A stretch of DNA of 52,165 bases from IMG/VR virus record IMGVR_UViG_3300032053_000109, positions 1 through 52,165 of that record; one strand, written 5' to 3'. Every line of letters starts with the position of its first letter. Positions within the stretch are counted from its first letter, which is position 1. Both the position numbers and the translations under genes were made by a program. This document shows positions 1 to 52,165 of the stretch, one piece after another. The stretch comes from a virus. The notes beneath the pieces are model-generated. The model was not told the origin of the DNA, did not search any database, and was given only the letters and a program-made list of their open reading frames with translations.

Positions 1-188
1 GTAAAGTTATTATCCTGTCGAATTAGCGGGATAATAGCCTTTATTTGGCCTCCATCCTTAACTCCTATGGTATGATCTTCACCTTGGGAATTTCCAGATA
101 GTACACAGTAGTTTTTCCAGTGCAGGGACTGCCAAAAGTTGGTTGACCTTTCATCGATTTCCTTTGGACTAAGATTTATTATTTCCAT
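1..188 (-). CDS. N-terminal fragment, probably of a FemAB/GNAT-like acyltransferase
   Basis: The frame opens with ATG at 188-186 and stays open to the window edge, giving 62 codons and no stop. The start follows an AAAGGAGCTG ribosome binding site, the style used by most sugar-cluster genes at the other end of the window. The fragment contains LHWKNYCVLSG and then GGQIKAIIPLI, which looks like the beginning of a FemAB-type GNAT domain, where a substrate line is followed by 'G.ivA.lPl'. The C-terminal FemAB-like fragment at 51378-52165 lies in the same direction, so the two may be one gene in a circular genome. The assignment rests on this context and is weak from the sequence alone. Confidence 0.5.
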   Translation of the reverse strand, partial: MEIINLSPKEIDERSTNFWQSLHWKNYCVLSGNSQGEDHTIGVKDGGQIKAIIPLIRQDNNF

Positions 189-242
189 TATCGTAACAGC
201 TCCTTTACAATAAAAAAGTAGTGCTTTTTAAACACAACTTGT

Positions 243-278
243 TAAGATTATTATATAAGATTTTTCAACAATGTCTAA
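243..278 (-). promoter_or_regulatory. Sigma-A-like promoter, candidate late-operon promoter
   Basis: On the minus strand a -35 box TTAGAC (278-273), a 17-base spacer and a perfect -10 box TATAAT (255-250) lie about 55 bases before the ATG at 188. It sits just past the terminator of the preceding early operon. If the genome is circular, this promoter would drive the sugar, packaging, structural and lysis genes. Being a promoter is read from the sequence; the late role is inference. Confidence 0.7.
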
Positions 279-315
279 AAGGTTTTTTGAAAAATAAATA
301 AATATATTTTCACTC

Positions 316-343
316 AAAGAAAAGAGCCTTGATATTAGGCTCC
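316..343 (-). terminator. Rho-independent terminator after the DUF2786 gene
   Basis: On the minus strand a GAGCC...GGCTC stem with a nine-base loop is followed by TTTTCTTT, starting seven bases past the stop codon at 350-352. It separates the early operon from the promoter at 243-278. Confidence 0.75.
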
Positions 344-349
344 TTCAGT

Positions 350-1006
350 TTAGTTGAGTTGTTTATTTAGGCCTAAACTTTTTCCTGCCTTATAACCTTG
401 GTTGAATATGCCTGAATCTCCAGAGCTTCCTAGTCTATTCTTGCATTTGGATGTTCCACCACTGCATTGCCTGTCCTTCTCAGCAATTACGGCCCCATCC
501 TTTACTAACATCAATCCCCAGTTCTCCTTGGCTACCTGTTCAGCGAATTTCTCTCCTAATCCTTTAATGAAACCAGTTGAGTAATCTCCTGAGATGCCTG
601 TGGTATCCTTTCCAGCTTTACGGTAGTCTCTCCTGAGCTTCCTCATTCCTTTGTCCAGAGTATCAACTGCGAAGTTGAATACCGATACCGTGATATCAGT
701 ATCATCTTTGAGGCCGATGAAGCAGAGACCTTTTCTACCTTTATCAATGAGGAGTTCGGTTCTAAAATTTTTGCAGATAACATTGGCGAGTCTCATCATC
801 CAGTAAGTATGGCTTCCTTGTCCTACAAAGGATGTTATGACCTCCTTCTTGGCAGGTTCTAGGTCTTGTACCATTTCCATGTGTATATTATGTTGTGCCA
901 TTAATTTTTGAGCCATTAAGAGTGCGTTCTGTGCCTCCTGCTCAGATGAGTTGTTTCCTGCGAGTGCGAGCATTTTCTTTACCTTGTCAATAATTTTTGT
1001 GTTCAT
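350..1006 (-). CDS. DUF2786 domain phage protein
   Basis: This 218-residue protein begins with a clear DUF2786 domain at about residues 5-45: KVKKMLALAGN, then EQEAQNALLMAQKLMAQHNI. This matches the family pattern of a 'LLALA..........A...A..LM..h.i' helix pair. The remainder (about 55-210) fits the companion domain usually fused to DUF2786 in phages (DUF7168), with a GKGMRKLRRDYRKAG-like basic helix region near residue 120. The function of the family is unknown; proteins of this type are common in phages and mobile elements. The start is supported by AAAGGAGGATATATT upstream. It is the last gene of the left early operon, followed by the terminator at 316-343. Confidence 0.8.
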   Translation of the reverse strand: MNTKIIDKVKKMLALAGNNSSEQEAQNALLMAQKLMAQHNIHMEMVQDLEPAKKEVITSFVGQGSHTYWMMRLANVICKNFRTELLIDKGRKGLCFIGLKDDTDITVSVFNFAVDTLDKGMRKLRRDYRKAGKDTTGISGDYSTGFIKGLGEKFAEQVAKENWGLMLVKDGAVIAEKDRQCSGGTSKCKNRLGSSGDSGIFNQGYKAGKSLGLNKQLN

Positions 1007-1051
1007 AATATATCCTCCTTTAAATTAGCGGGGCCGTTGCCCCAGTTTATA

Positions 1052-1264
1052 TTAGTTGTTTTCTTCCCAGTCCCAGCTATTGCAGTTGGTGTTGTTCATT
1101 ATATAATCGAATACCTCGGATTTCTTTACCTTTGAACGATCAACCTTGAATCCGTTACCTCTGAGGTCTCTAATTGCAGCTTTCTTGGTTGTTTGACTAA
1201 TTTCTACGATTTTCTTTTTGTTGTTGTCATAAGGGTCGGTTACGATTGCTTTGAATTTGATCAT
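1052..1264 (-). CDS. Small hypothetical protein, 70 aa
   Basis: I do not recognise this protein. It starts with a beta-rich segment (MIKFKAIVTDPYD), followed by a basic stretch (NNKKKIVEISQTTKKAAIRDLR) and an acidic, Trp-containing tail (SWDWEENN). The ribosome binding site TAAGGAGGAACC is strong and includes the TAA stop of the preceding 51-residue gene, so the two genes are probably translationally coupled. No transmembrane segment or metal-binding motif is visible. It belongs to the operon driven by the promoter at 1466-1494. Confidence 0.6.
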   Translation of the reverse strand: MIKFKAIVTDPYDNNKKKIVEISQTTKKAAIRDLRGNGFKVDRSKVKKSEVFDYIMNNTNCNSWDWEENN

Positions 1265-1277
1265 TTTCGGTTCCTCC

Positions 1278-1433
1278 TTATATATTAGTGTACGTTAACG
1301 TGTCATTTTTAGGATTATAAATAGCAACAACCTCTTCTGTTGCTACGTTTATAGCTATATACTTTTTACCAAGTTCCCATCTGATAGTGCTTCCTACTTT
1401 TTCTTCTATCTCCTTAGTTAGTTTTTTTATCAT
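1278..1433 (-). CDS. Small hypothetical protein, 51 aa
   Basis: A 51-codon frame starts at the ATG at 1433-1431 with a perfect TAAGGAGGACACGAAA leader and ends in TAA at 1280-1278, inside the ribosome binding site of the next gene. The predicted protein starts MIKKLTKEIEEKVGSTIRW and continues as a basic alpha/beta sequence (GKKYIAINVATEEVVAIYN). I do not recognise the family. Support comes from the good ribosome binding site, the strong promoter immediately upstream and the tight coupling with the 70-residue gene. Confidence 0.6.
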   Translation of the reverse strand: MIKKLTKEIEEKVGSTIRWELGKKYIAINVATEEVVAIYNPKNDTLTYTNI

Positions 1434-1440
1434 TTTCGTG

Positions 1441-1509
1441 TCCTCCTTAAATTTGAGTATAATTAATTATATGATATTATGAGTGACTTGTAAATGATTT
1501 ATCCCAAAG
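1441..1509 (-). promoter_or_regulatory. Duplicated promoter block, copy A
   Basis: On the minus strand there is -35 TTTACA (1494-1489), a 17-base spacer and -10 TATAAT (1471-1466), leading straight into the AGGAGG of the 51-residue gene. The 69-base block is identical to 2402-2470. Upstream the motif CTTTGGGATAAATCA is shared, with one change, by the plus-strand promoter at 22336-22378. Confidence 0.85.
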
Positions 1510-1530
1510 TTTCTCAAAAATCTTTTTACG

Positions 1531-1559
1531 CACAAAAGAGACCTTATGTTCAGGTCCCT
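1531..1559 (-). terminator. Rho-independent terminator
   Basis: On the minus strand a GGGACC...GGTCTC stem (one G-U pair) with a nine-base loop is followed by TTTTGTG, just after the 60-residue gene. It isolates that operon from the promoter at 1441-1509. Confidence 0.6.
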
Positions 1560-1570
1560 GATGGTAAGAG

Positions 1571-1753
1571 TTAGGGGAGAGTTATTCGAATTTTATCCTC
1601 CCCAAGGATGGTTGTTAAAAATAAATCTCCTTCCTCCAAGGTTTGTTCCAGGAATTCTCTTATCATGGTGTAACCAGTGAAGTCAACTACGATGGTTCGA
1701 TTCTTGGTTAGTTCATTTAGCAGGTCCTCAAGGTAGATATTTACCTTACTCAT
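1571..1753 (-). CDS. Small hypothetical protein, 60 aa
   Basis: I do not recognise this 60-residue acidic protein (MSKVNIYLEDLLNELTKN, then TIVVDFTGYTMIREFLEQTL and LGEDKIRITLP). The start lies one base past the stop of the SAP/HTH protein, within an AGGAGGTGAAATAAT leader that overlaps the end of that gene, so translation is probably coupled. A terminator follows at 1531-1559. The alternating helical and beta segments suggest a small globular protein; there are no catalytic or metal-binding signatures. Confidence 0.55.
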   Translation of the reverse strand: MSKVNIYLEDLLNELTKNRTIVVDFTGYTMIREFLEQTLEEGDLFLTTILGEDKIRITLP

Positions 1754-1754
1754 A

Positions 1755-2138
1755 TTATTTCACCTCCTCTTCTTCTAATGTCTTTATCATGTCGAATTCT
1801 TTTTGATTCCAGCTCCAGACGCCTTCTCCTCTTGTATATCCTTTGTTACGAAGTTTACGGCGGGTTGATTTTTCAGTGAGTTCCCAGGCAGTGGCAAGGT
1901 CCTTAAGGTAAAATCTAATTTCTTCAGTTGGCTCGATTGGTTCCTTTGTTTTGGTGGCCATTACCCTGTCGGTTAATTCCTTTATGATTTCCTCTTCTGT
2001 GATTTCTTCTTCCTTATTGAGTAAACCTTCTACCTTAACTGTTAATTCACCTTTTGTCATTGTCCAGATACCTTTGATTTTCAAATCCTTTGCCATTGCC
2101 TGTAGTTGAGTTAGTTTCATTTCCTGTAAATTAATCAT
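1755..2138 (-). CDS. SAP/Rho_N-like protein with C-terminal HTH-like domain
   Basis: This 127-residue protein has an N-terminal SAP or Rho_N-like helical segment (residues 1-42: LTQLQAMAKDLKIKGIW, then TKGELTVKVEGLL), typical of small nucleic-acid-binding modules. An acidic linker (43-70) leads to a C-terminal domain (about 75-127) of the form 'FYLKDLATAWELTEKSTRRK...LRNKGY...VWSW'. The same C-terminal domain recurs in the proteins at 5114-5479 and 21894-22325, so it is a paralogous family within this phage. It is probably DNA- or RNA-binding. The ribosome binding site AAAAGGAGG lies immediately downstream of the hammerhead ribozyme, so this message may begin at a self-cleaved 5' end. Confidence 0.6.
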   Translation of the reverse strand: MINLQEMKLTQLQAMAKDLKIKGIWTMTKGELTVKVEGLLNKEEEITEEEIIKELTDRVMATKTKEPIEPTEEIRFYLKDLATAWELTEKSTRRKLRNKGYTRGEGVWSWNQKEFDMIKTLEEEEVK

Positions 2139-2155
2139 TTTGAATTCCTCCTTTT

Positions 2156-2203
2156 AGTCTCATCAGTTACCGCTATACGGTAAGACCCCGAAGGGTTTCG
2201 ACT
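2156..2203 (-). ncRNA. Type II hammerhead ribozyme
   Basis: Read on the minus strand, the full hammerhead core is present in circularly permuted order. AGUC (stem II 3' side) is followed by GAA, then ACCC-UUCG-GGGU (closed stem III with the A15.1-U16.1 pair), then cleavage base C17. A closed stem I UUACCG-UAUAG-CGGUAA follows, then CUGAUGA and GACU (stem II 5' side, with the usual G10.1-C11.1 pair). Stem II is the open helix, which makes this type II. Cleavage is expected between positions 2184 and 2183. The element begins at the TAA stop of the upstream 63-residue gene and ends at the AAAAGGAGG of the downstream gene, so it would cut the polycistronic mRNA between them. Upstream UUUU could extend stem II with the AAAA next to the ribosome binding site, leaving a 5' bulge able to contact loop I. 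Confidence 0.88.
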
Positions 2204-2394
2204 TAGTATAAAACATACCATCTTTTTCCCTTTAATTCAGGCCTAATCCTTAATATTTTATTATTTACCAAATCATTAAGTTCCTTCTGGTCTATTCCTA
2301 AAGATTCCTTAACTCCCTTAGCTGACATTACTGAATTAATTCCGAATTGGTTATTTTTTACTAAAAGCTCTATTACCTGATTTCTTGTTTTCAT
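2203..2394 (-). CDS. Small winged-helix-like hypothetical protein, 63 aa
   Basis: I do not recognise the exact family. The 63-residue sequence has three helical segments (TRNQVIELLVKNNQ, VMSAKGVKESLGI, DQKELNDLVNNKILR) and ends in a possible beta wing (LKGKRWYVLY). That arrangement is typical of a small winged helix DNA-binding protein, so a regulatory role is likely but unproven. The start is supported by TAAGGAGGAACCGAAA. It is the first gene after the duplicated promoter at 2427-2455, and its stop codon touches the hammerhead ribozyme. Confidence 0.6.
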   Translation of the reverse strand: MKTRNQVIELLVKNNQFGINSVMSAKGVKESLGIDQKELNDLVNNKILRIRPELKGKRWYVLY

Positions 2395-2401
2395 TTTCGG
2401 T

Positions 2402-2470
2402 TCCTCCTTAAATTTGAGTATAATTAATTATATGATATTATGAGTGACTTGTAAATGATTTATCCCAAAG
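2402..2470 (-). promoter_or_regulatory. Duplicated promoter block, copy B
   Basis: This is a 69-base exact repeat of 1441-1509 with -35 TTTACA (2455-2450), 17-base spacer and -10 TATAAT (2432-2427). Just upstream, 2467-2486 holds a perfect AAAGATT...AATCTTT inverted repeat with loop TTTGAG. In copy A the corresponding loop is its reverse complement, CTCAAA. Confidence 0.85.
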
Positions 2471-2491
2471 ATTTTTGAGAATCTTTTTATG

Positions 2492-2524
2492 GACAAAGAG
2501 AAAGCCCCTATTAAGGAGCCTTTA
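2492..2524 (-). terminator. Probable terminator after the Spo0E-like gene
   Basis: On the minus strand AAAG(G)CTCC and GGGGCTTT form a stem with one bulged G and one G-U pair around a six-base loop, followed by CTCTTTG. It is weaker than the other terminators but lies where one is expected, between the Spo0E-like frame and the next promoter. Confidence 0.5.
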
Positions 2525-2534
2525 GAGAGATAAA

Positions 2535-2803
2535 TTATTTTTGAATCATCTTCATCTTAACATTGATTAACTTATCCAGCTCCTGAGAAACCTTTAAGGT
2601 AGTAATAGAGTCAAGTCCTTTGTCCACAGATAGTTTATCAAATTTGACATAATTTCATTTAACTTATTTCTTGCTTCTTTTAACGCTCTTTGCTTTTTAG
2701 CAATCCTATTTATATCTTTTTTGTTGCAATATATTTCATGTCGAATGTCAGACAACTCTCTTTGAAGCTTTTCTTTGATTAGTTCTATAGTTTCTTTCTT
2801 CAT
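2535..2803 (-). CDS. Spo0E-like protein split by a -1 frame change
   Basis: The zero frame (2594-2803) starts with MKKETIELIKEKLQRELSD, a charged coiled coil, and reaches EARNKLNEIMSN before running into an unrelated 15-residue tail. The -1 frame continues instead as DKLSVDKGLDSITTL, then KVSQELDKLIN, and stops at 2537-2535. SQELDxLI is the diagnostic motif of the Spo0E family of aspartyl-phosphate phosphatases, which dephosphorylate Spo0A~P and delay sporulation, and the preceding helix also fits. The two frames meet at A AAT TTG (2645-2639), a heptamer of the X XXY YYZ type that permits -1 slippage. A one-base loss in a T run would look the same. The -1 frame has no start of its own because a TGA lies directly upstream of the heptamer. 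Only the C-terminal family match is firm; programmed frameshifting is a hypothesis. Confidence 0.65.
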
Positions 2804-2826
2804 ACTCTACCTCCATTATTTTATAC

Positions 2827-3168
2827 TTAGAATTTACATGCAAACTTATCACATCGTATAACGTTATCATTTCCAACGTCTGTTCCAAACTCAATGTTTT
2901 CTGCGCTACACGACGGTATTTCGTTTACGCAATCATTGCATAAATTATTCTTTTCAAATAAACAAATTCGTGAAATATTGCTTATGTCAATACTTTGGTT
3001 GCTTGTAACAAATTCTTTACTCGTATCTAATGATATTGAGTTTTCGGTAAATGTTCGTAACCTTCCCGAAAAATAAAAGGGTCTGCCATTCATATCTCCA
3101 TTTACAGTTTTTACCCAAACAATATCGTCCCTTTCAAATACTTGATTATTAATTTTTATACAAATCAT
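2827..3168 (-). CDS. Hypothetical protein with C-terminal Cys cluster
   Basis: This 113-residue protein has a beta-rich N-terminal half (KINNQVFERDDIVWVKTVNG and YFSGRLRTFTENSISLD), suggestive of a small barrel. The C-terminal segment is Cys-rich (CNDCVNEIPSC, then IRCDKFACKF). The C-x2-C, C and C-x4-C spacing suggests a zinc-binding knuckle. I do not recognise a named family. The start is supported by a GGAGGTATGAAAA leader. It lies upstream of the Spo0E-like gene in the same direction with a 23-base gap, so the two are probably co-transcribed. Confidence 0.55.
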   Translation of the reverse strand: MICIKINNQVFERDDIVWVKTVNGDMNGRPFYFSGRLRTFTENSISLDTSKEFVTSNQSIDISNISRICLFEKNNLCNDCVNEIPSCSAENIEFGTDVGNDNVIRCDKFACKF

Positions 3169-3195
3169 TTTTCATACCTCCATCATAATTTTAAT

Positions 3196-3280
3196 TTAAT
3201 CCTGCTTTATCAATCTCATATAATCGCAATCAAGTCTGTGTGTATTACTACCGTTGCAAAGGTTACATACATAATCTCAT
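3196..3280 (-). pseudogene. Possible frameshifted zinc-ribbon microprotein
   Basis: A strong AGGAGGTAAGAACAA leader precedes ATG at 3280-3278, but the frame stops after five codons. One base over, the sequence reads YVCNLCNGSNTHRL, then DCDYMRLIKQD and a stop at 3196, a plausible C-x2-C...H...C zinc ribbon. Removing one T from the TT early in the frame would join them. It could be a decayed gene, an assembly indel, or chance. The surrounding 3169-3333 otherwise holds only an extended -10 promoter (TGGTATAAT at about 3317-3325) on the minus strand. Confidence 0.25.
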
Positions 3281-3333
3281 TTGTTCTTACCTCCTATTTG
3301 TAGTATACATCTATTATACCATAAACAAAGTTC

Positions 3334-3729
3334 TTACCTAAGAAGAATCTTCTCTACCTCTAAATCTATGCAGGATGTTTCTGAGTAGGTTCTTGATAAT
3401 AACATTTTAATTTCCTGATTTTCAGCTTTCAACCTATCAACTTCCGCTTCGGCTTTTTCGGCACTAGCAGCCAACGATTTATGAGATTCCATACTTTCTA
3501 ACCATTCGAGTTTTATCTCTAGATACTCATTTCTTTCAACTAACGCATCATGTTCGTTGACGCATTTGATTATGTGTTCAGCATCAGGCATACAGGTTGA
3601 GTAATCACAAAAATCTTTATGGTACATTGCTGCTACCCGCCTGTCTTTAGCATCTTCTATATACCTTCTGTAGTTATCCATTACATCCCTACTATGTGCT
3701 ATCTTCCAGGGTCTAGGGCTAAGGTTCAT
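3334..3729 (-). CDS. Conserved phage protein with C-terminal coiled coil
   Basis: The first 75 residues match a pattern frequent in phage proteins of unknown function: 'PW....' near residue 7, 'IEDAKDRRVAAMY' at about 24-36, 'DAEHI' and 'CVNEHDALVE' at about 49-65. Residues 65-115 form a charged coiled coil (VERNEYLEIKLEWLESM and KAEAEVDRLKAENQEIKMLL). The molecular function is not known. The start follows a GGAGGTAACAAG leader. The neighbours are small unknown early genes, suggesting a host-takeover or replication accessory role, but this is only context. Confidence 0.6.
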   Translation of the reverse strand: MNLSPRPWKIAHSRDVMDNYRRYIEDAKDRRVAAMYHKDFCDYSTCMPDAEHIIKCVNEHDALVERNEYLEIKLEWLESMESHKSLAASAEKAEAEVDRLKAENQEIKMLLSRTYSETSCIDLEVEKILLR

Positions 3730-3809
3730 CTTGTTACCTCCACTTTCAAATTTTATTCTTACATAATATTATATTCTATATCCTTCCAAAAGTACACCAG
3801 CTAATTCTC

Positions 3810-3959
3810 CTATTTTAACCTTCTCAGCGGAGGGTATTCCTCCTCTTCTTCCTTATAAGGTATTATATCCCTATTTCTTTCTGCATGTACTCCTAGGTAA
3901 TATCCAAGATAGATACAGATAGCCATAATTACTGCAAATCCTATTAGTTGAGTAGTCAT
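3810..3959 (-). CDS. Small single-span membrane protein, 49 aa
   Basis: The frame starts at ATG 3959-3957, overlapping the TGA stop of the upstream glucosaminidase gene as ATGA, and ends in TAG at 3812-3810. Residues 4-22 (LIGFAVIMAICIYLGYYLG) form one transmembrane helix, followed by a charged, acidic cytoplasmic tail (PYKEEEEEYPPLRRLK). An AAAGGAGGTAACAG ribosome binding site lies inside the upstream gene. Coupling to a membrane-anchored cell-wall hydrolase suggests a partner or spanin-like role, which is speculative. Confidence 0.6.
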   Translation of the reverse strand: MTTQLIGFAVIMAICIYLGYYLGVHAERNRDIIPYKEEEEEYPPLRRLK

Positions 3960-4828
3960 TCTGTTACCTCCTTTGTCATTTGATTGTAGCTTTTAGTTAC
4001 CTTGACAGGCCATTCATCATTGTTCATTCCAAACATGCCATTCTGATAGTCATTGGTAGGTGCGTACTTTGAGGCTATTTTGGTTATGTCAGTAAAGCCT
4101 TGTGCGATATAGTATTGTGAAAGATTCCTGACTAATTCCTTCATAGATGCTTCCACAGTAGGGAAATCTATGTAGCGTCCAGTCTTAGGATATTTGCAAC
4201 CCTTGTACCAGTTTAACCCACCTACATTATTATGGTTGATAAGCAACGGGCTATCACAGTTGAGCCCTACCTCTTGAAGTATAATGGATGCAGTCATCAT
4301 AGCTGATACCGGAGGATTCTGAGATTTACAAAGTCTATATAGTATCAGGCCTTTATCGCTAAGCTTACCCTTGAACCTCTTATTTATCACAGTAACCACC
4401 TTGTCATAATCATCCTCAGAGGGTAACTCTATTTTAGAAGAGGGATTAGATTTTATCTTAACCACAGGAATGGGCTCGGGTTCTTTGGCTGCAGGTACAG
4501 GAGTAGGGATAGTCTTTTGAGGGTCATTCCAAATATGGGGTGAAGCCCAACTCATGGATTCGGAATAAGAGCTGAGATAAATGATGCAAGCGAATATGGC
4601 CACTAGAATTAATATTGCTATAAACATATGTTTAATAGTTTCAACTGCCTTATTTGGCTTCCTACGTCTTCTAGGGTTGGTTCTACGTTCTATAGTATTG
4701 TACATTTTACTATGAAGCTCATCCACTCTCTTGGAATCTTTAAAAGTTTCCACAATAAAAGCAAAAGGATTATATATGAGAGACCCTCCTTTTACTATCC
4801 AGAATTTTTGTTTTAAAGATGTGTTCAT
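3956..4828 (-). CDS. Membrane-anchored GH73-like glucosaminidase
   Basis: Residues of the N-terminal third are basic (TNPRRRRKPNKA), followed by one transmembrane helix at about 69-89 (MFIAILILVAIFACIIYL), a Pro/Glu-rich spacer (TPVPAAKEPEPIPVV) and a C-terminal hydrolase domain from about 140. That domain carries ASIILQEVGLNCDSPLL with a candidate catalytic Glu, then NHNNVGGLNWYKGC, 'RYIDFPTVEASM' and 'YIAQGFTDITKIASKYAP'. This matches FlgJ/LytG-type N-acetylglucosaminidases that cut peptidoglycan. It lies among early genes, far from the amidase/holin pair. The exact start is unsure: ATG at 4828 overlaps the upstream gene by 59 bases with no clear ribosome binding site, while an AAAGGAGGG lies at the end of that gene and could serve a later GTG. 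Confidence 0.7.
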   Translation of the reverse strand: MNTSLKQKFWIVKGGSLIYNPFAFIVETFKDSKRVDELHSKMYNTIERRTNPRRRRKPNKAVETIKHMFIAILILVAIFACIIYLSSYSESMSWASPHIWNDPQKTIPTPVPAAKEPEPIPVVKIKSNPSSKIELPSEDDYDKVVTVINKRFKGKLSDKGLILYRLCKSQNPPVSAMMTASIILQEVGLNCDSPLLINHNNVGGLNWYKGCKYPKTGRYIDFPTVEASMKELVRNLSQYYIAQGFTDITKIASKYAPTNDYQNGMFGMNNDEWPVKVTKSYNQMTKEVTE

Positions 4829-4970
4829 CAATTAGAATTTCATAGGCCTTTTGTAAATAGATAGCAGCATCAATCTCATATACATCCTTTGCATACTCTT
4901 GCATCTGCCTGGCAACTCTTAACTTCTCCAATAAGTCGTTCATTGTTGCTTTTACATCTTCATACTTCAT
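4770..4970 (-). CDS. Small hypothetical protein, 66 aa
   Basis: I chose ATG at 4970-4968 because it follows TGAGGAGGATATACAT; an upstream in-frame Met at 5066 lacks a ribosome binding site. The 66-residue product is helical and charged (KYEDVKATMNDLLEKLRVA, then YLQKAYEILIDEHIF), with no recognised motif. Its 3' end overlaps the start region of the glucosaminidase gene in another frame, so the two are probably translated in a coupled way. Confidence 0.5.
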   Translation of the reverse strand: MKYEDVKATMNDLLEKLRVARQMQEYAKDVYEIDAAIYLQKAYEILIDEHIFKTKILDSKRRVSHI

Positions 4971-5113
4971 ATGTATATCCTCCTCAGGATTTAGAATCAG
5001 TCTTATTATATCATTTCTACTTATAGGCTGTAAACAAGCAAAATCACACAACAAAAAAGATAGCATAAGCTACCTTTTTCTGAGGTGATACGTTATGTGA
5101 AGTATGTTACTTC

Positions 5114-5479
5114 CTATTTTTTCTTCTTTTTCTTTTTTGAAACTACTGCTTTAGGAGCTTCTTCTTCTCCATCTTCTTCGCCATCTTCTCCATCTTCGTC
5201 AGGTGATTGTTCCACAGGAGGTTTTGATGCTTTTGATGCCTTAACTGGAGGATTCTTTTTGTTCTCTATATAAGTAGTTAGCAATGTATCAATCTTCTCG
5301 AGTTCATCAGAATCACTAGGCCATTCATACTTTGTCTTAGGACCAAACCCAGTTGCATCAGCAATTTTAGGAGCAGCGAATCCTCCCTTTCTAAGTATTA
5401 TCCTAATAGTTTTAGATTCCAAATTGTATTCAGTTGCAAGATCTTCGATTCCTACCATTGTTATTTCTTTTTTAGCCAT
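5114..5479 (-). CDS. HTH-like phage protein with acidic and poly-Lys tail
   Basis: The start is taken at ATG 5479-5477 (MAKKEITMVG), behind AAGGTGGTAATTGGTA. Residues 8-60 carry the domain shared with the proteins at 1755-2138 and 21894-22325: 'GIEDLATEYNLESKTIRIILRKGGF...YEWP'. Next comes a Pro/Lys linker, a run of Asp/Glu/Gly (DEDGEDGEEDGEEEAP) and a C-terminal run of seven lysines. The charge-segregated tail may mediate interaction with DNA or a partner. It is transcribed from the strong promoter at 5511-5539. The biochemical function is unknown. Confidence 0.6.
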   Translation of the reverse strand: MAKKEITMVGIEDLATEYNLESKTIRIILRKGGFAAPKIADATGFGPKTKYEWPSDSDELEKIDTLLTTYIENKKNPPVKASKASKPPVEQSPDEDGEDGEEDGEEEAPKAVVSKKKKKKK

Positions 5480-5510
5480 TACCAATTACCACCTTTTCTC
5501 TTTTTCTTTT

Positions 5511-5549
5511 ATTATACGATAATGTTTGAACTTTGTAAATGACCAAATT
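5511..5549 (-). promoter_or_regulatory. Strong early promoter
   Basis: On the minus strand: -35 TTTACA (5539-5534), 17-base spacer, -10 TATAAT (5516-5511). The upstream GAGAATTTGGTCA recurs almost exactly before the promoter at 9608-9636. Confidence 0.85.
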
Positions 5550-5622
5550 CTCAGGATAAAATAATGGGGGTTTTTATACCTTAAATTAGTAGAATAGGGG
5601 TAGTAAGGACCTTCTATGGTTG

Positions 5623-5646
5623 AAAAAGTACCCTGCTACTTTTTTT
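5623..5646. terminator. Bidirectional terminator hairpin
   Basis: AAAAAGTA and TACTTTTT form an eight-base stem around a six-base loop, with T runs on both strands. It follows the 5712-6386 gene on the minus strand. The rest of 5550-5711 shows no convincing gene. Confidence 0.6.
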
Positions 5647-5711
5647 GGGGTCTATAATCATCACATCAGTCCCTATCAATCTCCCATCCTAATTATAGGT
5701 TCTAAGGCTAC

Positions 5712-6386
5712 CTATTCTATATCATCTCCGGTGTAACTATCAACCTTAGTTTTACTAAGTAAACACCTACCAAGTCTCTCCAGCTTTCCATTTTCTTCTT
5801 CCCATGTAACCATGGCACTTTTTATCTCCTCTTTTGCAGATTTTGTTAGCTTACATTCCTGAGGTCGATTATCCTTCATCTTTTGTTTCATGGAAGCTTC
5901 TCGGTTCTCATTTTTTTCAGAAGCTCCCCCTCCTCCACCTCTCCTTAGTTCATCCTTATAAACTGCTAACCAATCAGAAAATCCTGCCTGTTCTAGCTCT
6001 ATTTCCAATTTTGAAAGTTCATCCCTCTTCTCTTCTCTCTTTGTAGCATCCAGTAAATCTATATTTTTGAGAATCATATACCATTGTTTGATATCCTTAA
6101 GTAAAGACCAACATCCTTTAGCTTTTATTTTTTTCATATCAGAGACAGAAAGAACTTGTCTAGGTTTTTGAACAAAATAGAATGCAGCCAGTGCGGTGCA
6201 TTCGTAATAGTTAGTATTTCCGATAAAAGCCTTCTTTACGCAGAGTTCGCAGTCAGACCCCATTAGGTCAATCAGTCTCTTACCCTTTGAAACATCAATT
6301 TTTGATATTTCCAGTTTCTCACTTTTAATCTTATTATTGTAAACTTTTGTTGCGTTAGCTGTTACGGCGTTATGTGCATATCTCAT
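5712..6386 (-). CDS. Hypothetical protein, 224 aa
   Basis: I do not recognise this protein. It starts MRYAHNAVTANATKVYNNK behind GGAGGTATTCAA. The N-terminal half has four Cys (SDCELCVKKAF, YYECTALAAF, KGCWSLL) that might bind metal. The middle is helical (KREEKRDELSKLEIELEQAG), with a glycine run (GGGGG) at about residue 151 and a charged C-terminal tail (KLTKSAKEEIKSAMVTWEEE). The poly-Gly linker separates two probable domains. Its place between a terminator and the repeat region suggests a short operon with the genes near 7.4 kb or its own promoter. Confidence 0.5.
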   Translation of the reverse strand: MRYAHNAVTANATKVYNNKIKSEKLEISKIDVSKGKRLIDLMGSDCELCVKKAFIGNTNYYECTALAAFYFVQKPRQVLSVSDMKKIKAKGCWSLLKDIKQWYMILKNIDLLDATKREEKRDELSKLEIELEQAGFSDWLAVYKDELRRGGGGGASEKNENREASMKQKMKDNRPQECKLTKSAKEEIKSAMVTWEEENGKLERLGRCLLSKTKVDSYTGDDIE

Positions 6387-6587
6387 TTGAATACCTCCAG
6401 TAAATTTTTTTATTTAAAATCTATAATTATCAATCTCTCTACGGTATTTTTAATTCTTCCAAAACTTTAGCCCTTTTGAACTACCTGGCAATATATCCGT
6501 AAATATATATATAATATATATACGGAATTTGCCAGTGTCCAAAGGCTGCTTTTTTCATTTATTTGCCACCAAATTTTGACATTTTTA

Positions 6588-6936
6588 GCGAAAGGCTTGG
6601 TACGGGTTTGGGCGGTGGGGTGGCAACTAAAGTGGCAACTTTTTGATTTTAGTTGCCACTTGAAGGCAATGTATTGATTCTGAGTTTGGGCCGTTGGGTG
6701 GCAACATGATAATAAGTTTACTTTCCTATTTTTACAGGCATTCGCCAATTGGAAATTCCTAATATTATTGAAACTTTGAATCTCTGCGGACTCGAGGTTT
6801 GACGGCGGCGTACTCACTGTGAATATGGCCGCGGTTTTCATTTCGCTAAGTGGCAACTTAAGTGGCAACTTTTTCGCGGAAGTTGCCACTAACCAGAGAA
6901 AGTCTTGATACGGGTTAGGTCGGACGGGTGGCAACT
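6588..6936. repeat. Iteron-like block of GTGGCAAC repeats and hairpins
   Basis: The 8-mer GTGGCAAC occurs six times on the plus strand (6620, 6632, 6698, 6850, 6862, 6928) and twice inverted (6652, 6882). Two strong hairpins result: AAGTGGCAACT/AGTTGCCACTT (6630-6661, 11-base stem) and AGTGGCAACT/AGTTGCCACT (6861-6890, 10-base stem). A unit of about 41 bases ending in GGGTGGCAAC recurs imperfectly three times (6588-6628, about 6664-6706, 6896-6936), the outer two being closest. Local GC is higher than in the flanks. A minus-strand open frame crosses the block (6467-7057), but the repeats fall in different frames and its protein looks like no family, so I treat the block as non-coding. A replication origin, partition site or regulator-binding array are the main options. 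Confidence 0.65.
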
Positions 6937-7069
6937 GATTTTTAAAAATCTTATTACAGCTCGGTTTACAATTTATGGTGCGGTTTACAAATTTAGGAAA
7001 GATTTCCATATTTCTTGGATTTTTGAAGTTTACATAATAACCAACCATGTTGTTCATCTCCTCTTTTTA

Positions 7070-7372
7070 TTAGTTCAAATTTTCATCTCCCCGAGTCATT
7101 TCATCTGAAATATGTTCTAAAATTTCATGTTCTTTACACCATTCGATTAGGTCGGGTCCGCTGAGTAGGTTGGACCTTACACAGGAAAGTTGGTTGATAA
7201 ATCGGGTTACAAATTTTTTCATTCGGTCTTTTCCAAACCCAAATTGCGAGTTAAGTGATAATGATGCTAAGGCCAAGAAAATATACATATTCTCTCGAGT
7301 TATCTTTTTGTCATGGTCCTTAGCCTCTAATACTTCCTTCTTAATGTGTTTTCTTTTGCTCCTTGATCCCAT
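7070..7372 (-). CDS. Conserved phage hypothetical protein, 100 aa
   Basis: A basic N-terminus (MGSRSKRKHIKKEVLEAKD) is followed by a helical domain (NMYIFLALASLSLNSQFG), then FGKDRMKKFVTRFINQLSC and a C-terminal 'IEWCKEHEILEHI'. The 'FG.GKdR..rF' segment resembles small proteins that recur in Firmicutes phages next to primase genes; the function is unknown. The start is supported by AAAGGAGCTGATACAA. It overlaps the 39-residue membrane protein gene, whose frame continues through this start. Confidence 0.6.
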   Translation of the reverse strand: MGSRSKRKHIKKEVLEAKDHDKKITRENMYIFLALASLSLNSQFGFGKDRMKKFVTRFINQLSCVRSNLLSGPDLIEWCKEHEILEHISDEMTRGDENLN

Positions 7373-7460
7373 TTGTATCAGCTCCTTTGTTATTTGTTAT
7401 TTGTTTTCCTACGTTATACCATATAATTGCGATAAATATTGTATATACTAATAATCTCAT
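7341..7460 (-). CDS. Tiny membrane protein, 39 aa, overlapping the next gene
   Basis: The frame starts at ATG 7460-7458 behind AAAAAGGAGCTGTGATACAA and ends in TAA at 7343-7341. The protein has a hydrophobic helix (LLVYTIFIAIIWYNVG) at about residues 3-18 and a polar tail. Its last 32 bases overlap the start of the 100-residue gene in another frame. The near-identical leaders of the two genes (AAAGGAGCTG-TGATACAAATG and AAAGGAGCTGATACAAATG) suggest a local duplication or selection for the same translation rate. Confidence 0.45.
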   Translation of the reverse strand: MRLLVYTIFIAIIWYNVGKQITNNKGADTNGIKEQKKTH

Positions 7461-7479
7461 TTGTATCACAGCTCCTTTT

Positions 7480-9369
7480 TTATCTTAATGTTATTTTGCC
7501 CGTATCATCTACTTGCTTTAGTTTATCCGGATGCCTATCCATTAGAGTTTTTAAGGCCTGGCGAGATATTTTAAGCTCTGAAGCCATATTCCTTAAACTT
7601 AAACCCGTTGGGTACATACTTAGTAAATCTAATAACTGTGTAAAAAGAGATCCCTGAGCCTTACCCTCTATTATTTTTGGTTCATATAATAGGTCTCCAG
7701 CATTACCCATCTTTATGGTTAGTTCTACCTTAGAAAGTATTCCTGCTCCTCGATGTTCTCTTTCTATCTCTATCTTGGCTTGGTTCTCGTCAAGTCCATC
7801 TTCCTCTACATTGTGTAAATATAAAGCGGATTCATTCCATCCATGCAAGGTAGTAGAACCCAGCATCCTTTGACCTCCCCTACTACTTGTTCCACTTTTA
7901 TTCCAGTGATGAACCAATAGTAAAGAGGTATTAAATTTGTTCTTAACCTCCAGAAGCTGTTGTAACACAGGATTTAGGTCTTTCGCTGAGTTGAGGTCTC
8001 CTGAAAACATTAGATATAGAGGGTCCATAATAACCATGAGAGGTCTTATCTCCTCAATTTGATTCTCCAAATCCTGTAAAGCCAAGGGATCATCGAAGTT
8101 GAATCCTTTTACATTTTGAAAATAGATTGGAATATCCAACTTACGTTTATCACCACTTAGCAAACCCTTATGAGCCATAATCTTAATACTACGGTCTTTC
8201 ATAATCCATTCAGAATTCTCATTCTGTATAAATAACACAGGTCCTTGCTCCATGACGGGGTACCTTCCTAGAAATGGAAGTCCTGTGGCTATTGATATTG
8301 CCATATCATGTGCGAGAGTAGATTTGAAGGTTTTAGGTTCTCCTGATACCATTCCATGACTACCCTGTAACCACATATCTTCTATTAACCATCCAGGTTT
8401 TGAGGCCTTACTATTCATTAGGTCAATGAAAGATATCCACCTTGGTACTTCGGGTTCATCAGGTTCCTCAGATTCTTCCTCTGGTTGAGGATTATCCTCT
8501 TGATAACTTTCATATATTTTAGTTATCTCTGTAGTAATTCGCTTCCATTCATCAGACCTTCCCTTATACTTATTCCATGCGGAACCTTGTATAAGTAAAG
8601 CAATATCCTCTATAGGTATTTGTTTCTTGACCATGTCACTTTCTAGAGACCATAATACCTCGGACCTATTTCCTGGAGTAACCTTGTTATCCGAGTATTG
8701 TAAAAGCCTAGATGTTTTATTTCCTAATTGTTTTCGATATTTGGATAGCAGAGTAATGAAGTCCGTAGTGGATTTTAAAGAACTCTTATCAGTTGTTTTA
8801 TCTGGCAAACTAGTAAATTCATCTTTGGAATATACAGCGGCTCTATCCAACCATAAAAGCTTTCCTACTACCGAGGGTTCATATTTGAAATTTGAAGTTC
8901 CTGGGATTCTTAGAACCTGTGTAATATCCCATCCACCTTTGTCAGCTCCAACGTGGTAAGTAAGTTTCTTATTGATTTCCTTAAGCTCAGAGGGTTTTAT
9001 ATTCTTATCTAACCACCATATGGCCTGATACCTATTTTCTGATGATTTCCAAGCTATTGTTGGGTTAATCGTACATTCCTCAGGTTTAACAAAATCTAAA
9101 TCGGCATATAATATGTTTGAGGGTAAAGCGTGTATCTCTAATCTCTTGTTAGTACTAAATATTAGAGGACACCAATAAAGGTCGGTTTTTTCCTTTATTA
9201 TTAAGGAAGAAAGTAACTTTTCAATTTCCAATTTACCGGAGGGCCATTGAAAAGAATAATCTTTCCATTCTCCTTTGCATTTCTTACTAATAAATACGAA
9301 ACCTTTTTGCTTTTGTCTATTCCAGGTCTCAAAACAAGATTTTAATTCTTTTGAATTGGGTTTTATCAT
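7480..9369 (-). CDS. Primase-helicase (primase domain plus RecA-like AAA_25 ATPase)
   Basis: This 629-residue protein would prime and unwind DNA at the phage fork. Residues about 60-180 fit a RepB/archaeo-eukaryotic type primase: 'YADLDF' (88-93) carries the metal-binding Asp pair and 'DKGGWDITQVLRIPGTSNFK' (143-162) the distal motif. Residues about 310-560 form a RecA-like helicase: Walker A GEPKTFKST (343-351), Walker B LMVIMDPLY (444-452), then LLLVHHWNKS and a GGQRMLGS sensor segment. The C-terminal 60 residues look like a winged helix (GLSLRNMASELKISRQALKT). It lies behind the HTH gene and the promoter at 9608-9636, on the opposite strand from the polymerase operon. The start is supported by GGAGGAGTAGGG. 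Confidence 0.85.
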   Translation of the reverse strand: MIKPNSKELKSCFETWNRQKQKGFVFISKKCKGEWKDYSFQWPSGKLEIEKLLSSLIIKEKTDLYWCPLIFSTNKRLEIHALPSNILYADLDFVKPEECTINPTIAWKSSENRYQAIWWLDKNIKPSELKEINKKLTYHVGADKGGWDITQVLRIPGTSNFKYEPSVVGKLLWLDRAAVYSKDEFTSLPDKTTDKSSLKSTTDFITLLSKYRKQLGNKTSRLLQYSDNKVTPGNRSEVLWSLESDMVKKQIPIEDIALLIQGSAWNKYKGRSDEWKRITTEITKIYESYQEDNPQPEEESEEPDEPEVPRWISFIDLMNSKASKPGWLIEDMWLQGSHGMVSGEPKTFKSTLAHDMAISIATGLPFLGRYPVMEQGPVLFIQNENSEWIMKDRSIKIMAHKGLLSGDKRKLDIPIYFQNVKGFNFDDPLALQDLENQIEEIRPLMVIMDPLYLMFSGDLNSAKDLNPVLQQLLEVKNKFNTSLLLVHHWNKSGTSSRGGQRMLGSTTLHGWNESALYLHNVEEDGLDENQAKIEIEREHRGAGILSKVELTIKMGNAGDLLYEPKIIEGKAQGSLFTQLLDLLSMYPTGLSLRNMASELKISRQALKTLMDRHPDKLKQVDDTGKITLR

Positions 9370-9371
9370 CC

Positions 9372-9569
9372 CTACTCCTCCAGTCTTGAACCATGGGGTT
9401 TTTTATACCTTAGCGGCCATATAGGGGGTAAATCTAATTCAATAAATACCCAGCACCACCCTACCTTTGTACCACTGATGAATTTCTTCCTGATGGCATA
9501 GCGTACACTTTTTGGAGTTACTCCATACCTTTTGGCTACCTCATCCAAGCTTATAAATTCTACGGCCAA
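9372..9569 (-). CDS. Small HTH (excisionase/MerR-like) DNA-binding protein
   Basis: Residues 5-35 (ISLDEVAKRYGVTPKSVRYA, then IRKKFI) form a helix-turn-helix of the excisionase/MerR N-terminal type. The tail is Trp-rich (VGWCWVFIELDLPPIW). I prefer the TTG at 9569-9567, nine bases after AAGGAG; a TTG at 9578 directly abuts the ribosome binding site. It is the first gene after a strong promoter and is followed two bases later by the primase-helicase, so it may be a replication initiator accessory factor or a regulator of the divergent promoters at 9.6-9.8 kb. Confidence 0.65.
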   Translation of the reverse strand: MAVEFISLDEVAKRYGVTPKSVRYAIRKKFISGTKVGWCWVFIELDLPPIWPLRYKKPHGSRLEE

Positions 9570-9607
9570 CCTAACCAACTCCTTCTTATTAAAATAGTTA
9601 CCAGTAC

Positions 9608-9648
9608 ATTATATAAGACCCTTTTGCTTCTGTAAATAGCCAAATTCT
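9608..9648 (-). promoter_or_regulatory. Strong leftward early promoter
   Basis: On the minus strand: -35 TTTACA (9636-9631), 17-base spacer, -10 TATAAT (9613-9608), with the upstream GAGAATTTGGCTA shared with the promoter at 5511-5539. The intergenic stretch 9579-9810 is very AT-rich, has no gene, and carries divergent promoters; it is a possible control or origin region. Confidence 0.85.
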
Positions 9649-9748
9649 CCACTTTCCTAGAAGTAGCTTCCTTTAATAATACATATATTTTATAAATATT
9701 TTCAACCCATCTCAAAATATATATTTTTAGTATGGGAGAATTTTACTG

Positions 9749-9776
9749 TTTCAATTTTGCATATTTATGATATAAT
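9749..9776 (+). promoter_or_regulatory. Rightward promoter of the nucleotide/replication operon
   Basis: An extended -10 box TGATATAAT (9768-9776) is preceded by TTTCAA with a 16-base spacer. The ATG at 9811 follows a GGAGG. The same TATGATATAAT core occurs at 13411-13422, 16964-16973 and, as TATTAT, at 19891-19901. Confidence 0.75.
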
Positions 9777-9810
9777 AGTTTAGTAGGATAAAAAATATGG
9801 AGGACCTAAG

Positions 9811-10269
9811 ATGATAAAAATAATTATTGTAAGGGGGTTAAAAAGCTCCACCAAGTGTTTCACAGATGATGAACATGGAAACAAGATATTTGAAGCTTTG
9901 AAACCCCATTATGAAGAAATTTTTAAAGTTTCCTATACAGAGGCTTTTTCACCTCCAGAAGGATATCAACCCAACTTTCCTAGAAAAACCTGGTGTCCCT
10001 ACTGCTCCGCTGAAAGGAGATTCAAGAAGAACCCCATCCAAGATTGTTACATATGTTCCATCTGTGGTATTTCAGAGAGAGACTTCTGGATAAAGAAATA
10101 CAACGATATATGGAAATATGAAGCATTAGGAGGTAATACCAGAAAGGTTCGTAAGGCATTCAAATCCTTAAAAACGCAGAAGGATTCTTCTGTGGAGAAC
10201 CTTGGAACATCCAAAAGTGATAGAAGGAAACAAAGAAAAAAACTTAGAGACAGTAAGGCCAATAAATAA
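9811..10269 (+). CDS. Zinc-ribbon protein, 152 aa
   Basis: The central part (about residues 54-85) holds two Cys pairs, TWCPYCSAERRF and CYICSICGIS, the usual spacing of a zinc ribbon that binds nucleic acid or a protein partner. The C-terminal 45 residues are strongly basic (TRKVRKAFKSLKTQKD and KSDRRKQRKKLRDSKANK), as in proteins that contact DNA or RNA. It is the first gene after the rightward promoter, which fits an early regulatory or replication role. I do not recognise a named family. The start is supported by ATGGAGGACCTAAG. Confidence 0.6.
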   Translation: MIKIIIVRGLKSSTKCFTDDEHGNKIFEALKPHYEEIFKVSYTEAFSPPEGYQPNFPRKTWCPYCSAERRFKKNPIQDCYICSICGISERDFWIKKYNDIWKYEALGGNTRKVRKAFKSLKTQKDSSVENLGTSKSDRRKQRKKLRDSKANK

Positions 10270-10283
10270 AAGGAGGAAATTAT

Positions 10284-10796
10284 ATGTTCATCATTGCAGA
10301 AGGCTTTGATAATTCGGGGAAGACTACCTTATTAACCAAACTTTCTAAGGAATTAAGCATTCCCGTAACTCATTCCCCTGGACATGGAATTGATCTAAGA
10401 GAATCCTTAAGCCAGATTATTGAAGATAGTAAAAATCAGGACATGTTAAGAGATAGGATTTGTTTAGTATCGGAGGAAGTTTATGGTAAAATACTCCGAG
10501 GAAAATCCGAATTTGATTCTGATAGTAACACCTGGTGGCTCTCGTTAATAAAGGCTCAAAAACCCATATTAATATTTTGTAGGCCTCCTACTGAGAATAT
10601 AATTGGTGATATGACTGGTAGAGAACAGATGGAGGGAGTAATAACTCATTCTAGGAGTTTGCTAAGAAGATATGATGAAGTCTTTACCTATTTAAAACAA
10701 GAGTATGGAGATTCTTTAAATCTTCTTACTTATGACTATACACAGGACCCTGAAGCTACCCAAATTTTAGATGATATAAGGAGGATTAATCAATGA
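10284..10796 (+). CDS. Deoxynucleoside monophosphate (thymidylate-like) kinase
   Basis: The N-terminus has a P-loop with the thymidylate kinase signature: IIAEGFDNSGKTTLLTKL (residues 3-20). About residues 58-70 read DRICLVSEEVYGKIL, which resembles the 'DRy..S..vY' motif of thymidylate kinases, and MTGREQME at about 111-118 could be the LID region. The enzyme probably phosphorylates dTMP or another dNMP with ATP for phage DNA synthesis. It is 170 residues, slightly shorter than bacterial Tmk (about 210). It is preceded by AAAGGAGGAAATTAT and overlaps the dUTPase gene by four bases. Exact substrate preference cannot be read here. Confidence 0.75.
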   Translation: MFIIAEGFDNSGKTTLLTKLSKELSIPVTHSPGHGIDLRESLSQIIEDSKNQDMLRDRICLVSEEVYGKILRGKSEFDSDSNTWWLSLIKAQKPILIFCRPPTENIIGDMTGREQMEGVITHSRSLLRRYDEVFTYLKQEYGDSLNLLTYDYTQDPEATQILDDIRRINQ

Positions 10797-11449
10797 ATGT
10801 AAAAGATGTTGAAGAAACCATGGATGGAACTAATCAAGACCGTTTGGTATTAATTTTTAATCGTCAGAGAGAACTAATGGAAAAGTACCACCATATTGAA
10901 AAAAATCTTAGGTTAACTCCAGATTGTCCCGTAAGCCTTCATGATTCTAAGGGGCAATTACTATTAAAAGATTTTGCCTGGAGAACCACAGAAGAACTAG
11001 CCGAGGCCATAGATGCCATTGAGAATGGTGAAAGCGAAGAACATATTAAGGAAGAAGTAGCTGATGCTTTACACTTTTTAGTAGAGATGGGAATACTCTC
11101 AAATATTACTCCAGATATTCTATTAACACTTGACCCTGATGAGCTGCCACCTCATGACTATTTAGAAACCTTATTCTCCCTGTGGACCTATGAAAATAAA
11201 CTTAACTACTCGGAAGCCTTTACCCAATTTATAGTTAGGTTGGGTATGGTATGTCATACTCTAAAGAATAAACCTTGGAAACAAACTCAAATGTTAACTG
11301 ATATAAAGGAATACACTACCCGATATATTGAGACTTTCCATTACTTTATTAGGTTTTGCATCTCCATTGACCTACAACCCGAAGAATTATTTCAGCTATA
11401 TTTTAAAAAATCAAAAGTTAATGCTTTCCGTATTAGGTCGAGTTATTAG
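10793..11449 (+). CDS. dut: Dimeric (MazG-fold) dUTP diphosphatase
   Basis: The sequence fits the all-alpha dimeric dUTPase family found in phages and trypanosomatids. RQRELMEKYHHIE (about residues 25-37) is followed by LLLKDFAWRTTEELAEAIDA (57-76) with the EExxE metal site, IKEEVADALHFLVEMGIL with the second ExxD metal site, and the C-terminal YFKKSKVNAFRIRSSY. It would hydrolyse dUTP (and dUDP) to dUMP, feeding thymidylate synthesis and keeping uracil out of phage DNA. The ATG overlaps the kinase stop. Neighbouring dCMP deaminase, thymidylate-synthase-like proteins and the glycosylase-polymerase fusion support the pathway. Confidence 0.85.
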   Translation: MNVKDVEETMDGTNQDRLVLIFNRQRELMEKYHHIEKNLRLTPDCPVSLHDSKGQLLLKDFAWRTTEELAEAIDAIENGESEEHIKEEVADALHFLVEMGILSNITPDILLTLDPDELPPHDYLETLFSLWTYENKLNYSEAFTQFIVRLGMVCHTLKNKPWKQTQMLTDIKEYTTRYIETFHYFIRFCISIDLQPEELFQLYFKKSKVNAFRIRSSY

Positions 11450-11458
11450 GAGGACCCC

Positions 11459-12253
11459 ATGAACTTAAGAGAACACTGGATTAATTTCATAGAAAAAGTT
11501 TTATTCGAAGTTCCTGCAAGCCACATAGAATTCAGTGGACATAAATTCGTTGACAGTTTGATTCTTACCATTCCAGGAAAAGACTGGCAAAAGAAGGACT
11601 CTGGCTTTGATATTACTGAGTTAGGGTACGCAAGTAAAAAATCAAAGTTCAGTCAACTCAAAAGAATATATTATTCTCCTGAGAATATCTCAATGGCTAA
11701 AACTAAGATGGAAGATAGGGAGGAAAAGGATTTTACTTCCGTAAGCATTTCAACCTTGGCTGGAGCTAAAAACTCCAAAAGCCAGGGCCATTGCATCATT
11801 AGTATAATTATTAGTAAGATATTATCTACCGGGGAGGTAAATGTATCAGTATTTTATAGAAATACCGAGCTAATAAGAAAGTTTGGAGCTGATTTATTAT
11901 TCTTAAAAGAGGTTGTTATACCTGATATTCTAGGAGATATTCCTATTAAGAAGATAAGTTTCCACTTTGCAAATGCTTTCTTCTCACCCATGTTTCTTCC
12001 TGTGTTAATACCCTATATTGTAAATATACCTGCATTTCTGGGTTCAGTAAAATCATTAAACCATCCAAGAATTTGGAAAGCCTGTACTTGGGGACTTAAG
12101 ATTCCCATATTAAAGCCAGACCCTGAACATTATCAATATAGGTCTAGAAAGAACATGCATCAAATGGGTATTAATCACTATAAGAACCTGCTACCCGAGC
12201 ATTTAGAATCAATTAAGAAATATATCAAAGGTCTAGTTGAAGATATTGAATAA
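11459..12253 (+). CDS. Possible thymidylate-synthase-superfamily protein
   Basis: I recognise this only weakly. The middle carries 'SVFYRNTELIRKFGADLLFL' (about residues 128-147) and 'ISFHFANAFFSPMF' (165-178). Both resemble the phosphate-binding and nucleotide-binding parts of phage members of the thymidylate synthase superfamily, with the order strand, RNTE, FGAD, then F.fan..fs. There is no clear 'PCH' catalytic Cys, so it may be a diverged or inactive member. It sits between dUTPase and ligase in the same operon, with AGGAGGACCCC before the ATG. A structure-based search would decide. Confidence 0.4.
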   Translation: MNLREHWINFIEKVLFEVPASHIEFSGHKFVDSLILTIPGKDWQKKDSGFDITELGYASKKSKFSQLKRIYYSPENISMAKTKMEDREEKDFTSVSISTLAGAKNSKSQGHCIISIIISKILSTGEVNVSVFYRNTELIRKFGADLLFLKEVVIPDILGDIPIKKISFHFANAFFSPMFLPVLIPYIVNIPAFLGSVKSLNHPRIWKACTWGLKIPILKPDPEHYQYRSRKNMHQMGINHYKNLLPEHLESIKKYIKGLVEDIE

Positions 12254-12264
12254 GGAGGTACTAT

Positions 12265-13398
12265 ATGAAACATTTCTTCCCCATGAATCCTAAGGAGATC
12301 AAAGATATTGAGAAACTACAGGCTTTAATTAAGAACCCCAAATGGTGTATACAGCTAAAGAAAGATGGTGTTAGAGGAGAATTATATATAACATCCACAG
12401 GCAATAGGATATTTGGTAGAAACTGCGGTGTTAAAAGCCCCTTTCCTTTAGAATTAACCCATAACCTACCCACCATTGCTAGATGGAAGTTTCCTAAGCA
12501 TTTTCATGGTATTACCTTTGATGTAGAAATTTACATGCCAGGAAAGACAGCTGCAGAGATATCCGGAGCCATAAATCCCAATCGAGTTGAACCCCCTGTT
12601 AAGTATGAACCTCAAATAGAGTTTTGGTGTTTTGATATTCCTCTATATAAAGAGCAAGAAAATCCCTTTACTCAGGGAGAAAGAATTAAAATGTATGAAG
12701 CTCTCTTCAAGCCTTACAGGAATAATTTGAACCTACTACATACTCTAAGATGTATAGAAACCCTATATGAAAATAAGTCTCAATACCTTTCCAAATGGTT
12801 AGAAAGTGGGGAAGAGGGTGGAGTATTAAAGAACCTAGATAGCTTATATCTTTATTCATATGAAAAGGAGGGGAAGAGGTCCGCTGATACTTGGGTAAAA
12901 TGTAAGAAAGGGTTTGAAGATGATTATGTCATATGTGGATTCTCACCTCCAGAGCATTATTATAAGGGAGATAAACTATCCACATGGAAATACTGGGAAA
13001 CTCCTGAGGAATATTTTTATGAAGGACCTAGAAAAAATCCTCAAGATAAAGCCATTACTAAATTCCATTATCATGGTTGGATAGGAGCTTTATCCTACGG
13101 GATAGGGGTAAACCCTAAAGAACTCGATAAACATTGCAAAAAACATGGCGTTATAATACCTACTATTGAGGCTAGAGAAACTACCTTTGCTATCCTGGGT
13201 ACGGTATCAGGTATAAATGACTCACTTAGAGAGAAAATTAGTCAGAACCCCATTAAATATCTATATCAAGTAATAAAAATATCTGGGATGGAGCAATATC
13301 CAGATACTCTAGCCATTAGACATCCCAATTTGAAGGAAGTAAGATGGGACAAAAATGCTGAAAATTGTATTTTTAAATTCAAGAATAAAACTATGTAA
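12265..13398 (+). CDS. ATP-dependent DNA ligase
   Basis: The adenylation domain shows motif I as QLKKDGVRGEL, with candidate adenylated Lys32 in K-x-DG. It is followed by FDVEIYMPG (motif III region), FWCFDIPLY, GEEGGVLKNLD (motif IV) and SADTWVKCKKGFEDDYVICG (motif V). A C-terminal extension (about 240-377) probably forms the OB fold. The enzyme seals nicks using ATP during phage replication and recombination. It follows the thymidylate-synthase-like gene by 11 bases with AAGGAGGTACTAT before ATG. Its 377-residue length is typical of phage ATP ligases. Confidence 0.85.
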   Translation: MKHFFPMNPKEIKDIEKLQALIKNPKWCIQLKKDGVRGELYITSTGNRIFGRNCGVKSPFPLELTHNLPTIARWKFPKHFHGITFDVEIYMPGKTAAEISGAINPNRVEPPVKYEPQIEFWCFDIPLYKEQENPFTQGERIKMYEALFKPYRNNLNLLHTLRCIETLYENKSQYLSKWLESGEEGGVLKNLDSLYLYSYEKEGKRSADTWVKCKKGFEDDYVICGFSPPEHYYKGDKLSTWKYWETPEEYFYEGPRKNPQDKAITKFHYHGWIGALSYGIGVNPKELDKHCKKHGVIIPTIEARETTFAILGTVSGINDSLREKISQNPIKYLYQVIKISGMEQYPDTLAIRHPNLKEVRWDKNAENCIFKFKNKTM

Positions 13399-13422
13399 CT
13401 TTGGCTATAAATATGATATAAT
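13394..13422 (+). promoter_or_regulatory. Extended -10 promoter
   Basis: TGATATAAT (13414-13422) lies 29 bases before the ATG of the thymidylate synthase-like gene. A poor -35 (TGTAAC, 17-base spacer) suggests reliance on the extended -10. Confidence 0.6.
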
Positions 13423-13451
13423 AAAGTTATTAAATATAAGGAGGACAGACA

Positions 13452-14132
13452 ATGAGGTTATATGATAATTTTAAGGAAGCTTTCGGAGAAGTAGCAAGAG
13501 ATATTGTTGAAATGGGTATCAAAGTAAACCCCAAAACCTACCAAGATAAGGTGATTGAAGGTAAGACTGAGTTTGAGACTCTTGAGGTTCAGAATTATAT
13601 TTACACAGTAATAAATCCCAAACTTACGGACCTAAATCCCATACAACCCTGGGCAGACCAAGAGTTTGAGGAAAGAATATCCTGTGAGGCCGTAAACCCT
13701 GGTGAAGCCTGGAAAACTAGGCCTGAGGTCTGGACTGAGTTTCTAAACAAGGATAATAAATTTCATTATACTTACAATGAGAGAATACGTAGGCTTGACC
13801 AACTAGATAGAATAATAGAAAGGCTTAATTTAGATTCTGACTCCAGACAATGTTTCTTATCCATTTGGGATGCTTTTGATATCTTTAATTTAGGTGGTAG
13901 TGGAAGAATTCCTTGCTCTTTGGGATACCTATTTCAAATAAGAGGTGGAGCTCTAAATATGACCTACTTGATGAGGTCCTGTGATTTCTTTACTCACTTC
14001 ACTAATGATGCTTATCTGGCATTAAAACTCCAACATTATGTTGCCATGAGATTAGGTATACCAGTTGGACAATTTACTCACTGGATGGCTTCACTTCATA
14101 TGTATCGCAAAGATTCTGGAGGTATTTTCTAA
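13452..14132 (+). CDS. Thymidylate synthase (ThyA-like)
   Basis: The second half has the ThyA core. FHYTYNERI (about residue 110) is followed by SRQCFLSIWDAFD, then GRIPCSLGYLFQIRGG with the catalytic Cys in IPCS, then MTYLMRSCDFFTHFTNDAY, matching the 'RS.D...g...N' nucleotide-binding block, and finally WMASLHMYRKD. It would methylate dUMP to dTMP using methylene-tetrahydrofolate, although phage relatives can be hydroxymethylases and the sequence does not separate these. At 226 residues it is shorter than bacterial ThyA (about 264-316). The start is ATG after AGGAGGACAGACA. It overlaps no gene and is followed two bases later by dCMP deaminase. Confidence 0.8.
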   Translation: MRLYDNFKEAFGEVARDIVEMGIKVNPKTYQDKVIEGKTEFETLEVQNYIYTVINPKLTDLNPIQPWADQEFEERISCEAVNPGEAWKTRPEVWTEFLNKDNKFHYTYNERIRRLDQLDRIIERLNLDSDSRQCFLSIWDAFDIFNLGGSGRIPCSLGYLFQIRGGALNMTYLMRSCDFFTHFTNDAYLALKLQHYVAMRLGIPVGQFTHWMASLHMYRKDSGGIF

Positions 14133-14134
14133 TT

Positions 14135-14572
14135 ATGAATAATAGAATAAATAGAGATTATTTATGCCTTCAAATAGCCAAATTAATTGCACTTAGAGGA
14201 ACTTGTAAAAGGGCTCAGGTAGGAACAGTCATAGCTATTAATGGAAGAATCATCTCTACTGGATATAATGGGGCCCCTAGTGGGCTTCCCCATTGCATTG
14301 ACTGGGGATGCATAATTGGAGTTGATGGAGGTTGCATCCGTACCTCACATGCGGAGGCTGGAGCCATTGCCTTTGCTGCAAGAAGAGGATTATCCCTAGA
14401 AGGGGCAACTCTTTATTGTACTCTGTCACCTTGTTTGAACTGTGCTAAACTCATTATTAACTCAGGAATTAAGGAAGTTATATACTGTGAGAAATATAAA
14501 AATCACGAAGGACTTGATCTTCTAGATGGAGCAGGAATTGTTCATCATCATATGGAGGTTCAGGATGCCTAG
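14135..14572 (+). CDS. dCMP deaminase
   Basis: The zinc site is complete: SHAEAGAIAF (HAE, about residue 70) and TLSPCLNCAKLIINSGI (PCxxC, about 95-98). The N-terminal 'LCLQIAKLIALRGTCKRAQVG' and 'STGYNGAPSGLPHC' are typical of dCMP deaminases. The enzyme converts dCMP to dUMP, feeding the adjacent thymidylate synthase; phage enzymes are often regulated by dCTP/dTTP. Its 3' end overlaps the polymerase gene start by eight bases. The start ATG has only a weak upstream ribosome binding site (GGAGGTATTTTC), which suggests translational coupling with the upstream gene. Confidence 0.9.
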   Translation: MNNRINRDYLCLQIAKLIALRGTCKRAQVGTVIAINGRIISTGYNGAPSGLPHCIDWGCIIGVDGGCIRTSHAEAGAIAFAARRGLSLEGATLYCTLSPCLNCAKLIINSGIKEVIYCEKYKNHEGLDLLDGAGIVHHHMEVQDA

Positions 14573-16940
14573 AGATAAACTCTGTTCAAGCTGTGAATTA
14601 GGAGATACAACCCACCAAGTATGTTCTTGGGGACAAGGTCCTAAGAATGCAAAAGTTATGTTAATAGGAGAAGCTCCTGGAGCACGAGAGGAAGACCTAG
14701 ACAAACCTTTTCAAGGTAAGTCGGGAAAATTACTGGAGGAATTTCTACTAAAGGCGGGCCTTCATAGAAAAGACCTTTATATAACAAATGCAGTAAAGTG
14801 TAGGCCCCCTGATAATAGAACACCCTCCAAGAAAGAAATTGCTATTTGTAAATACCATCTTGAGGATGAGATTAAAGAGATAAAGCCGCAGTATATTTTA
14901 GTATTGGGAGCTACCGCTTTTACTAGTATATTTAATAAAGCAGGTATTATGGAGCATAGAGGAAGTATTATAGAAAAAGGTGGTATTTCATACCTAATAT
15001 CTTTACACCCTTCAGCTGCCTTGAGAATGCCAAAATTAAGGCCTCTTATGGAGGCAGACCTAACTCGATTCAAACAGTTAATGGATGGAAAACTAGAAGA
15101 GAATTCTTCCATGGAATGGACTCTAGTAAATGATATCCCCAACCTAAAGGCTTTTATAAGAGATTTAAAAAGTGCAAAATCCATAAGTTATGATATTGAA
15201 TGTTCAAGCCTTAATGGCTTAGACCCCAATTCTTATATATATTGTATTGGGTTCTCCACCAAACGTAGGAGTTGGGTTATTCCCTTTGATTATCCTGAGA
15301 GTAACTTTAGAAACAAGAATGTTCAATATAAATTAATTAGGATTATAGAAAAGGTCACAAGGGGAAAAAATTTAATAGCTCATAATGGGAAGTTTGATAA
15401 TAAGTGGATAAAATCCAAGTACGGACTTCAGATGGAACAAACTTTTGATACCATGTTGGCTTCCTTTATCCTGGATGAAAACCGTCCCCATGGATTAAAG
15501 CCTTTATCCAAGATGTACCTTAATGCATCCGACTATGACCTTAAATTTCCTTTTGATGTAAGAAATGTACCGCTAGAAACTCTGGCTAAATACTGTGCTT
15601 ATGATGTTAGATATACGCTTCAATTATATTACCTATTTAAAGAGCAGTTAAAAGAGGATGCTCACCTTAGTAGAGTATTTTATGGTTTAATAATGCCAGC
15701 TTCTAAATACCTAGAGCTAACTGAGACTGAAGGGGTATATATTGATCAAGAGAAATACCCCGTGGCATTAAAACAAATTACACAGGAAGTATCAGATTTA
15801 GAAAAAGAACTATGTAAAATTGCTGGCAAGACTCTTAACTGGAATTCTTCACCTCAGATGGCCAACTTGCTATTCACCGAACTAAAACTTCCCGTATTAG
15901 AAACTACACCCACTGGAAAGCCTTCTACCTCAGGAGAAAATGTTTTGCCTAGACTTAGAGATAAACATCCAATCATTAATGTACTTTTGGATTATAGGGA
16001 GAAAATAAAATTATCCCAATTCCTTATTAGTTGGGGAACTATGATGGATAGGACGGGTAGAGTACATCCTAGTTTCAAATTACATGGTACCGTTACCGGA
16101 AGATTATCCTGTAAAGACCCTAACTTTCAACAAGTTCCCCGAGATGTATTCCTTAGGTCATTATTTACAGCTCCCCAGGGTTGGGTATTTGTAGAGGCAG
16201 ATTATTCACAGGTGGAACTTCGAGTTGCCGCTATGTTAGCAAATGAAACCAATATGAAGAGAGCATATCAGACGGGGCAGGATATTCATCAAAATACCGC
16301 CTCTTTAGTAATGGGTATTCCAATGGATAAGGTAACGAAAGAGGATAGAAAGAAAGCCAAGGCCGTAAATTTTGGATTTCTATATGGAATGAGTTCCAAA
16401 AAATTCAAGGATTATGCTCGAGATAAATACCAAGTAACTCTCACTGATAATGAAGCTTCTCAATTTAGAACCAGATTCTTTGATGCTTATCCTGAATTAT
16501 TAGCCTGGCATGACAGACAAAGAAGAATAGTTCAGAAGTATGGATATGTTAGAAGCCCCATTGGTAGGAAGAGAAGGCTTCCCGAAATTAATTCACCGGA
16601 TAGAGGAGTTAAGGCTGAGGCAGAAAGGCAGTCGATAAATAGCCCAGTACAAGGATTTGCCTCTGATATGTGTTTATTCTCAATGGTTAGATTATCTCAA
16701 GAAATTCCTAGGGATCAATTTAAAGTGGTTGGATTAGTACATGATGCTATGATGGGTATTATAAAAGAAGAATATGTTGACCTCATAGTTCCCAAAATAA
16801 AGCAGGTAATGGAGGACATGGCAACTGTGGAGAAAGTGTTTTATACTTCCATATCAGTACCTATTGAGGTAGATGTAAAAATAGGACCTTGGGGGTCTGG
16901 AAAAGATTGGACTCCAAATAAACCTAAAGAGAGAGAATAG
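14565..16940 (+). CDS. Uracil-DNA glycosylase / family A DNA polymerase fusion
   Basis: I place the start at ATG 14565, after ATGGAGGTTCAGG, giving 791 residues. Residues 1-180 are a family 4 uracil-DNA glycosylase: CSSCELGDT, GEAPG (35-39), DKPFQGKSGKLL, NAVKCRPP (75-82) and SLHPSAALR. The Cys set can hold an Fe-S cluster. Residues about 185-370 are a 3'-5' exonuclease with ISYDIEC (Asp210, Glu212), AHNGKFDN and YCAYDVRYT. Residues about 380-791 are the polymerase: motif A VEADYSQVELR (544-553), motif B KKAKAVNFGFLYG (596-608) and motif C GLVHDA (723-728). It replicates the phage genome. The glycosylase fusion, known also in SPO1-like phages, implies uracil surveillance tied to synthesis. 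Confidence 0.92.
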   Translation: MPRDKLCSSCELGDTTHQVCSWGQGPKNAKVMLIGEAPGAREEDLDKPFQGKSGKLLEEFLLKAGLHRKDLYITNAVKCRPPDNRTPSKKEIAICKYHLEDEIKEIKPQYILVLGATAFTSIFNKAGIMEHRGSIIEKGGISYLISLHPSAALRMPKLRPLMEADLTRFKQLMDGKLEENSSMEWTLVNDIPNLKAFIRDLKSAKSISYDIECSSLNGLDPNSYIYCIGFSTKRRSWVIPFDYPESNFRNKNVQYKLIRIIEKVTRGKNLIAHNGKFDNKWIKSKYGLQMEQTFDTMLASFILDENRPHGLKPLSKMYLNASDYDLKFPFDVRNVPLETLAKYCAYDVRYTLQLYYLFKEQLKEDAHLSRVFYGLIMPASKYLELTETEGVYIDQEKYPVALKQITQEVSDLEKELCKIAGKTLNWNSSPQMANLLFTELKLPVLETTPTGKPSTSGENVLPRLRDKHPIINVLLDYREKIKLSQFLISWGTMMDRTGRVHPSFKLHGTVTGRLSCKDPNFQQVPRDVFLRSLFTAPQGWVFVEADYSQVELRVAAMLANETNMKRAYQTGQDIHQNTASLVMGIPMDKVTKEDRKKAKAVNFGFLYGMSSKKFKDYARDKYQVTLTDNEASQFRTRFFDAYPELLAWHDRQRRIVQKYGYVRSPIGRKRRLPEINSPDRGVKAEAERQSINSPVQGFASDMCLFSMVRLSQEIPRDQFKVVGLVHDAMMGIIKEEYVDLIVPKIKQVMEDMATVEKVFYTSISVPIEVDVKIGPWGSGKDWTPNKPKERE

Positions 16941-16945
16941 TTATA

Positions 16946-16973
16946 TACAGAGACAAGTAAGTTATGATATAAT
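16946..16973 (+). promoter_or_regulatory. Extended -10 promoter
   Basis: TTATGATATAATAG includes TGATATAAT (16965-16973), preceded by a weak TATACA (16944-16949) at 18 bases. It drives the nuclease/recombination genes that follow. Confidence 0.65.
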
Positions 16974-17009
16974 AGCTATATTAAACTAAACTAGAAAGGA
17001 GGAACTACG

Positions 17010-17981
17010 ATGATAGTATTATCCCATTCAAAAATAAGGTCTTGGAAAAGTTGTCCACAGAAGTTTTACTATCGAGAAGTAGAACAACTAGAACCAAGGT
17101 TATCACCACCAGCACTTCAACGAGGAAGTTTAATACACTCCATGATAGAATTTTATTATCTAAATAAGGATTGGAAAATACCCCTAAAAGAATTCAAGAA
17201 AATATGGGATGAACTTCTAGAGGAAGAACAAGACTATTATGGAGGAAACCTCCCCGAAGAAGCTGAACGCATGATGAAAGGATATATAAATAAGTATAAG
17301 GGTTATAAAGAAAAACCCTTACTAGTGGAATATAGTTTTAGGGATAATCCAATTGAAATAATACCAGGAATAGCTTTCAAAGGAGTTATTGACTTACTTC
17401 TTAAAAATGAGAAAGGCACCTGGTTGGTAGAACATAAAACTCACAAAAAGATTCCATCAGAAGAGGAAAGATTCCTAAATATGCAAACCGTTATCTATGT
17501 TCTAGTAGCACAGAAACTCGGATATAAAGTTGATGGCATACTGTGGAATTACATTAGAACTAAGCCCCCAACCATACCAAAAACTCTGGTAAAAGGCGGA
17601 CTTAGTAGAGCCAAAGATATTGATACCGATTATGATACTTATTATCAAGCTATTATTCAAGCTGGAGAAAACCCAGATGATTATAGAGAAGAACTTCAAA
17701 GAACCTCAAGAAATGAGTTTTATGTTAGAAAATACATGCCTCTATCTGATAGAGTTATACAAGGTGTAATTGCTGATATAAAAGTGGTTGCCTATCAGAT
17801 GGACAAACTAAAGAATTATCCCTTTAGAGCTCTTAATTCCATGACCTGTAGAATGTGTTCATACAAAAGCATTTGTCAGGCTGAGATGTTAGGATTGGAT
17901 TCTACCTTAATTAAGAAATTTGAATTTAAAATTATTGAGAGAAAGGATGATGTAAAAAGTGAAGAAGAGGACCAAGACTAG
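17010..17981 (+). CDS. PD-(D/E)XK nuclease, RecB/Cas4-like
   Basis: The N-terminus (LSHSKIRSWKSCPQKFYYRE) is typical of RecB/Cas4 family nucleases, in which the first Cys joins a C-terminal Cys triad (CRMCSYKSICQ, about residues 281-291) to hold an Fe-S cluster. The catalytic core is RGSLIHSMIE (His), GVIDLLLKNE (Asp) and TWLVEHKTHKK (E-x-K). It probably trims DNA ends during recombination-dependent replication. The end overlaps the following ATPase gene by 23 bases, which indicates coupling. It is preceded by AAAGGAGGAACTACG. The 323-residue length matches the family in phages carrying Sak4. Confidence 0.85.
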   Translation: MIVLSHSKIRSWKSCPQKFYYREVEQLEPRLSPPALQRGSLIHSMIEFYYLNKDWKIPLKEFKKIWDELLEEEQDYYGGNLPEEAERMMKGYINKYKGYKEKPLLVEYSFRDNPIEIIPGIAFKGVIDLLLKNEKGTWLVEHKTHKKIPSEEERFLNMQTVIYVLVAQKLGYKVDGILWNYIRTKPPTIPKTLVKGGLSRAKDIDTDYDTYYQAIIQAGENPDDYREELQRTSRNEFYVRKYMPLSDRVIQGVIADIKVVAYQMDKLKNYPFRALNSMTCRMCSYKSICQAEMLGLDSTLIKKFEFKIIERKDDVKSEEEDQD

Positions 17982-18750
17982 AAGTTCCACAAGTTCTGAT
18001 ATCTCAGATAGATTCATTGATGTAAAAGAAATACCTGTTTATGTAAAGGCTTTAATCTATGGACCTTCAGGAACTGGAAAAACAACCTTCATGGGAAGTT
18101 TCCCCAAGCCCCTCCTCGTAATAGATTGCAGGGATATGGGAACCAAAAGTATTAGAACTGCCCCTGATACAAAGGTTCTATCTGTTACTTCATGGAATGA
18201 TATAGAGGAAGCTTATTGGTATCTAAAGAATAACCCCACCAAATTCAAATCAGTAATTTGGGATACTATAACCCAAGCACAAGACCTCTGCATGAAGAAA
18301 GTAAAGGGTCAAACTTTAGAATCCGCATCAGGTAAAACAACCCGAAATGCCTGGGGAGAAGTTGGAGAGATGATGAAAAGCTGGATTCTTCTATTCAGAG
18401 ACTTGGATATGCATGTTGGATTCACAGCTCAAGACCGTTTGAAAAGCAATGAAGAAGAAACTGAGGATGATATGATGGTTCCACAAGTTGGACCCTTTGC
18501 TTCTCCTTCTGTGGTAAAGATACTTAATGCCGCTGTAGATGTAATTGGTTATTCATTTATTCGAGAGATTGAGGTCAAGAAAACTAACCCCAAAACCAAA
18601 AAAATAAAAACCTCAATAGAAACACAATATTGTTTAAGAGTTGGACCCCATTCACGCTATATTACTAAGATTCGTAATGAAGCCGGCAAGGAATATCCAC
18701 ATATTGTAGTTAACGCTAAATATGATGATATATTAAAAATAATCCTATAG
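17959..18750 (+). CDS. Sak4-like RecA-family recombinase ATPase
   Basis: A RecA-like core is visible: Walker A YGPSGTGKTTFMGSF (about residues 34-48), LLVIDCRDMG, Walker B FKSVIWDTIT (about 93-102), and then VGFTAQDRLK. Phage Sak4 proteins are single-strand annealing or Rad51-like recombinases found next to an SSB and a Cas4-like nuclease, exactly this arrangement. A downstream segment (CLRVGPHSRYITKIRNEA) closes the fold. The start is GTG at 17959 inside the nuclease gene, with AAAGGATGATG upstream. The biochemical role in homologous pairing is inferred from family and neighbours. Confidence 0.8.
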   Translation: MKKRTKTRSSTSSDISDRFIDVKEIPVYVKALIYGPSGTGKTTFMGSFPKPLLVIDCRDMGTKSIRTAPDTKVLSVTSWNDIEEAYWYLKNNPTKFKSVIWDTITQAQDLCMKKVKGQTLESASGKTTRNAWGEVGEMMKSWILLFRDLDMHVGFTAQDRLKSNEEETEDDMMVPQVGPFASPSVVKILNAAVDVIGYSFIREIEVKKTNPKTKKIKTSIETQYCLRVGPHSRYITKIRNEAGKEYPHIVVNAKYDDILKIIL

Positions 18751-18762
18751 GAGGACGAAAAA

Positions 18763-19515
18763 ATGGCTAAGAAAGACAAATCAGTATCTAAAAGAATTGT
18801 AAAGGTGGACCTTTCACAGGTAGAAACTAAGCAAGTTTTACCCGAGGGAGATTACAAAGTATCAATAAGAGAAGTTTCTCAGGAAACCGGTGAATCATCT
18901 GGAAAAAGCTATCTTAAGTGGGTATTAGAAGTTGAATCCGGAACTCACAAAGGAGCTACTCTATATTATAATACTACCCTACAACCTCAGGCTCTATTCA
19001 GTTTGAAAAATATCCTATTAGCTTTAGGAGTTAGTATTCCAAAATCAATAATGAGTTTGGACCTCGATTCATTAGAAGGATTAGAAATGATGGTAGGAGT
19101 AGGACAAGAGATTTACGATGGTAAGAAGAAAAATGAAATTATTGATACTTATCCTTTAGCTGAAGATGGAGAATCTGAGGAAGAGGATGAAGAGGATGAA
19201 GAGGAAGAAGAGGAAGAGGGGGAAGATGATAAATCTGTTGATTACTCTGAACTTTCTAAGGATGAATTAAAAGCTTTATGCAAAGAACGTGGAATTAAAT
19301 TGGCTAAGAAAACTAAATTAGCTGAGATGGTCAAATTATTAGAAGCCTCTGATGAAACTGAGGACTCTGAGGATGATGAAGAAGAGGGACCTGACTACTC
19401 AGCTTTAACTTTGGAAGAACTGCAAGATGAGATAGCTGATAGGAAACTTAAGGCCCCAAAGAAACCAACTATCGAAAAACTCATTGCTATATTGGAAGAA
19501 GATGACGAGGAATAA
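18763..19515 (+). CDS. DUF669-like ssDNA-binding protein with two SAP/Rho_N repeats
   Basis: Residues 1-125 fit the DUF669/SSB-like family: VLPEGDYKVSIREVSQETGE, then SYLKWVLEVESGTHKGATLY and GLEMMVGVGQEIYDGKKKNE. The rest is a very acidic stretch (about 140-165) carrying two SAP-like segments, SELSKDELKALCKERGIKL (about 168) and ALTLEELQDEIADRKLKAP (about 212), each followed by an acidic spacer. It probably coats ssDNA for the Sak4 ATPase and recruits partners with its tail. It is preceded by TAGGAGGACGAAAAA. The C-terminal repeats are unusual for an SSB-type protein. Confidence 0.75.
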   Translation: MAKKDKSVSKRIVKVDLSQVETKQVLPEGDYKVSIREVSQETGESSGKSYLKWVLEVESGTHKGATLYYNTTLQPQALFSLKNILLALGVSIPKSIMSLDLDSLEGLEMMVGVGQEIYDGKKKNEIIDTYPLAEDGESEEEDEEDEEEEEEEGEDDKSVDYSELSKDELKALCKERGIKLAKKTKLAEMVKLLEASDETEDSEDDEEEGPDYSALTLEELQDEIADRKLKAPKKPTIEKLIAILEEDDEE

Positions 19516-19522
19516 ATTTGAT

Positions 19523-19538
19523 AAGGCCTTCGGGCCTT
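19523..19538 (+). promoter_or_regulatory. UUCG-tetraloop hairpin between cistrons
   Basis: AAGGCC-TTCG-GGCCTT forms a stable six-base hairpin just after the SSB-like gene and before the weak GGGGG ribosome binding site of the nuclease gene. It has no T run, so mRNA stabilisation or translational control is more likely than termination. A nearby CCTCC could pair with GGGGG and occlude translation. Confidence 0.5.
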
Positions 19539-19560
19539 CCTCCTTGGGGGTTTATAATTA

Positions 19561-19844
19561 TGTTGGAATCAACATTGGTTAAAAATATTATAAAAGCCTT
19601 AAATAAACATACCCAGAAAAGATCTCTATGGATTAAAATTCATGGAGGTCCTTTTCAAGTGGCTGGATTGCCTGACATAATAGGTCTTTATAAAGGAACA
19701 TTTTATGGATTTGAAGTAAAATGCCCAGGTAAAGAAGATACCCTTACACCACTACAAAAACATTTTATTAAGAAAATTAATGACTCTGGAGGTATAGCCA
19801 GAATGGTTGTTTCTGTGGATGAAACTATCAAGTCCCTAAAATAG
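19561..19844 (+). CDS. VRR-NUC domain nuclease
   Basis: I use ATG at 19561, which gives 94 residues; an upstream TTG would run through a hairpin and has no ribosome binding site. The VRR-NUC signature is clear: KIHGGPFQVAGLPDIIGLY (Asp), then FYGFEVKCPGKED (E-x-K) and LTPLQKHFIKKI. Small stand-alone VRR-NUC proteins act as structure-specific nucleases, probably resolving branched DNA. It lies between the SSB-like and helicase genes, although the weak ribosome binding site suggests low translation. Confidence 0.85.
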
Positions 19845-19867
19845 TTAAATTATTTTTAAAATACCCA

Positions 19868-19901
19868 TTTACTTTAAGCATTTATTGTCTTATGATATTA
19901 T
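19868..19901 (+). promoter_or_regulatory. Promoter of the helicase gene
   Basis: TTTACT (19868-19873), 17-base spacer, TATGAT (19891-19896) fit a sigma-A promoter, and an overlapping extended -10 TGATATTAT (19893-19901) is an alternative. AGAGGTGATATATTAA precedes the ATG. Confidence 0.65.
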
Positions 19902-19917
19902 AGAGGTGATATATTAA

Positions 19918-21879
19918 ATGGTAACTGTGAAGAACGCACTAAAGGAAATGCTTGAAGACTGCGATGGAGCTTCAACCCAAGATAAAGTGGGATTCAATAA
20001 ATTTGACTCTCAAATTGTTAGAAGCATATTTAATCAGGATGCATGGACCTTCAAACAAGAACAGTTGGTTCTAAAAATCTTGAAGAAATACCATAAACAA
20101 TTATCCCGTAAAGGAATATCTTATGATGAACTCATCTGTGAGAACAAGGAAATTCCTATTGAGGGTACTACCATACCAACTTTCTTACCCTATTTAGACT
20201 ACAAAGAAGGCAAATTTACTCTAAAAATTTCCATTGAAAATAAGGATTTGGCCAAAAATTTACCCAATGCAAGGTGGATAGCTTCTGAACGCATTTGGCG
20301 CTACCTTAATACGATTGAATTTGTAACTAGTATAATTCCTATTAAGGACCTAGTTGAGATCTCTGAATCGGCTAGAAAACAACTCAATTCTACCTATAAA
20401 AAACATGTAGATGGAATTAAAAATCAAGAATCTAAAAATATTAAAATTTCACAGGTGCAAGAAATTAAGAAGAGTTCCTCAGTATCAGGAACTTTACCCA
20501 TAAAATCCAAGGCCTATGACCATCAAATAAAGGCATTTAATATTGGAATGTCTTTGGATAAAGCCGGATTATTAATGGAACAGGGAACAGGTAAAACATT
20601 ACCCGCCATAGGAATTGCTGGAGCTAGATTTCTAAATGGCCAAGTAAAAAAATTACTCATAATAGCCCCTCTTTCGGTATTATCTGAATGGAAGAGACAA
20701 TTTAGAGAACATGCAAATTTTAATTATGATTGCCTGATATTGGGAGGATTAAAAAATAAAGAGGAGGAGTTAAAAGGTTATAAACCAGATCCCTCTTCAT
20801 TACAAATCGTTCTTGTTAATTATGAATCTTCCTGGAGACTAGAAAAAGCTCTCAGAGAATGGAAACCCGACATGATTATCTGTGATGAAAGCCAGAAGAT
20901 AAAAAACTCTAGGTCTAAACAGGGTAAGGGTATAAAAAATATAGGGGAGAAAACACCCTATAAGCTAATCCTTACTGGAACACCCGTCTCACAGAGTCCC
21001 TTGGATTTCTTTGGTCAATACCTATTTCTAGACCATGAGATATTGGGTAAAAGTTACCCCAAGTTTCGTAATGAATACGCCACCATGGGAGGCTGGATGG
21101 GGAAAGAGATAACTGGATATAAGAACTTAGAACAACTCTGTCAAAAGGTTCATAGTATAGCCTACCGTGTAACAAAGAAGGATGCTTTAGAACTACCTGA
21201 TACTATAGATCAAATACTTTATTCTAAGCTAGAACCTTCCACTATGAAAATGTATAAGGAAATGAAGAAGGAAGCCCAATTGTTACTAGAGGGTGGAGAA
21301 ATTACAGCTCCATTAATGTTAACTCGTATACTCAGACTTCAACAAATAACTGGGGGATTCATTAAAACGGATGAAGGTAATTTAGTACAGGTTAGTGATT
21401 CAAAATTAAAGGTTCTGGAGGACAAGATTGAAGATTTAGTAGAATCAGGAAAGAAGGTAGTAATATTTGCTAGGTTTATACCCGAGATTGATGCAATCTC
21501 AAACATCATGAAGAGAATGAAAATAAAATCCCATATACTAAAAGGTGGGGTATCGCAGCAGGACCGAGAATCTATGATAAATAATTTTCAAAATGATAAT
21601 GAATCCAAAGTATTTATAGCACAGATATCCACAGGAGGGGTAGGTATAACTCTTACGGCCGCTGACACCGCCATATTCTACTCTGTGGATTTTAGTTTAA
21701 CCAATCATGAACAAGCCAAGGCTAGAATACATCGTATAGGGCAGGATAAGAAGGTTACCTATATTCATATATTATCCGAGGGAACCATCGATGAACATAT
21801 ATTGGAGGTTCTACAAAGTAAACGAGACGTAGCAAAGATGGTAGTTGATGATCTAAAGAATATACTTACACATAATTAA
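19918..21879 (+). CDS. SNF2-family DEAD-like DNA helicase
   Basis: The 653-residue protein has an N-terminal region (1-195) that I do not recognise and that may be HARP-like, with KDLAKNLPNARWIASERIWR at about 108-128. The two helicase lobes follow. Lobe 1 shows KAYDHQIKAF (Q-like motif), MEQGTGKT (Walker A, 220-227), ICDESQKIKN (DEAH-type box, 321-330) and LILTGTPVS (motif III). Lobe 2 shows VIFARFIPEID, IAQISTGGVGITLTAAD and ARIHRIGQ, the 'QAKARIHRIGQ' motif VI typical of SNF2 proteins. It probably remodels or reverses forks in phage replication. It has its own promoter. Confidence 0.85.
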   Translation: MVTVKNALKEMLEDCDGASTQDKVGFNKFDSQIVRSIFNQDAWTFKQEQLVLKILKKYHKQLSRKGISYDELICENKEIPIEGTTIPTFLPYLDYKEGKFTLKISIENKDLAKNLPNARWIASERIWRYLNTIEFVTSIIPIKDLVEISESARKQLNSTYKKHVDGIKNQESKNIKISQVQEIKKSSSVSGTLPIKSKAYDHQIKAFNIGMSLDKAGLLMEQGTGKTLPAIGIAGARFLNGQVKKLLIIAPLSVLSEWKRQFREHANFNYDCLILGGLKNKEEELKGYKPDPSSLQIVLVNYESSWRLEKALREWKPDMIICDESQKIKNSRSKQGKGIKNIGEKTPYKLILTGTPVSQSPLDFFGQYLFLDHEILGKSYPKFRNEYATMGGWMGKEITGYKNLEQLCQKVHSIAYRVTKKDALELPDTIDQILYSKLEPSTMKMYKEMKKEAQLLLEGGEITAPLMLTRILRLQQITGGFIKTDEGNLVQVSDSKLKVLEDKIEDLVESGKKVVIFARFIPEIDAISNIMKRMKIKSHILKGGVSQQDRESMINNFQNDNESKVFIAQISTGGVGITLTAADTAIFYSVDFSLTNHEQAKARIHRIGQDKKVTYIHILSEGTIDEHILEVLQSKRDVAKMVVDDLKNILTHN

Positions 21880-21893
21880 AGGAGGAAGAATTT

Positions 21894-22325
21894 ATGGCTA
21901 AGTTACCAAAGGAAGTTGAAAAGGCAATTGGAAAATCTCAAAGAAGTACCGAGGTATTTGATTTGGAGTTACAAAGGTTAATGAATGAAATTGAAGAGGA
22001 ATTAAAAAACTCACCCCAAGAGGATATGGCTCCCTGGGAGGATAATACGCCAAAGAATACAAAAAAAGTCAAAGAATTACCCGAAAAGAAAGTTAAGAAT
22101 AAAGAGAAGGCTTCCGTGGCTCCAGAAAAGGCCAAGATTCCTAAGAAGGAACCTAAAGAGGGTGAAACTATGATAACTCTAAAAGAACTTTCCTCTGAGT
22201 TGGGGATGGATGCCAAGAAGATAAGAAAATGGCTTAGAAATAATATGGAAGCTAGGTCTGAAGGACGTTGGGAATGGTCCGCTAATGACCCTGAATTAGA
22301 TAAGATTAGAAAATCCATTAAATAA
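21894..22325 (+). CDS. HTH-like phage protein, paralog of two early-region proteins
   Basis: The first 90 residues are charged and coiled-coil-like (KEVEKAIGKSQRSTEVFDLE, LEKNSPQED, KVKNKEKASVAPEKAKIPKK). The C-terminal 53 residues carry the paralogous domain ITLKELSSELGMDAKKIRKW, then LRNN and GRWEWS. The same domain ends the proteins at 1755-2138 and begins the one at 5114-5479. The Lys-rich linker and conserved RK..LR and W-x-W suggest nucleic acid binding. It follows the helicase by 14 bases with AAAGGAGGAAGAATTT upstream. Confidence 0.6.
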   Translation: MAKLPKEVEKAIGKSQRSTEVFDLELQRLMNEIEEELKNSPQEDMAPWEDNTPKNTKKVKELPEKKVKNKEKASVAPEKAKIPKKEPKEGETMITLKELSSELGMDAKKIRKWLRNNMEARSEGRWEWSANDPELDKIRKSIK

Positions 22326-22335
22326 TATAAAAATC

Positions 22336-22378
22336 TTTGGGATAAACCATTTACAATTCGCTCATAATATCTTATGAT
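22336..22378 (+). promoter_or_regulatory. Promoter with the same upstream box as the duplicated leftward promoters
   Basis: TTTACA (22350-22355), 17-base spacer, TATGAT (22373-22378). The upstream CTTTGGGATAAACCA and the spacer core CTCATAATATC match the minus-strand promoters at 1441-1509 and 2402-2470, so these three sites probably share an ancestor or a regulator. Confidence 0.75.
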
Positions 22379-22414
22379 TAAAAGGTACCAATTAAATATT
22401 AGGAGGAACAGAAA

Positions 22415-22624
22415 ATGACCATAGAAGGATTTTCAATAAAAAGAGGTAATGGCACCATAAAAGTACAAGCTGAAGGATATGCAGAACAGGTATGTTACAC
22501 AATGGAGGAAGTCGGAGAATACCTATATAACATGGCACCTAATAACGACATTGGTAATAGAGCCTGTCAAAAATTCGCTAAGCACATGGGAATGAATTAT
22601 AGTAATAAACCTTTTCTAAAATAG
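22415..22624 (+). CDS. Small hypothetical protein, 69 aa
   Basis: I do not recognise this 69-residue protein (MTIEGFSIKRGNGTIKVQAE, then VGEYLYNMAPNN and ACQKFAKHMGMNYS). It looks like a beta-strand region followed by helices, with no catalytic or membrane signature. It is expressed from its own promoter at 22350-22378, with AGGAGGAACAGAAA before ATG, and ends at the bidirectional terminator, so it is the last rightward gene. Confidence 0.6.
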   Translation: MTIEGFSIKRGNGTIKVQAEGYAEQVCYTMEEVGEYLYNMAPNNDIGNRACQKFAKHMGMNYSNKPFLK

Positions 22625-22637
22625 TATAAGCTAAGAT

Positions 22638-22662
22638 AAGCCACCCCAATATGGAGTGGCTT
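22638..22662. terminator. Bidirectional terminator between converging operons
   Basis: AAGCCAC and GTGGCTT form a seven-base stem with TTTTC downstream on the plus strand and a short AT-rich run on the minus strand. It ends both the rightward early operon and the leftward late operon. Confidence 0.8.
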
Positions 22663-22673
22663 TTCTCAGTGTT

Positions 22674-23366
22674 TTAGCAAATAATCTTTCTAGCCAAATT
22701 CTTTATTAGTTCTGCCACAAATAATGGGTCAGGTTGACTTCCTGCAACCGTATGGTCTAACCAATACTTAGAATCAAGAAGAGGCTTTCCATCAGCTTTA
22801 GTGTAACTTGATAATATTTGAATATCACTTTTGAGCTGTACATCTTCAGTCATTTTAGGAACCCCCATCTCATTAATTAATTCTTGTACCCCATCTCTAA
22901 AGTCATCCACGGTCTTGCCAAATTTTATAAAATAGCTAATAGGGTCTTGATGGTCTGTTTCTTTCCATTTGTCAGATACTTCCGCATGTGACATGAGATT
23001 ATCTTTTGTGACCGTTAAAATCTTACTATTGAAAAACAAATAAGCCGTAAGCCATGTGGAGCGTTTCCAAATCTCATTGAATCGTATAAGGCTATTAGTA
23101 TGGCACATTTCAATTCCCCAAAATTTCCTATTTGCTGTGTGTCCCGCATGCCATGAAATTTCTGACCAAGGAATACATTGAGTTATACTGTCATGGTCAA
23201 TAAAAGCATGTGCAGAAGCTCCCCTATATGAATCATTAAAATATTTCCATTCACTTTCATCAGAATCATTTGGACTAGCTGTTTCATGTATTACTACCCC
23301 AATTGATTTTAGGGTTTCTCCTGACCGATTTTTACCAATATATCTTTGGATTATTTCATAGAGCAT
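22674..23366 (-). CDS. N-acetylmuramoyl-L-alanine amidase (endolysin)
   Basis: This 230-residue protein is an Amidase_2 (PGRP-fold) enzyme that cuts the amide bond between MurNAc and the peptide stem. Residues about 20-90 carry VIHETASPN (first zinc His), ASAHAFIDHD and SWHAGHTANRKF; further on lies MSHAEVSDKWKETDHQDP (second zinc ligands). The C-terminal 70 residues (MTEDVQLKSDIQILSSYTKA) probably bind the cell wall; no SH3 or LysM motif is visible. The gene is last in the late operon, and its ATG directly overlaps the end of the holin-like gene, the usual lysis cassette order. Confidence 0.9.
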   Translation of the reverse strand: MLYEIIQRYIGKNRSGETLKSIGVVIHETASPNDSDESEWKYFNDSYRGASAHAFIDHDSITQCIPWSEISWHAGHTANRKFWGIEMCHTNSLIRFNEIWKRSTWLTAYLFFNSKILTVTKDNLMSHAEVSDKWKETDHQDPISYFIKFGKTVDDFRDGVQELINEMGVPKMTEDVQLKSDIQILSSYTKADGKPLLDSKYWLDHTVAGSQPDPLFVAELIKNLARKIIC

Positions 23367-23608
23367 TATTTTTCACCCTCCTTGACAACACACCTTTCAA
23401 CTGTACATAGACGTTGGTTGATATTTTCCAAGGTATCAGTAACTTTATCCAGATGAGCAAGTAGTCTCTCCTGGAGTTCTTTACTATCTAGACGAATCTG
23501 TTCCTCTCTACGTTTGCTATCTTCTCTCATGTCGTTATAAAGCTTGTATGCCCATCCTGCAAATATTGCTGCTATTCCCAATTGTGGTACTAATTCTGAT
23601 AAGTCCAT
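23366..23608 (-). CDS. BhlA/UviB-type holin-like protein
   Basis: I choose ATG at 23608-23606, which gives 80 residues and follows GGGGGTTATCAA. Residues 5-24 (ELVPQLGIAAIFAGWAYKLY) form one transmembrane helix, followed by a charged amphipathic region (MREDSKRREEQIRLDSKELQ) and a coiled coil. This is the BhlA/UviB pattern of Firmicutes phages, which permeabilises the membrane and lets the endolysin act. It overlaps the amidase start, consistent with a paired lysis role. Confidence 0.8.
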   Translation of the reverse strand: MDLSELVPQLGIAAIFAGWAYKLYNDMREDSKRREEQIRLDSKELQERLLAHLDKVTDTLENINQRLCTVERCVVKEGEK

Positions 23609-23628
23609 TTGATAACCCCCTATAAATT

Positions 23629-24018
23629 TTATAATTCTTGTAATTGTTGACATAACAATTTTTTATCGTTGAACCTTTGAAGTGTATCCTTGTGCAAATC
23701 GGCATCAGTTAGTACGCCTTTAGCTTTAAGCACCTTAAACAAATCTTCTGCGTCTCTGGATGATTTTCTATCGAGTGCATCCAACTGCTCTTGTATTTTG
23801 ACAACATCTTTAGCAATTTCATCAGGATGCTTTTTGGTACACTTGCCATTTTTGTAGTAGATAGCATCTACAGGAACACTCTCAACCTCAACCACATCCA
23901 CCATGTCAAGCTGAATAAGACTTCCACCGCTCATGCGTACCCAACTAATATCAACTATCTCCTTGCTTTGAAGTGTATCAACGATACAGTGATTATTTTT
24001 ATTGACTATAATATACAT
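23629..24018 (-). CDS. Phage tail-adjacent hypothetical protein, 129 aa
   Basis: A beta-rich N-terminus (MYIIVNKNNHCIVDTLQSKE and VDVVEVESVPVDAIYYKNGK) is followed by a helical, charged C-terminus (DEIAKDVVKIQEQLDALDRK). Position between the fibre and the holin matches the small XkdX/DUF-type protein often found at this place in Bacillota phages, but the family is not firmly recognised. The start ATG is preceded by AGGAGGTAACAAATA. The function is unknown and may be tail-tip related. Confidence 0.6.
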   Translation of the reverse strand: MYIIVNKNNHCIVDTLQSKEIVDISWVRMSGGSLIQLDMVDVVEVESVPVDAIYYKNGKCTKKHPDEIAKDVVKIQEQLDALDRKSSRDAEDLFKVLKAKGVLTDADLHKDTLQRFNDKKLLCQQLQEL

Positions 24019-24031
24019 TATTTGTTACCTC

Positions 24032-25582
24032 CTATGCTGTTCTCTTTAGTCCAAATACTGTACACGAGCCTCTGACCGGAAAAGCATGTTGATTTGTATC
24101 AATGCTAGCATACAGCGATTGTCCAGCCGTCAATATTATTGGTTCGTTAGACATGCCAATTCGTACTGATTCTGCTGTGGCTGGCGATGATGCTGTTTGA
24201 TTTACTATATTTGATGTTGAGTACATCTTATTATTTGCAAGAGTGCCATTGTAATATAGGCTACCAGTATGGTCAATTGCTATGTCTGTAGTCATAAAAA
24301 ACCCACTCATGTTGCTTTTCAAATACAAACTACTAATTTCAATTTGTTCTCCTACGCCTGCCGTTGCTACTTTTACGCACATTGAAGCTTGGTTTAATAC
24401 GTTATAATTTTGTGTTAACATACCGCACACAAACTGATTGTTGTATTGAGACAGATAGCTAAATGTTAATTCACCAGTTTTTGTAAATGTTATATTAACT
24501 AGTGTATCGGTCTTTCTTGTTGGGTAATTGTATTTTTGTGTTGCTATTTGTATATCCAACACTGCTCCAAATGTAATAACTGTACTTGCTACACTCCCAA
24601 CACTAGCCCCAACACCTACTGCTGTACCTGAGTTATTGCTACCGCTTACGGCAAACAATGTGCTTGATATAATTGCTACTCTTGGCACTCTCGCAGCATA
24701 ATTGTTGCCATCAAAAGTATACTCACTTGCTCCTGCGGTAATTGTTGTAGTAGATATAGTACCTATCTGTGCATTGCCACAGTTACTAGCTGTTACGTCA
24801 GTATAAGCTAAAACAAAAGCCGTAGCTGATAATGCACCAATACTTGGATAGCGTATATCAGCACTACCACCAAATGCTGCCAATCCTGCCGTATTAGGAG
24901 TTATTGTTGTAGTAGACAAAGACAAGGTAACAACTTGTGTTACTGTAGCCGATACCCTATATACCACACTAGCAAGAGTGGCAGAATGTATACACACCTG
25001 ATTTAGAGAAATATATCCTGTAATGTCTGTTGTCGCCTTAAAAATCGCTTCCGCTCCAAGTGTTATATTGTTTATATCTGTTGTTACAGCCACGATACAC
25101 TGTCCATTCGTAGTAGTATTAGCATAAGCAATTAACACCTTTTCAGTATCCCATAATTGAGCACCAATTGGAGTGCAAGTTGAAGCATCCTTAAACTCTT
25201 TTTCTGTTCCAAGCGTTGGCACTGTTCCTGCTACGGTGCCTGCTATTATGTAACCATCATCATCCCCAGCATGAACATATACTATTGCGAATTTTGTGTC
25301 AGATATTCTAACAGGTATAATATGTTTTACCAAACCATTGTAAAATTGTACTGCTGTACCCCATTCAATGCAAAAATCCGATACTCTCGTGCCAAATTGC
25401 ACCATACCCTTTGCGTTTGTCACATCATTATAAACCGCCATTATCACCGTTGACGACAATTCGCAATGGTTAGCGTATGTTGCTTGATTGATTACATCCT
25501 CGTGTATTACGCTTGCAATGCCTGGTATTTCTACTTGATTGCTATATGCTTCTTTGTGCGCAAAACTGTCTAAATAGGCCAT
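24032..25582 (-). CDS. Tail fibre / receptor-binding protein (beta-propeller-like repeats)
   Basis: This 516-residue protein is rich in Thr, Ser, Ala and Val, with repeated blade-like units. In each, a hydrophobic strand of the form 'S.T.F.VAY' is followed by 'G..VG...T..T.T..A', for example LSATAFVLAYTDVTASN, ISSTLFAVSGSNNSG and ISDTKFAIVYVHAGDDDG. It starts MAYLDSFAHKEAYSNQVEI and ends with 'FPVRGSCTVFGLKRTA', a common end in Gram-positive phage fibres. It probably recognises host sugars or flagella. It is preceded by TAGGAGGTATATTTTA. The blade assignment is from visual repeats only. Confidence 0.7.
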   Translation of the reverse strand: MAYLDSFAHKEAYSNQVEIPGIASVIHEDVINQATYANHCELSSTVIMAVYNDVTNAKGMVQFGTRVSDFCIEWGTAVQFYNGLVKHIIPVRISDTKFAIVYVHAGDDDGYIIAGTVAGTVPTLGTEKEFKDASTCTPIGAQLWDTEKVLIAYANTTTNGQCIVAVTTDINNITLGAEAIFKATTDITGYISLNQVCIHSATLASVVYRVSATVTQVVTLSLSTTTITPNTAGLAAFGGSADIRYPSIGALSATAFVLAYTDVTASNCGNAQIGTISTTTITAGASEYTFDGNNYAARVPRVAIISSTLFAVSGSNNSGTAVGVGASVGSVASTVITFGAVLDIQIATQKYNYPTRKTDTLVNITFTKTGELTFSYLSQYNNQFVCGMLTQNYNVLNQASMCVKVATAGVGEQIEISSLYLKSNMSGFFMTTDIAIDHTGSLYYNGTLANNKMYSTSNIVNQTASSPATAESVRIGMSNEPIILTAGQSLYASIDTNQHAFPVRGSCTVFGLKRTA

Positions 25583-25803
25583 TAAAATATACCTCCTAAC
25601 GCTATAGCGTCTAAATCTTGAATAGCCCTAAAAGCATCATAAATACCTTGCTCTATATGATTCATATTAGTAGAACTTAGAGCAGTTCCTGCAGCCGTTC
25701 CAATATAAACTAATTTTATATCTGCTGTTACAATTGCACTTGCTTGGGTTTTTATATCATACCTATTATCTCCATCTACCCATACAGTTTTTACATAACT
25801 CAT
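25582..25803 (-). CDS. Small fibre/baseplate protein, 73 aa
   Basis: The protein has a Trp-containing strand (VKTVWVDGDNRYDIKTQASA), a Ala/Thr-rich middle and the phage-fibre-like 'STNMNHIEQGIYDAFRAIQD'. The segment 'MNHIEQGIYDA' is characteristic of N-terminal domains of phage fibres, where the LN.iE.GI pattern anchors to the tail. As it precedes the large fibre gene and its stop overlaps that start, it may be a separately encoded anchor. The ribosome binding site is AAAGGAGGAAATTT. Confidence 0.65.
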   Translation of the reverse strand: MSYVKTVWVDGDNRYDIKTQASAIVTADIKLVYIGTAAGTALSSTNMNHIEQGIYDAFRAIQDLDAIALGGIF

Positions 25804-25815
25804 AAATTTCCTCCT

Positions 25816-26148
25816 TTATACTAGTTCTACAGTCCATACGATTGTTAGAGATTGTGACAAGGTTTTTGTTAATGCAAGAACTTGATTTGCAAAGGCTGTT
25901 CCAGAATCTAAGGTAGGGGAAGACCCATTACCCTCAAGCTCTACTCCTACTATGGTATCATTACCCTCTAATTCTGAAAAGAAAAATATAAATTGATACT
26001 TTGAAGATGATATGGGTGTAACCGATTCATAGGTCTTTCTTAAGTATTCTCCTCCTGAATTAAGTAAGGCTATATGAGCAATACTATCAAGAGAAGCGGT
26101 AACTGCTGCAGATAGCACCAGAGCATTCGCTGCTGCTGTAATTGACAT
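25816..26148 (-). CDS. Tail structural hypothetical protein, 110 aa
   Basis: The protein is Ala/Thr/Ser-rich (MSITAAANALVLSAAVTASL) and predicted to be mostly beta (KYQFIFFFSELEGNDTIVGV, LTIVWTVELV). The pattern of hydrophobic strands separated by short turns fits a small tail-tip or baseplate protein. I do not recognise a family. It follows the phage hub protein by 12 bases in the same direction with a good AAGGAGGGATATAA. Confidence 0.55.
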   Translation of the reverse strand: MSITAAANALVLSAAVTASLDSIAHIALLNSGGEYLRKTYESVTPISSSKYQFIFFFSELEGNDTIVGVELEGNGSSPTLDSGTAFANQVLALTKTLSQSLTIVWTVELV

Positions 26149-26160
26149 TTATATCCCTCC

Positions 26161-27549
26161 TTAAATATAAAATGGACCTGCGTAAGGCATACCAGCCATT
26201 AGGTAGTCATGTACTGAAAAAGAAATTCCGTCGTCTTGTAATGTTGGAGCTACTATAATATCACCAAAGGTTCTATACTGCTCTACCACACTGTCAAGAT
26301 CTCCATTAACTACTTTCTCAAGTTGATCTAGTCTCTTATTAAATTGCTTTAAGATGTCAGTGATATCATCCACCCTATTTTCTAGGGATAGATTAATTAC
26401 CACAGGCTTGGTTGGGGTGGAACTATAGGAAGTTGATTTGATAATTAAGTCATCATCAATACCCAAATCGGGTATTGTAACTCTTACCGCCTCACCTGCC
26501 CTATAATTTCCAGAAAAGGGAGATATACTACCAACCAAAATAGGATTTGCATGTTTGTTAAGATAAGTAATACCTATCTGAGTAGCTAAATCTCTATCAT
26601 TTGTGGTAACTTTAATGATATCTTCTAGTTGTCCATAAGTGGTGGAACTTGGGTCATTATAAAGTACCAATCTAACAGGATATTCATAATGATATGTTAT
26701 TACTGCAGTTCCTGTGGTAGTTAGTGCGGGAATTAATAGTTTTTCATTATAATTTAATAGAAAATCATAAGCACTAGCCAAATCAACATTTTGTATGCCT
26801 ACTGTCTTGGAGGCTGTACCTATTTTCACAGCAATTCTATGTGGTTTATAATCCAGGGTTATATTTGCAGTTGTTACTACCACAGTTTGCGAGGCTGTAA
26901 CCCCTGATATAGCATTTGCTCCTTTTACCCATAATTTATTAACCAACTTACTAGAATCATATGCGAATGAGGCAGTACCCTTATGATAATTATTATAAGT
27001 TATAGAGGCTGTGTTAAAACTAACCTTCTGGGAGTAGAAATTGAAAACTAAATCTTTATCTATATTCCATCCAAACCCACTAAGTGCACATAATTCCTCT
27101 AAGACATCCCATAAGAATCTATCAGAATAAACTACATTGACTATGGTTGCTGAGGAATCAATATTCAAAGCGGTAACAAATGGTAGGTATGCAGTAGCTA
27201 AAGCACTCACAATGGAGTCCAGGGTAGAATTAGCCGTATAAGCTTCATTTACTATAATATTTTGGGTTTTTGCTGCATATTCTAATCCTTCCACAGTGAC
27301 CACCTTCAGGGGTCCATTTTTGGTTACTGGAGGATTTTGTATGAATCCCCTGAAGATATGACCATCCTGATTTATTACTACATCTGTACCTACCACTAAA
27401 GACGTTAGCGAGGCAGTTGCATGAAAAGGTAATGCCATACTAAAATTTCCTGCTCTATCTGTGGTAGACTGTTGAGTAGTAACCGATTCATATACTTTGA
27501 TAGTTTCTGAAGCAGTTGTAGAAGGTGGTGTTATTACTATGGTTGTCAA
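26161..27549 (-). CDS. Tail hub/baseplate protein (siphophage gp37-like)
   Basis: The order of segments fits tail hub proteins: IFRGFIQNPPVTKNGPLKVV, then VEGLEYAAKTQNIIV (about residues 84-98), then DRFLWDVLEELCALSGFGWN (about 143) and a DDLIIKSTSYSSTPTKPVVI segment near the C-terminus. Proteins of this kind attach to the distal end of the tape measure and carry the fibres. The 462-residue length is typical. It overlaps the tape measure gene by four bases (ATGA-style), which supports order and co-translation. Enzymatic activity is not visible. Confidence 0.7.
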   Translation of the reverse strand: MTTIVITPPSTTASETIKVYESVTTQQSTTDRAGNFSMALPFHATASLTSLVVGTDVVINQDGHIFRGFIQNPPVTKNGPLKVVTVEGLEYAAKTQNIIVNEAYTANSTLDSIVSALATAYLPFVTALNIDSSATIVNVVYSDRFLWDVLEELCALSGFGWNIDKDLVFNFYSQKVSFNTASITYNNYHKGTASFAYDSSKLVNKLWVKGANAISGVTASQTVVVTTANITLDYKPHRIAVKIGTASKTVGIQNVDLASAYDFLLNYNEKLLIPALTTTGTAVITYHYEYPVRLVLYNDPSSTTYGQLEDIIKVTTNDRDLATQIGITYLNKHANPILVGSISPFSGNYRAGEAVRVTIPDLGIDDDLIIKSTSYSSTPTKPVVINLSLENRVDDITDILKQFNKRLDQLEKVVNGDLDSVVEQYRTFGDIIVAPTLQDDGISFSVHDYLMAGMPYAGPFYI

Positions 27550-30404
27550 TAGAAGCCACCCCCTATAGCAGAAGCATATTTTTTATTCATTTTATTGCTT
27601 ATAATCTCCACAAGTTCGTTCATCCCACTGGAACCTACTAGAGTTCCCACGGTCACGCTGATGTTTCCAAATGCACCATTGGGAGTTACTGAACTTCCTC
27701 GGGGTAAGTTTACTAACTCAGGTCCAAATTCACCAACCAGGGACATCCCACCAGATGCAAAGTTTGTTCCTTTGGCATAGGCTGGTATTGTACCACCTGC
27801 TCTTCTTGCTGCTTCAGCCATTTGATGAGCTGCATCCATTCCAGCTTGATTACCTTGAGACCTAGCAACATTCCAGTAAGATTGTGCAGCTAATATAACC
27901 TCATTTTGAGCATTCTTTAGAGCATTAACCATAGCAAGAGCCTCATTAACCGCTGCTTGAATACCTGTCTTGGTGCTATTAATACCATCGATGAGTTTTT
28001 CTCCAAAAGATTGTCCTGCATCCTGCCATTTGGGGTAATAAGTTTCTAATAAAGTAATAAGTTCTCCATTATTAGCATCTAGAGCTAAATATCTAGCGGT
28101 GGCTTGTAGGCTTTCCTCTTCATTAAGTTTTCCATATTGTTCTTTTACTCTATCCATTTCTAAAGCAAAAGAAGCCAATTGAAAATCTTGCATAAGAATT
28201 TCACTAGCTTTTTTAGCCTCATTCTCAGCCGTATATTGAGCTCTTTTTATCTCAGCATTTGTGCGTATGGTCTCAATTTCCTTAGTAAACCCATCTTTTT
28301 CAATTTGTCTCTGTTCCAATACCATTTGTCGAGAGTGTTCCACAATCAGCTCATCGATTTCTTTTTGTATTGTAGCTCTTTCTTTTGTATCATCTGTGGT
28401 AGTTAGTTTCTGTTGCTTTTGCCCTAAAGTTTCACGATACTCAGTTTCTTTAAGGGCTTTATCCTCTTGTTCTGTTAGATTATCCAAGGCATCCATTTTA
28501 GCCTGTAGAGCTTTTATTTCTGCAGAGGAACTATCATCCAGAGTTTTCAACTTAGCAAGAAGTTCTCTATCATATTGCTCAATATTATAACTTGTTTGCC
28601 TTCTTAGATTCTCAGATTGTTTTGTTAGAGAGTCTAACTGTATTTGCTCTTCCTTAGAATACTTTTTCTTCAGAGCTTCAATGGTAGCATTACCCAGATT
28701 ATTTAAAGCAGATATGGTTCGTTGACCATAATCCTTAGCAAAAGCCTGAGATTCTTTCATATTATTCTCTAACTCATCTGATAAAGCCTTAGCAGTTTTC
28801 TTAGCCAGTGATGTGGCAGCTTTTTGAGCTTTAGGAGTTTCGTTCTCCACACCAACTGCAATACCAAGAGCTACTTCTTCTCCATAGCCTATTGTAAGCT
28901 TAGCGGGGGAAGCAATTCCAAAAAAGTCCTTGATGGTGCTACCTATACCTGATACAAACTCTGTTATTTTAGATTTTATCCAATCAGACATGCTTGATAT
29001 ACCGCCCCAAAGACCCTTTACAATATTACTTCCAACTTCACCCATATAATTTGCAAACTCTTTGAACTTGGTAACTACCAAATCCCAATTCGTATATAAG
29101 TAGTAAGCAGCAGCCACAAGAGCTCCTATTGCAAGTATTGTTAGGGTTATGGGAGATGTTAATACCCCTAATACTACTGTAAAAGCTCCCGTTATCGCAG
29201 TGGCAGTTGCACAGACTGTTGACCATATTCCTGTAGCAATTGCAGCTAAATTAATGGCTATTAGGTATAGTCCAAATGAAGCTGCAGAGGCAGCCACTCC
29301 CACAGCAAGGGGCTTTAATTTCTCCCAGTTCTTTTCAAAAGCTATAGTTAGATCAAGAGTAGTTTTGAGTATATCTTTCAATAAAGCCCAAGCACTTGCG
29401 GCAGCTTTTTCTAAAAGTTCAAATCCAGTCTTAAGATAGGGCAATACCCTAGCGTAGAGCTCATCAAATTTTAGTTTTAAAGCATCCACAACAAACTTTA
29501 CTTTATCTAAAGTTTCTCTAGATATACCCATCTTTTCAATCCAAGCAGAGATGGGAAAATTTCCACTCTGTATCACTTCAATTAACTTGTTTAACTGACT
29601 AGCCCCCTTGGATAAAGAGTCTAGAAATGGACCTGCAACCCTACCAGCCAATTGTTCAAAGCTAGTTGTTAATAGTCTTAACTGATTGGCAAAACCATCT
29701 TGAGTTCTAGCAAAATCTCCCTGTGCATCCTTGGTTGCCTTCATAATATAAGCATATCTAATACTAACTTGTTCTGCTTGGGTCATTTCCTGATAGGATT
29801 TCTTAACTCCCAAGGATAAAGCCAAAGCCTCAAGATTAGCCACAGACATATTTATACCCAGTTGTTTTAAAGGTTCAGTTTCTCCAGAAATACCCGCTCT
29901 TAATTTATCAAAAGCATCCTGTTGAGCTATGTTATAAAATGATGCCAAATCTCCAGAGAGACTTCCCAAATTGGTTGACATTTTTATAACTGCATCTCCT
30001 GCAAGACCTGAGGATTTTAGCATCGCACCCATGGTTGAACCGAATTTCTTGGCTTGTAATTCGGATAACCCAAAACTATTAAGAGCAGTATTTGCCCAAG
30101 TTTCAATTTTCTTACTACCCTCGGCACCAAATGTAACATCCACAACATTCTGAACTTCCTGTAAATCACTAGCAGTCATTATGGCTTTCTTACCAATCTC
30201 TAGCATTTTACTGCCTAGATTAGCAACCATATTAGTTATACCCAAGCCACCTGCAAAAGACAGAGCTTGAGAAATAATACCTCCAGTTCTGGTGGAAGCT
30301 GTTCCTACCTCCCCCAATCTTCCATGGAGTCTTGCTAATTCAGCGTTGAACCCCTGAATGTTAGCATCAATATTTACTAATACATCATATGCAGAGTCAG
30401 CCAT
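27546..30404 (-). CDS. Tape measure protein
   Basis: At 952 residues this is the largest gene, located where a tape measure is expected. The N-terminus carries the typical 'DVLVNIDANIQGFNAELARL' and 'TASDLQEVQNVVDVTFGAEG' segments, with FYNIAQQDAFDKLRAGISGE, a strong hallmark. A central hydrophobic region (about 370-450: VAASAASFGLYLIAINLAA and TSPITLTILAIGALVAAAYY) is probably membrane-inserted during DNA entry, followed by long coiled coils (QLDSLTKQSENLRRQ, ALKETEYRETLGQKQQ). At about 0.15 nm per residue it predicts a tail near 140 nm. The start follows GAGGGGGTGTAAC. Confidence 0.9.
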   Translation of the reverse strand: MADSAYDVLVNIDANIQGFNAELARLHGRLGEVGTASTRTGGIISQALSFAGGLGITNMVANLGSKMLEIGKKAIMTASDLQEVQNVVDVTFGAEGSKKIETWANTALNSFGLSELQAKKFGSTMGAMLKSSGLAGDAVIKMSTNLGSLSGDLASFYNIAQQDAFDKLRAGISGETEPLKQLGINMSVANLEALALSLGVKKSYQEMTQAEQVSIRYAYIMKATKDAQGDFARTQDGFANQLRLLTTSFEQLAGRVAGPFLDSLSKGASQLNKLIEVIQSGNFPISAWIEKMGISRETLDKVKFVVDALKLKFDELYARVLPYLKTGFELLEKAAASAWALLKDILKTTLDLTIAFEKNWEKLKPLAVGVAASAASFGLYLIAINLAAIATGIWSTVCATATAITGAFTVVLGVLTSPITLTILAIGALVAAAYYLYTNWDLVVTKFKEFANYMGEVGSNIVKGLWGGISSMSDWIKSKITEFVSGIGSTIKDFFGIASPAKLTIGYGEEVALGIAVGVENETPKAQKAATSLAKKTAKALSDELENNMKESQAFAKDYGQRTISALNNLGNATIEALKKKYSKEEQIQLDSLTKQSENLRRQTSYNIEQYDRELLAKLKTLDDSSSAEIKALQAKMDALDNLTEQEDKALKETEYRETLGQKQQKLTTTDDTKERATIQKEIDELIVEHSRQMVLEQRQIEKDGFTKEIETIRTNAEIKRAQYTAENEAKKASEILMQDFQLASFALEMDRVKEQYGKLNEEESLQATARYLALDANNGELITLLETYYPKWQDAGQSFGEKLIDGINSTKTGIQAAVNEALAMVNALKNAQNEVILAAQSYWNVARSQGNQAGMDAAHQMAEAARRAGGTIPAYAKGTNFASGGMSLVGEFGPELVNLPRGSSVTPNGAFGNISVTVGTLVGSSGMNELVEIISNKMNKKYASAIGGGFY

Positions 30405-30418
30405 GTTACACCCCCTCT

Positions 30419-30972
30419 CTAAAACCCAATTTGGTCTATATATACTCCAGTTTCTATTGGGTTGTTCTTATTACCCCCACAGAATTCTTCAAAAGTTCCC
30501 TCATATTGACCTATGCAGTAAGCTAACCACATTTTATCTATTCTTATTTCTTCTAAACCAGTTGCATAGAGGTCTAAAAATTCATCTATGGGTAAATTTA
30601 GAATATAATTAATGTCTGAGTATCTGCTAAGTAGTGTATCCCTTAATAATCCAGTTTCTACTTGGCAGCAAATTTGAAAAAACTTGCAAAATTGGGGTCC
30701 TTAAATATAGTAGTACATATTTCTATAATCTCCTCTAAAGGCAATTCTCCTACTTCCTCAGGAGTCTTATCCACTATAGCCGAGATGAAAAGATAAAATT
30801 CTCGTTCAGCATTAGAAAGATTCTCAAGAACTAACATTATCAGGTCTAAGCCTACTCGAGTAGCATTTCCTTCCTGTATCTCCGACAGTACCTTTCTCAT
30901 ATCTTCTTTTAATTCCATCTTTTTTACTAACTTTGAAAAATTGAATATATCACTAGTCTTTAAACCTCTCAT
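30419..30972 (-). CDS. Tail assembly chaperone fusion (gpGT type) by -1 frameshift
   Basis: The zero-frame gene (30658-30972) stops soon after ASFFKFAAK. At T TTT TTC (30682-30676), a good X XXY YYZ slippery heptamer, a -1 shift continues the protein as FQICCQVETGLLRDTLLSRY, then ILNLPIDEFLDLYATGLEE and IRIDKMWLAYC, to a TAG at 30421-30419. That is right beside the tape measure start. The extension has no start of its own. This is the lambda G/GT arrangement conserved in siphophages: the longer form recruits tail protein, the shorter caps the tape. The heptamer and position match the family rule; the frameshift itself is not shown by the sequence alone. Confidence 0.8.
30658..30972 (-). CDS. 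Tail assembly chaperone (gpG-like)
   Basis: I choose ATG at 30972, behind GAGAGGAGCTATTAC, giving 104 residues. The protein is helical with 'FNFSKLVKKMELKEDMRKVL' and 'IDKTPEEVGELPLEEIIEIC' (Val for Ile at the first position in this copy), the latter a motif very typical of Firmicutes phage tail assembly chaperones, and it ends FFKFAAK. It binds the tape measure and is absent from the virion. It lies between the major tail protein and tape measure, as in other siphophages, and feeds the frameshift product. Confidence 0.85.
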   Translation of the reverse strand: MRGLKTSDIFNFSKLVKKMELKEDMRKVLSEIQEGNATRVGLDLIMLVLENLSNAEREFYLFISAIVDKTPEEVGELPLEEIIEICTTIFKDPNFASFFKFAAK

Positions 30973-31036
30973 GTAATAGCTCCTCTCAAATAATAATGGA
31001 AAGGGGATATTATCCCCCACCACCTGATTTTTATGT

Positions 31037-31933
31037 CTAAGCCACTGTTGTAAATCTTACTGATACTGCTGTAGCCATTGCATTTCCAACTAGGTCTTTG
31101 ACTCCTGTTCCAATTGTTAAATTGAACGTTGTTGTTGCAGTCAAAGCAGGTTGTACCAAGGTCACAGTAGAACTTACCACTGTAAGACTTGTGTATGCAA
31201 AGGTTGCTCCAGAAGTAGGTATAGAAAGGGTGAAGTTCGAAGCAATAACCGTACTAGCGAGAATTGGCTCACTAAATGTAACCGTCATTGTAGCTCCTGC
31301 ACTTCTAGCTGCAGCTGTAGAGCCAGCAGTAACCACAGAACTGACGAATGTTGGAGCTGTAGTCTCAGCTGTTGTTCCGTATACGGAAGCAAACCAGTTA
31401 GTGCCTATATCCGCTGTGTAATCTGTAGCATCTGAGCGAGTAGACTTTTTGTACTTTCCATCATAAACTCTCTGAGTAAATTTTCCCTTGAAAGTAAGTG
31501 TTTGGAAATTAATTTTATCACCCTTAGTCTCATGCTTAACTTCTGGCTTGGAGAATTTTCCTTTAAGCAACCAAATGTAGGAATAAGCGGAGTTTGAGCG
31601 TAAAGCTCTGAACCCAAAAGCTACATCCACAGGTTGGTCACTTGCTTTTTCATCCATAACACCACCAGTGATTGTATGCCCCATAAGTGTAGCATAGTCT
31701 TCCTGTGACATATCGGCAATACTTACGTCAACTTCAATTTGTCCAATGGATTCAGCCGTGTCATATGGTCCATCATCGGCGAATAGTGTAGCAACCTCAG
31801 AATTTGGGTTAACTGATACTGACACAGCTCCCGCTAATGCAACTGGAGCTTGATATGTTATAGCTGAAGATGTGTCTAGTGATACTAATGAATAATAAAA
31901 TTTGTCTAACCCCATTAATACTTTCTTTGCCAT
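31037..31933 (-). CDS. Major tail protein with C-terminal Ig-like (Big_5) domain
   Basis: Residues 1-180 fit a tube protein of the phi13/HK97 type: MAKKVLMGLDKFYYSLVSLD, then QIEVDVSIADMSQEDYATLM and FQTLTFKGKFTQRVYDGKYK. The C-terminal 100 residues carry a bacterial Ig-like domain of the Big_5 or SbsA kind, with TAPTFVSSVVTAGS, then MTVTFSEPI and GVKDLVGNAMATA. Such domains decorate virions and may bind sugars on the host surface. It is preceded by AAAGGAGGTAATAATC. The Big_5 extension is an embellishment beyond the minimal tube protein. Confidence 0.85.
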   Translation of the reverse strand: MAKKVLMGLDKFYYSLVSLDTSSAITYQAPVALAGAVSVSVNPNSEVATLFADDGPYDTAESIGQIEVDVSIADMSQEDYATLMGHTITGGVMDEKASDQPVDVAFGFRALRSNSAYSYIWLLKGKFSKPEVKHETKGDKINFQTLTFKGKFTQRVYDGKYKKSTRSDATDYTADIGTNWFASVYGTTAETTAPTFVSSVVTAGSTAAARSAGATMTVTFSEPILASTVIASNFTLSIPTSGATFAYTSLTVVSSTVTLVQPALTATTTFNLTIGTGVKDLVGNAMATAVSVRFTTVA

Positions 31934-31948
31934 GATTATTACCTCCTT

Positions 31949-32311
31949 TTAGTTTGGGTCGATATAGTGATTTACATATAGCATGGATTTTTGGTGTATA
32001 GCCGTACTAGCCTCATATCTATCCTGAGCTTTTATCCTAGCAAAACCTTCTGAAACCATAATGGTGTCAATTGCTTGGGCTACTGCAGAGGTGCTACCAT
32101 CATTCCATACATCTATCTGATAGATAATTTCACTTCCAACCTCCAAATTATCACAATAAAACTCTCCCGAATTATCATACTCAAAATAACTAATGCAGGG
32201 TAAAGTCTTAAAGTCATTTGGAAAATGAAAGTATACTCTATCAGCAACCAAGGTATATAAAGCAGTAGCAGTCTTTAGTGCACTTACAACACTAGTTTTA
32301 ATATTTTGCAT
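31949..32311 (-). CDS. Tail completion/terminator protein (DUF3168-like)
   Basis: The 120-residue protein has the layout of tail terminators: a helical N-terminus (MQNIKTSVVSALKTATALY), then RVYFHFPNDFKTLPCISYFE, then GSEIIYQIDVWNDGSTS and a C-terminal strand. It caps the tail tube at the head side. It lies between the neck protein and the major tail protein, the normal order. The gap to the neck gene is four bases and the ribosome binding site is AGGGGTGACATT, inside the end of that gene. Confidence 0.75.
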   Translation of the reverse strand: MQNIKTSVVSALKTATALYTLVADRVYFHFPNDFKTLPCISYFEYDNSGEFYCDNLEVGSEIIYQIDVWNDGSTSAVAQAIDTIMVSEGFARIKAQDRYEASTAIHQKSMLYVNHYIDPN

Positions 32312-32315
32312 AATG

Positions 32316-32720
32316 TCACCCCTTTAGGGCATCTCGTATTGCCTTTGATATTAGATTTCGTATTTTTGCTCTGTTCTTTAGCAATGCAGGTCCAAGATAG
32401 GGTTGAGCAGGAATTCCTTTACTACTTCCATACTCATAATCAGAAGGAGCAATAACCCCACTTGAGGCTCCCCTTTCTCCTGTACCATATTCTTGGAATG
32501 GACCATAGAAAACTGAAGTTCCAACCTCAGCAGAATAAATTTCATTACCCTCTATAATTCTATGACTTATGCTATTCCTAAGAAGTCCTTCATCCACAGG
32601 GGCGTTAAGTTTGGCATCACGTTCAACCAGTAGAGCTGAGGTTGTTATTGCTGCCTTGATATTTTCTTTTGCTTTTTGTTTAATTGCTCTCATTTTGGCT
32701 TCAAATTGCTGTGCAGTCAT
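32316..32720 (-). CDS. HK97 gp10-like neck/tail component
   Basis: The motif APVDEGLLRNSISHRIIEGN (about residues 41-60) is diagnostic for the HK97 gp10 family of neck proteins, followed by TSVFYGPFQEYGTGERG (69-85) and a helical end (AKIRNLISKAIRDALKG). It joins head and tail. The N-terminal helix (KAIKQKAKENIKAAITTSAL-like) is long and basic. The start is preceded by AGGGGATGGTATT. Order and spacing agree with the adjoining connector genes. Confidence 0.85.
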   Translation of the reverse strand: MTAQQFEAKMRAIKQKAKENIKAAITTSALLVERDAKLNAPVDEGLLRNSISHRIIEGNEIYSAEVGTSVFYGPFQEYGTGERGASSGVIAPSDYEYGSSKGIPAQPYLGPALLKNRAKIRNLISKAIRDALKG

Positions 32721-32731
32721 AATACCATCCC

Positions 32732-33043
32732 CTATCCTGGGTTACAAAGTAACTCATAATGACGAGGCCACTCCTTAACCCTCTCAATATCATAGATGTC
32801 ACTACCATCTATAATTCTTTGACGAGATAGTTTTGTTATGAGAGTAGTTTTGGTAGCAAATATTAGAAATTCAAACATCTTATCAGACTTACCATGAGGA
32901 GTAAACTCATAATGAGAACTGTTATTTGGTTGAATATCCACATTAATATGAGTATTATTGGCTGTCCAAACTTCTACATCCATACCCTCGTCATCCTGAG
33001 TAACTGTTCTAGTTTGTAGAATAACGCTTTTATTAAGAATCAT
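32732..33043 (-). CDS. Head-tail joining (head closure) protein
   Basis: A small 103-residue beta-rich protein (MILNKSVILQTRTVTQDDEG, then KMFEFLIFATKTTL and IYDIERVKEWPRHYELLC). The end 'WPRHYELL' and the first 'QTRTVTQD' resemble SPP1 gp16 or HK97 gp9-type stoppers that plug the connector. Placement between connector and gp10-like genes supports it. Its stop-to-start spacing with the connector gene is one base (overlap at 33043), so translation is probably coupled. Confidence 0.7.
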   Translation of the reverse strand: MILNKSVILQTRTVTQDDEGMDVEVWTANNTHINVDIQPNNSSHYEFTPHGKSDKMFEFLIFATKTTLITKLSRQRIIDGSDIYDIERVKEWPRHYELLCNPG

Positions 33044-33891
33044 TAGAACACTCCTCTCTTAAAGGAATCCAATGAGGTTAATATACTACTAGAGATATTA
33101 TCTTTCCAGGAGTATGATACATTACCCTGCTTAAGACTTGTTAATCCATAATTCCCAAAATCTTCACCATTATAACTAGAGGCTACAAGATTAAGAGTTG
33201 CATCTTCTACCGCAAAAGGTAATGTCGATAGAGTATATCCAGCCGAATAGACGACCTCGATATTATCCACAGAAGCTGTGATTTCTGGAACCAATCCCGT
33301 CTCATAACCGTAAATTGTCCACCCATCTTCCTTAACAAGATAACCCTTCTCTAAATAAGTAGAATCAGCAGTCACATAATCGACTCCTGCTGTAAGCGAC
33401 GCAGAGGCCACTTTAACGGATGTAATTTTATTAATGGGAAAATATCTTAGAACTAACTTTTGTTGGCCCCTACCCTGGTAAAATTCGCTGTAGGTATCAG
33501 ATATGAACTTTCTATTACAGTACTTACTAATTATATCTGAAGCAGAGTTAATCATTCTCTCTAATTGTCTATCCTTTGAGTAATCCCAGGCATAATATGA
33601 ATATGAAGAACAAGTAATTGAACCCGTTCTTGCTGCGGAGAAAGTAATAGTTGCAGCATCATAATCAATAGTTAGGACTGAGGTTGAGATGGTTGCTGCT
33701 GAACTACCTGTGCCCTCATAAAAAGTCCCAAAATAATTGGGTAATATATAAGTATGAGCAAAAGAGAATGTAATATTAGCACTAGAGACCGCAGTTAAAG
33801 TTTCTGTAGCCGTTACTCCAGTTATTGTGTATAATTTTAGAGTTAGTCTAACGTTTACCATGGTTGTTAGTGCTTGTGCTATGAGTGCCAA
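33043..33891 (-). CDS. Head-tail connector (gp6-like) with N-terminal extra domain
   Basis: The C-terminal part contains 'KDRQLERMINSASDIISKYC' (about residues 110-130), NRKFISDTYSEFYQGRGQQK, LRYFPINKITSVKVASAS and IEVVYSAGYTL, which form the gp6-type connector/adaptor. The first 100 residues (VRLTLKLYTITGVTATETL) are an additional beta-rich, Ig-like region not usual in this family. The predicted start TTG (33891) follows GGGGGTGAAGAAAC, but ATG at 33861 is an alternative. A GAGTC-GAAA-GACTC hairpin lies upstream of this gene (33913-33929). Confidence 0.7.
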   Translation of the reverse strand: MALIAQALTTMVNVRLTLKLYTITGVTATETLTAVSSANITFSFAHTYILPNYFGTFYEGTGSSAATISTSVLTIDYDAATITFSAARTGSITCSSYSYYAWDYSKDRQLERMINSASDIISKYCNRKFISDTYSEFYQGRGQQKLVLRYFPINKITSVKVASASLTAGVDYVTADSTYLEKGYLVKEDGWTIYGYETGLVPEITASVDNIEVVYSAGYTLSTLPFAVEDATLNLVASSYNGEDFGNYGLTSLKQGNVSYSWKDNISSSILTSLDSFKRGVF

Positions 33892-33982
33892 GTTTCTTCA
33901 CCCCCAATTTGGGAGGAGAGTCTTTCGACTCTTCCCCTTTAGTGGTACTTATTTTAAGCATTTTGTTTTGGTCTTTCTTCAT
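33848..33982 (-). CDS. Possible small basic protein overlapping the connector gene
   Basis: A 44-codon frame starts at ATG 33982-33980, just after the stop of the upstream structural gene, and overlaps the start of the connector gene in another frame. The protein is basic and low in complexity (KKDQNKMLKISTTKGEESKD). It has no clear ribosome binding site. It includes the GAGTC-GAAA-GACTC hairpin, so this stretch may instead be a leader. I give it low confidence. Confidence 0.25.
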   Translation of the reverse strand: MKKDQNKMLKISTTKGEESKDSPPKLGVKKLGTHSTSTNNHGKR

Positions 33983-33983
33983 A

Positions 33984-34430
33984 CTAAACTGCTGGTTCAA
34001 CTTGAGCATCACCAAGGATACAAGCAATACCATAAGTTATAGTATTTGTTACCGCAGCAGTAACGGAAGCATAGATTTTGATGAATCTATTAAGCCCAGA
34101 AAGGTTGATTACTTTATCAGTGCTTGTAGTTGCTGCAGAAGTTGGCAACAAACTAAACGTAAAGGTCGTGCTGATTGCACCTGATATAGTAGCAGAAGTT
34201 ACAAGAGTATAAACACCAGTTGCTACATCAGCAGATTGGTATAGAGTACAATTGATGTTGAAGGTTCCACCTGCTGTGGCACAAATGCCCTGTAGGTTGA
34301 ATAATGCGGTATTAAACCCCTTTCTATCAATTGCCACACTTGTTGCTACAGCTGTTGTTGCTGCAGTGTATGTTCCCACGAGACAAGCTCTATCAACTAA
34401 CTGGTCTGTCATTTTCGATTTCATGTACAT
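33984..34430 (-). CDS. Capsid-associated/decoration-like protein, 148 aa
   Basis: A beta-rich, Thr/Ala-rich protein (MTDQLVDRACLVGTYTAATT, then INCTLYQSADVATGVYTLVT, NLSGLNRFIKIYASVT). It sits directly after the major capsid gene, a typical place for decoration or minor head proteins, and the even beta pattern fits that. The family is not identified. Composition resembles the proteins at 36881-37285 and 37304-38758, which may share a decoration role. The start is ATG after AAAGGAGGAAGAAAAC. Confidence 0.55.
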   Translation of the reverse strand: MYMKSKMTDQLVDRACLVGTYTAATTAVATSVAIDRKGFNTALFNLQGICATAGGTFNINCTLYQSADVATGVYTLVTSATISGAISTTFTFSLLPTSAATTSTDKVINLSGLNRFIKIYASVTAAVTNTITYGIACILGDAQVEPAV

Positions 34431-34464
34431 GTTTTCTTCCTCCTTTTATTTTTGATAAGATTAA

Positions 34465-34484
34465 GAGCACCCCTCAGGATGCTC
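34465..34484 (-). terminator. Hairpin after the capsid gene
   Basis: GAGCATCC and GGGTGCTC pair (one G-U) in an eight-base stem with a four-base loop, followed by an AT-rich run. It probably reduces read-through from capsid to the next genes and sets expression ratios, since those genes continue in the same direction. Confidence 0.55.
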
Positions 34485-34498
34485 GCCTACATTACTAA

Positions 34499-35659
34499 TT
34501 ATGAATAGGACCTATTGTAGCAAAGGAATGATTCAGCATGACGTAAAGCCATATCATGTTTGCAAGTGATTTTTAGGATAGTTTGATCAAGTGAGAATGC
34601 TGATTGAAGCTGAGTTCCATCGAAGTATGAAGCTTCATTGGAAGCCATTAATTCGAATGACATTTCTTCTCCAAATAGGAACTCTGAGAAGTCTCCAAAG
34701 AAGATATCAAAGTAAGTAGAGCCAGCAGTTGAATTAGCAGTTGTGATTTGATTAGAAACTTTGAAGTTGTAACCTTCTAACTTACCATTTCTCATTTCAT
34801 CTCTGTAGATGTATTGATTTGTAGTAGTTTTAAGGTTATAGAATGTCGACCAAGTCAAAGCATTCATAATCCAACCCACACTAATCATAGGAGCATTAGC
34901 ATTCATCAAAGCTCCAACGAGGGAACCGGGAAGGTCGGCACTAATGGCAGCAGTTGAGCAAGAGTATGTAGCTGTGATTGAAGATTTTATTCCAAGTGGT
35001 GTGTAAGCTGTACCTGCTCCATACATTGCTGTGTAATCAATCTTTAATTTTGCTTGATTGATAATGTCATCTCTTACGAGAGCATCTGCAGCAGGAGAAG
35101 AGCTTCTGATAAGGTCATTGGAGATAGGAACGAGAACAACAAGTTTCTTTGCACTCATTTTAATATTTCCAAAAGTCTGTTGTGATTTTGTAGCATTTTG
35201 ACTTTCACCTTGATAGTAAGCACTTGACCCACCAGTAAGTTTTGGAAGGTTCAAATTACCATTAGGCATTGGAACTTTTCTTGCTCCAAGTTCCATAACT
35301 GCTGTCTTTGATAAAAGTAATGGAATAACTTCATTGGAATAATCCTCTCTTACTAGGAATCCACCCTCTGATGGAGTTGTTGCTGACAAAGCCTTTAAAG
35401 CCATATGCAATTTCTTATCATTTGGATAAAGAGTTTTTTCTGCATAATTAAGAGCTTTCTCAGGGTCATTCTTAGAAGCTGCAATACATTTGGCAATTCT
35501 AGCAAAACGAATACCTGCATCAGTTTCCTCACCCTTCTCTTCTACTACTGGCTTTCCAGCGATGAAAATACCCTCATATTTCTTTTGTGTGTCTAGTAGA
35601 GGAGTGAGTTTCTCATCAATTTTCTCCTCGATTTTTACCATTAAGTCTTCAAGTTTCAT
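34499..35659 (-). CDS. Major capsid protein (HK97 fold)
   Basis: The N-terminal 95 residues are a coiled, acidic scaffold-like delta domain (KLEDLMVKIEEKIDEKLTPL, DPEKALNYAEKTLY). The protease would cut near residue 90. The core follows: TTPSEGGFLVREDYSNEVIP, LLLSKTAVMELGARKVPMPN, then KSQQTFGNIKMSAKKLVVLV and PISNDLIRSS (E-loop, P-domain and A-domain typical). At 386 residues it fits HK97-like capsids with T=7 heads. The start is ATG after AAAGGAGGAAAATAAC. It lies beside the protease gene, as expected. Confidence 0.92.
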   Translation of the reverse strand: MKLEDLMVKIEEKIDEKLTPLLDTQKKYEGIFIAGKPVVEEKGEETDAGIRFARIAKCIAASKNDPEKALNYAEKTLYPNDKKLHMALKALSATTPSEGGFLVREDYSNEVIPLLLSKTAVMELGARKVPMPNGNLNLPKLTGGSSAYYQGESQNATKSQQTFGNIKMSAKKLVVLVPISNDLIRSSSPAADALVRDDIINQAKLKIDYTAMYGAGTAYTPLGIKSSITATYSCSTAAISADLPGSLVGALMNANAPMISVGWIMNALTWSTFYNLKTTTNQYIYRDEMRNGKLEGYNFKVSNQITTANSTAGSTYFDIFFGDFSEFLFGEEMSFELMASNEASYFDGTQLQSAFSLDQTILKITCKHDMALRHAESFLCYNRSYS

Positions 35660-35660
35660 G

Positions 35661-36869
35661 TTATTTTCCTCCTTTTAATTGATTTATTTTTTTATCTAAA
35701 AAGGTGCTTATTGCTTTATCCAATTCTTCAGGTGTACAGTCAATCTCATCAGGGTCCTCCAAGGATTCGATATCAATTTCATCCCCAGTTATTGGCTCAA
35801 TTATTGGCTCAATTATTGGCTCAATTATTGGTTCTACAATTGGCTCAATTATTGGCTCGGGTGTAAAATCTTTTTTGGGAGGCTTTCCACAGCCATCCTC
35901 TTCATCCTCTTCCTCAGTATCATCTTGGGGCATCATGAATTCTTTCAATTTTCCATGACATCCTTTTAAAACTCCCTCAGCACCAACTAATTCCTCATGA
36001 ATTGATTTTAGGAATTCTTTACTTTTTGCTGATAGTGTTGCACCGGACTTCACTTCCATACCTTTCACCCCCTTGGGAACATAAATTTCTTGTAATGATA
36101 AGCTTTCCATACCCAGAGTAGCAATATCAGTCTCAGGATTATAAGTATATTCTCTTAACGTATATACGTCATTTGATTGCTCTATAATAACAAGACCATC
36201 TGGATAATTAATGGGATATAAATCTTCAATATATACACTAACATACTCCTCATCAGGATTTTTGTAAACCTGATAAATTGTTTCTCTCAAAGATTTTAAT
36301 AACTTAAATACTGAAGGTTGTGTTGGTATTGATAACTGCTTTTCTTGGGGTTTTTCAAGAAATTTTAGTTCATGATCATTAATTATACCTTTACTTCTTG
36401 CCTCAACAAGAGCTCCAGGGTTTGATGGCACAGGAACTATAGATGTTTCTAACAATTCCTGCTTTCTATACCTTCTACCCACATAATTTTTATTTTGATC
36501 AAATATAGCCTCATGTTCTATACCCATGAACCCAACAGAGGTAGTATTAAGGTAGCCAGCCTTGCACATACGATAAACTGTATCAGCAAACTCATATTCA
36601 TCCCTAGTGGCAAATTTAATATCCTGATACATTCTTTTATTTCCATGGTCTAATTCAATACCTACGGTCTTACCCACAGGGAGGCTTCCATAGTCATGAC
36701 CGAATAGAACTACTGGATTTTTCATATAATTATCAATTTGCCATCCAGCAACTTCAATTATATCTCCATCTCTATCCTGCTCTTCTGTGGAGGTAATAAA
36801 TCTTAGTATGCGATTTTGATCTGATACTGTTTGTATTTCATTAGTTATCACTCTATCCTTACGTTCCAT
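35661..36869 (-). CDS. HK97-family prohead protease with EPII-repeat tail
   Basis: ATG at 36869 after AAGGAGGTATATC gives 402 residues. The N-terminal domain is the prohead protease: LRFITSTEEQDRDGDIIEVA, then PVVLFGHDY (His), SLPVGKTVG and YLNTTSVGFMG (Ser). It processes the capsid delta domain and itself during maturation. The C-terminal 100 residues are acidic and carry an IIEPIVEPIIEPIIEPI tandem repeat encoded by 12-base repeats (35787-35865), followed by GDEIDIESLEDPDEID. The extension may act as scaffold. The repeat probably arises by slippage and can vary between relatives. Confidence 0.85.
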   Translation of the reverse strand: MERKDRVITNEIQTVSDQNRILRFITSTEEQDRDGDIIEVAGWQIDNYMKNPVVLFGHDYGSLPVGKTVGIELDHGNKRMYQDIKFATRDEYEFADTVYRMCKAGYLNTTSVGFMGIEHEAIFDQNKNYVGRRYRKQELLETSIVPVPSNPGALVEARSKGIINDHELKFLEKPQEKQLSIPTQPSVFKLLKSLRETIYQVYKNPDEEYVSVYIEDLYPINYPDGLVIIEQSNDVYTLREYTYNPETDIATLGMESLSLQEIYVPKGVKGMEVKSGATLSAKSKEFLKSIHEELVGAEGVLKGCHGKLKEFMMPQDDTEEEDEEDGCGKPPKKDFTPEPIIEPIVEPIIEPIIEPIIEPITGDEIDIESLEDPDEIDCTPEELDKAISTFLDKKINQLKGGK

Positions 36870-36880
36870 GATATACCTCC

Positions 36881-37285
36881 TTAGATTCCCTCGAACTCTT
36901 GCACTATGCAATTTACAGTTATAGTAGCAGTAGCACTTGAACTTAGTAGAAAAGCTGCTACATTGGAATTTCCTGTAAATAATCCCCTTAATCTAGTATG
37001 TATTGCTCCCACCGATAGTCCTTTAGATATTGCAACTCCTGGAATGGTAATACTTGCACTGATATCACCATAGAAAGTAGAACCATTTATGGTTGAGATG
37101 GCTCTTATATCGGCTGAAATGTTACCAGTGCAATTGGTTGTTAGTATAACCTCATGCATCCAGGTAGTAGTTCCTGCTGAAGCTGGCATACTTAAAGATA
37201 GAGTAAGAGCTGCTGTTGCGGTTGTTCCCGCACTAAAAGTAACCGTTCCAGAACATATTATGTTCAACCTGCCTTGTCTTAACAT
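36881..37285 (-). CDS. Structural hypothetical protein, 134 aa
   Basis: A Thr/Ala/Ser-rich beta protein (SGTVTFSAGTTATAALTLSL, then LTTNCTGNISADIRAISTIN) with a strand-turn pattern like small capsid decoration proteins. It ends 'ATITVNCIVQEFEGI'. The family is not recognised. The start follows AAGGGGGGATAAC and the gene sits between protease and the 484-residue structural gene. Its composition echoes the protein after the capsid (33984-34430). Confidence 0.5.
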   Translation of the reverse strand: MLRQGRLNIICSGTVTFSAGTTATAALTLSLSMPASAGTTTWMHEVILTTNCTGNISADIRAISTINGSTFYGDISASITIPGVAISKGLSVGAIHTRLRGLFTGNSNVAAFLLSSSATATITVNCIVQEFEGI

Positions 37286-37303
37286 GTTATCCCCCCTTAT
37301 AAT

Positions 37304-38758
37304 TTAGTTTGCTACTAATATGATTTCAAAACCACCCGAAATTGCTGCTGAAGTAACACCCACAGCAGTTGCTTGCACCGTTAGTTCAATATCGGTTCTC
37401 TCCAATAACTTTTCTGGAGCAAAGTAATTATGTTGAAACTTTGAAGTTCCAGTATCTGAGATAGCATCTGAATGTTTCACTCTAAATACTTTATCAGGTT
37501 CTCTGGTATCTAAATTAATTACATAATTTGAACTCTTACTTGCACCCGAGGTTGAGGCATAGAAGCTAACTAAATAACCAGTGTACCCCAGAGGTATAGT
37601 ATAAACAGCCATTTCCGTTTGCTCATATCCTGGATGTATGACCAACCTTATCTTGGTTTTGTCAGTAGGAACTCCCGCGGTTAGTGCCGTATTAACATAT
37701 ACAACAGTATGACCTACAAGGGGTGTTCCAGTTGCATTATACGCTCTATATACTCTATATAGAGGAGTACCTAATGCAACTCTTGTTTGCCCATTTAGAG
37801 TAGCAGTCTGTACTACTTCTGTGCCATCTGCAGTTTGACCGGTGATACTAATAATCTCAGTATCGGTTGCATTAGACGAGCTAATACTATCAATATTAGC
37901 ACTCGTACTATAAATATATCTCATTAACTCCCATGCTTCACCGTCTTCTGCACCATCCCAAATGGTGACTTCATTATCCGAGGTATCAAAGTCAAAAGCC
38001 TTGCCAAACTTATGTATAAAATTTGTTCCCACAACCTGACCTCTTGCAATTGCTAATCCACTCTCTGCATCTGTCACTCTTAAATTATTAGAGGGAGTAG
38101 ATGTTATGGGAGTAAATGTTGTTCCATTATTGGCAGTTAGCACAGACTTAACTAACTCAGCGTCATCATCAGAAGATATTGAATCGCCAATACGATGACT
38201 AGATGGCTTTACATAATTGGGCTTCAATATAGTTTGAAGTGTTACAACAGTACTTCCTAAGATACCATTCACAAGTCTTATCCTAAAATACCTGGCTGCA
38301 CATTGAAAACTAAATGTTTTATCAGTTCCAATTGCAATAGTGTAGGTATCTCCAGTATACCAAGTATTATTATCGGTCGAAAAATCCATATAAAAAGTAA
38401 TAGCTCTAGCTACTGTTGCAATAAATACTTGAATTACGCCATGATTGATAACTTCCTCGGCAGTGCCAGTGAAAGTACCCCCAGCAGATAGTGTCCCCAC
38501 ATAACTATTGGGGGTGGATATATGTCCTGGGGTTACTGTTACTAACCCATATGAACCATCAGCTATTACAACATCAGCAGTATTAGTTCCATTTGATATT
38601 TTCACAGAGGCTGGATTGGATGGTGAGAATGCCTCATTTCCCGATGAATCCTGCAATGTAACTTTTCTAGCTCCATGTAGATTAACCCCTATTACTGTTT
38701 CTGCTGCAGAGTTCATCCATTTAGGACTTGCCTGAGCAAACCTATCAAGTTCCCCCAT
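37304..38758 (-). CDS. Structural protein, possible head fibre
   Basis: This 484-residue protein is beta-rich with a lectin-like layout. It starts MGELDRFAQASPKWMNSAAE and contains ARKVTLQDSSGNEAFSPSNP, FYMDFSTDNNTWYTGDTYTI (about 130) and AARYFRIRLVNGILGSTVVT (about 158), the latter a jelly-roll pattern like discoidin-type domains. It ends 'GFEIILVAN'. Its place between portal and protease, where head decoration or fibre genes occur, suggests a capsid-bound virion protein. I do not recognise the family. It is preceded by GGAGGGAGGTA; its start overlaps the end of the small gene upstream by 14 bases. Confidence 0.55.
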   Translation of the reverse strand: MGELDRFAQASPKWMNSAAETVIGVNLHGARKVTLQDSSGNEAFSPSNPASVKISNGTNTADVVIADGSYGLVTVTPGHISTPNSYVGTLSAGGTFTGTAEEVINHGVIQVFIATVARAITFYMDFSTDNNTWYTGDTYTIAIGTDKTFSFQCAARYFRIRLVNGILGSTVVTLQTILKPNYVKPSSHRIGDSISSDDDAELVKSVLTANNGTTFTPITSTPSNNLRVTDAESGLAIARGQVVGTNFIHKFGKAFDFDTSDNEVTIWDGAEDGEAWELMRYIYSTSANIDSISSSNATDTEIISITGQTADGTEVVQTATLNGQTRVALGTPLYRVYRAYNATGTPLVGHTVVYVNTALTAGVPTDKTKIRLVIHPGYEQTEMAVYTIPLGYTGYLVSFYASTSGASKSSNYVINLDTREPDKVFRVKHSDAISDTGTSKFQHNYFAPEKLLERTDIELTVQATAVGVTSAAISGGFEIILVAN

Positions 38759-38906
38759 TACCTCCCTCCTTCCATCGCCCGTCGATTAATTTTTTTGCTT
38801 TAATTTCAACCACCTCAAAATGCCTTTTTAGGGCAGTTCTGTAAGATGTAACAATAGTATTTAATTCTTGTTGCCAGCTCTCTAGTTTGACTTTATTAAC
38901 ATCCAT
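38745..38906 (-). CDS. Small hypothetical protein, 53 aa
   Basis: ATG at 38906 follows AAGGAGCTAAAACA. The 53-residue protein (MDVNKVKLESWQQELNTIVT, then ALKRHFEVVEIKAKKLIDGR) is helical and charged. It follows the portal gene terminator and overlaps the next gene by 14 bases. The function is unknown; it could be a head morphogenesis or regulatory peptide. Confidence 0.55.
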   Translation of the reverse strand: MDVNKVKLESWQQELNTIVTSYRTALKRHFEVVEIKAKKLIDGRWKEGGNGGT

Positions 38907-38938
38907 TGTTTTAGCTCCTTAGTTTAAATTTTGGCATT

Positions 38939-38964
38939 AAAAAAACGCCTCTACGGACGTTTTT
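38939..38964. terminator. Terminator hairpin after the portal gene
   Basis: AAAAACG and CGTTTTT form a stem (with a bulge and CC/GG) around a short loop, with A/T runs on both sides, so it works on both strands. It follows the portal stop and may lower read-through to the downstream structural genes. Confidence 0.65.
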
Positions 38965-38973
38965 ACCATATTT

Positions 38974-40983
38974 TTAGCCTTCTTCATCTATCACAGGTAA
39001 TAAAGTACATCTACAATTTATTACTTCGCTTGCAGGTCCACTTGCTCCTGGATACATCAACCCATTGCTAAAAGGTTTTGTGATATCTCTAACCTCTCTA
39101 TTAATAGCACCATGGCTATCTCTTGTTCTACTGTCCGAGGTTGCCAACCATTCTTTTTGTTTGACCTTAGCGCCCTTGTAAGTTTCAAACGTGCCAGCAC
39201 TAACAGTATTGTGTGTTTCAGTTCGTGCTATCATATTTGCTCTTGATTTTGATGCTGTGTCAAATACTTCTCTGATTCTTTTTCTAATCTGAACAATGCC
39301 TTCTGTTGCGGCTATTCCTACAGATATAGTTTTTCTTAGCTGTTCCTTGGTTGTATCATTTATCCCTTTGACCTCTTCGGCTCCTTGCTTATCAACCCAA
39401 TCTAGAAACGCAGGGTTAAGCAACTCGAAATTTACTCCAAACTGATAAGCTTCATTGACTGTATTATAACCCTTCTTGAAACTTTCCAACCATAAAGGAG
39501 TTAATACATCTTCGAGTTTTTTATCTTCTTCATCCCAGTTTATGGGTGTCTCTAGAGTTTTAGTCTCTTTTATAGATGATAGTACTCGCTGTTCTTGACC
39601 TAGAAAGAATTTTTGTAGGGAGGATATAAATTTTTGTTCTCCTGATGATGCCGCCTTGTCTAATGTCCCCCACAGTGAATCTCTCTTAGACAAGGCTTTC
39701 TGGTTTTTTATTTCTGGGGGTTTAGCTTCAGGAGTTTTTGGTCTATTTGCAGCAATCTCTTCAGGGATAGACAAGCCATCAACTGGTACTGCAGTCATGT
39801 TTGAAGGTATGTACAAAATCTTTCCCCTACCATTCGGAAGTTCCTTATATGCATTAGCAAGTCTCCACTCATCCACAGTTAGAGTTCCTCTGGATATTCC
39901 TTCTCCCGCTTTTTTAAGAGCAAACTCAAGGTCCTCGGGTACGATATTCTCATACTCAAAAGTTTCGCCCTTTCCAAAATCGGGTAATAACTGACGGGTG
40001 ATTGTATCTGCAATAAAACGTAATTCTTTTCTTAATACATTCTTGGTGTATAGATAATAGGCAGCATCAATGGTAGCACGATTGGAGTTTTCTAATATAC
40101 CAAATATCTCAGGCGGTATACTAAAATGTTGATTTGTGGTATCTCTAAGGTATTTGCGAGATTCTACAAAATCCATCTCCTTAGTAGTTTCCTTCAATAC
40201 TTGTATCTTAGCATCCCATCCTAGCCAAGCCATCTTACCATTGTTATTATAGCCACCATACTTCTGTTGCCATTCTTCTCTTATCCTATCAAGAGTATTT
40301 TCATCTGCTCCAGGAGCCATACCAACACCTTCTGGAATAGCACCATTATAAAAAAACTTTTTGCTGTATTTCGCCATGTACTCATCTGTTTCTATCTCGT
40401 CACCAATTGCATTAAGCCTTCCAACACCTCTAAGATAAGGATTGGTAATATCTAACTTCTTGAAATACACCATGTCCTCGGGTAACACAGGCGTGGGCGA
40501 AGCATCCATATTACCCATCGGTTGAACCCAAAAACAATTTTGAGTTTTCGAGGGTATTCTTACAACCCAGTTTGGTGGGATGGGCCATAGTTCTGTTGGT
40601 ACTCCTAATCCGTTTCTTTCCTTAAGCCAAAATGCTTCCCCACCAGGCAATAATAAGTAAACCTGAGTAATGTAAAATAAGCCATATCTCGTTATTGCAT
40701 TATCTGAACAGGGATTATTTAGTAACAATTCAAGAAGGTGGTTTTCTAGCTTATTATCTTTGAGTAGGATGTTAAAATTTGAACTCGCTACATCACTTGC
40801 AATCTGATGTACCGGATTCATCCTTGGGCTGAGGTTATACATGTTCATCCAAGCCAAGGTTGAGTTCTTAGGAGGTTCTCCATACAAAGGAATAAACCTA
40901 GATAGTGACTGAGTAACACTTGTGGTATTTCCTCTTAGAATTGTTTTAACTAAACCTAAACGTTCTTTCCAACCAATCTTCAT
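38974..40983 (-). CDS. Portal protein fused to MuF-type head morphogenesis domain
   Basis: Residues 1-430 are an HK97-like portal: LYNLSPRMNPVHQIASDVAS-type segment at about 48-67, LGVPTELWPIPPNWVVRIPS, FKKLDITNPYLRGVGRLNAI (about 178), NGAIPEGVGMAPGAD, and LLPDFGKGETFEYENIVPED. The last 170 residues are a MuF/SPP1 gp7-like domain: ANMIARTETHNTVSAGTFET, KQKEWLATSDSRTRDSHGAI, MYPGASGPASEVINCRCTLL. The portal forms the DNA entry ring, and MuF-type proteins enter the host with DNA. Fusion of the two is less common than separate genes. The start is ATG after AAGGAGGTGAAAAG. Confidence 0.9.
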   Translation of the reverse strand: MKIGWKERLGLVKTILRGNTTSVTQSLSRFIPLYGEPPKNSTLAWMNMYNLSPRMNPVHQIASDVASSNFNILLKDNKLENHLLELLLNNPCSDNAITRYGLFYITQVYLLLPGGEAFWLKERNGLGVPTELWPIPPNWVVRIPSKTQNCFWVQPMGNMDASPTPVLPEDMVYFKKLDITNPYLRGVGRLNAIGDEIETDEYMAKYSKKFFYNGAIPEGVGMAPGADENTLDRIREEWQQKYGGYNNNGKMAWLGWDAKIQVLKETTKEMDFVESRKYLRDTTNQHFSIPPEIFGILENSNRATIDAAYYLYTKNVLRKELRFIADTITRQLLPDFGKGETFEYENIVPEDLEFALKKAGEGISRGTLTVDEWRLANAYKELPNGRGKILYIPSNMTAVPVDGLSIPEEIAANRPKTPEAKPPEIKNQKALSKRDSLWGTLDKAASSGEQKFISSLQKFFLGQEQRVLSSIKETKTLETPINWDEEDKKLEDVLTPLWLESFKKGYNTVNEAYQFGVNFELLNPAFLDWVDKQGAEEVKGINDTTKEQLRKTISVGIAATEGIVQIRKRIREVFDTASKSRANMIARTETHNTVSAGTFETYKGAKVKQKEWLATSDSRTRDSHGAINREVRDITKPFSNGLMYPGASGPASEVINCRCTLLPVIDEEG

Positions 40984-40999
40984 CTTTTCACCTCCTTAA

Positions 41000-42556
41000 T
41001 TATTTTATAATAAATGCAGGCCTTTTCAACTTACAAATAAGCATCTGCAAAGCATCTGGAGCATCATCATGAGCACAAGTCTTAGAATAGTCTTTTACCT
41101 GCTCATTGAATGAAACATTAATTCTATTAAAGAATACTTTTTCACCCGTTATATCTGGCTCTATTTGCATTATACGTATATACTTATTCTCATGTGCATG
41201 TTTATGTGTCACAGTTCGGTAACAATCATTTGCAATTAACTTCTTTACTAACTCATCTTTAAGCAAATCCTTAAATAGGTTACTCTCTAATATGATTTCA
41301 TCTATTTCAGGATAATCTTTTACGAATCTTACCACCTCATCCATTAATTGATACGGATTATGTAAAGCAAGTTTACCCTCTTTGATGAAGTAACCCCCAT
41401 TAAGTTCTCCTCCACAGCAATAACCTGAGGAATCTCCCTTACCCTCGGATGGGTCAATACTTAACTTGAGCGTTTTAATAGCCTCAGGAAATTCGTCATA
41501 GAACATAAGATTCTGAAACTTCTTGTCTTTACTATTTCTAGGCTCATTCTGTGCTTCTTTCCAGAATGCATCTTCACCCCAAGCCTCTCGTTCTAACATG
41601 ATATTATAATAAGAGCCAGGATAACCCATTTTCTTTTTGGGAAACCTACCAGCCCAAAGAATTTTAACCCCTTTTAGAAGTTCTCTACGATGTTCAAGGT
41701 AGAAGTCATATGCATCATCCATTCTATCTTCATTGTAGATGTTACGGTAGATTTTTCTCCATTCTTCCCATAAAGTTTCATTCTCCGGAAAAGTTATTAC
41801 ACATTTATAAAAAACGGTTCTCCAAGAGGGTTCCTTGGTAACTCGTGCTAATAAAGAGTCATCGCTTAGCAGAGTTCCTATATAAAAATAGTCAGTCTTG
41901 TAATATCCCAGACGTCCTATCTCACTACGAAAACAATCATCAAGTTTCTTTCTTAGTGACTCAGATTCTATAACCGTTTTGTCCTCTAGATCATCCAGAA
42001 TAATTAAGTCAGGTCGGCTATCTTTATTGATTCCTCGAATACCCGATTTCCATCCTGTGCAGGCTATCCATACGCCATTTTTTAGGCATATATTATCGGC
42101 ATTCCATACAGTTCCTTTCTGTGTTCCAAAGTCCTCTACAATCTCTATCTTGCATAAAGCTTTCTTTGTTTTTTCGAGAAAATTTGCTGCGGTATCACCG
42201 TTAGCAGAGATAAAGAAAATAAACTTCTTCTTCTTGTATAAGGCTGCCCACGTAGGAACTGCGAAAGTTGATAAGGTTGATTTTCCGTGCTCACGTGGAG
42301 CCACCACAGCAATCTTCTCTTGTGAATTGGTCTGAACGGACTTAGTTAGTATTTCAAGTATATCTCGGGCATAATCTCCAAACTCTCTTTCAAATTGATC
42401 GGTTAGATAGGCTTTACAAAAATACTCGGGATCTATTTCTCCCAACATCCTTCTAAGGCCATTTGGACCTGTTAGAGGATAATTACTTAGTAATAACTCA
42501 GTATCATTACCAAAATGCTTATAGGCTGTTGCTATTAATAGACCTCTATCTAACAT
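41000..42556 (-). CDS. terL: Terminase large subunit
   Basis: The N-terminal ATPase carries a Walker A variant VVAPREHGKST (84-94), FIFFISANGDTAANF, Walker B LIILDDLED (184-192) and YKTDYFYIGTLLSDDS. The nuclease domain has LKLSIDPSEGKGDSSGYCCG (Asp cluster) and DDAPDALQMLICKL. It packages DNA into the prohead and cuts it. The start ATG follows CAAAGGATGATTTGA and overlaps the end of the Maf-like gene by 11 bases. It is separated from the small subunit by the Maf-FMT-GNAT block, which is unusual since terS and terL are normally adjacent. Confidence 0.92.
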   Translation of the reverse strand: MLDRGLLIATAYKHFGNDTELLLSNYPLTGPNGLRRMLGEIDPEYFCKAYLTDQFEREFGDYARDILEILTKSVQTNSQEKIAVVAPREHGKSTLSTFAVPTWAALYKKKKFIFFISANGDTAANFLEKTKKALCKIEIVEDFGTQKGTVWNADNICLKNGVWIACTGWKSGIRGINKDSRPDLIILDDLEDKTVIESESLRKKLDDCFRSEIGRLGYYKTDYFYIGTLLSDDSLLARVTKEPSWRTVFYKCVITFPENETLWEEWRKIYRNIYNEDRMDDAYDFYLEHRRELLKGVKILWAGRFPKKKMGYPGSYYNIMLEREAWGEDAFWKEAQNEPRNSKDKKFQNLMFYDEFPEAIKTLKLSIDPSEGKGDSSGYCCGGELNGGYFIKEGKLALHNPYQLMDEVVRFVKDYPEIDEIILESNLFKDLLKDELVKKLIANDCYRTVTHKHAHENKYIRIMQIEPDITGEKVFFNRINVSFNEQVKDYSKTCAHDDAPDALQMLICKLKRPAFIIK

Positions 42557-44315
42557 TCAAATCATCCTTTGCCTTGAGTAGACTTTGTAGGCATATATTT
42601 GTTATATCTCCAACATATGAATACCACTTACTCATTTTATAGATTTTCATAACATACTGCATTTCAAGCGAGAGATGGATTGATTGTACTATATGCATTA
42701 GAAGCAGTTGGAATGTGTGATTATAGTTATCAATTATTTTAGCTCTTGGAGCCATCAGTTCTGCAATTGGAAGGTCTTCATCCAGTTTAGACCCCTCAAT
42801 GCATAAATCTATAATATCTTTTACATCTCTAATAGTATTATCCATTAGAATTTTAAGCTTTTCAATATCATCTTCAGCAGAAGTAAAGTTTTTAAGCTCC
42901 TCTTTAATTATGTCTAGAGGGTTAAATACTTCAGTTACTGCTAAATCTATAATTTTTTGTAACGGTTCAACTCGAGTTCCTGAGATATAAGCACCACCTT
43001 CAGTACAGTTATACACAGTACCGGAGTAGTGAGCTATATCCACCTCATGGGCTTTTAAGAAAGATACCCACCCATCATTGGTTTTTACTAGGTCCGTGAG
43101 ATTTCCTTTTACTTCTAATTCATTTTCACCCGCACTACTAAATGGAACTGGAGTAGCATGAGTCTCACCATCCTCACCATAGGCTAGGTCTTGGCCAACC
43201 ATTATAATGGGGTCACAGCCAAGAGCCTTTGCTATAGTGAAAGCCATATTAGAGGAGGACAATCTTATATCAAGTATACCTCTATCAATTCCTAACCACT
43301 TAAAGTGATCAAAATTACGGTATACAATAATCTTGGGACCATTATAAGATTGATATACATGATTAAATAATACAGGACAGGCAGCCATATATACATCCTT
43401 ACATTCTTCCTCAGGTATTTCATCAAAGAACTGTTGTACGGCATGTTCACGTTCTAGCGATGTAACCATATGGGGCTTAATACCGTTTGCTAATAGCAGT
43501 TTCAATGATGCATCCACAGATAATATTAATGCCTTATCTTCTAGGCCTTTAAGCAGGTGTATATTCTTCTTAAGACTAGGACCTGTTGCAACTATTATTG
43601 CGGGCTTACCCTTAAACTTATCATATAACAAATTAATTCCAGGATTATTTGCTATCTCTAGAACATTATCAAACATATTTTCTACACCAATAAGACTATC
43701 CTCAGGACAGTTTCCAAAGTTATGTAGATTATCCCATGAGGCTTCAAAAAACTTACCACATGCATTCATATAATAGGCTTTACTTATTTTTAATGGTATT
43801 TCAGTTACCAGAGGTTGACAACTGCTTGTAAATAACATATCTTTAAGGTTGTTCATAAAAAAGTCTCTATATACTAAATATAAATCTTCTTCAGGAATAC
43901 CAACAATGAAATGTAATGCTGGAGATAATACCATTTCAGATATATCACTTGCATTCATAGCAGCCACAAAGAGCTCGATGTCCCTCTCAATGATAATAGC
44001 ACCTTGAGTATTAAATTCAGCCGCATATTTATGGAAGAAGTATTGAACCTCATACCCTAGACCAAACCCTAGAAATATTGGCATCCTTACATTTTCTAAC
44101 TTTAAGCCCTTCCACTGAGCCTCAAAATATTCGGTCATGACTCCTCTATACCAGGGTTCATTCAAGATTAGATGCTTCACATTGGGAGCACATCCAGGGC
44201 TTTGGAATAACTCATAGTTAACTATCCTAGTGTGTTTCACCCTCTCGGCTAATTCGGGGTATCTTATCTGGAGTGCTTGAAAATTCTTTTCATAAATGTT
44301 CCTATCTGTTAGCAT
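42546..44315 (-). CDS. Maf-like (DUF115/MptE-like) glycosyltransferase
   Basis: The central domain (about residues 220-430) is the DUF115/MptE fold: KPAIIVATGPSLKKNIHLLK, LILSVDASLKLLLANGIKPH, VTSLEREHAVQQFF, SSSNMAFTIAKALGCDPIIM, VGQDLAYGEDGETHATPVPF. Maf proteins transfer CMP-pseudaminic or -legionaminic acid onto flagellin Ser/Thr residues. This protein is close in size (589) and in motif order. The N-terminal 200 and the C-terminal helical bundle fit Maf too. Location among nonulosonic-acid-like genes makes it the probable transferase. Whether it acts on host flagellin or on a virion protein cannot be told here. The start follows AAAAGGAGCTGAGTAA. Confidence 0.8.
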   Translation of the reverse strand: MLTDRNIYEKNFQALQIRYPELAERVKHTRIVNYELFQSPGCAPNVKHLILNEPWYRGVMTEYFEAQWKGLKLENVRMPIFLGFGLGYEVQYFFHKYAAEFNTQGAIIIERDIELFVAAMNASDISEMVLSPALHFIVGIPEEDLYLVYRDFFMNNLKDMLFTSSCQPLVTEIPLKISKAYYMNACGKFFEASWDNLHNFGNCPEDSLIGVENMFDNVLEIANNPGINLLYDKFKGKPAIIVATGPSLKKNIHLLKGLEDKALILSVDASLKLLLANGIKPHMVTSLEREHAVQQFFDEIPEEECKDVYMAACPVLFNHVYQSYNGPKIIVYRNFDHFKWLGIDRGILDIRLSSSNMAFTIAKALGCDPIIMVGQDLAYGEDGETHATPVPFSSAGENELEVKGNLTDLVKTNDGWVSFLKAHEVDIAHYSGTVYNCTEGGAYISGTRVEPLQKIIDLAVTEVFNPLDIIKEELKNFTSAEDDIEKLKILMDNTIRDVKDIIDLCIEGSKLDEDLPIAELMAPRAKIIDNYNHTFQLLLMHIVQSIHLSLEMQYVMKIYKMSKWYSYVGDITNICLQSLLKAKDDLNVR

Positions 44316-44319
44316 TTAC

Positions 44320-44484
44320 TCAGCTCCTTTTTATCTTAATCTTATTAAAATAGAATCCATCTTTAGTAGCTTCCTTTAATTTGTAATTCTCTCCTTCAAT
44401 GGTCCATACAGTATCATTCTTTATATATCCTAACTCTTCTAGTTCTTGGTTGGTAAAATATATTATGTTATCTATGATATCAAC
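44320..44484 (-). CDS. Open frame without a usual start between Maf and dehydratase genes
   Basis: Between the dehydratase stop and the Maf start, one frame reads as a sensible small protein (FTNQELEELGYIKNDTVWTI, then EGENYKLKEATKDGFYFNKI) and stops at 44322-44320 inside the Maf ribosome binding site. It lacks ATG, GTG or TTG. AGAGGGG precedes ATC/ATA codons. It may use a rare start or be a decayed remnant. The region is otherwise gene-free. Confidence 0.3.
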   Translation of the reverse strand, partial: VDIIDNIIYFTNQELEELGYIKNDTVWTIEGENYKLKEATKDGFYFNKIKIKRS

Positions 44485-45326
44485 CCCTCTATAGATTTTT
44501 TTATTTCATCAACTGTTAAAAACCAAGGATTTGTACCAGAGTCGAACTGTTGACCCATGGTCTCATGTATTTTCTCACCCTCACGAATACCTATAATATG
44601 ATATGGCATGTCAAAAGCATCTGCAAGGTCTGTGATTAATACCGAGGGCAAAAAGGGCATAAAGGTTTCATTTCCATACATCTGATTAAGGGATTCGGTA
44701 ACAAACTCTAGAACATCCTTCATATCAAACCAAAAGCGAGTCATATCAGGATGAGTAATTGGTAGTGATGTAGCTCCAGATTTAATTAGCTTATTCCAAA
44801 CTGGAACAATAGAGCCATTCGAGCCAACAACATTCCCATAGCGACACACAGAAAAGCGAATATCATCATTTGCGGCATACTTATTTGCATTCAACCACAA
44901 CCTCTCTGCCATGGCTTTACTAGTGCCATAGGTGTTAATGGGAGCTACTGCTTTATCAGTACTAATAAGTAAACATTTCCAAACTTTATTCTCAATACAG
45001 GCATCTACAACATTCTGAGTTCCTACTACGTTTGTTAACATGGCCTCTGACGGATTATATTCACAGGCATCCAGGTCTTTTATGGCTGCTGCATGAACTA
45101 TTATGTCAACACCTTTAGTGGCCCTTAAAAGCCTATCCTTGTCTCTTACATCGCCAATGAACCAACGCATGTTTGAGGGATTTCCAAGTTCATCTCTGAG
45201 TTCTTTCTGTTTTAACCAACAACGAGAAAAACATATGATTTTTTTAGTTTCCTCATCCTTTAGTAAATGCTTTATGTAAGCACTTCCAAAGCTTCCTGTG
45301 CCACCAGTTATCAAAATCGAAGTCAT
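44472..45326 (-). CDS. UDP-GlcNAc 4,6-dehydratase-like (PseB family) protein
   Basis: An NAD(P)-binding Rossmann domain starts with LITGGTGSFGSAYIKHLL. IIVHAAAIKDLDACEYNPSE, MLTNVVGTQNVVDACIENKV and LLISTDKAVAPINTYGTSKA (with the dehydratase 'STDKA..P...YG.SK' site) match PseB/CapD-like enzymes, which begin pseudaminic acid synthesis from UDP-GlcNAc. RFSVCRYGNVVGSNGSIVPV and MTRFWFDMKDVLEFV complete the fold. It is 284 residues, shorter than bacterial PseB (about 330). Its ATG overlaps the synthase stop, with AAGGAGGTGTTATA upstream. Substrate identity is inferred from family and neighbours. Confidence 0.8.
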   Translation of the reverse strand: MTSILITGGTGSFGSAYIKHLLKDEETKKIICFSRCWLKQKELRDELGNPSNMRWFIGDVRDKDRLLRATKGVDIIVHAAAIKDLDACEYNPSEAMLTNVVGTQNVVDACIENKVWKCLLISTDKAVAPINTYGTSKAMAERLWLNANKYAANDDIRFSVCRYGNVVGSNGSIVPVWNKLIKSGATSLPITHPDMTRFWFDMKDVLEFVTESLNQMYGNETFMPFLPSVLITDLADAFDMPYHIIGIREGEKIHETMGQQFDSGTNPWFLTVDEIKKSIEGLIS

Positions 45327-45919
45327 TATAACACCTCCTTAAGCATTTCAGGAGTTCTTGCGAATGGACCTGCATCAAGTCCTGTACTATTCTTAAGCTT
45401 ATAATGGCATTCGTAGAAGTTTGGATAATATTCTTTGAATAACTGCCAATCGCAAGTATGATCTGATATTGCCATGCTAAGTTTCTTTGCTCCGAACTTG
45501 AAGTACTCTTCTATCTTAGCAGGATAGTGACTAATACAGGCAAAATTGATATTGCCTTTATCACTACCCGATACATACACAGGAAACTTCCTTGGAATCT
45601 CACCGATAAGCCAGTCCAAGTTGCGATTATTTGCTATTTTAACAAATGGTACATCAAACCCCAATAGAAAATCCAAACTTACCAAGTCAAACACCGAGGA
45701 TGTTGTTTTATATCCGTGTAATTTTGCATATTCATAGGCCTTTTTGAATACGTCATATCTAAGGGGTATATTTTCACCAGCTCTTACAAATAACTGATGT
45801 TTGAATACCACCTCATGCTTAAGAGTATCAATTTCTCTTATGGAATCAATCATTTTCTTAAGATATAACCAATCGTTCTTATGAGTGTTAGCACTCACAT
45901 CTAATATAATTCTACTCAT
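45326..45919 (-). CDS. Short NeuB/PseI-like sialic/pseudaminic acid synthase
   Basis: Core motifs of the NeuB TIM barrel are present: VVFKHQLFVRAGENIPL, TTSSVFDLVSLDFLL, VPFVKIANNRNLDWLIGEIP, NFACISHYPAKIEEYFKFG and MAISDHTCDWQLFKEYYPN, ECHYKLKN and TGLDAGPFA. These enzymes condense phosphoenolpyruvate with a six-carbon sugar. But the gene has 197 residues against about 330-350, and the C-terminal SAF domain is missing, so it may be inactive, minimal or partner-dependent. Its ATG follows TAAGGAGCTGATAAA, as in other cluster genes. Confidence 0.75.
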   Translation of the reverse strand: MSRIILDVSANTHKNDWLYLKKMIDSIREIDTLKHEVVFKHQLFVRAGENIPLRYDVFKKAYEYAKLHGYKTTSSVFDLVSLDFLLGFDVPFVKIANNRNLDWLIGEIPRKFPVYVSGSDKGNINFACISHYPAKIEEYFKFGAKKLSMAISDHTCDWQLFKEYYPNFYECHYKLKNSTGLDAGPFARTPEMLKEVL

Positions 45920-46452
45920 TTTATCAGCTCCTTAACTGGGGTATCCCACCCCTTTAATAATATGGGTTTTTCTGAACTTCTGTGGTAGCTACCTTTACCC
46001 TCTTGAGGGAGTCCTTGTATACGATTCATTCTTAATACGGGCCATGTTTGTATAAATATATCTTCCATGTATTTGGTTAATATTTTATAACTTGTTGCTA
46101 AAGTTTCTGTCTCTATATCCAGGGGAATCTCTGTTCTTATTAGAATATCTCCTGTGTCAAGACCTTCATCTATAAGATGTATTGTGTAACCCTTGGGAGT
46201 ATTATCAACCCAACTCCAATAGTTAGGGTCAACTCCTCGGTTCCACGGAAGATAAGACATATGAAGATTAATTGCTGGAACCAAATCTAGAACATCTTTT
46301 TTTAGGATATGTCTATACCCATAACTTACTATCCAATCAAATCCCCTAACAAAATTAGCATCAACCTTATCGATTGTTTGAACTACCTCGTCATCTACTC
46401 CTTCAAAAGCTTTAATTAAGCTCTGATGTGGGCTCAAGAGAAGTACTCTCAT
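45916..46452 (-). CDS. Sugar formyltransferase (methionyl-tRNA formyltransferase fold)
   Basis: The catalytic segment INLHMSYLPWNRGVDPNYWS (about 81-100) carries Asn-x-His; 'GYTIHLIDEGLDTGDILIRT' (108-127) carries the catalytic Asp. This is the formyl_trans_N fold of enzymes that N-formylate amino sugars using 10-formyltetrahydrofolate. It lacks the tRNA-binding domain of Fmt. It would add a formyl group to the amino sugar made by the adjacent aminotransferase. It is preceded by GAGGTAACTA inside the GNAT gene, which it overlaps by 41 bases. Confidence 0.8.
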   Translation of the reverse strand: MRVLLLSPHQSLIKAFEGVDDEVVQTIDKVDANFVRGFDWIVSYGYRHILKKDVLDLVPAINLHMSYLPWNRGVDPNYWSWVDNTPKGYTIHLIDEGLDTGDILIRTEIPLDIETETLATSYKILTKYMEDIFIQTWPVLRMNRIQGLPQEGKGSYHRSSEKPILLKGWDTPVKELIK

Positions 46453-46954
46453 TAGTTACCTCAACTCCTCGAATAAAAGTAAATAGCGTACTATCATGAT
46501 ATTTCCCCCCATGGAATTTCCTTAAGGGTATAGATACTCCCATACCATTGTTCATACGGGATGTTTGTTCCCATAATTTTAAGTAGGGACTGCATTCATA
46601 AACCTCAGAAAATACACTTACAAGATTTATATGATCAAAAGCTATTTCAAGTAGGGTTTTTAGAATATTAGGTATTAAATTTGCCTTATCAGGGTCCGTT
46701 ATTAGACTAATCTCAGCAATACGATTGTCCCACTGTATATTTTCTAGTCCTACCATTCCACAGAGGCTTTTGTCGCCAGATATTACAGCCCAGAACCTAC
46801 AATTGCTATCCCTGTTAGATATCTTATTATTATAAAATTCTAATTGGGATTGCTGAGTTAATCCATATGAGGTTCTTAGTATGCTCAATTGCTCGTTTCT
46901 CCATAATCTTATTTGGTTCATGTCAATTGATTCAAGAATTCTAAATTTAATCAC
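46412..46954 (-). CDS. GNAT acetyltransferase (PseH-like)
   Basis: I choose GTG at 46954 after ATAGGAGCTGATAAA, giving 180 residues. The sequence VIKFRILESIDMNQIRLWRN, LSILRTSYGLTQQSQLEFYN, FWAVISGDKSLCGMVGLENI and WDNRIAEISLITDPDKANLI match PseH/RimJ-type GNATs that acetylate the 4-amino group of UDP-linked diaminosugars. Acetyl-CoA binding is expected around the LCGMVGLENIQWDN strand. It overlaps the formyltransferase at its 3' end. With acetyl and formyl transferases both present, two different N-acylations are possible. Confidence 0.78.
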   Translation of the reverse strand: MIKFRILESIDMNQIRLWRNEQLSILRTSYGLTQQSQLEFYNNKISNRDSNCRFWAVISGDKSLCGMVGLENIQWDNRIAEISLITDPDKANLIPNILKTLLEIAFDHINLVSVFSEVYECSPYLKLWEQTSRMNNGMGVSIPLRKFHGGKYHDSTLFTFIRGVEVTNESTSLEPTSELN

Positions 46955-46993
46955 TTTATCAGCTCCTATTCTCAGCTCCAAAACAAAAAGAAA

Positions 46994-47037
46994 GGCGTAA
47001 AGAATCACGGAGCTGTTGTGAAAAGCATCTTTACGCC
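46994..47037 (-). terminator. Terminator after the small terminase gene
   Basis: A ten-base stem GGCGTAAAGA/TCTTTACGCC with a 24-base loop is followed on the minus strand by TTTCTTTTTGTTTT. It can cut transcription between terS and the downstream sugar and terL genes, or read-through may be regulated. Confidence 0.7.
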
Positions 47038-47049
47038 AAACTAACTAAA

Positions 47050-47553
47050 TTAGGATTTTTTCTTTGACCGTAGTCTTTTTATATGCTCTCTAACCTCTTC
47101 TATATCAAGGCTCTGAGTATCTATATGAGAAGTAACTTCTATTTTATCAGTCCATCCAAAATTCTTCAATCCAAAGATTGCTACGGAGGGATGTATGGTG
47201 CCTTCAACAGCTCCATTTTCATAGTAGTATTCAACCATGTCTTTAGCTCTTCTTACTTCTTGAAAGTAATCATCTCTCTGTTCATAATCCAGAAGTACCG
47301 CTCTGCTTGTTCCAAGATATAAAGCTAATCCAGTAACGGTAGGCCTCTGTCTTAATCTCATAAGAGGCTTTCCCTTTCTATCGAATTTCTGAACCCATTC
47401 TATGGTTCCATCCTTTAGCTTTACTTCTTCCCAATGTTCTTCCCAACAACTCTCGAAGTATCTATCAATGCATCTTCTAAGATGTGTTGCTGACTCAAAC
47501 ATTAACTTACGGCCTACCTTCCGAGGTGGCCTAGGTTGTTTTTGTACTGACAT
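47050..47553 (-). CDS. terS: Terminase small subunit
   Basis: A 167-residue protein with a basic N-terminus (MSVQKQPRPPRKVGRKLMFE), a DNA-binding helical core (PTVTGLALYLGTSRAVLLDY) and 'RDDYFQEVRRAKDMVEYYYE', ending SVAIFGLKNFGWTDKIEVTS and LDIEEVREHIKRLRSKKK. This matches small terminases of the P27/Terminase_4-like type that recognise the pac site. The GAAAGGGGTGAAGAC leader is unlike the AAAGGAGCTGATAAA leaders of the flanking sugar genes. It lies between the aminotransferase and GNAT genes, so the sugar cluster is built around it. Confidence 0.85.
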   Translation of the reverse strand: MSVQKQPRPPRKVGRKLMFESATHLRRCIDRYFESCWEEHWEEVKLKDGTIEWVQKFDRKGKPLMRLRQRPTVTGLALYLGTSRAVLLDYEQRDDYFQEVRRAKDMVEYYYENGAVEGTIHPSVAIFGLKNFGWTDKIEVTSHIDTQSLDIEEVREHIKRLRSKKKS

Positions 47554-47566
47554 GTCTTCACCCCTT

Positions 47567-48619
47567 TCAATAAGGCTTCTTTTGCCAAGCTAATGATATA
47601 TCACTATTTACCTTTTCACATACTGGAGCTAGGTTAGGTGGATATAACAAACCTCTAAATAAAGGCATCTGATAGATTGGTGTTATATAAGCAGACTTGA
47701 AGTTAAAATCATCTCTTATATACCTACTTAATTCCTTATCCTTCCATGCATATCTATAAAAGCTGTGTTCACAGTCTTCCCTAACTTTTATAGGAAAATA
47801 TTTTGAATCTTCCTGATGTTTCTCTACTATATCTTTTAGTTTCTTCAATTGCTCTCTTGCTATTGCTGCACTGAGTTCTGGCATCCTCAAATTCATACCT
47901 ATCATAGTTTGATTTGTATGAGAATAAGGAACACCCTTTGATTCTAGGTCATTTAGTACTGCTTCTGCATGATTCATTGATAGCCTTAATCTTAACGCTA
48001 ATTCATCATTATCAGTTACGCAGATTCCGCCCTCTCCACAGTGAATGTGTTTATGACGATTCAAACTGAATACTCCTATATCACCAAGTGTTCCCGCGTA
48101 TTTACCTTTATACTTAGCTCCTGGAGCTTGTGCGGCATCTTCTATTACATAAATCTTGTGTCCGTACTTTTTGGAATATTCTTCCGCTATTCTATTGATC
48201 TCCTGAGCAGCATATGGCTGACCAAAAAGGTCTACTACGATGATCGCCTTAGTACTTTCTGTTATTTTCTTCTCTACGTCCTTTGGGTCAAGACAAAAAT
48301 AATCTGGCTCAATATCAGCAAAGACGGGTATAGCCCCGAAATGTAAAGGAATAGTAGCGGAGATTGTCATGGAATAAGGCGTGACTATTACTTCGTCGAA
48401 AGGTTCGATGCCTATAGCGTTAAGAGCCATCCAAAGTCCGCTACTATTACTATTACAAGCAATTGAATTCCTAACCTTAAAATACCTAGACCATTCAAAT
48501 TCAAGGGATTGTACTTCTATGCCACCCATGAAGTTTCTTGACCAATTTCCTTGGTAATCACTTAGAATACCTCGGTCCATAACCCTTAATACTGCTTCTC
48601 TTTCTTCTATTCCTATCAT
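47567..48619 (-). CDS. DegT/DnrJ/EryC1 PLP-dependent sugar aminotransferase (PseC-like)
   Basis: PLP fold type I sugar aminotransferase. Residues about 55-65 (CNSNSSGLWMALNAIGI) are the cofactor-phosphate loop; VVDLFGQPYAAQEINRIAEE, then YVIEDAAQAPGAKYKGKYAG contains the Asp that holds the pyridine. GVFSLNRHKHIHCGEGGICV contains the Lys that forms the Schiff base. It transfers an amino group to a 4-keto sugar, consistent with PseC or LegC/perosamine synthases. The start is ATG after AGAGGAGCTGATAAA. It overlaps the oxidoreductase gene by four bases. Confidence 0.85.
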   Translation of the reverse strand: MIGIEEREAVLRVMDRGILSDYQGNWSRNFMGGIEVQSLEFEWSRYFKVRNSIACNSNSSGLWMALNAIGIEPFDEVIVTPYSMTISATIPLHFGAIPVFADIEPDYFCLDPKDVEKKITESTKAIIVVDLFGQPYAAQEINRIAEEYSKKYGHKIYVIEDAAQAPGAKYKGKYAGTLGDIGVFSLNRHKHIHCGEGGICVTDNDELALRLRLSMNHAEAVLNDLESKGVPYSHTNQTMIGMNLRMPELSAAIAREQLKKLKDIVEKHQEDSKYFPIKVREDCEHSFYRYAWKDKELSRYIRDDFNFKSAYITPIYQMPLFRGLLYPPNLAPVCEKVNSDISLAWQKKPY

Positions 48620-49443
48620 TTTATCAGCTCCTCTAGTATTACTAATGCTTTTAAAGCATCTTTATCAGTGCATCTTAGTCTTTCTTCTCCTGCTAGAAAA
48701 TTATAAGCATTCTCTACCACATATCGAGTACTATAATCAAAGTAACTAGGTACTGGCATGTCAAGTATTCTCTGCTCCTGCCAAAAGTGTTTCTGAAAGA
48801 ATAATTGTATATTCCAAACCCTATAATCGCAATACTTGAACATAACATTATCCTTGATTCCATTTAGTTTGAGAGATTCATCAGCTTTTCCATCTAGGAA
48901 CCAACTCATAAAATCAATTGCATGGGTTCCAGTATGAAGGTCTCCTCTATTATAGAGTATTTGATAAGTTTCAAGGTTTCCGAATTCTCCTGAGTCGTAT
49001 CTGTTCTTAAGATGTATTAATTCAGGAATAAACCTTCGAGTATAATTTACTAAGATAGGAATGCCATTCTCTGAATATAAATTAACAATCTTCTGTGCCT
49101 GTTCTGCAGTTGAGCATAAAGGCTTTTCACAGATAACAAGTTTAGGTTTATTATAACCAGGAGTGGCAATCTGTATTAACTGTTCATAATGAGTATGGTC
49201 TGGAGTGGTTATGACTACAATATCCATTTTTAATTGTTCGAGTGCATATCTAGGTGTTGTAGCAACCCCTCCCCAAAGATGAAAAGCATCAAAAGCCTTT
49301 TTATTTACATTATCATAGAAATATAACTCTGCTTCTCGCTCTTTAAAAGCGTGTGCAAAGGATATTACTTTGTGCTCATTTTGCGAACCTATTGCGTCCG
49401 CTAGAACTCCTTGGTTTCCCGCTCCTATTATCAGTACTTTCAT
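48616..49443 (-). CDS. Gfo/Idh/MocA-family oxidoreductase
   Basis: The N-terminal Rossmann fold starts MKVLIIGAGNQGVLADAIGS (G-x-G-x2-G), with VVITTPDHTHYEQLIQIATP and VICEKPLCSTAEQAQKIVNL containing the EKP motif that carries the catalytic Lys. The C-terminal part (YTRRFIPELIHLKNRYDSGE, FGNLETYQILYNRGDLHTGT) is the substrate half, shortened relative to usual (275 against about 330-350 residues). It probably oxidises or reduces a sugar carbon. The start follows AAAAGGAGCTGAACAAAG and overlaps the cytidylyltransferase gene by 68 bases. Confidence 0.8.
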   Translation of the reverse strand: MKVLIIGAGNQGVLADAIGSQNEHKVISFAHAFKEREAELYFYDNVNKKAFDAFHLWGGVATTPRYALEQLKMDIVVITTPDHTHYEQLIQIATPGYNKPKLVICEKPLCSTAEQAQKIVNLYSENGIPILVNYTRRFIPELIHLKNRYDSGEFGNLETYQILYNRGDLHTGTHAIDFMSWFLDGKADESLKLNGIKDNVMFKYCDYRVWNIQLFFQKHFWQEQRILDMPVPSYFDYSTRYVVENAYNFLAGEERLRCTDKDALKALVILEELIK

Positions 49444-50230
49444 CTTTGTTCAGCTCCTTTTGTGAATAGTAATCATTTAATTCTGATAGGTAGTCTTTTC
49501 TTTCTATCTTCGCCACCTTCTCGTATATATAGGGATAAACATCCAATAGGTTAATAACTTCTTCACAGGTAAGGTCTAGCGAGTAGTCTTTTCCTGCTGC
49601 ATATATCCATTTTATTAACTCATAATCCTCGGGAGTATCTAATGTTACCTCTAGGTCAGGCCTACGTTGTGAGTTTGGAGCCACCCAATTAAGCGGTATA
49701 TATTTTCCCACAGTCTTTGGATTCAGGTAGAACCATGTGCTAACGTGCTGCCTATCGATAGGATTATCAACCTCTTCATTAGCTCTTTCCAGAATATCAG
49801 TGTTGAATACTCTAACATCATATCCTCGTGGGAAGGTTCTTTCTCCGATATTTGATGTAATATCTGAACCTTTTCCACTCCCATGTAGTTTTAACAGCGT
49901 AGAAAGGTGATTCCAGTCGATCAACGGACAATCGGCAGTAATTTCCACTACTATATCTACTTCGAACTTTCTTGCTGCCTCTAGTACTCTTAAAAGGACA
50001 TCCTGTTCGCTACCTCGATATACCTTGCAACCGAGTTTGTTACATAGCTCTTCAATTGGGTCATCTGTTTCATTGGTTGTGGTTGCTACAATTACTTCAT
50101 CTAACATCTTACATTCTTTTACTCTCTCGATGACTCGTTGTAATACGGGTCTTCCCTCCAGGTCCAATAAGACCTTTCCAGGAAGTCGAGTACTTGTCAT
50201 CCTCGCTTGTATTATTGCTCCTCTTACCAA
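49376..50230 (-). CDS. Cytidylyltransferase (SpsF/NeuA-like)
   Basis: The CTP-transferase N-terminus is clear: GAIIQARMTSTRLPGKVLLD, followed by DEVIVATTTNETDDPIEELC and VDIVVEITADCPLIDWNHLS, with 'EITADCPLI' the signature of SpsF/NeuA-like proteins. It activates an acidic sugar as CMP-sugar for transfer. Residues 120-260 continue the family (RGYDVRVFNTDILERANEEV, RRPDLEVTLDTPEDYELIKW). A basic 20-residue tail ends it. The start is TTG at 50230 after AAAGGAGCTGATAGAAA. The SpsF subfamily is common in spore-coat and flagellin polysaccharide loci. Confidence 0.85.
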   Translation of the reverse strand: MVRGAIIQARMTSTRLPGKVLLDLEGRPVLQRVIERVKECKMLDEVIVATTTNETDDPIEELCNKLGCKVYRGSEQDVLLRVLEAARKFEVDIVVEITADCPLIDWNHLSTLLKLHGSGKGSDITSNIGERTFPRGYDVRVFNTDILERANEEVDNPIDRQHVSTWFYLNPKTVGKYIPLNWVAPNSQRRPDLEVTLDTPEDYELIKWIYAAGKDYSLDLTCEEVINLLDVYPYIYEKVAKIERKDYLSELNDYYSQKELNKDESTDNRSGKPRSSSGRNRFAK

Positions 50231-50248
50231 TTTCTATCAGCTCCTTTA

Positions 50249-51427
50249 CTAGATTAGGTAATTACATTCATTTATAAAATCATCATAGATTCGCTTATAC
50301 TCATCTTTCTCGCGAATCCATGGGTTATTCATCCATTGGTTATATTTGAAATGGTTGCTTTGTCCTAGTACTGCCCATTTTTTAAGAGTCTTGGGTTCTG
50401 TATAACCATATTTTTTTGCTTCATCTGCCATAATAGTATCAGGCAGTGGCATAAAAAAGGTAGTACTAAGCCTAAAGTTAGGGTTGATTTGTTTTACCTT
50501 GCGAATATATTTAATGGTCTCTTTAATATCCTCAGGTCCCTCTCCAGGGCATCCAAAAATAACACCTGAAGCCATTATCATATTATGTTTACTCATTATC
50601 TTAGCACATTCTTCAAATTCTATGAGATGGTTCTTTCCTTTTCTCATCTGTTGAACTATCCTATCACTACCAGATTCAAGGCCTATAGTTAATTGCTTAA
50701 GTCCAGTACTTACCAGATCAAGAATGTCGGGTGATTTTACTATTTCCATAGCTCTTGCATCAGCTATCCAGTCAAGGTTGTGTTTCATCATTATTTGGGA
50801 CAGGTCCTTTACTCTCTGAGGCCTGGTGAATACCGTCGCATCAAAAAATACACATTCTTTATATGGGTACATTTTCATAAGATGGTCAATGTCATCTTGT
50901 ACTTTCTTAATAGGAAGTTCAATCCACTGCCTCTTATTTTTGGTAGAGCAAAAGGTACATACTCCAGGACAACTATAGGTACTAACATAAATAAACCTTT
51001 TAGAATCTGGATTAATATAGTCTTCAGGGTTAACTAATTCCCAAGGCATCCTGTGTTCTCCACATTCATAATAACCAGGTAGAATTCTATCAACATGGCG
51101 TGATTGTAAAGTTTGTTCAGGAAGTGCATTGATATGAGGTCCTCCCCATGTGATTGATATATCGGGATTATGTTTTTTTAGAGCTTTACTAACCTCGTAT
51201 GCTCGAGTTACTTGATAGCCAGTATATACAGTTATCATGATTCTATCTGCTTCATAAGCTAATATTTCATCCACTGGGTTAGATACTAACCTATCATCTA
51301 TTATCTTTACCTCTAATCCCTGTGCTATTAAGGCTGAAGCCACAGATAACGCCGATAAAGGCATATAATGAAAGTCTTTATGGGGTTCTAGTTTCGGGTG
51401 GAAAATTAGTATCTTCTTTTTTATCAT
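50249..51427 (-). CDS. B12-binding radical SAM protein
   Basis: The N-terminal 120 residues are a cobalamin-binding domain (LSVASALIAQGLEVKIIDDR, ITVYTGYQVTRAYEVSKALK, DISITWGGPHINALPEQTLQ). The radical SAM core begins with YSCPGVCTFCSTKNKRQWIE (C153, C157, C160), followed by LKQLTIGLESGSDRIVQQMR and IFGCPGEGPEDIKETIKYIR. Proteins of this type methylate or rearrange sugars and peptides; the substrate here is unknown. It sits first in the sugar operon after the FemAB-like gene, which supports a sugar or peptide modification. The start ATG follows AGGAGCTGAGTACA. Confidence 0.82.
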   Translation of the reverse strand: MIKKKILIFHPKLEPHKDFHYMPLSALSVASALIAQGLEVKIIDDRLVSNPVDEILAYEADRIMITVYTGYQVTRAYEVSKALKKHNPDISITWGGPHINALPEQTLQSRHVDRILPGYYECGEHRMPWELVNPEDYINPDSKRFIYVSTYSCPGVCTFCSTKNKRQWIELPIKKVQDDIDHLMKMYPYKECVFFDATVFTRPQRVKDLSQIMMKHNLDWIADARAMEIVKSPDILDLVSTGLKQLTIGLESGSDRIVQQMRKGKNHLIEFEECAKIMSKHNMIMASGVIFGCPGEGPEDIKETIKYIRKVKQINPNFRLSTTFFMPLPDTIMADEAKKYGYTEPKTLKKWAVLGQSNHFKYNQWMNNPWIREKDEYKRIYDDFINECNYLI

Positions 51428-52165
51428 TGTACTCAGCTCCTATGTAGTTATTCATCCTTTCTTTGTGGGTACTTTCGAAGGATTCTCTATCTAGAAAATA
51501 TTCACTAACTATTTTATAATGGTTAGGGTTCCCAAATCCGGATTTGAAGAAAGCTATATCTTTTTCTTTCTGAGAAGAATAGTTTATTAGAGTGTTATAA
51601 GCCATATGGCCCAATACATACATAGGGATTTGTTTATTCCTTAAGTATTCTAGTATGGCGTTCTGAAGATAATGGCTTACGTTGAATTCCTTATACTCAG
51701 GTACTACTCCACAGAGAAAATAGTAAGCTTCTTTTGAATCATACGTAATAAGTGTGAATCCACAGATGCCGCCACTAAAGGAATATGCAAGGAAGAGGGA
51801 TGCATGACCTTCCTTAATCCATTTTTTATACTCATCAAAGGTTTCTGGAGGTCGGGTTATTTTACCAGCTATCACATAATAGAGATCTCTTATTTCATCT
51901 AATAATTGATCTCCCCCATTTGATACATAATTGGTTGAATCTACAATATGGTAATATAACTCTCTTTTAGCGGAGTTGATAAGTGATTTGTAACTCTTAC
52001 GTATGTTATTTACTGAGGTATCAGTGATGCAGATAGGTATTGCATAATTTATAAAGCCAGGTACAAAGCCTTCAATAGCGATTCTCTTAATTCCTATATC
52101 ACGGGCGTAATTAACCAACAAATTGGTAACCTTTCCAAGTAATCTGGTATCTTCACAGATGATTC
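51378..52165 (-). CDS. C-terminal part of a FemAB-like GNAT acyltransferase (runs off window)
   Basis: The frame is open to the window edge; an in-frame TTG at 52121 is not needed as a start. The visible 262 residues contain 'EDTRLLGKVTNLLVNYARDI' (C-terminal side of the first GNAT half), then NSAKRELYYHIVDSTNYVSN, YLIRDLYYVIAGKITRPPE-type helix and GGICGFTLITYDSKEAYYFL, CGVVPEYKEFNVSHYLQNAI, LEYLRNKQIPMYVLG. This is the GNAT second half of FemAB/BioF2-like proteins, which add aminoacyl or acyl groups. It starts the sugar operon and overlaps the radical SAM gene by 50 bases. See the left-edge gene for the likely N-terminus. Confidence 0.65.
   Translation of the reverse strand, partial: IICEDTRLLGKVTNLLVNYARDIGIKRIAIEGFVPGFINYAIPICITDTSVNNIRKSYKSLINSAKRELYYHIVDSTNYVSNGGDQLLDEIRDLYYVIAGKITRPPETFDEYKKWIKEGHASLFLAYSFSGGICGFTLITYDSKEAYYFLCGVVPEYKEFNVSHYLQNAILEYLRNKQIPMYVLGHMAYNTLINYSSQKEKDIAFFKSGFGNPNHYKIVSEYFLDRESFESTHKERMNNYIGAEYNDKKEDTNFPPETRTP

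Follow-up and report, generated by a model that had tools for sequence, protein, structure and literature searches.

A short-loop type II hammerhead ribozyme at the junction of two genes in a phage genome

Hammerheads and other self-cleaving RNAs compared with the window element

The closest described systems are the type II hammerheads of Perreault et al. and Rfam family RF02276, which share the core, the permutation (stem II open) and the phage-gene setting of the element reported here and often occur in arrays. Cleavage has been shown for related type II arrays in vitro and for a single triple array in E. coli; Perreault et al. already proposed in 2011 that phage transcripts are processed into single-gene messages, and they found many hammerheads without a pseudoknot, for which other contacts must exist (PMC3088659). 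A 2017 review describes type II contacts as usually Watson-Crick pairs and states that no type II structure exists (PMC6155905). The element in the window, i.e., the whole stretch of 52,165 nucleotides analyzed here (positions 1 to 52,165 of IMG/VR virus record IMGVR_UViG_3300032053_000109), is a further type II hammerhead. It differs from the RF02276 type in that it has no pseudoknot between loop I and the 3' tail, carries a UNNNG pentaloop together with an A 5' of stem II, and falls below Rfam detection. To what open-licence papers say on the role of hammerheads in phages and bacteria, the present analysis adds three testable points: type II elements of phages crowd at stop codons, hairpins cap both ends created by the cut in the type II permutation alone, and a large short-loop subclass shows a simple covariation between loop and flank.

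Hammerheads of types I and III, known from satellite RNAs, viroids, retrozymes, and phages, have the same catalytic core in another permutation. Their loops dock by noncanonical contacts and not by a Watson-Crick pseudoknot (PMC6155905), as is also predicted for the window element. RiboJ, an engineered sTRSV hammerhead joined to a hairpin, cuts before a ribosome-binding site, which is likewise the predicted behavior of the window element, and gives products that all start at one 5' end with a hairpin; mRNA and protein are raised, an effect for which the terminal hairpin is the proposed reason (PMC6206723). Unlike the window element, RiboJ is engineered from a satellite RNA and follows a promoter instead of separating two genes, and its upstream product is not capped in the same way. 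The glmS ribozyme is also a self-cutting RNA before a gene, giving a message with a 5'-OH. It differs from the window element in its fold, its metabolite cofactor, and the decay to which it leads; the window element has no ligand-binding part.

Structure and gene context of the element at 2156 to 2203

Read on the minus strand, positions 2203 to 2156 are AGUC-GAA-ACCC(UUCG)GGGU-C-UUACCG(UAUAG)CGGUAA-CUGAUGA-GACU and contain all invariant hammerhead bases in the type II order. The core consists of CUGAUGA (2166-2160), the GAA segment G12A13A14 (2199-2197), the pairs G10.1-C11.1 and A15.1-U16.1, and C17 (2184) at the H17 position. Stem III with its UUCG loop (4 bp, 2196-2185) and stem I with its UAUAG loop (6 bp, or 7 if the terminal U-G is counted, 2183-2167) are closed by loops, and stem II (4 bp) is open, with 2203-2200 labeled in the feature list as its 3' strand and 2159-2156 as its 5' strand. 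Cleavage is predicted between C17 (2184) and U1.1 (2183) from the H17 position in the hammerhead consensus. The minimum-energy fold of the isolated 48 nucleotides is exactly the hammerhead structure. A scan for the three hammerhead permutations gave 2156-2203 as the sole convincing match in the window, and shuffled windows gave 0.01 matches with stems of such length per window. The identity, position, and cleavage site given in the initial annotation are thus upheld by the reading of all core bases and three helices together with the scan and the covariance model described below, and the type II hammerhead at 2156-2203 is confirmed as real.

No Rfam family matches the element, neither at curated thresholds nor in a local search at E values up to 10, and a search of the whole record with RF02276 likewise gave no match at the gathering cut-off of 37 bits. 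The initial annotation had named the lack of a covariance-model hit as grounds for refutation; taken literally, this outcome occurred, but it does not refute the hammerhead, since 21 of 22 short-loop relatives in one set escape RF02276 as well. In control searches, 7 of 9 elements with a long loop I scored above the cut-off, compared to 1 of 22 elements with a 17-nucleotide stem-loop I (one set) and 3 of the 11 elements on contig L251; the short elements L001 and L006 score 26 and 24.5 bits. RF02276 mostly detects the long-loop, pseudoknotted form, so the missing match reflects the model and not the element.

A separate covariance model, built from 41 short-class relatives, themselves predicted elements, with the window excluded, matches the window element with 63.1 bits and an E value of 1.1e-16, E values being rough by the tool's own statement. 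The next best match in the 52 kb (35774-35740, 14.4 bits) has no stem I, lies within a coding sequence, and was rejected. The 41-sequence alignment shows two-sided changes in 12 of 15 pairs, and 99.7% of cells pair, a share that is inflated because the filter used to collect the relatives required 4 pairs in stem I and 3 in each of stems II and III. Each of the pairs beyond this requirement (columns 13-24, 14-23, 33-41, and 34-40) still has between 4 and 22 two-sided changes. The covariation score of the alignment was reached by none of 500 shuffles, and slides came nowhere near it.

The element lies in a short operon on the minus strand. A promoter-like site (TTTACA-17-TATAAT, 2427-2455, 11 of 12 consensus bases) precedes a gene of 63 amino acids (2203-2394), to which no family could be assigned, a DUF3781 match being below the cut-off. 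Its UAA stop (2203-2205) is found at the 5' edge of the ribozyme, with stem II starting at A2203. The sequence AGGAGGA starts a few nucleotides 3' of stem II within the Shine-Dalgarno region AAGGAGGA (2143-2152, by sequence reading), followed by the ATG at 2138 of a gene of 127 amino acids (1755-2138) and by a third gene of 60 amino acids without an assigned family (1571-1753). The intercistronic position proposed initially is therefore correct. The claim that the ribozyme fits exactly between stop and ribosome site stands for the ribosome site, which follows the ribozyme, but not for the stop, whose last A is already part of stem II. The SAP-like domain ascribed to the downstream protein was recovered as an N-terminal Rho_N domain (PF07498, 32.0 bits, cut-off 24.9). 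The window copy, in which one promoter-like site, one short gene, the ribozyme, and a gene that has a ribosome site to itself follow each other, is a compact, clean case.

A promoter/leader cassette of 113 nucleotides is found twice, at 1424-1536 and 2385-2497, with 90% identity. Both copies contain TTTACA-17-TATAAT and then AAGGAGGA and an ATG before a small minus-strand gene, and a terminator-like hairpin lies upstream of the copy at 2385-2497. Elsewhere in the window (14526-16940), a phage family A DNA polymerase of 804 amino acids combines an N-terminal uracil-DNA glycosylase and a 3'-5' exonuclease in one protein (Pfam). The best terminase match of the phage is to Bacillus phage BalMu-1 (32% identity), and its primase shows 37% identity to Pseudomonas phages. 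No close relative of the phage was found and hence none carrying the element in place; searches with the 127- and 218-amino-acid proteins of the window gave no relatives in viral contigs, and those with the former gave none in phage records.

The short-loop subclass and the placement of phage relatives

Three pattern scans of viral contigs gave at least about 240 loci, and with a stem requirement, at least 389 candidates, at least 365 of them distinct; these counts are samples, and the relatives are predictions. Two forms can be told apart by stem-loop I. Among the matches listed, elements with a stem-loop I of 21 to 26 nucleotides show a pseudoknot of at least 4 pairs between loop I and the 3' tail in 84% of cases, compared to 26% with shuffled tails, whereas the corresponding values for the 17-nucleotide class are 7% and 9%. 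The window element, with a 17-nucleotide stem-loop I, reaches at best 3 Watson-Crick pairs between loop I and the tail 3' of stem II, which compete with stem II, and a pseudoknot of at least 4 pairs is absent. Its sequence, with a 6-bp stem I, a UNNNG pentaloop, and a 4-bp stem II, places it in the short, non-pseudoknotted subclass of natural type II hammerheads.

In the place of a pseudoknot, the short class shows a rule linking loop I to the 5' flank of stem II. Among the matches listed, UNNNG loops occur with an A 5' of stem II in 96 of 96 elements, ANNNA loops occur with a U on both sides of stem II in 28 of 29, and the first base of loop I is complementary to the 5' flank (U-A or A-U) in 137 of 139. 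Counting one element per contig leaves 82 U-A and 19 A-U combinations with one exception (Fisher p 1e-19, matches listed); the search patterns fixed neither of the two bases. The window element obeys the UNNNG rule with its UAUAG loop and A2204, which is the second base of the UAA that ends the upstream gene. Loop I base U2177 is predicted to dock on A2204, the physical contact being inferred from the covariation. The short-loop subclass appears to be large and mostly missed by Rfam, and the loop/flank covariation points to its tertiary contact. Six possible pairs between loop I and the upstream UUAUAC (2208-2213), seen by eye, were set aside because the tail pairing known for the class involves the opposite flank and because the upstream stretch is itself able to fold into a hairpin.

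The position between two genes had been called unusually clear, but phage type II hammerheads typically occupy junctions of this kind. Among the matches listed, the stop codon of an open reading frame of at least 40 amino acids lies at the 5' edge in 248 of 342 elements (73%, compared to 4.8% at random), a ribosome site with a start follows within 60 nucleotides in 284 of 342 (83%, compared to 16.7%), and both occur together in 210. Stops at the edge number 247 on the sense strand and 27 on the antisense strand (matches listed). A count within open frames (175) is not informative because any of three frames counts. One phage contig of 67.6 kb carries 11 elements in 5 kb, most of them directly 3' of a stop and 5' of the next gene.

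The same edge test on sampled phage contigs gave a stop in 44 of 104 type I and in 0 of 39 type III elements among the matches listed, these samples coming from a different search pattern and different hosts than the type II sample. The comparison of types I and II uses stop codons only; ribosome-site counts for type I are biased by the scarcity of Shine-Dalgarno-like sites in several type I contigs. The type III elements without an edge stop include those in L256, L274, L278, L281, and L283, which suggests that the placement rule of type III differs from that of types I and II.

Probable cutting at the gene join and alternative explanations

The element is probably a cutter of the polycistron at the gene join, both product ends being capped by hairpins and the level and translation of the two messages being set independently. 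The ribozyme would cut the phage message in cis and cotranscriptionally at the join of the 63- and 127-amino-acid genes. The upstream product would end in the GC-rich stem III hairpin with one overhanging C bearing a 2',3'-cyclic phosphate, and the downstream product would start directly at the stem I hairpin with a 5'-OH, followed by a free ribosome site. Both products would be capped because stems III and I are both closed by loops and the cut falls between them; types I and III leave one product end as a dissociating strand. Each gene would thus become a separate message with protected new ends, so that level and translation could be set independently, as with the engineered RiboJ insulator. 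The complete core and stems, the model match, the loop/flank rule, the placement at the stop edge, the sense bias, and the 11-element array argue for this reading, as do the cleavage of related arrays, the effect of RiboJ, and the GC-rich stems: among the matches listed, stem III of the relatives is 86% GC and stem I is 69% GC, compared to 52% for their loci, a composition that would suit hairpins at message ends. The hundreds of relatives at gene joins of the same kind suggest that these phages cut multigene messages into single-gene ones with protected ends. From this, we infer cleavage of the window copy, end protection, and independent stability and expression. Against end protection, the GC-rich stem III could serve folding instead, and messages with a 5'-OH are degraded in some hosts, with glmS in Bacillus as the precedent. 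The competing fold of the uncut RNA described below and the failure to find the element in a close relative of the phage also count against the cutter.

The overlap of the stop codon with the ribozyme opens an attractive alternative, in which a terminating ribosome would block folding, since the stop belongs to the ribozyme, and cutting would report upstream translation; the RNA would be cut only ahead of the arriving ribosome or in the absence of translation of the upstream gene. The stops at or inside the 5' edge in the 248 relatives counted above are consistent with such gating, and among the matches listed, the stop lies in stem II in 99 of 286 elements and within 3 nucleotides in another 115, and the ANNNA class uses the ribozyme's own U-A-G as the stop in 17 of 27. 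Compact phage genomes alone would give such overlap without any coupling, and the gating is considered unlikely. A wider proposal, by which phage type II hammerheads would be ribosome-gated cistron separators that share the docking base and the first stem base with the stop, couple cutting to termination, and leave end-capped products, the short class docking through a swappable U-A pair and not a pseudoknot, is tentative and rather doubtful.

The fold of the uncut RNA bears on another explanation. For an 82-nucleotide region, the thermodynamic optimum is not the hammerhead (-17.3 kcal/mol) but a fold at -21.2 kcal/mol in which the ribosome site pairs with the CCUUC of stem III, and RNA that has not been cut could be caught in this fold. 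The hammerhead stays the best fold only up to the point at which the ribosome site is transcribed, and the predicted openness of this site in the window rises on cutting from 0.17 to 0.71 (0.30 to 0.65 with other flanks). The uncut RNA might accordingly mask the ribosome site of the 127-amino-acid gene through CCUUC and GGAGG, with cutting as a permanent activation. Over 271 elements among the matches listed, however, the mean gain of 0.052 equals that of controls with swapped 5' halves (0.050), and unmasking was rejected as a general function; the masking in the window is probably a coincidence of CC(UUCG)GG and AGGAGG, which makes such a switch improbable. The established 5'-OH chemistry of hammerheads would also allow the opposite outcome, in which a 5' exonuclease degrades the exposed downstream message and lowers expression of the 127-amino-acid gene, as for glmS in Bacillus. 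Strong GGAGG sites, promoter-like hexamers, and the distant Bacillus phage terminase match fit a Firmicutes host only weakly, and the stem I hairpin blocks the 5' end and leaves no single-stranded lead; destabilization is very improbable. An inactive relic or chance fold would agree with the silence of Rfam and with the missing close relative that could show conservation in place. The rate of chance matches and the E value of the model stand against it, all core bases are intact, and the tertiary rule is obeyed although it was not used to find the element, so that this explanation is hardly credible. Separation of the two messages by cutting at the gene join is therefore preferred.

Some contigs with related elements carry further features. 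On contig L251 (G001:C1, 2574-2876, minus strand), 2 of 11 hammerheads have CCGAUGA in place of CUGAUGA (U4 to C) with intact stems and may be inactive or slow within an otherwise intact array. L247, a contig of 8 kb binned as a Lokiarchaeota MAG, contains 4 type II candidates, most of them U-flanked with ANNNA-like loops, and may be a mis-binned phage contig. In L043, an abiF RNA match above the cut-off (997-1033, 47.2 bits) is found on the same phage contig as a type II hammerhead. In L003 (11017-12156), two hammerheads (11017-11075 and 11364-11416) are followed by subthreshold matches to twister-P1 (11686, 30.7 bits) and twister-P5 (12103, 25.7 bits), possibly different ribozyme classes with the same job along one phage transcript.
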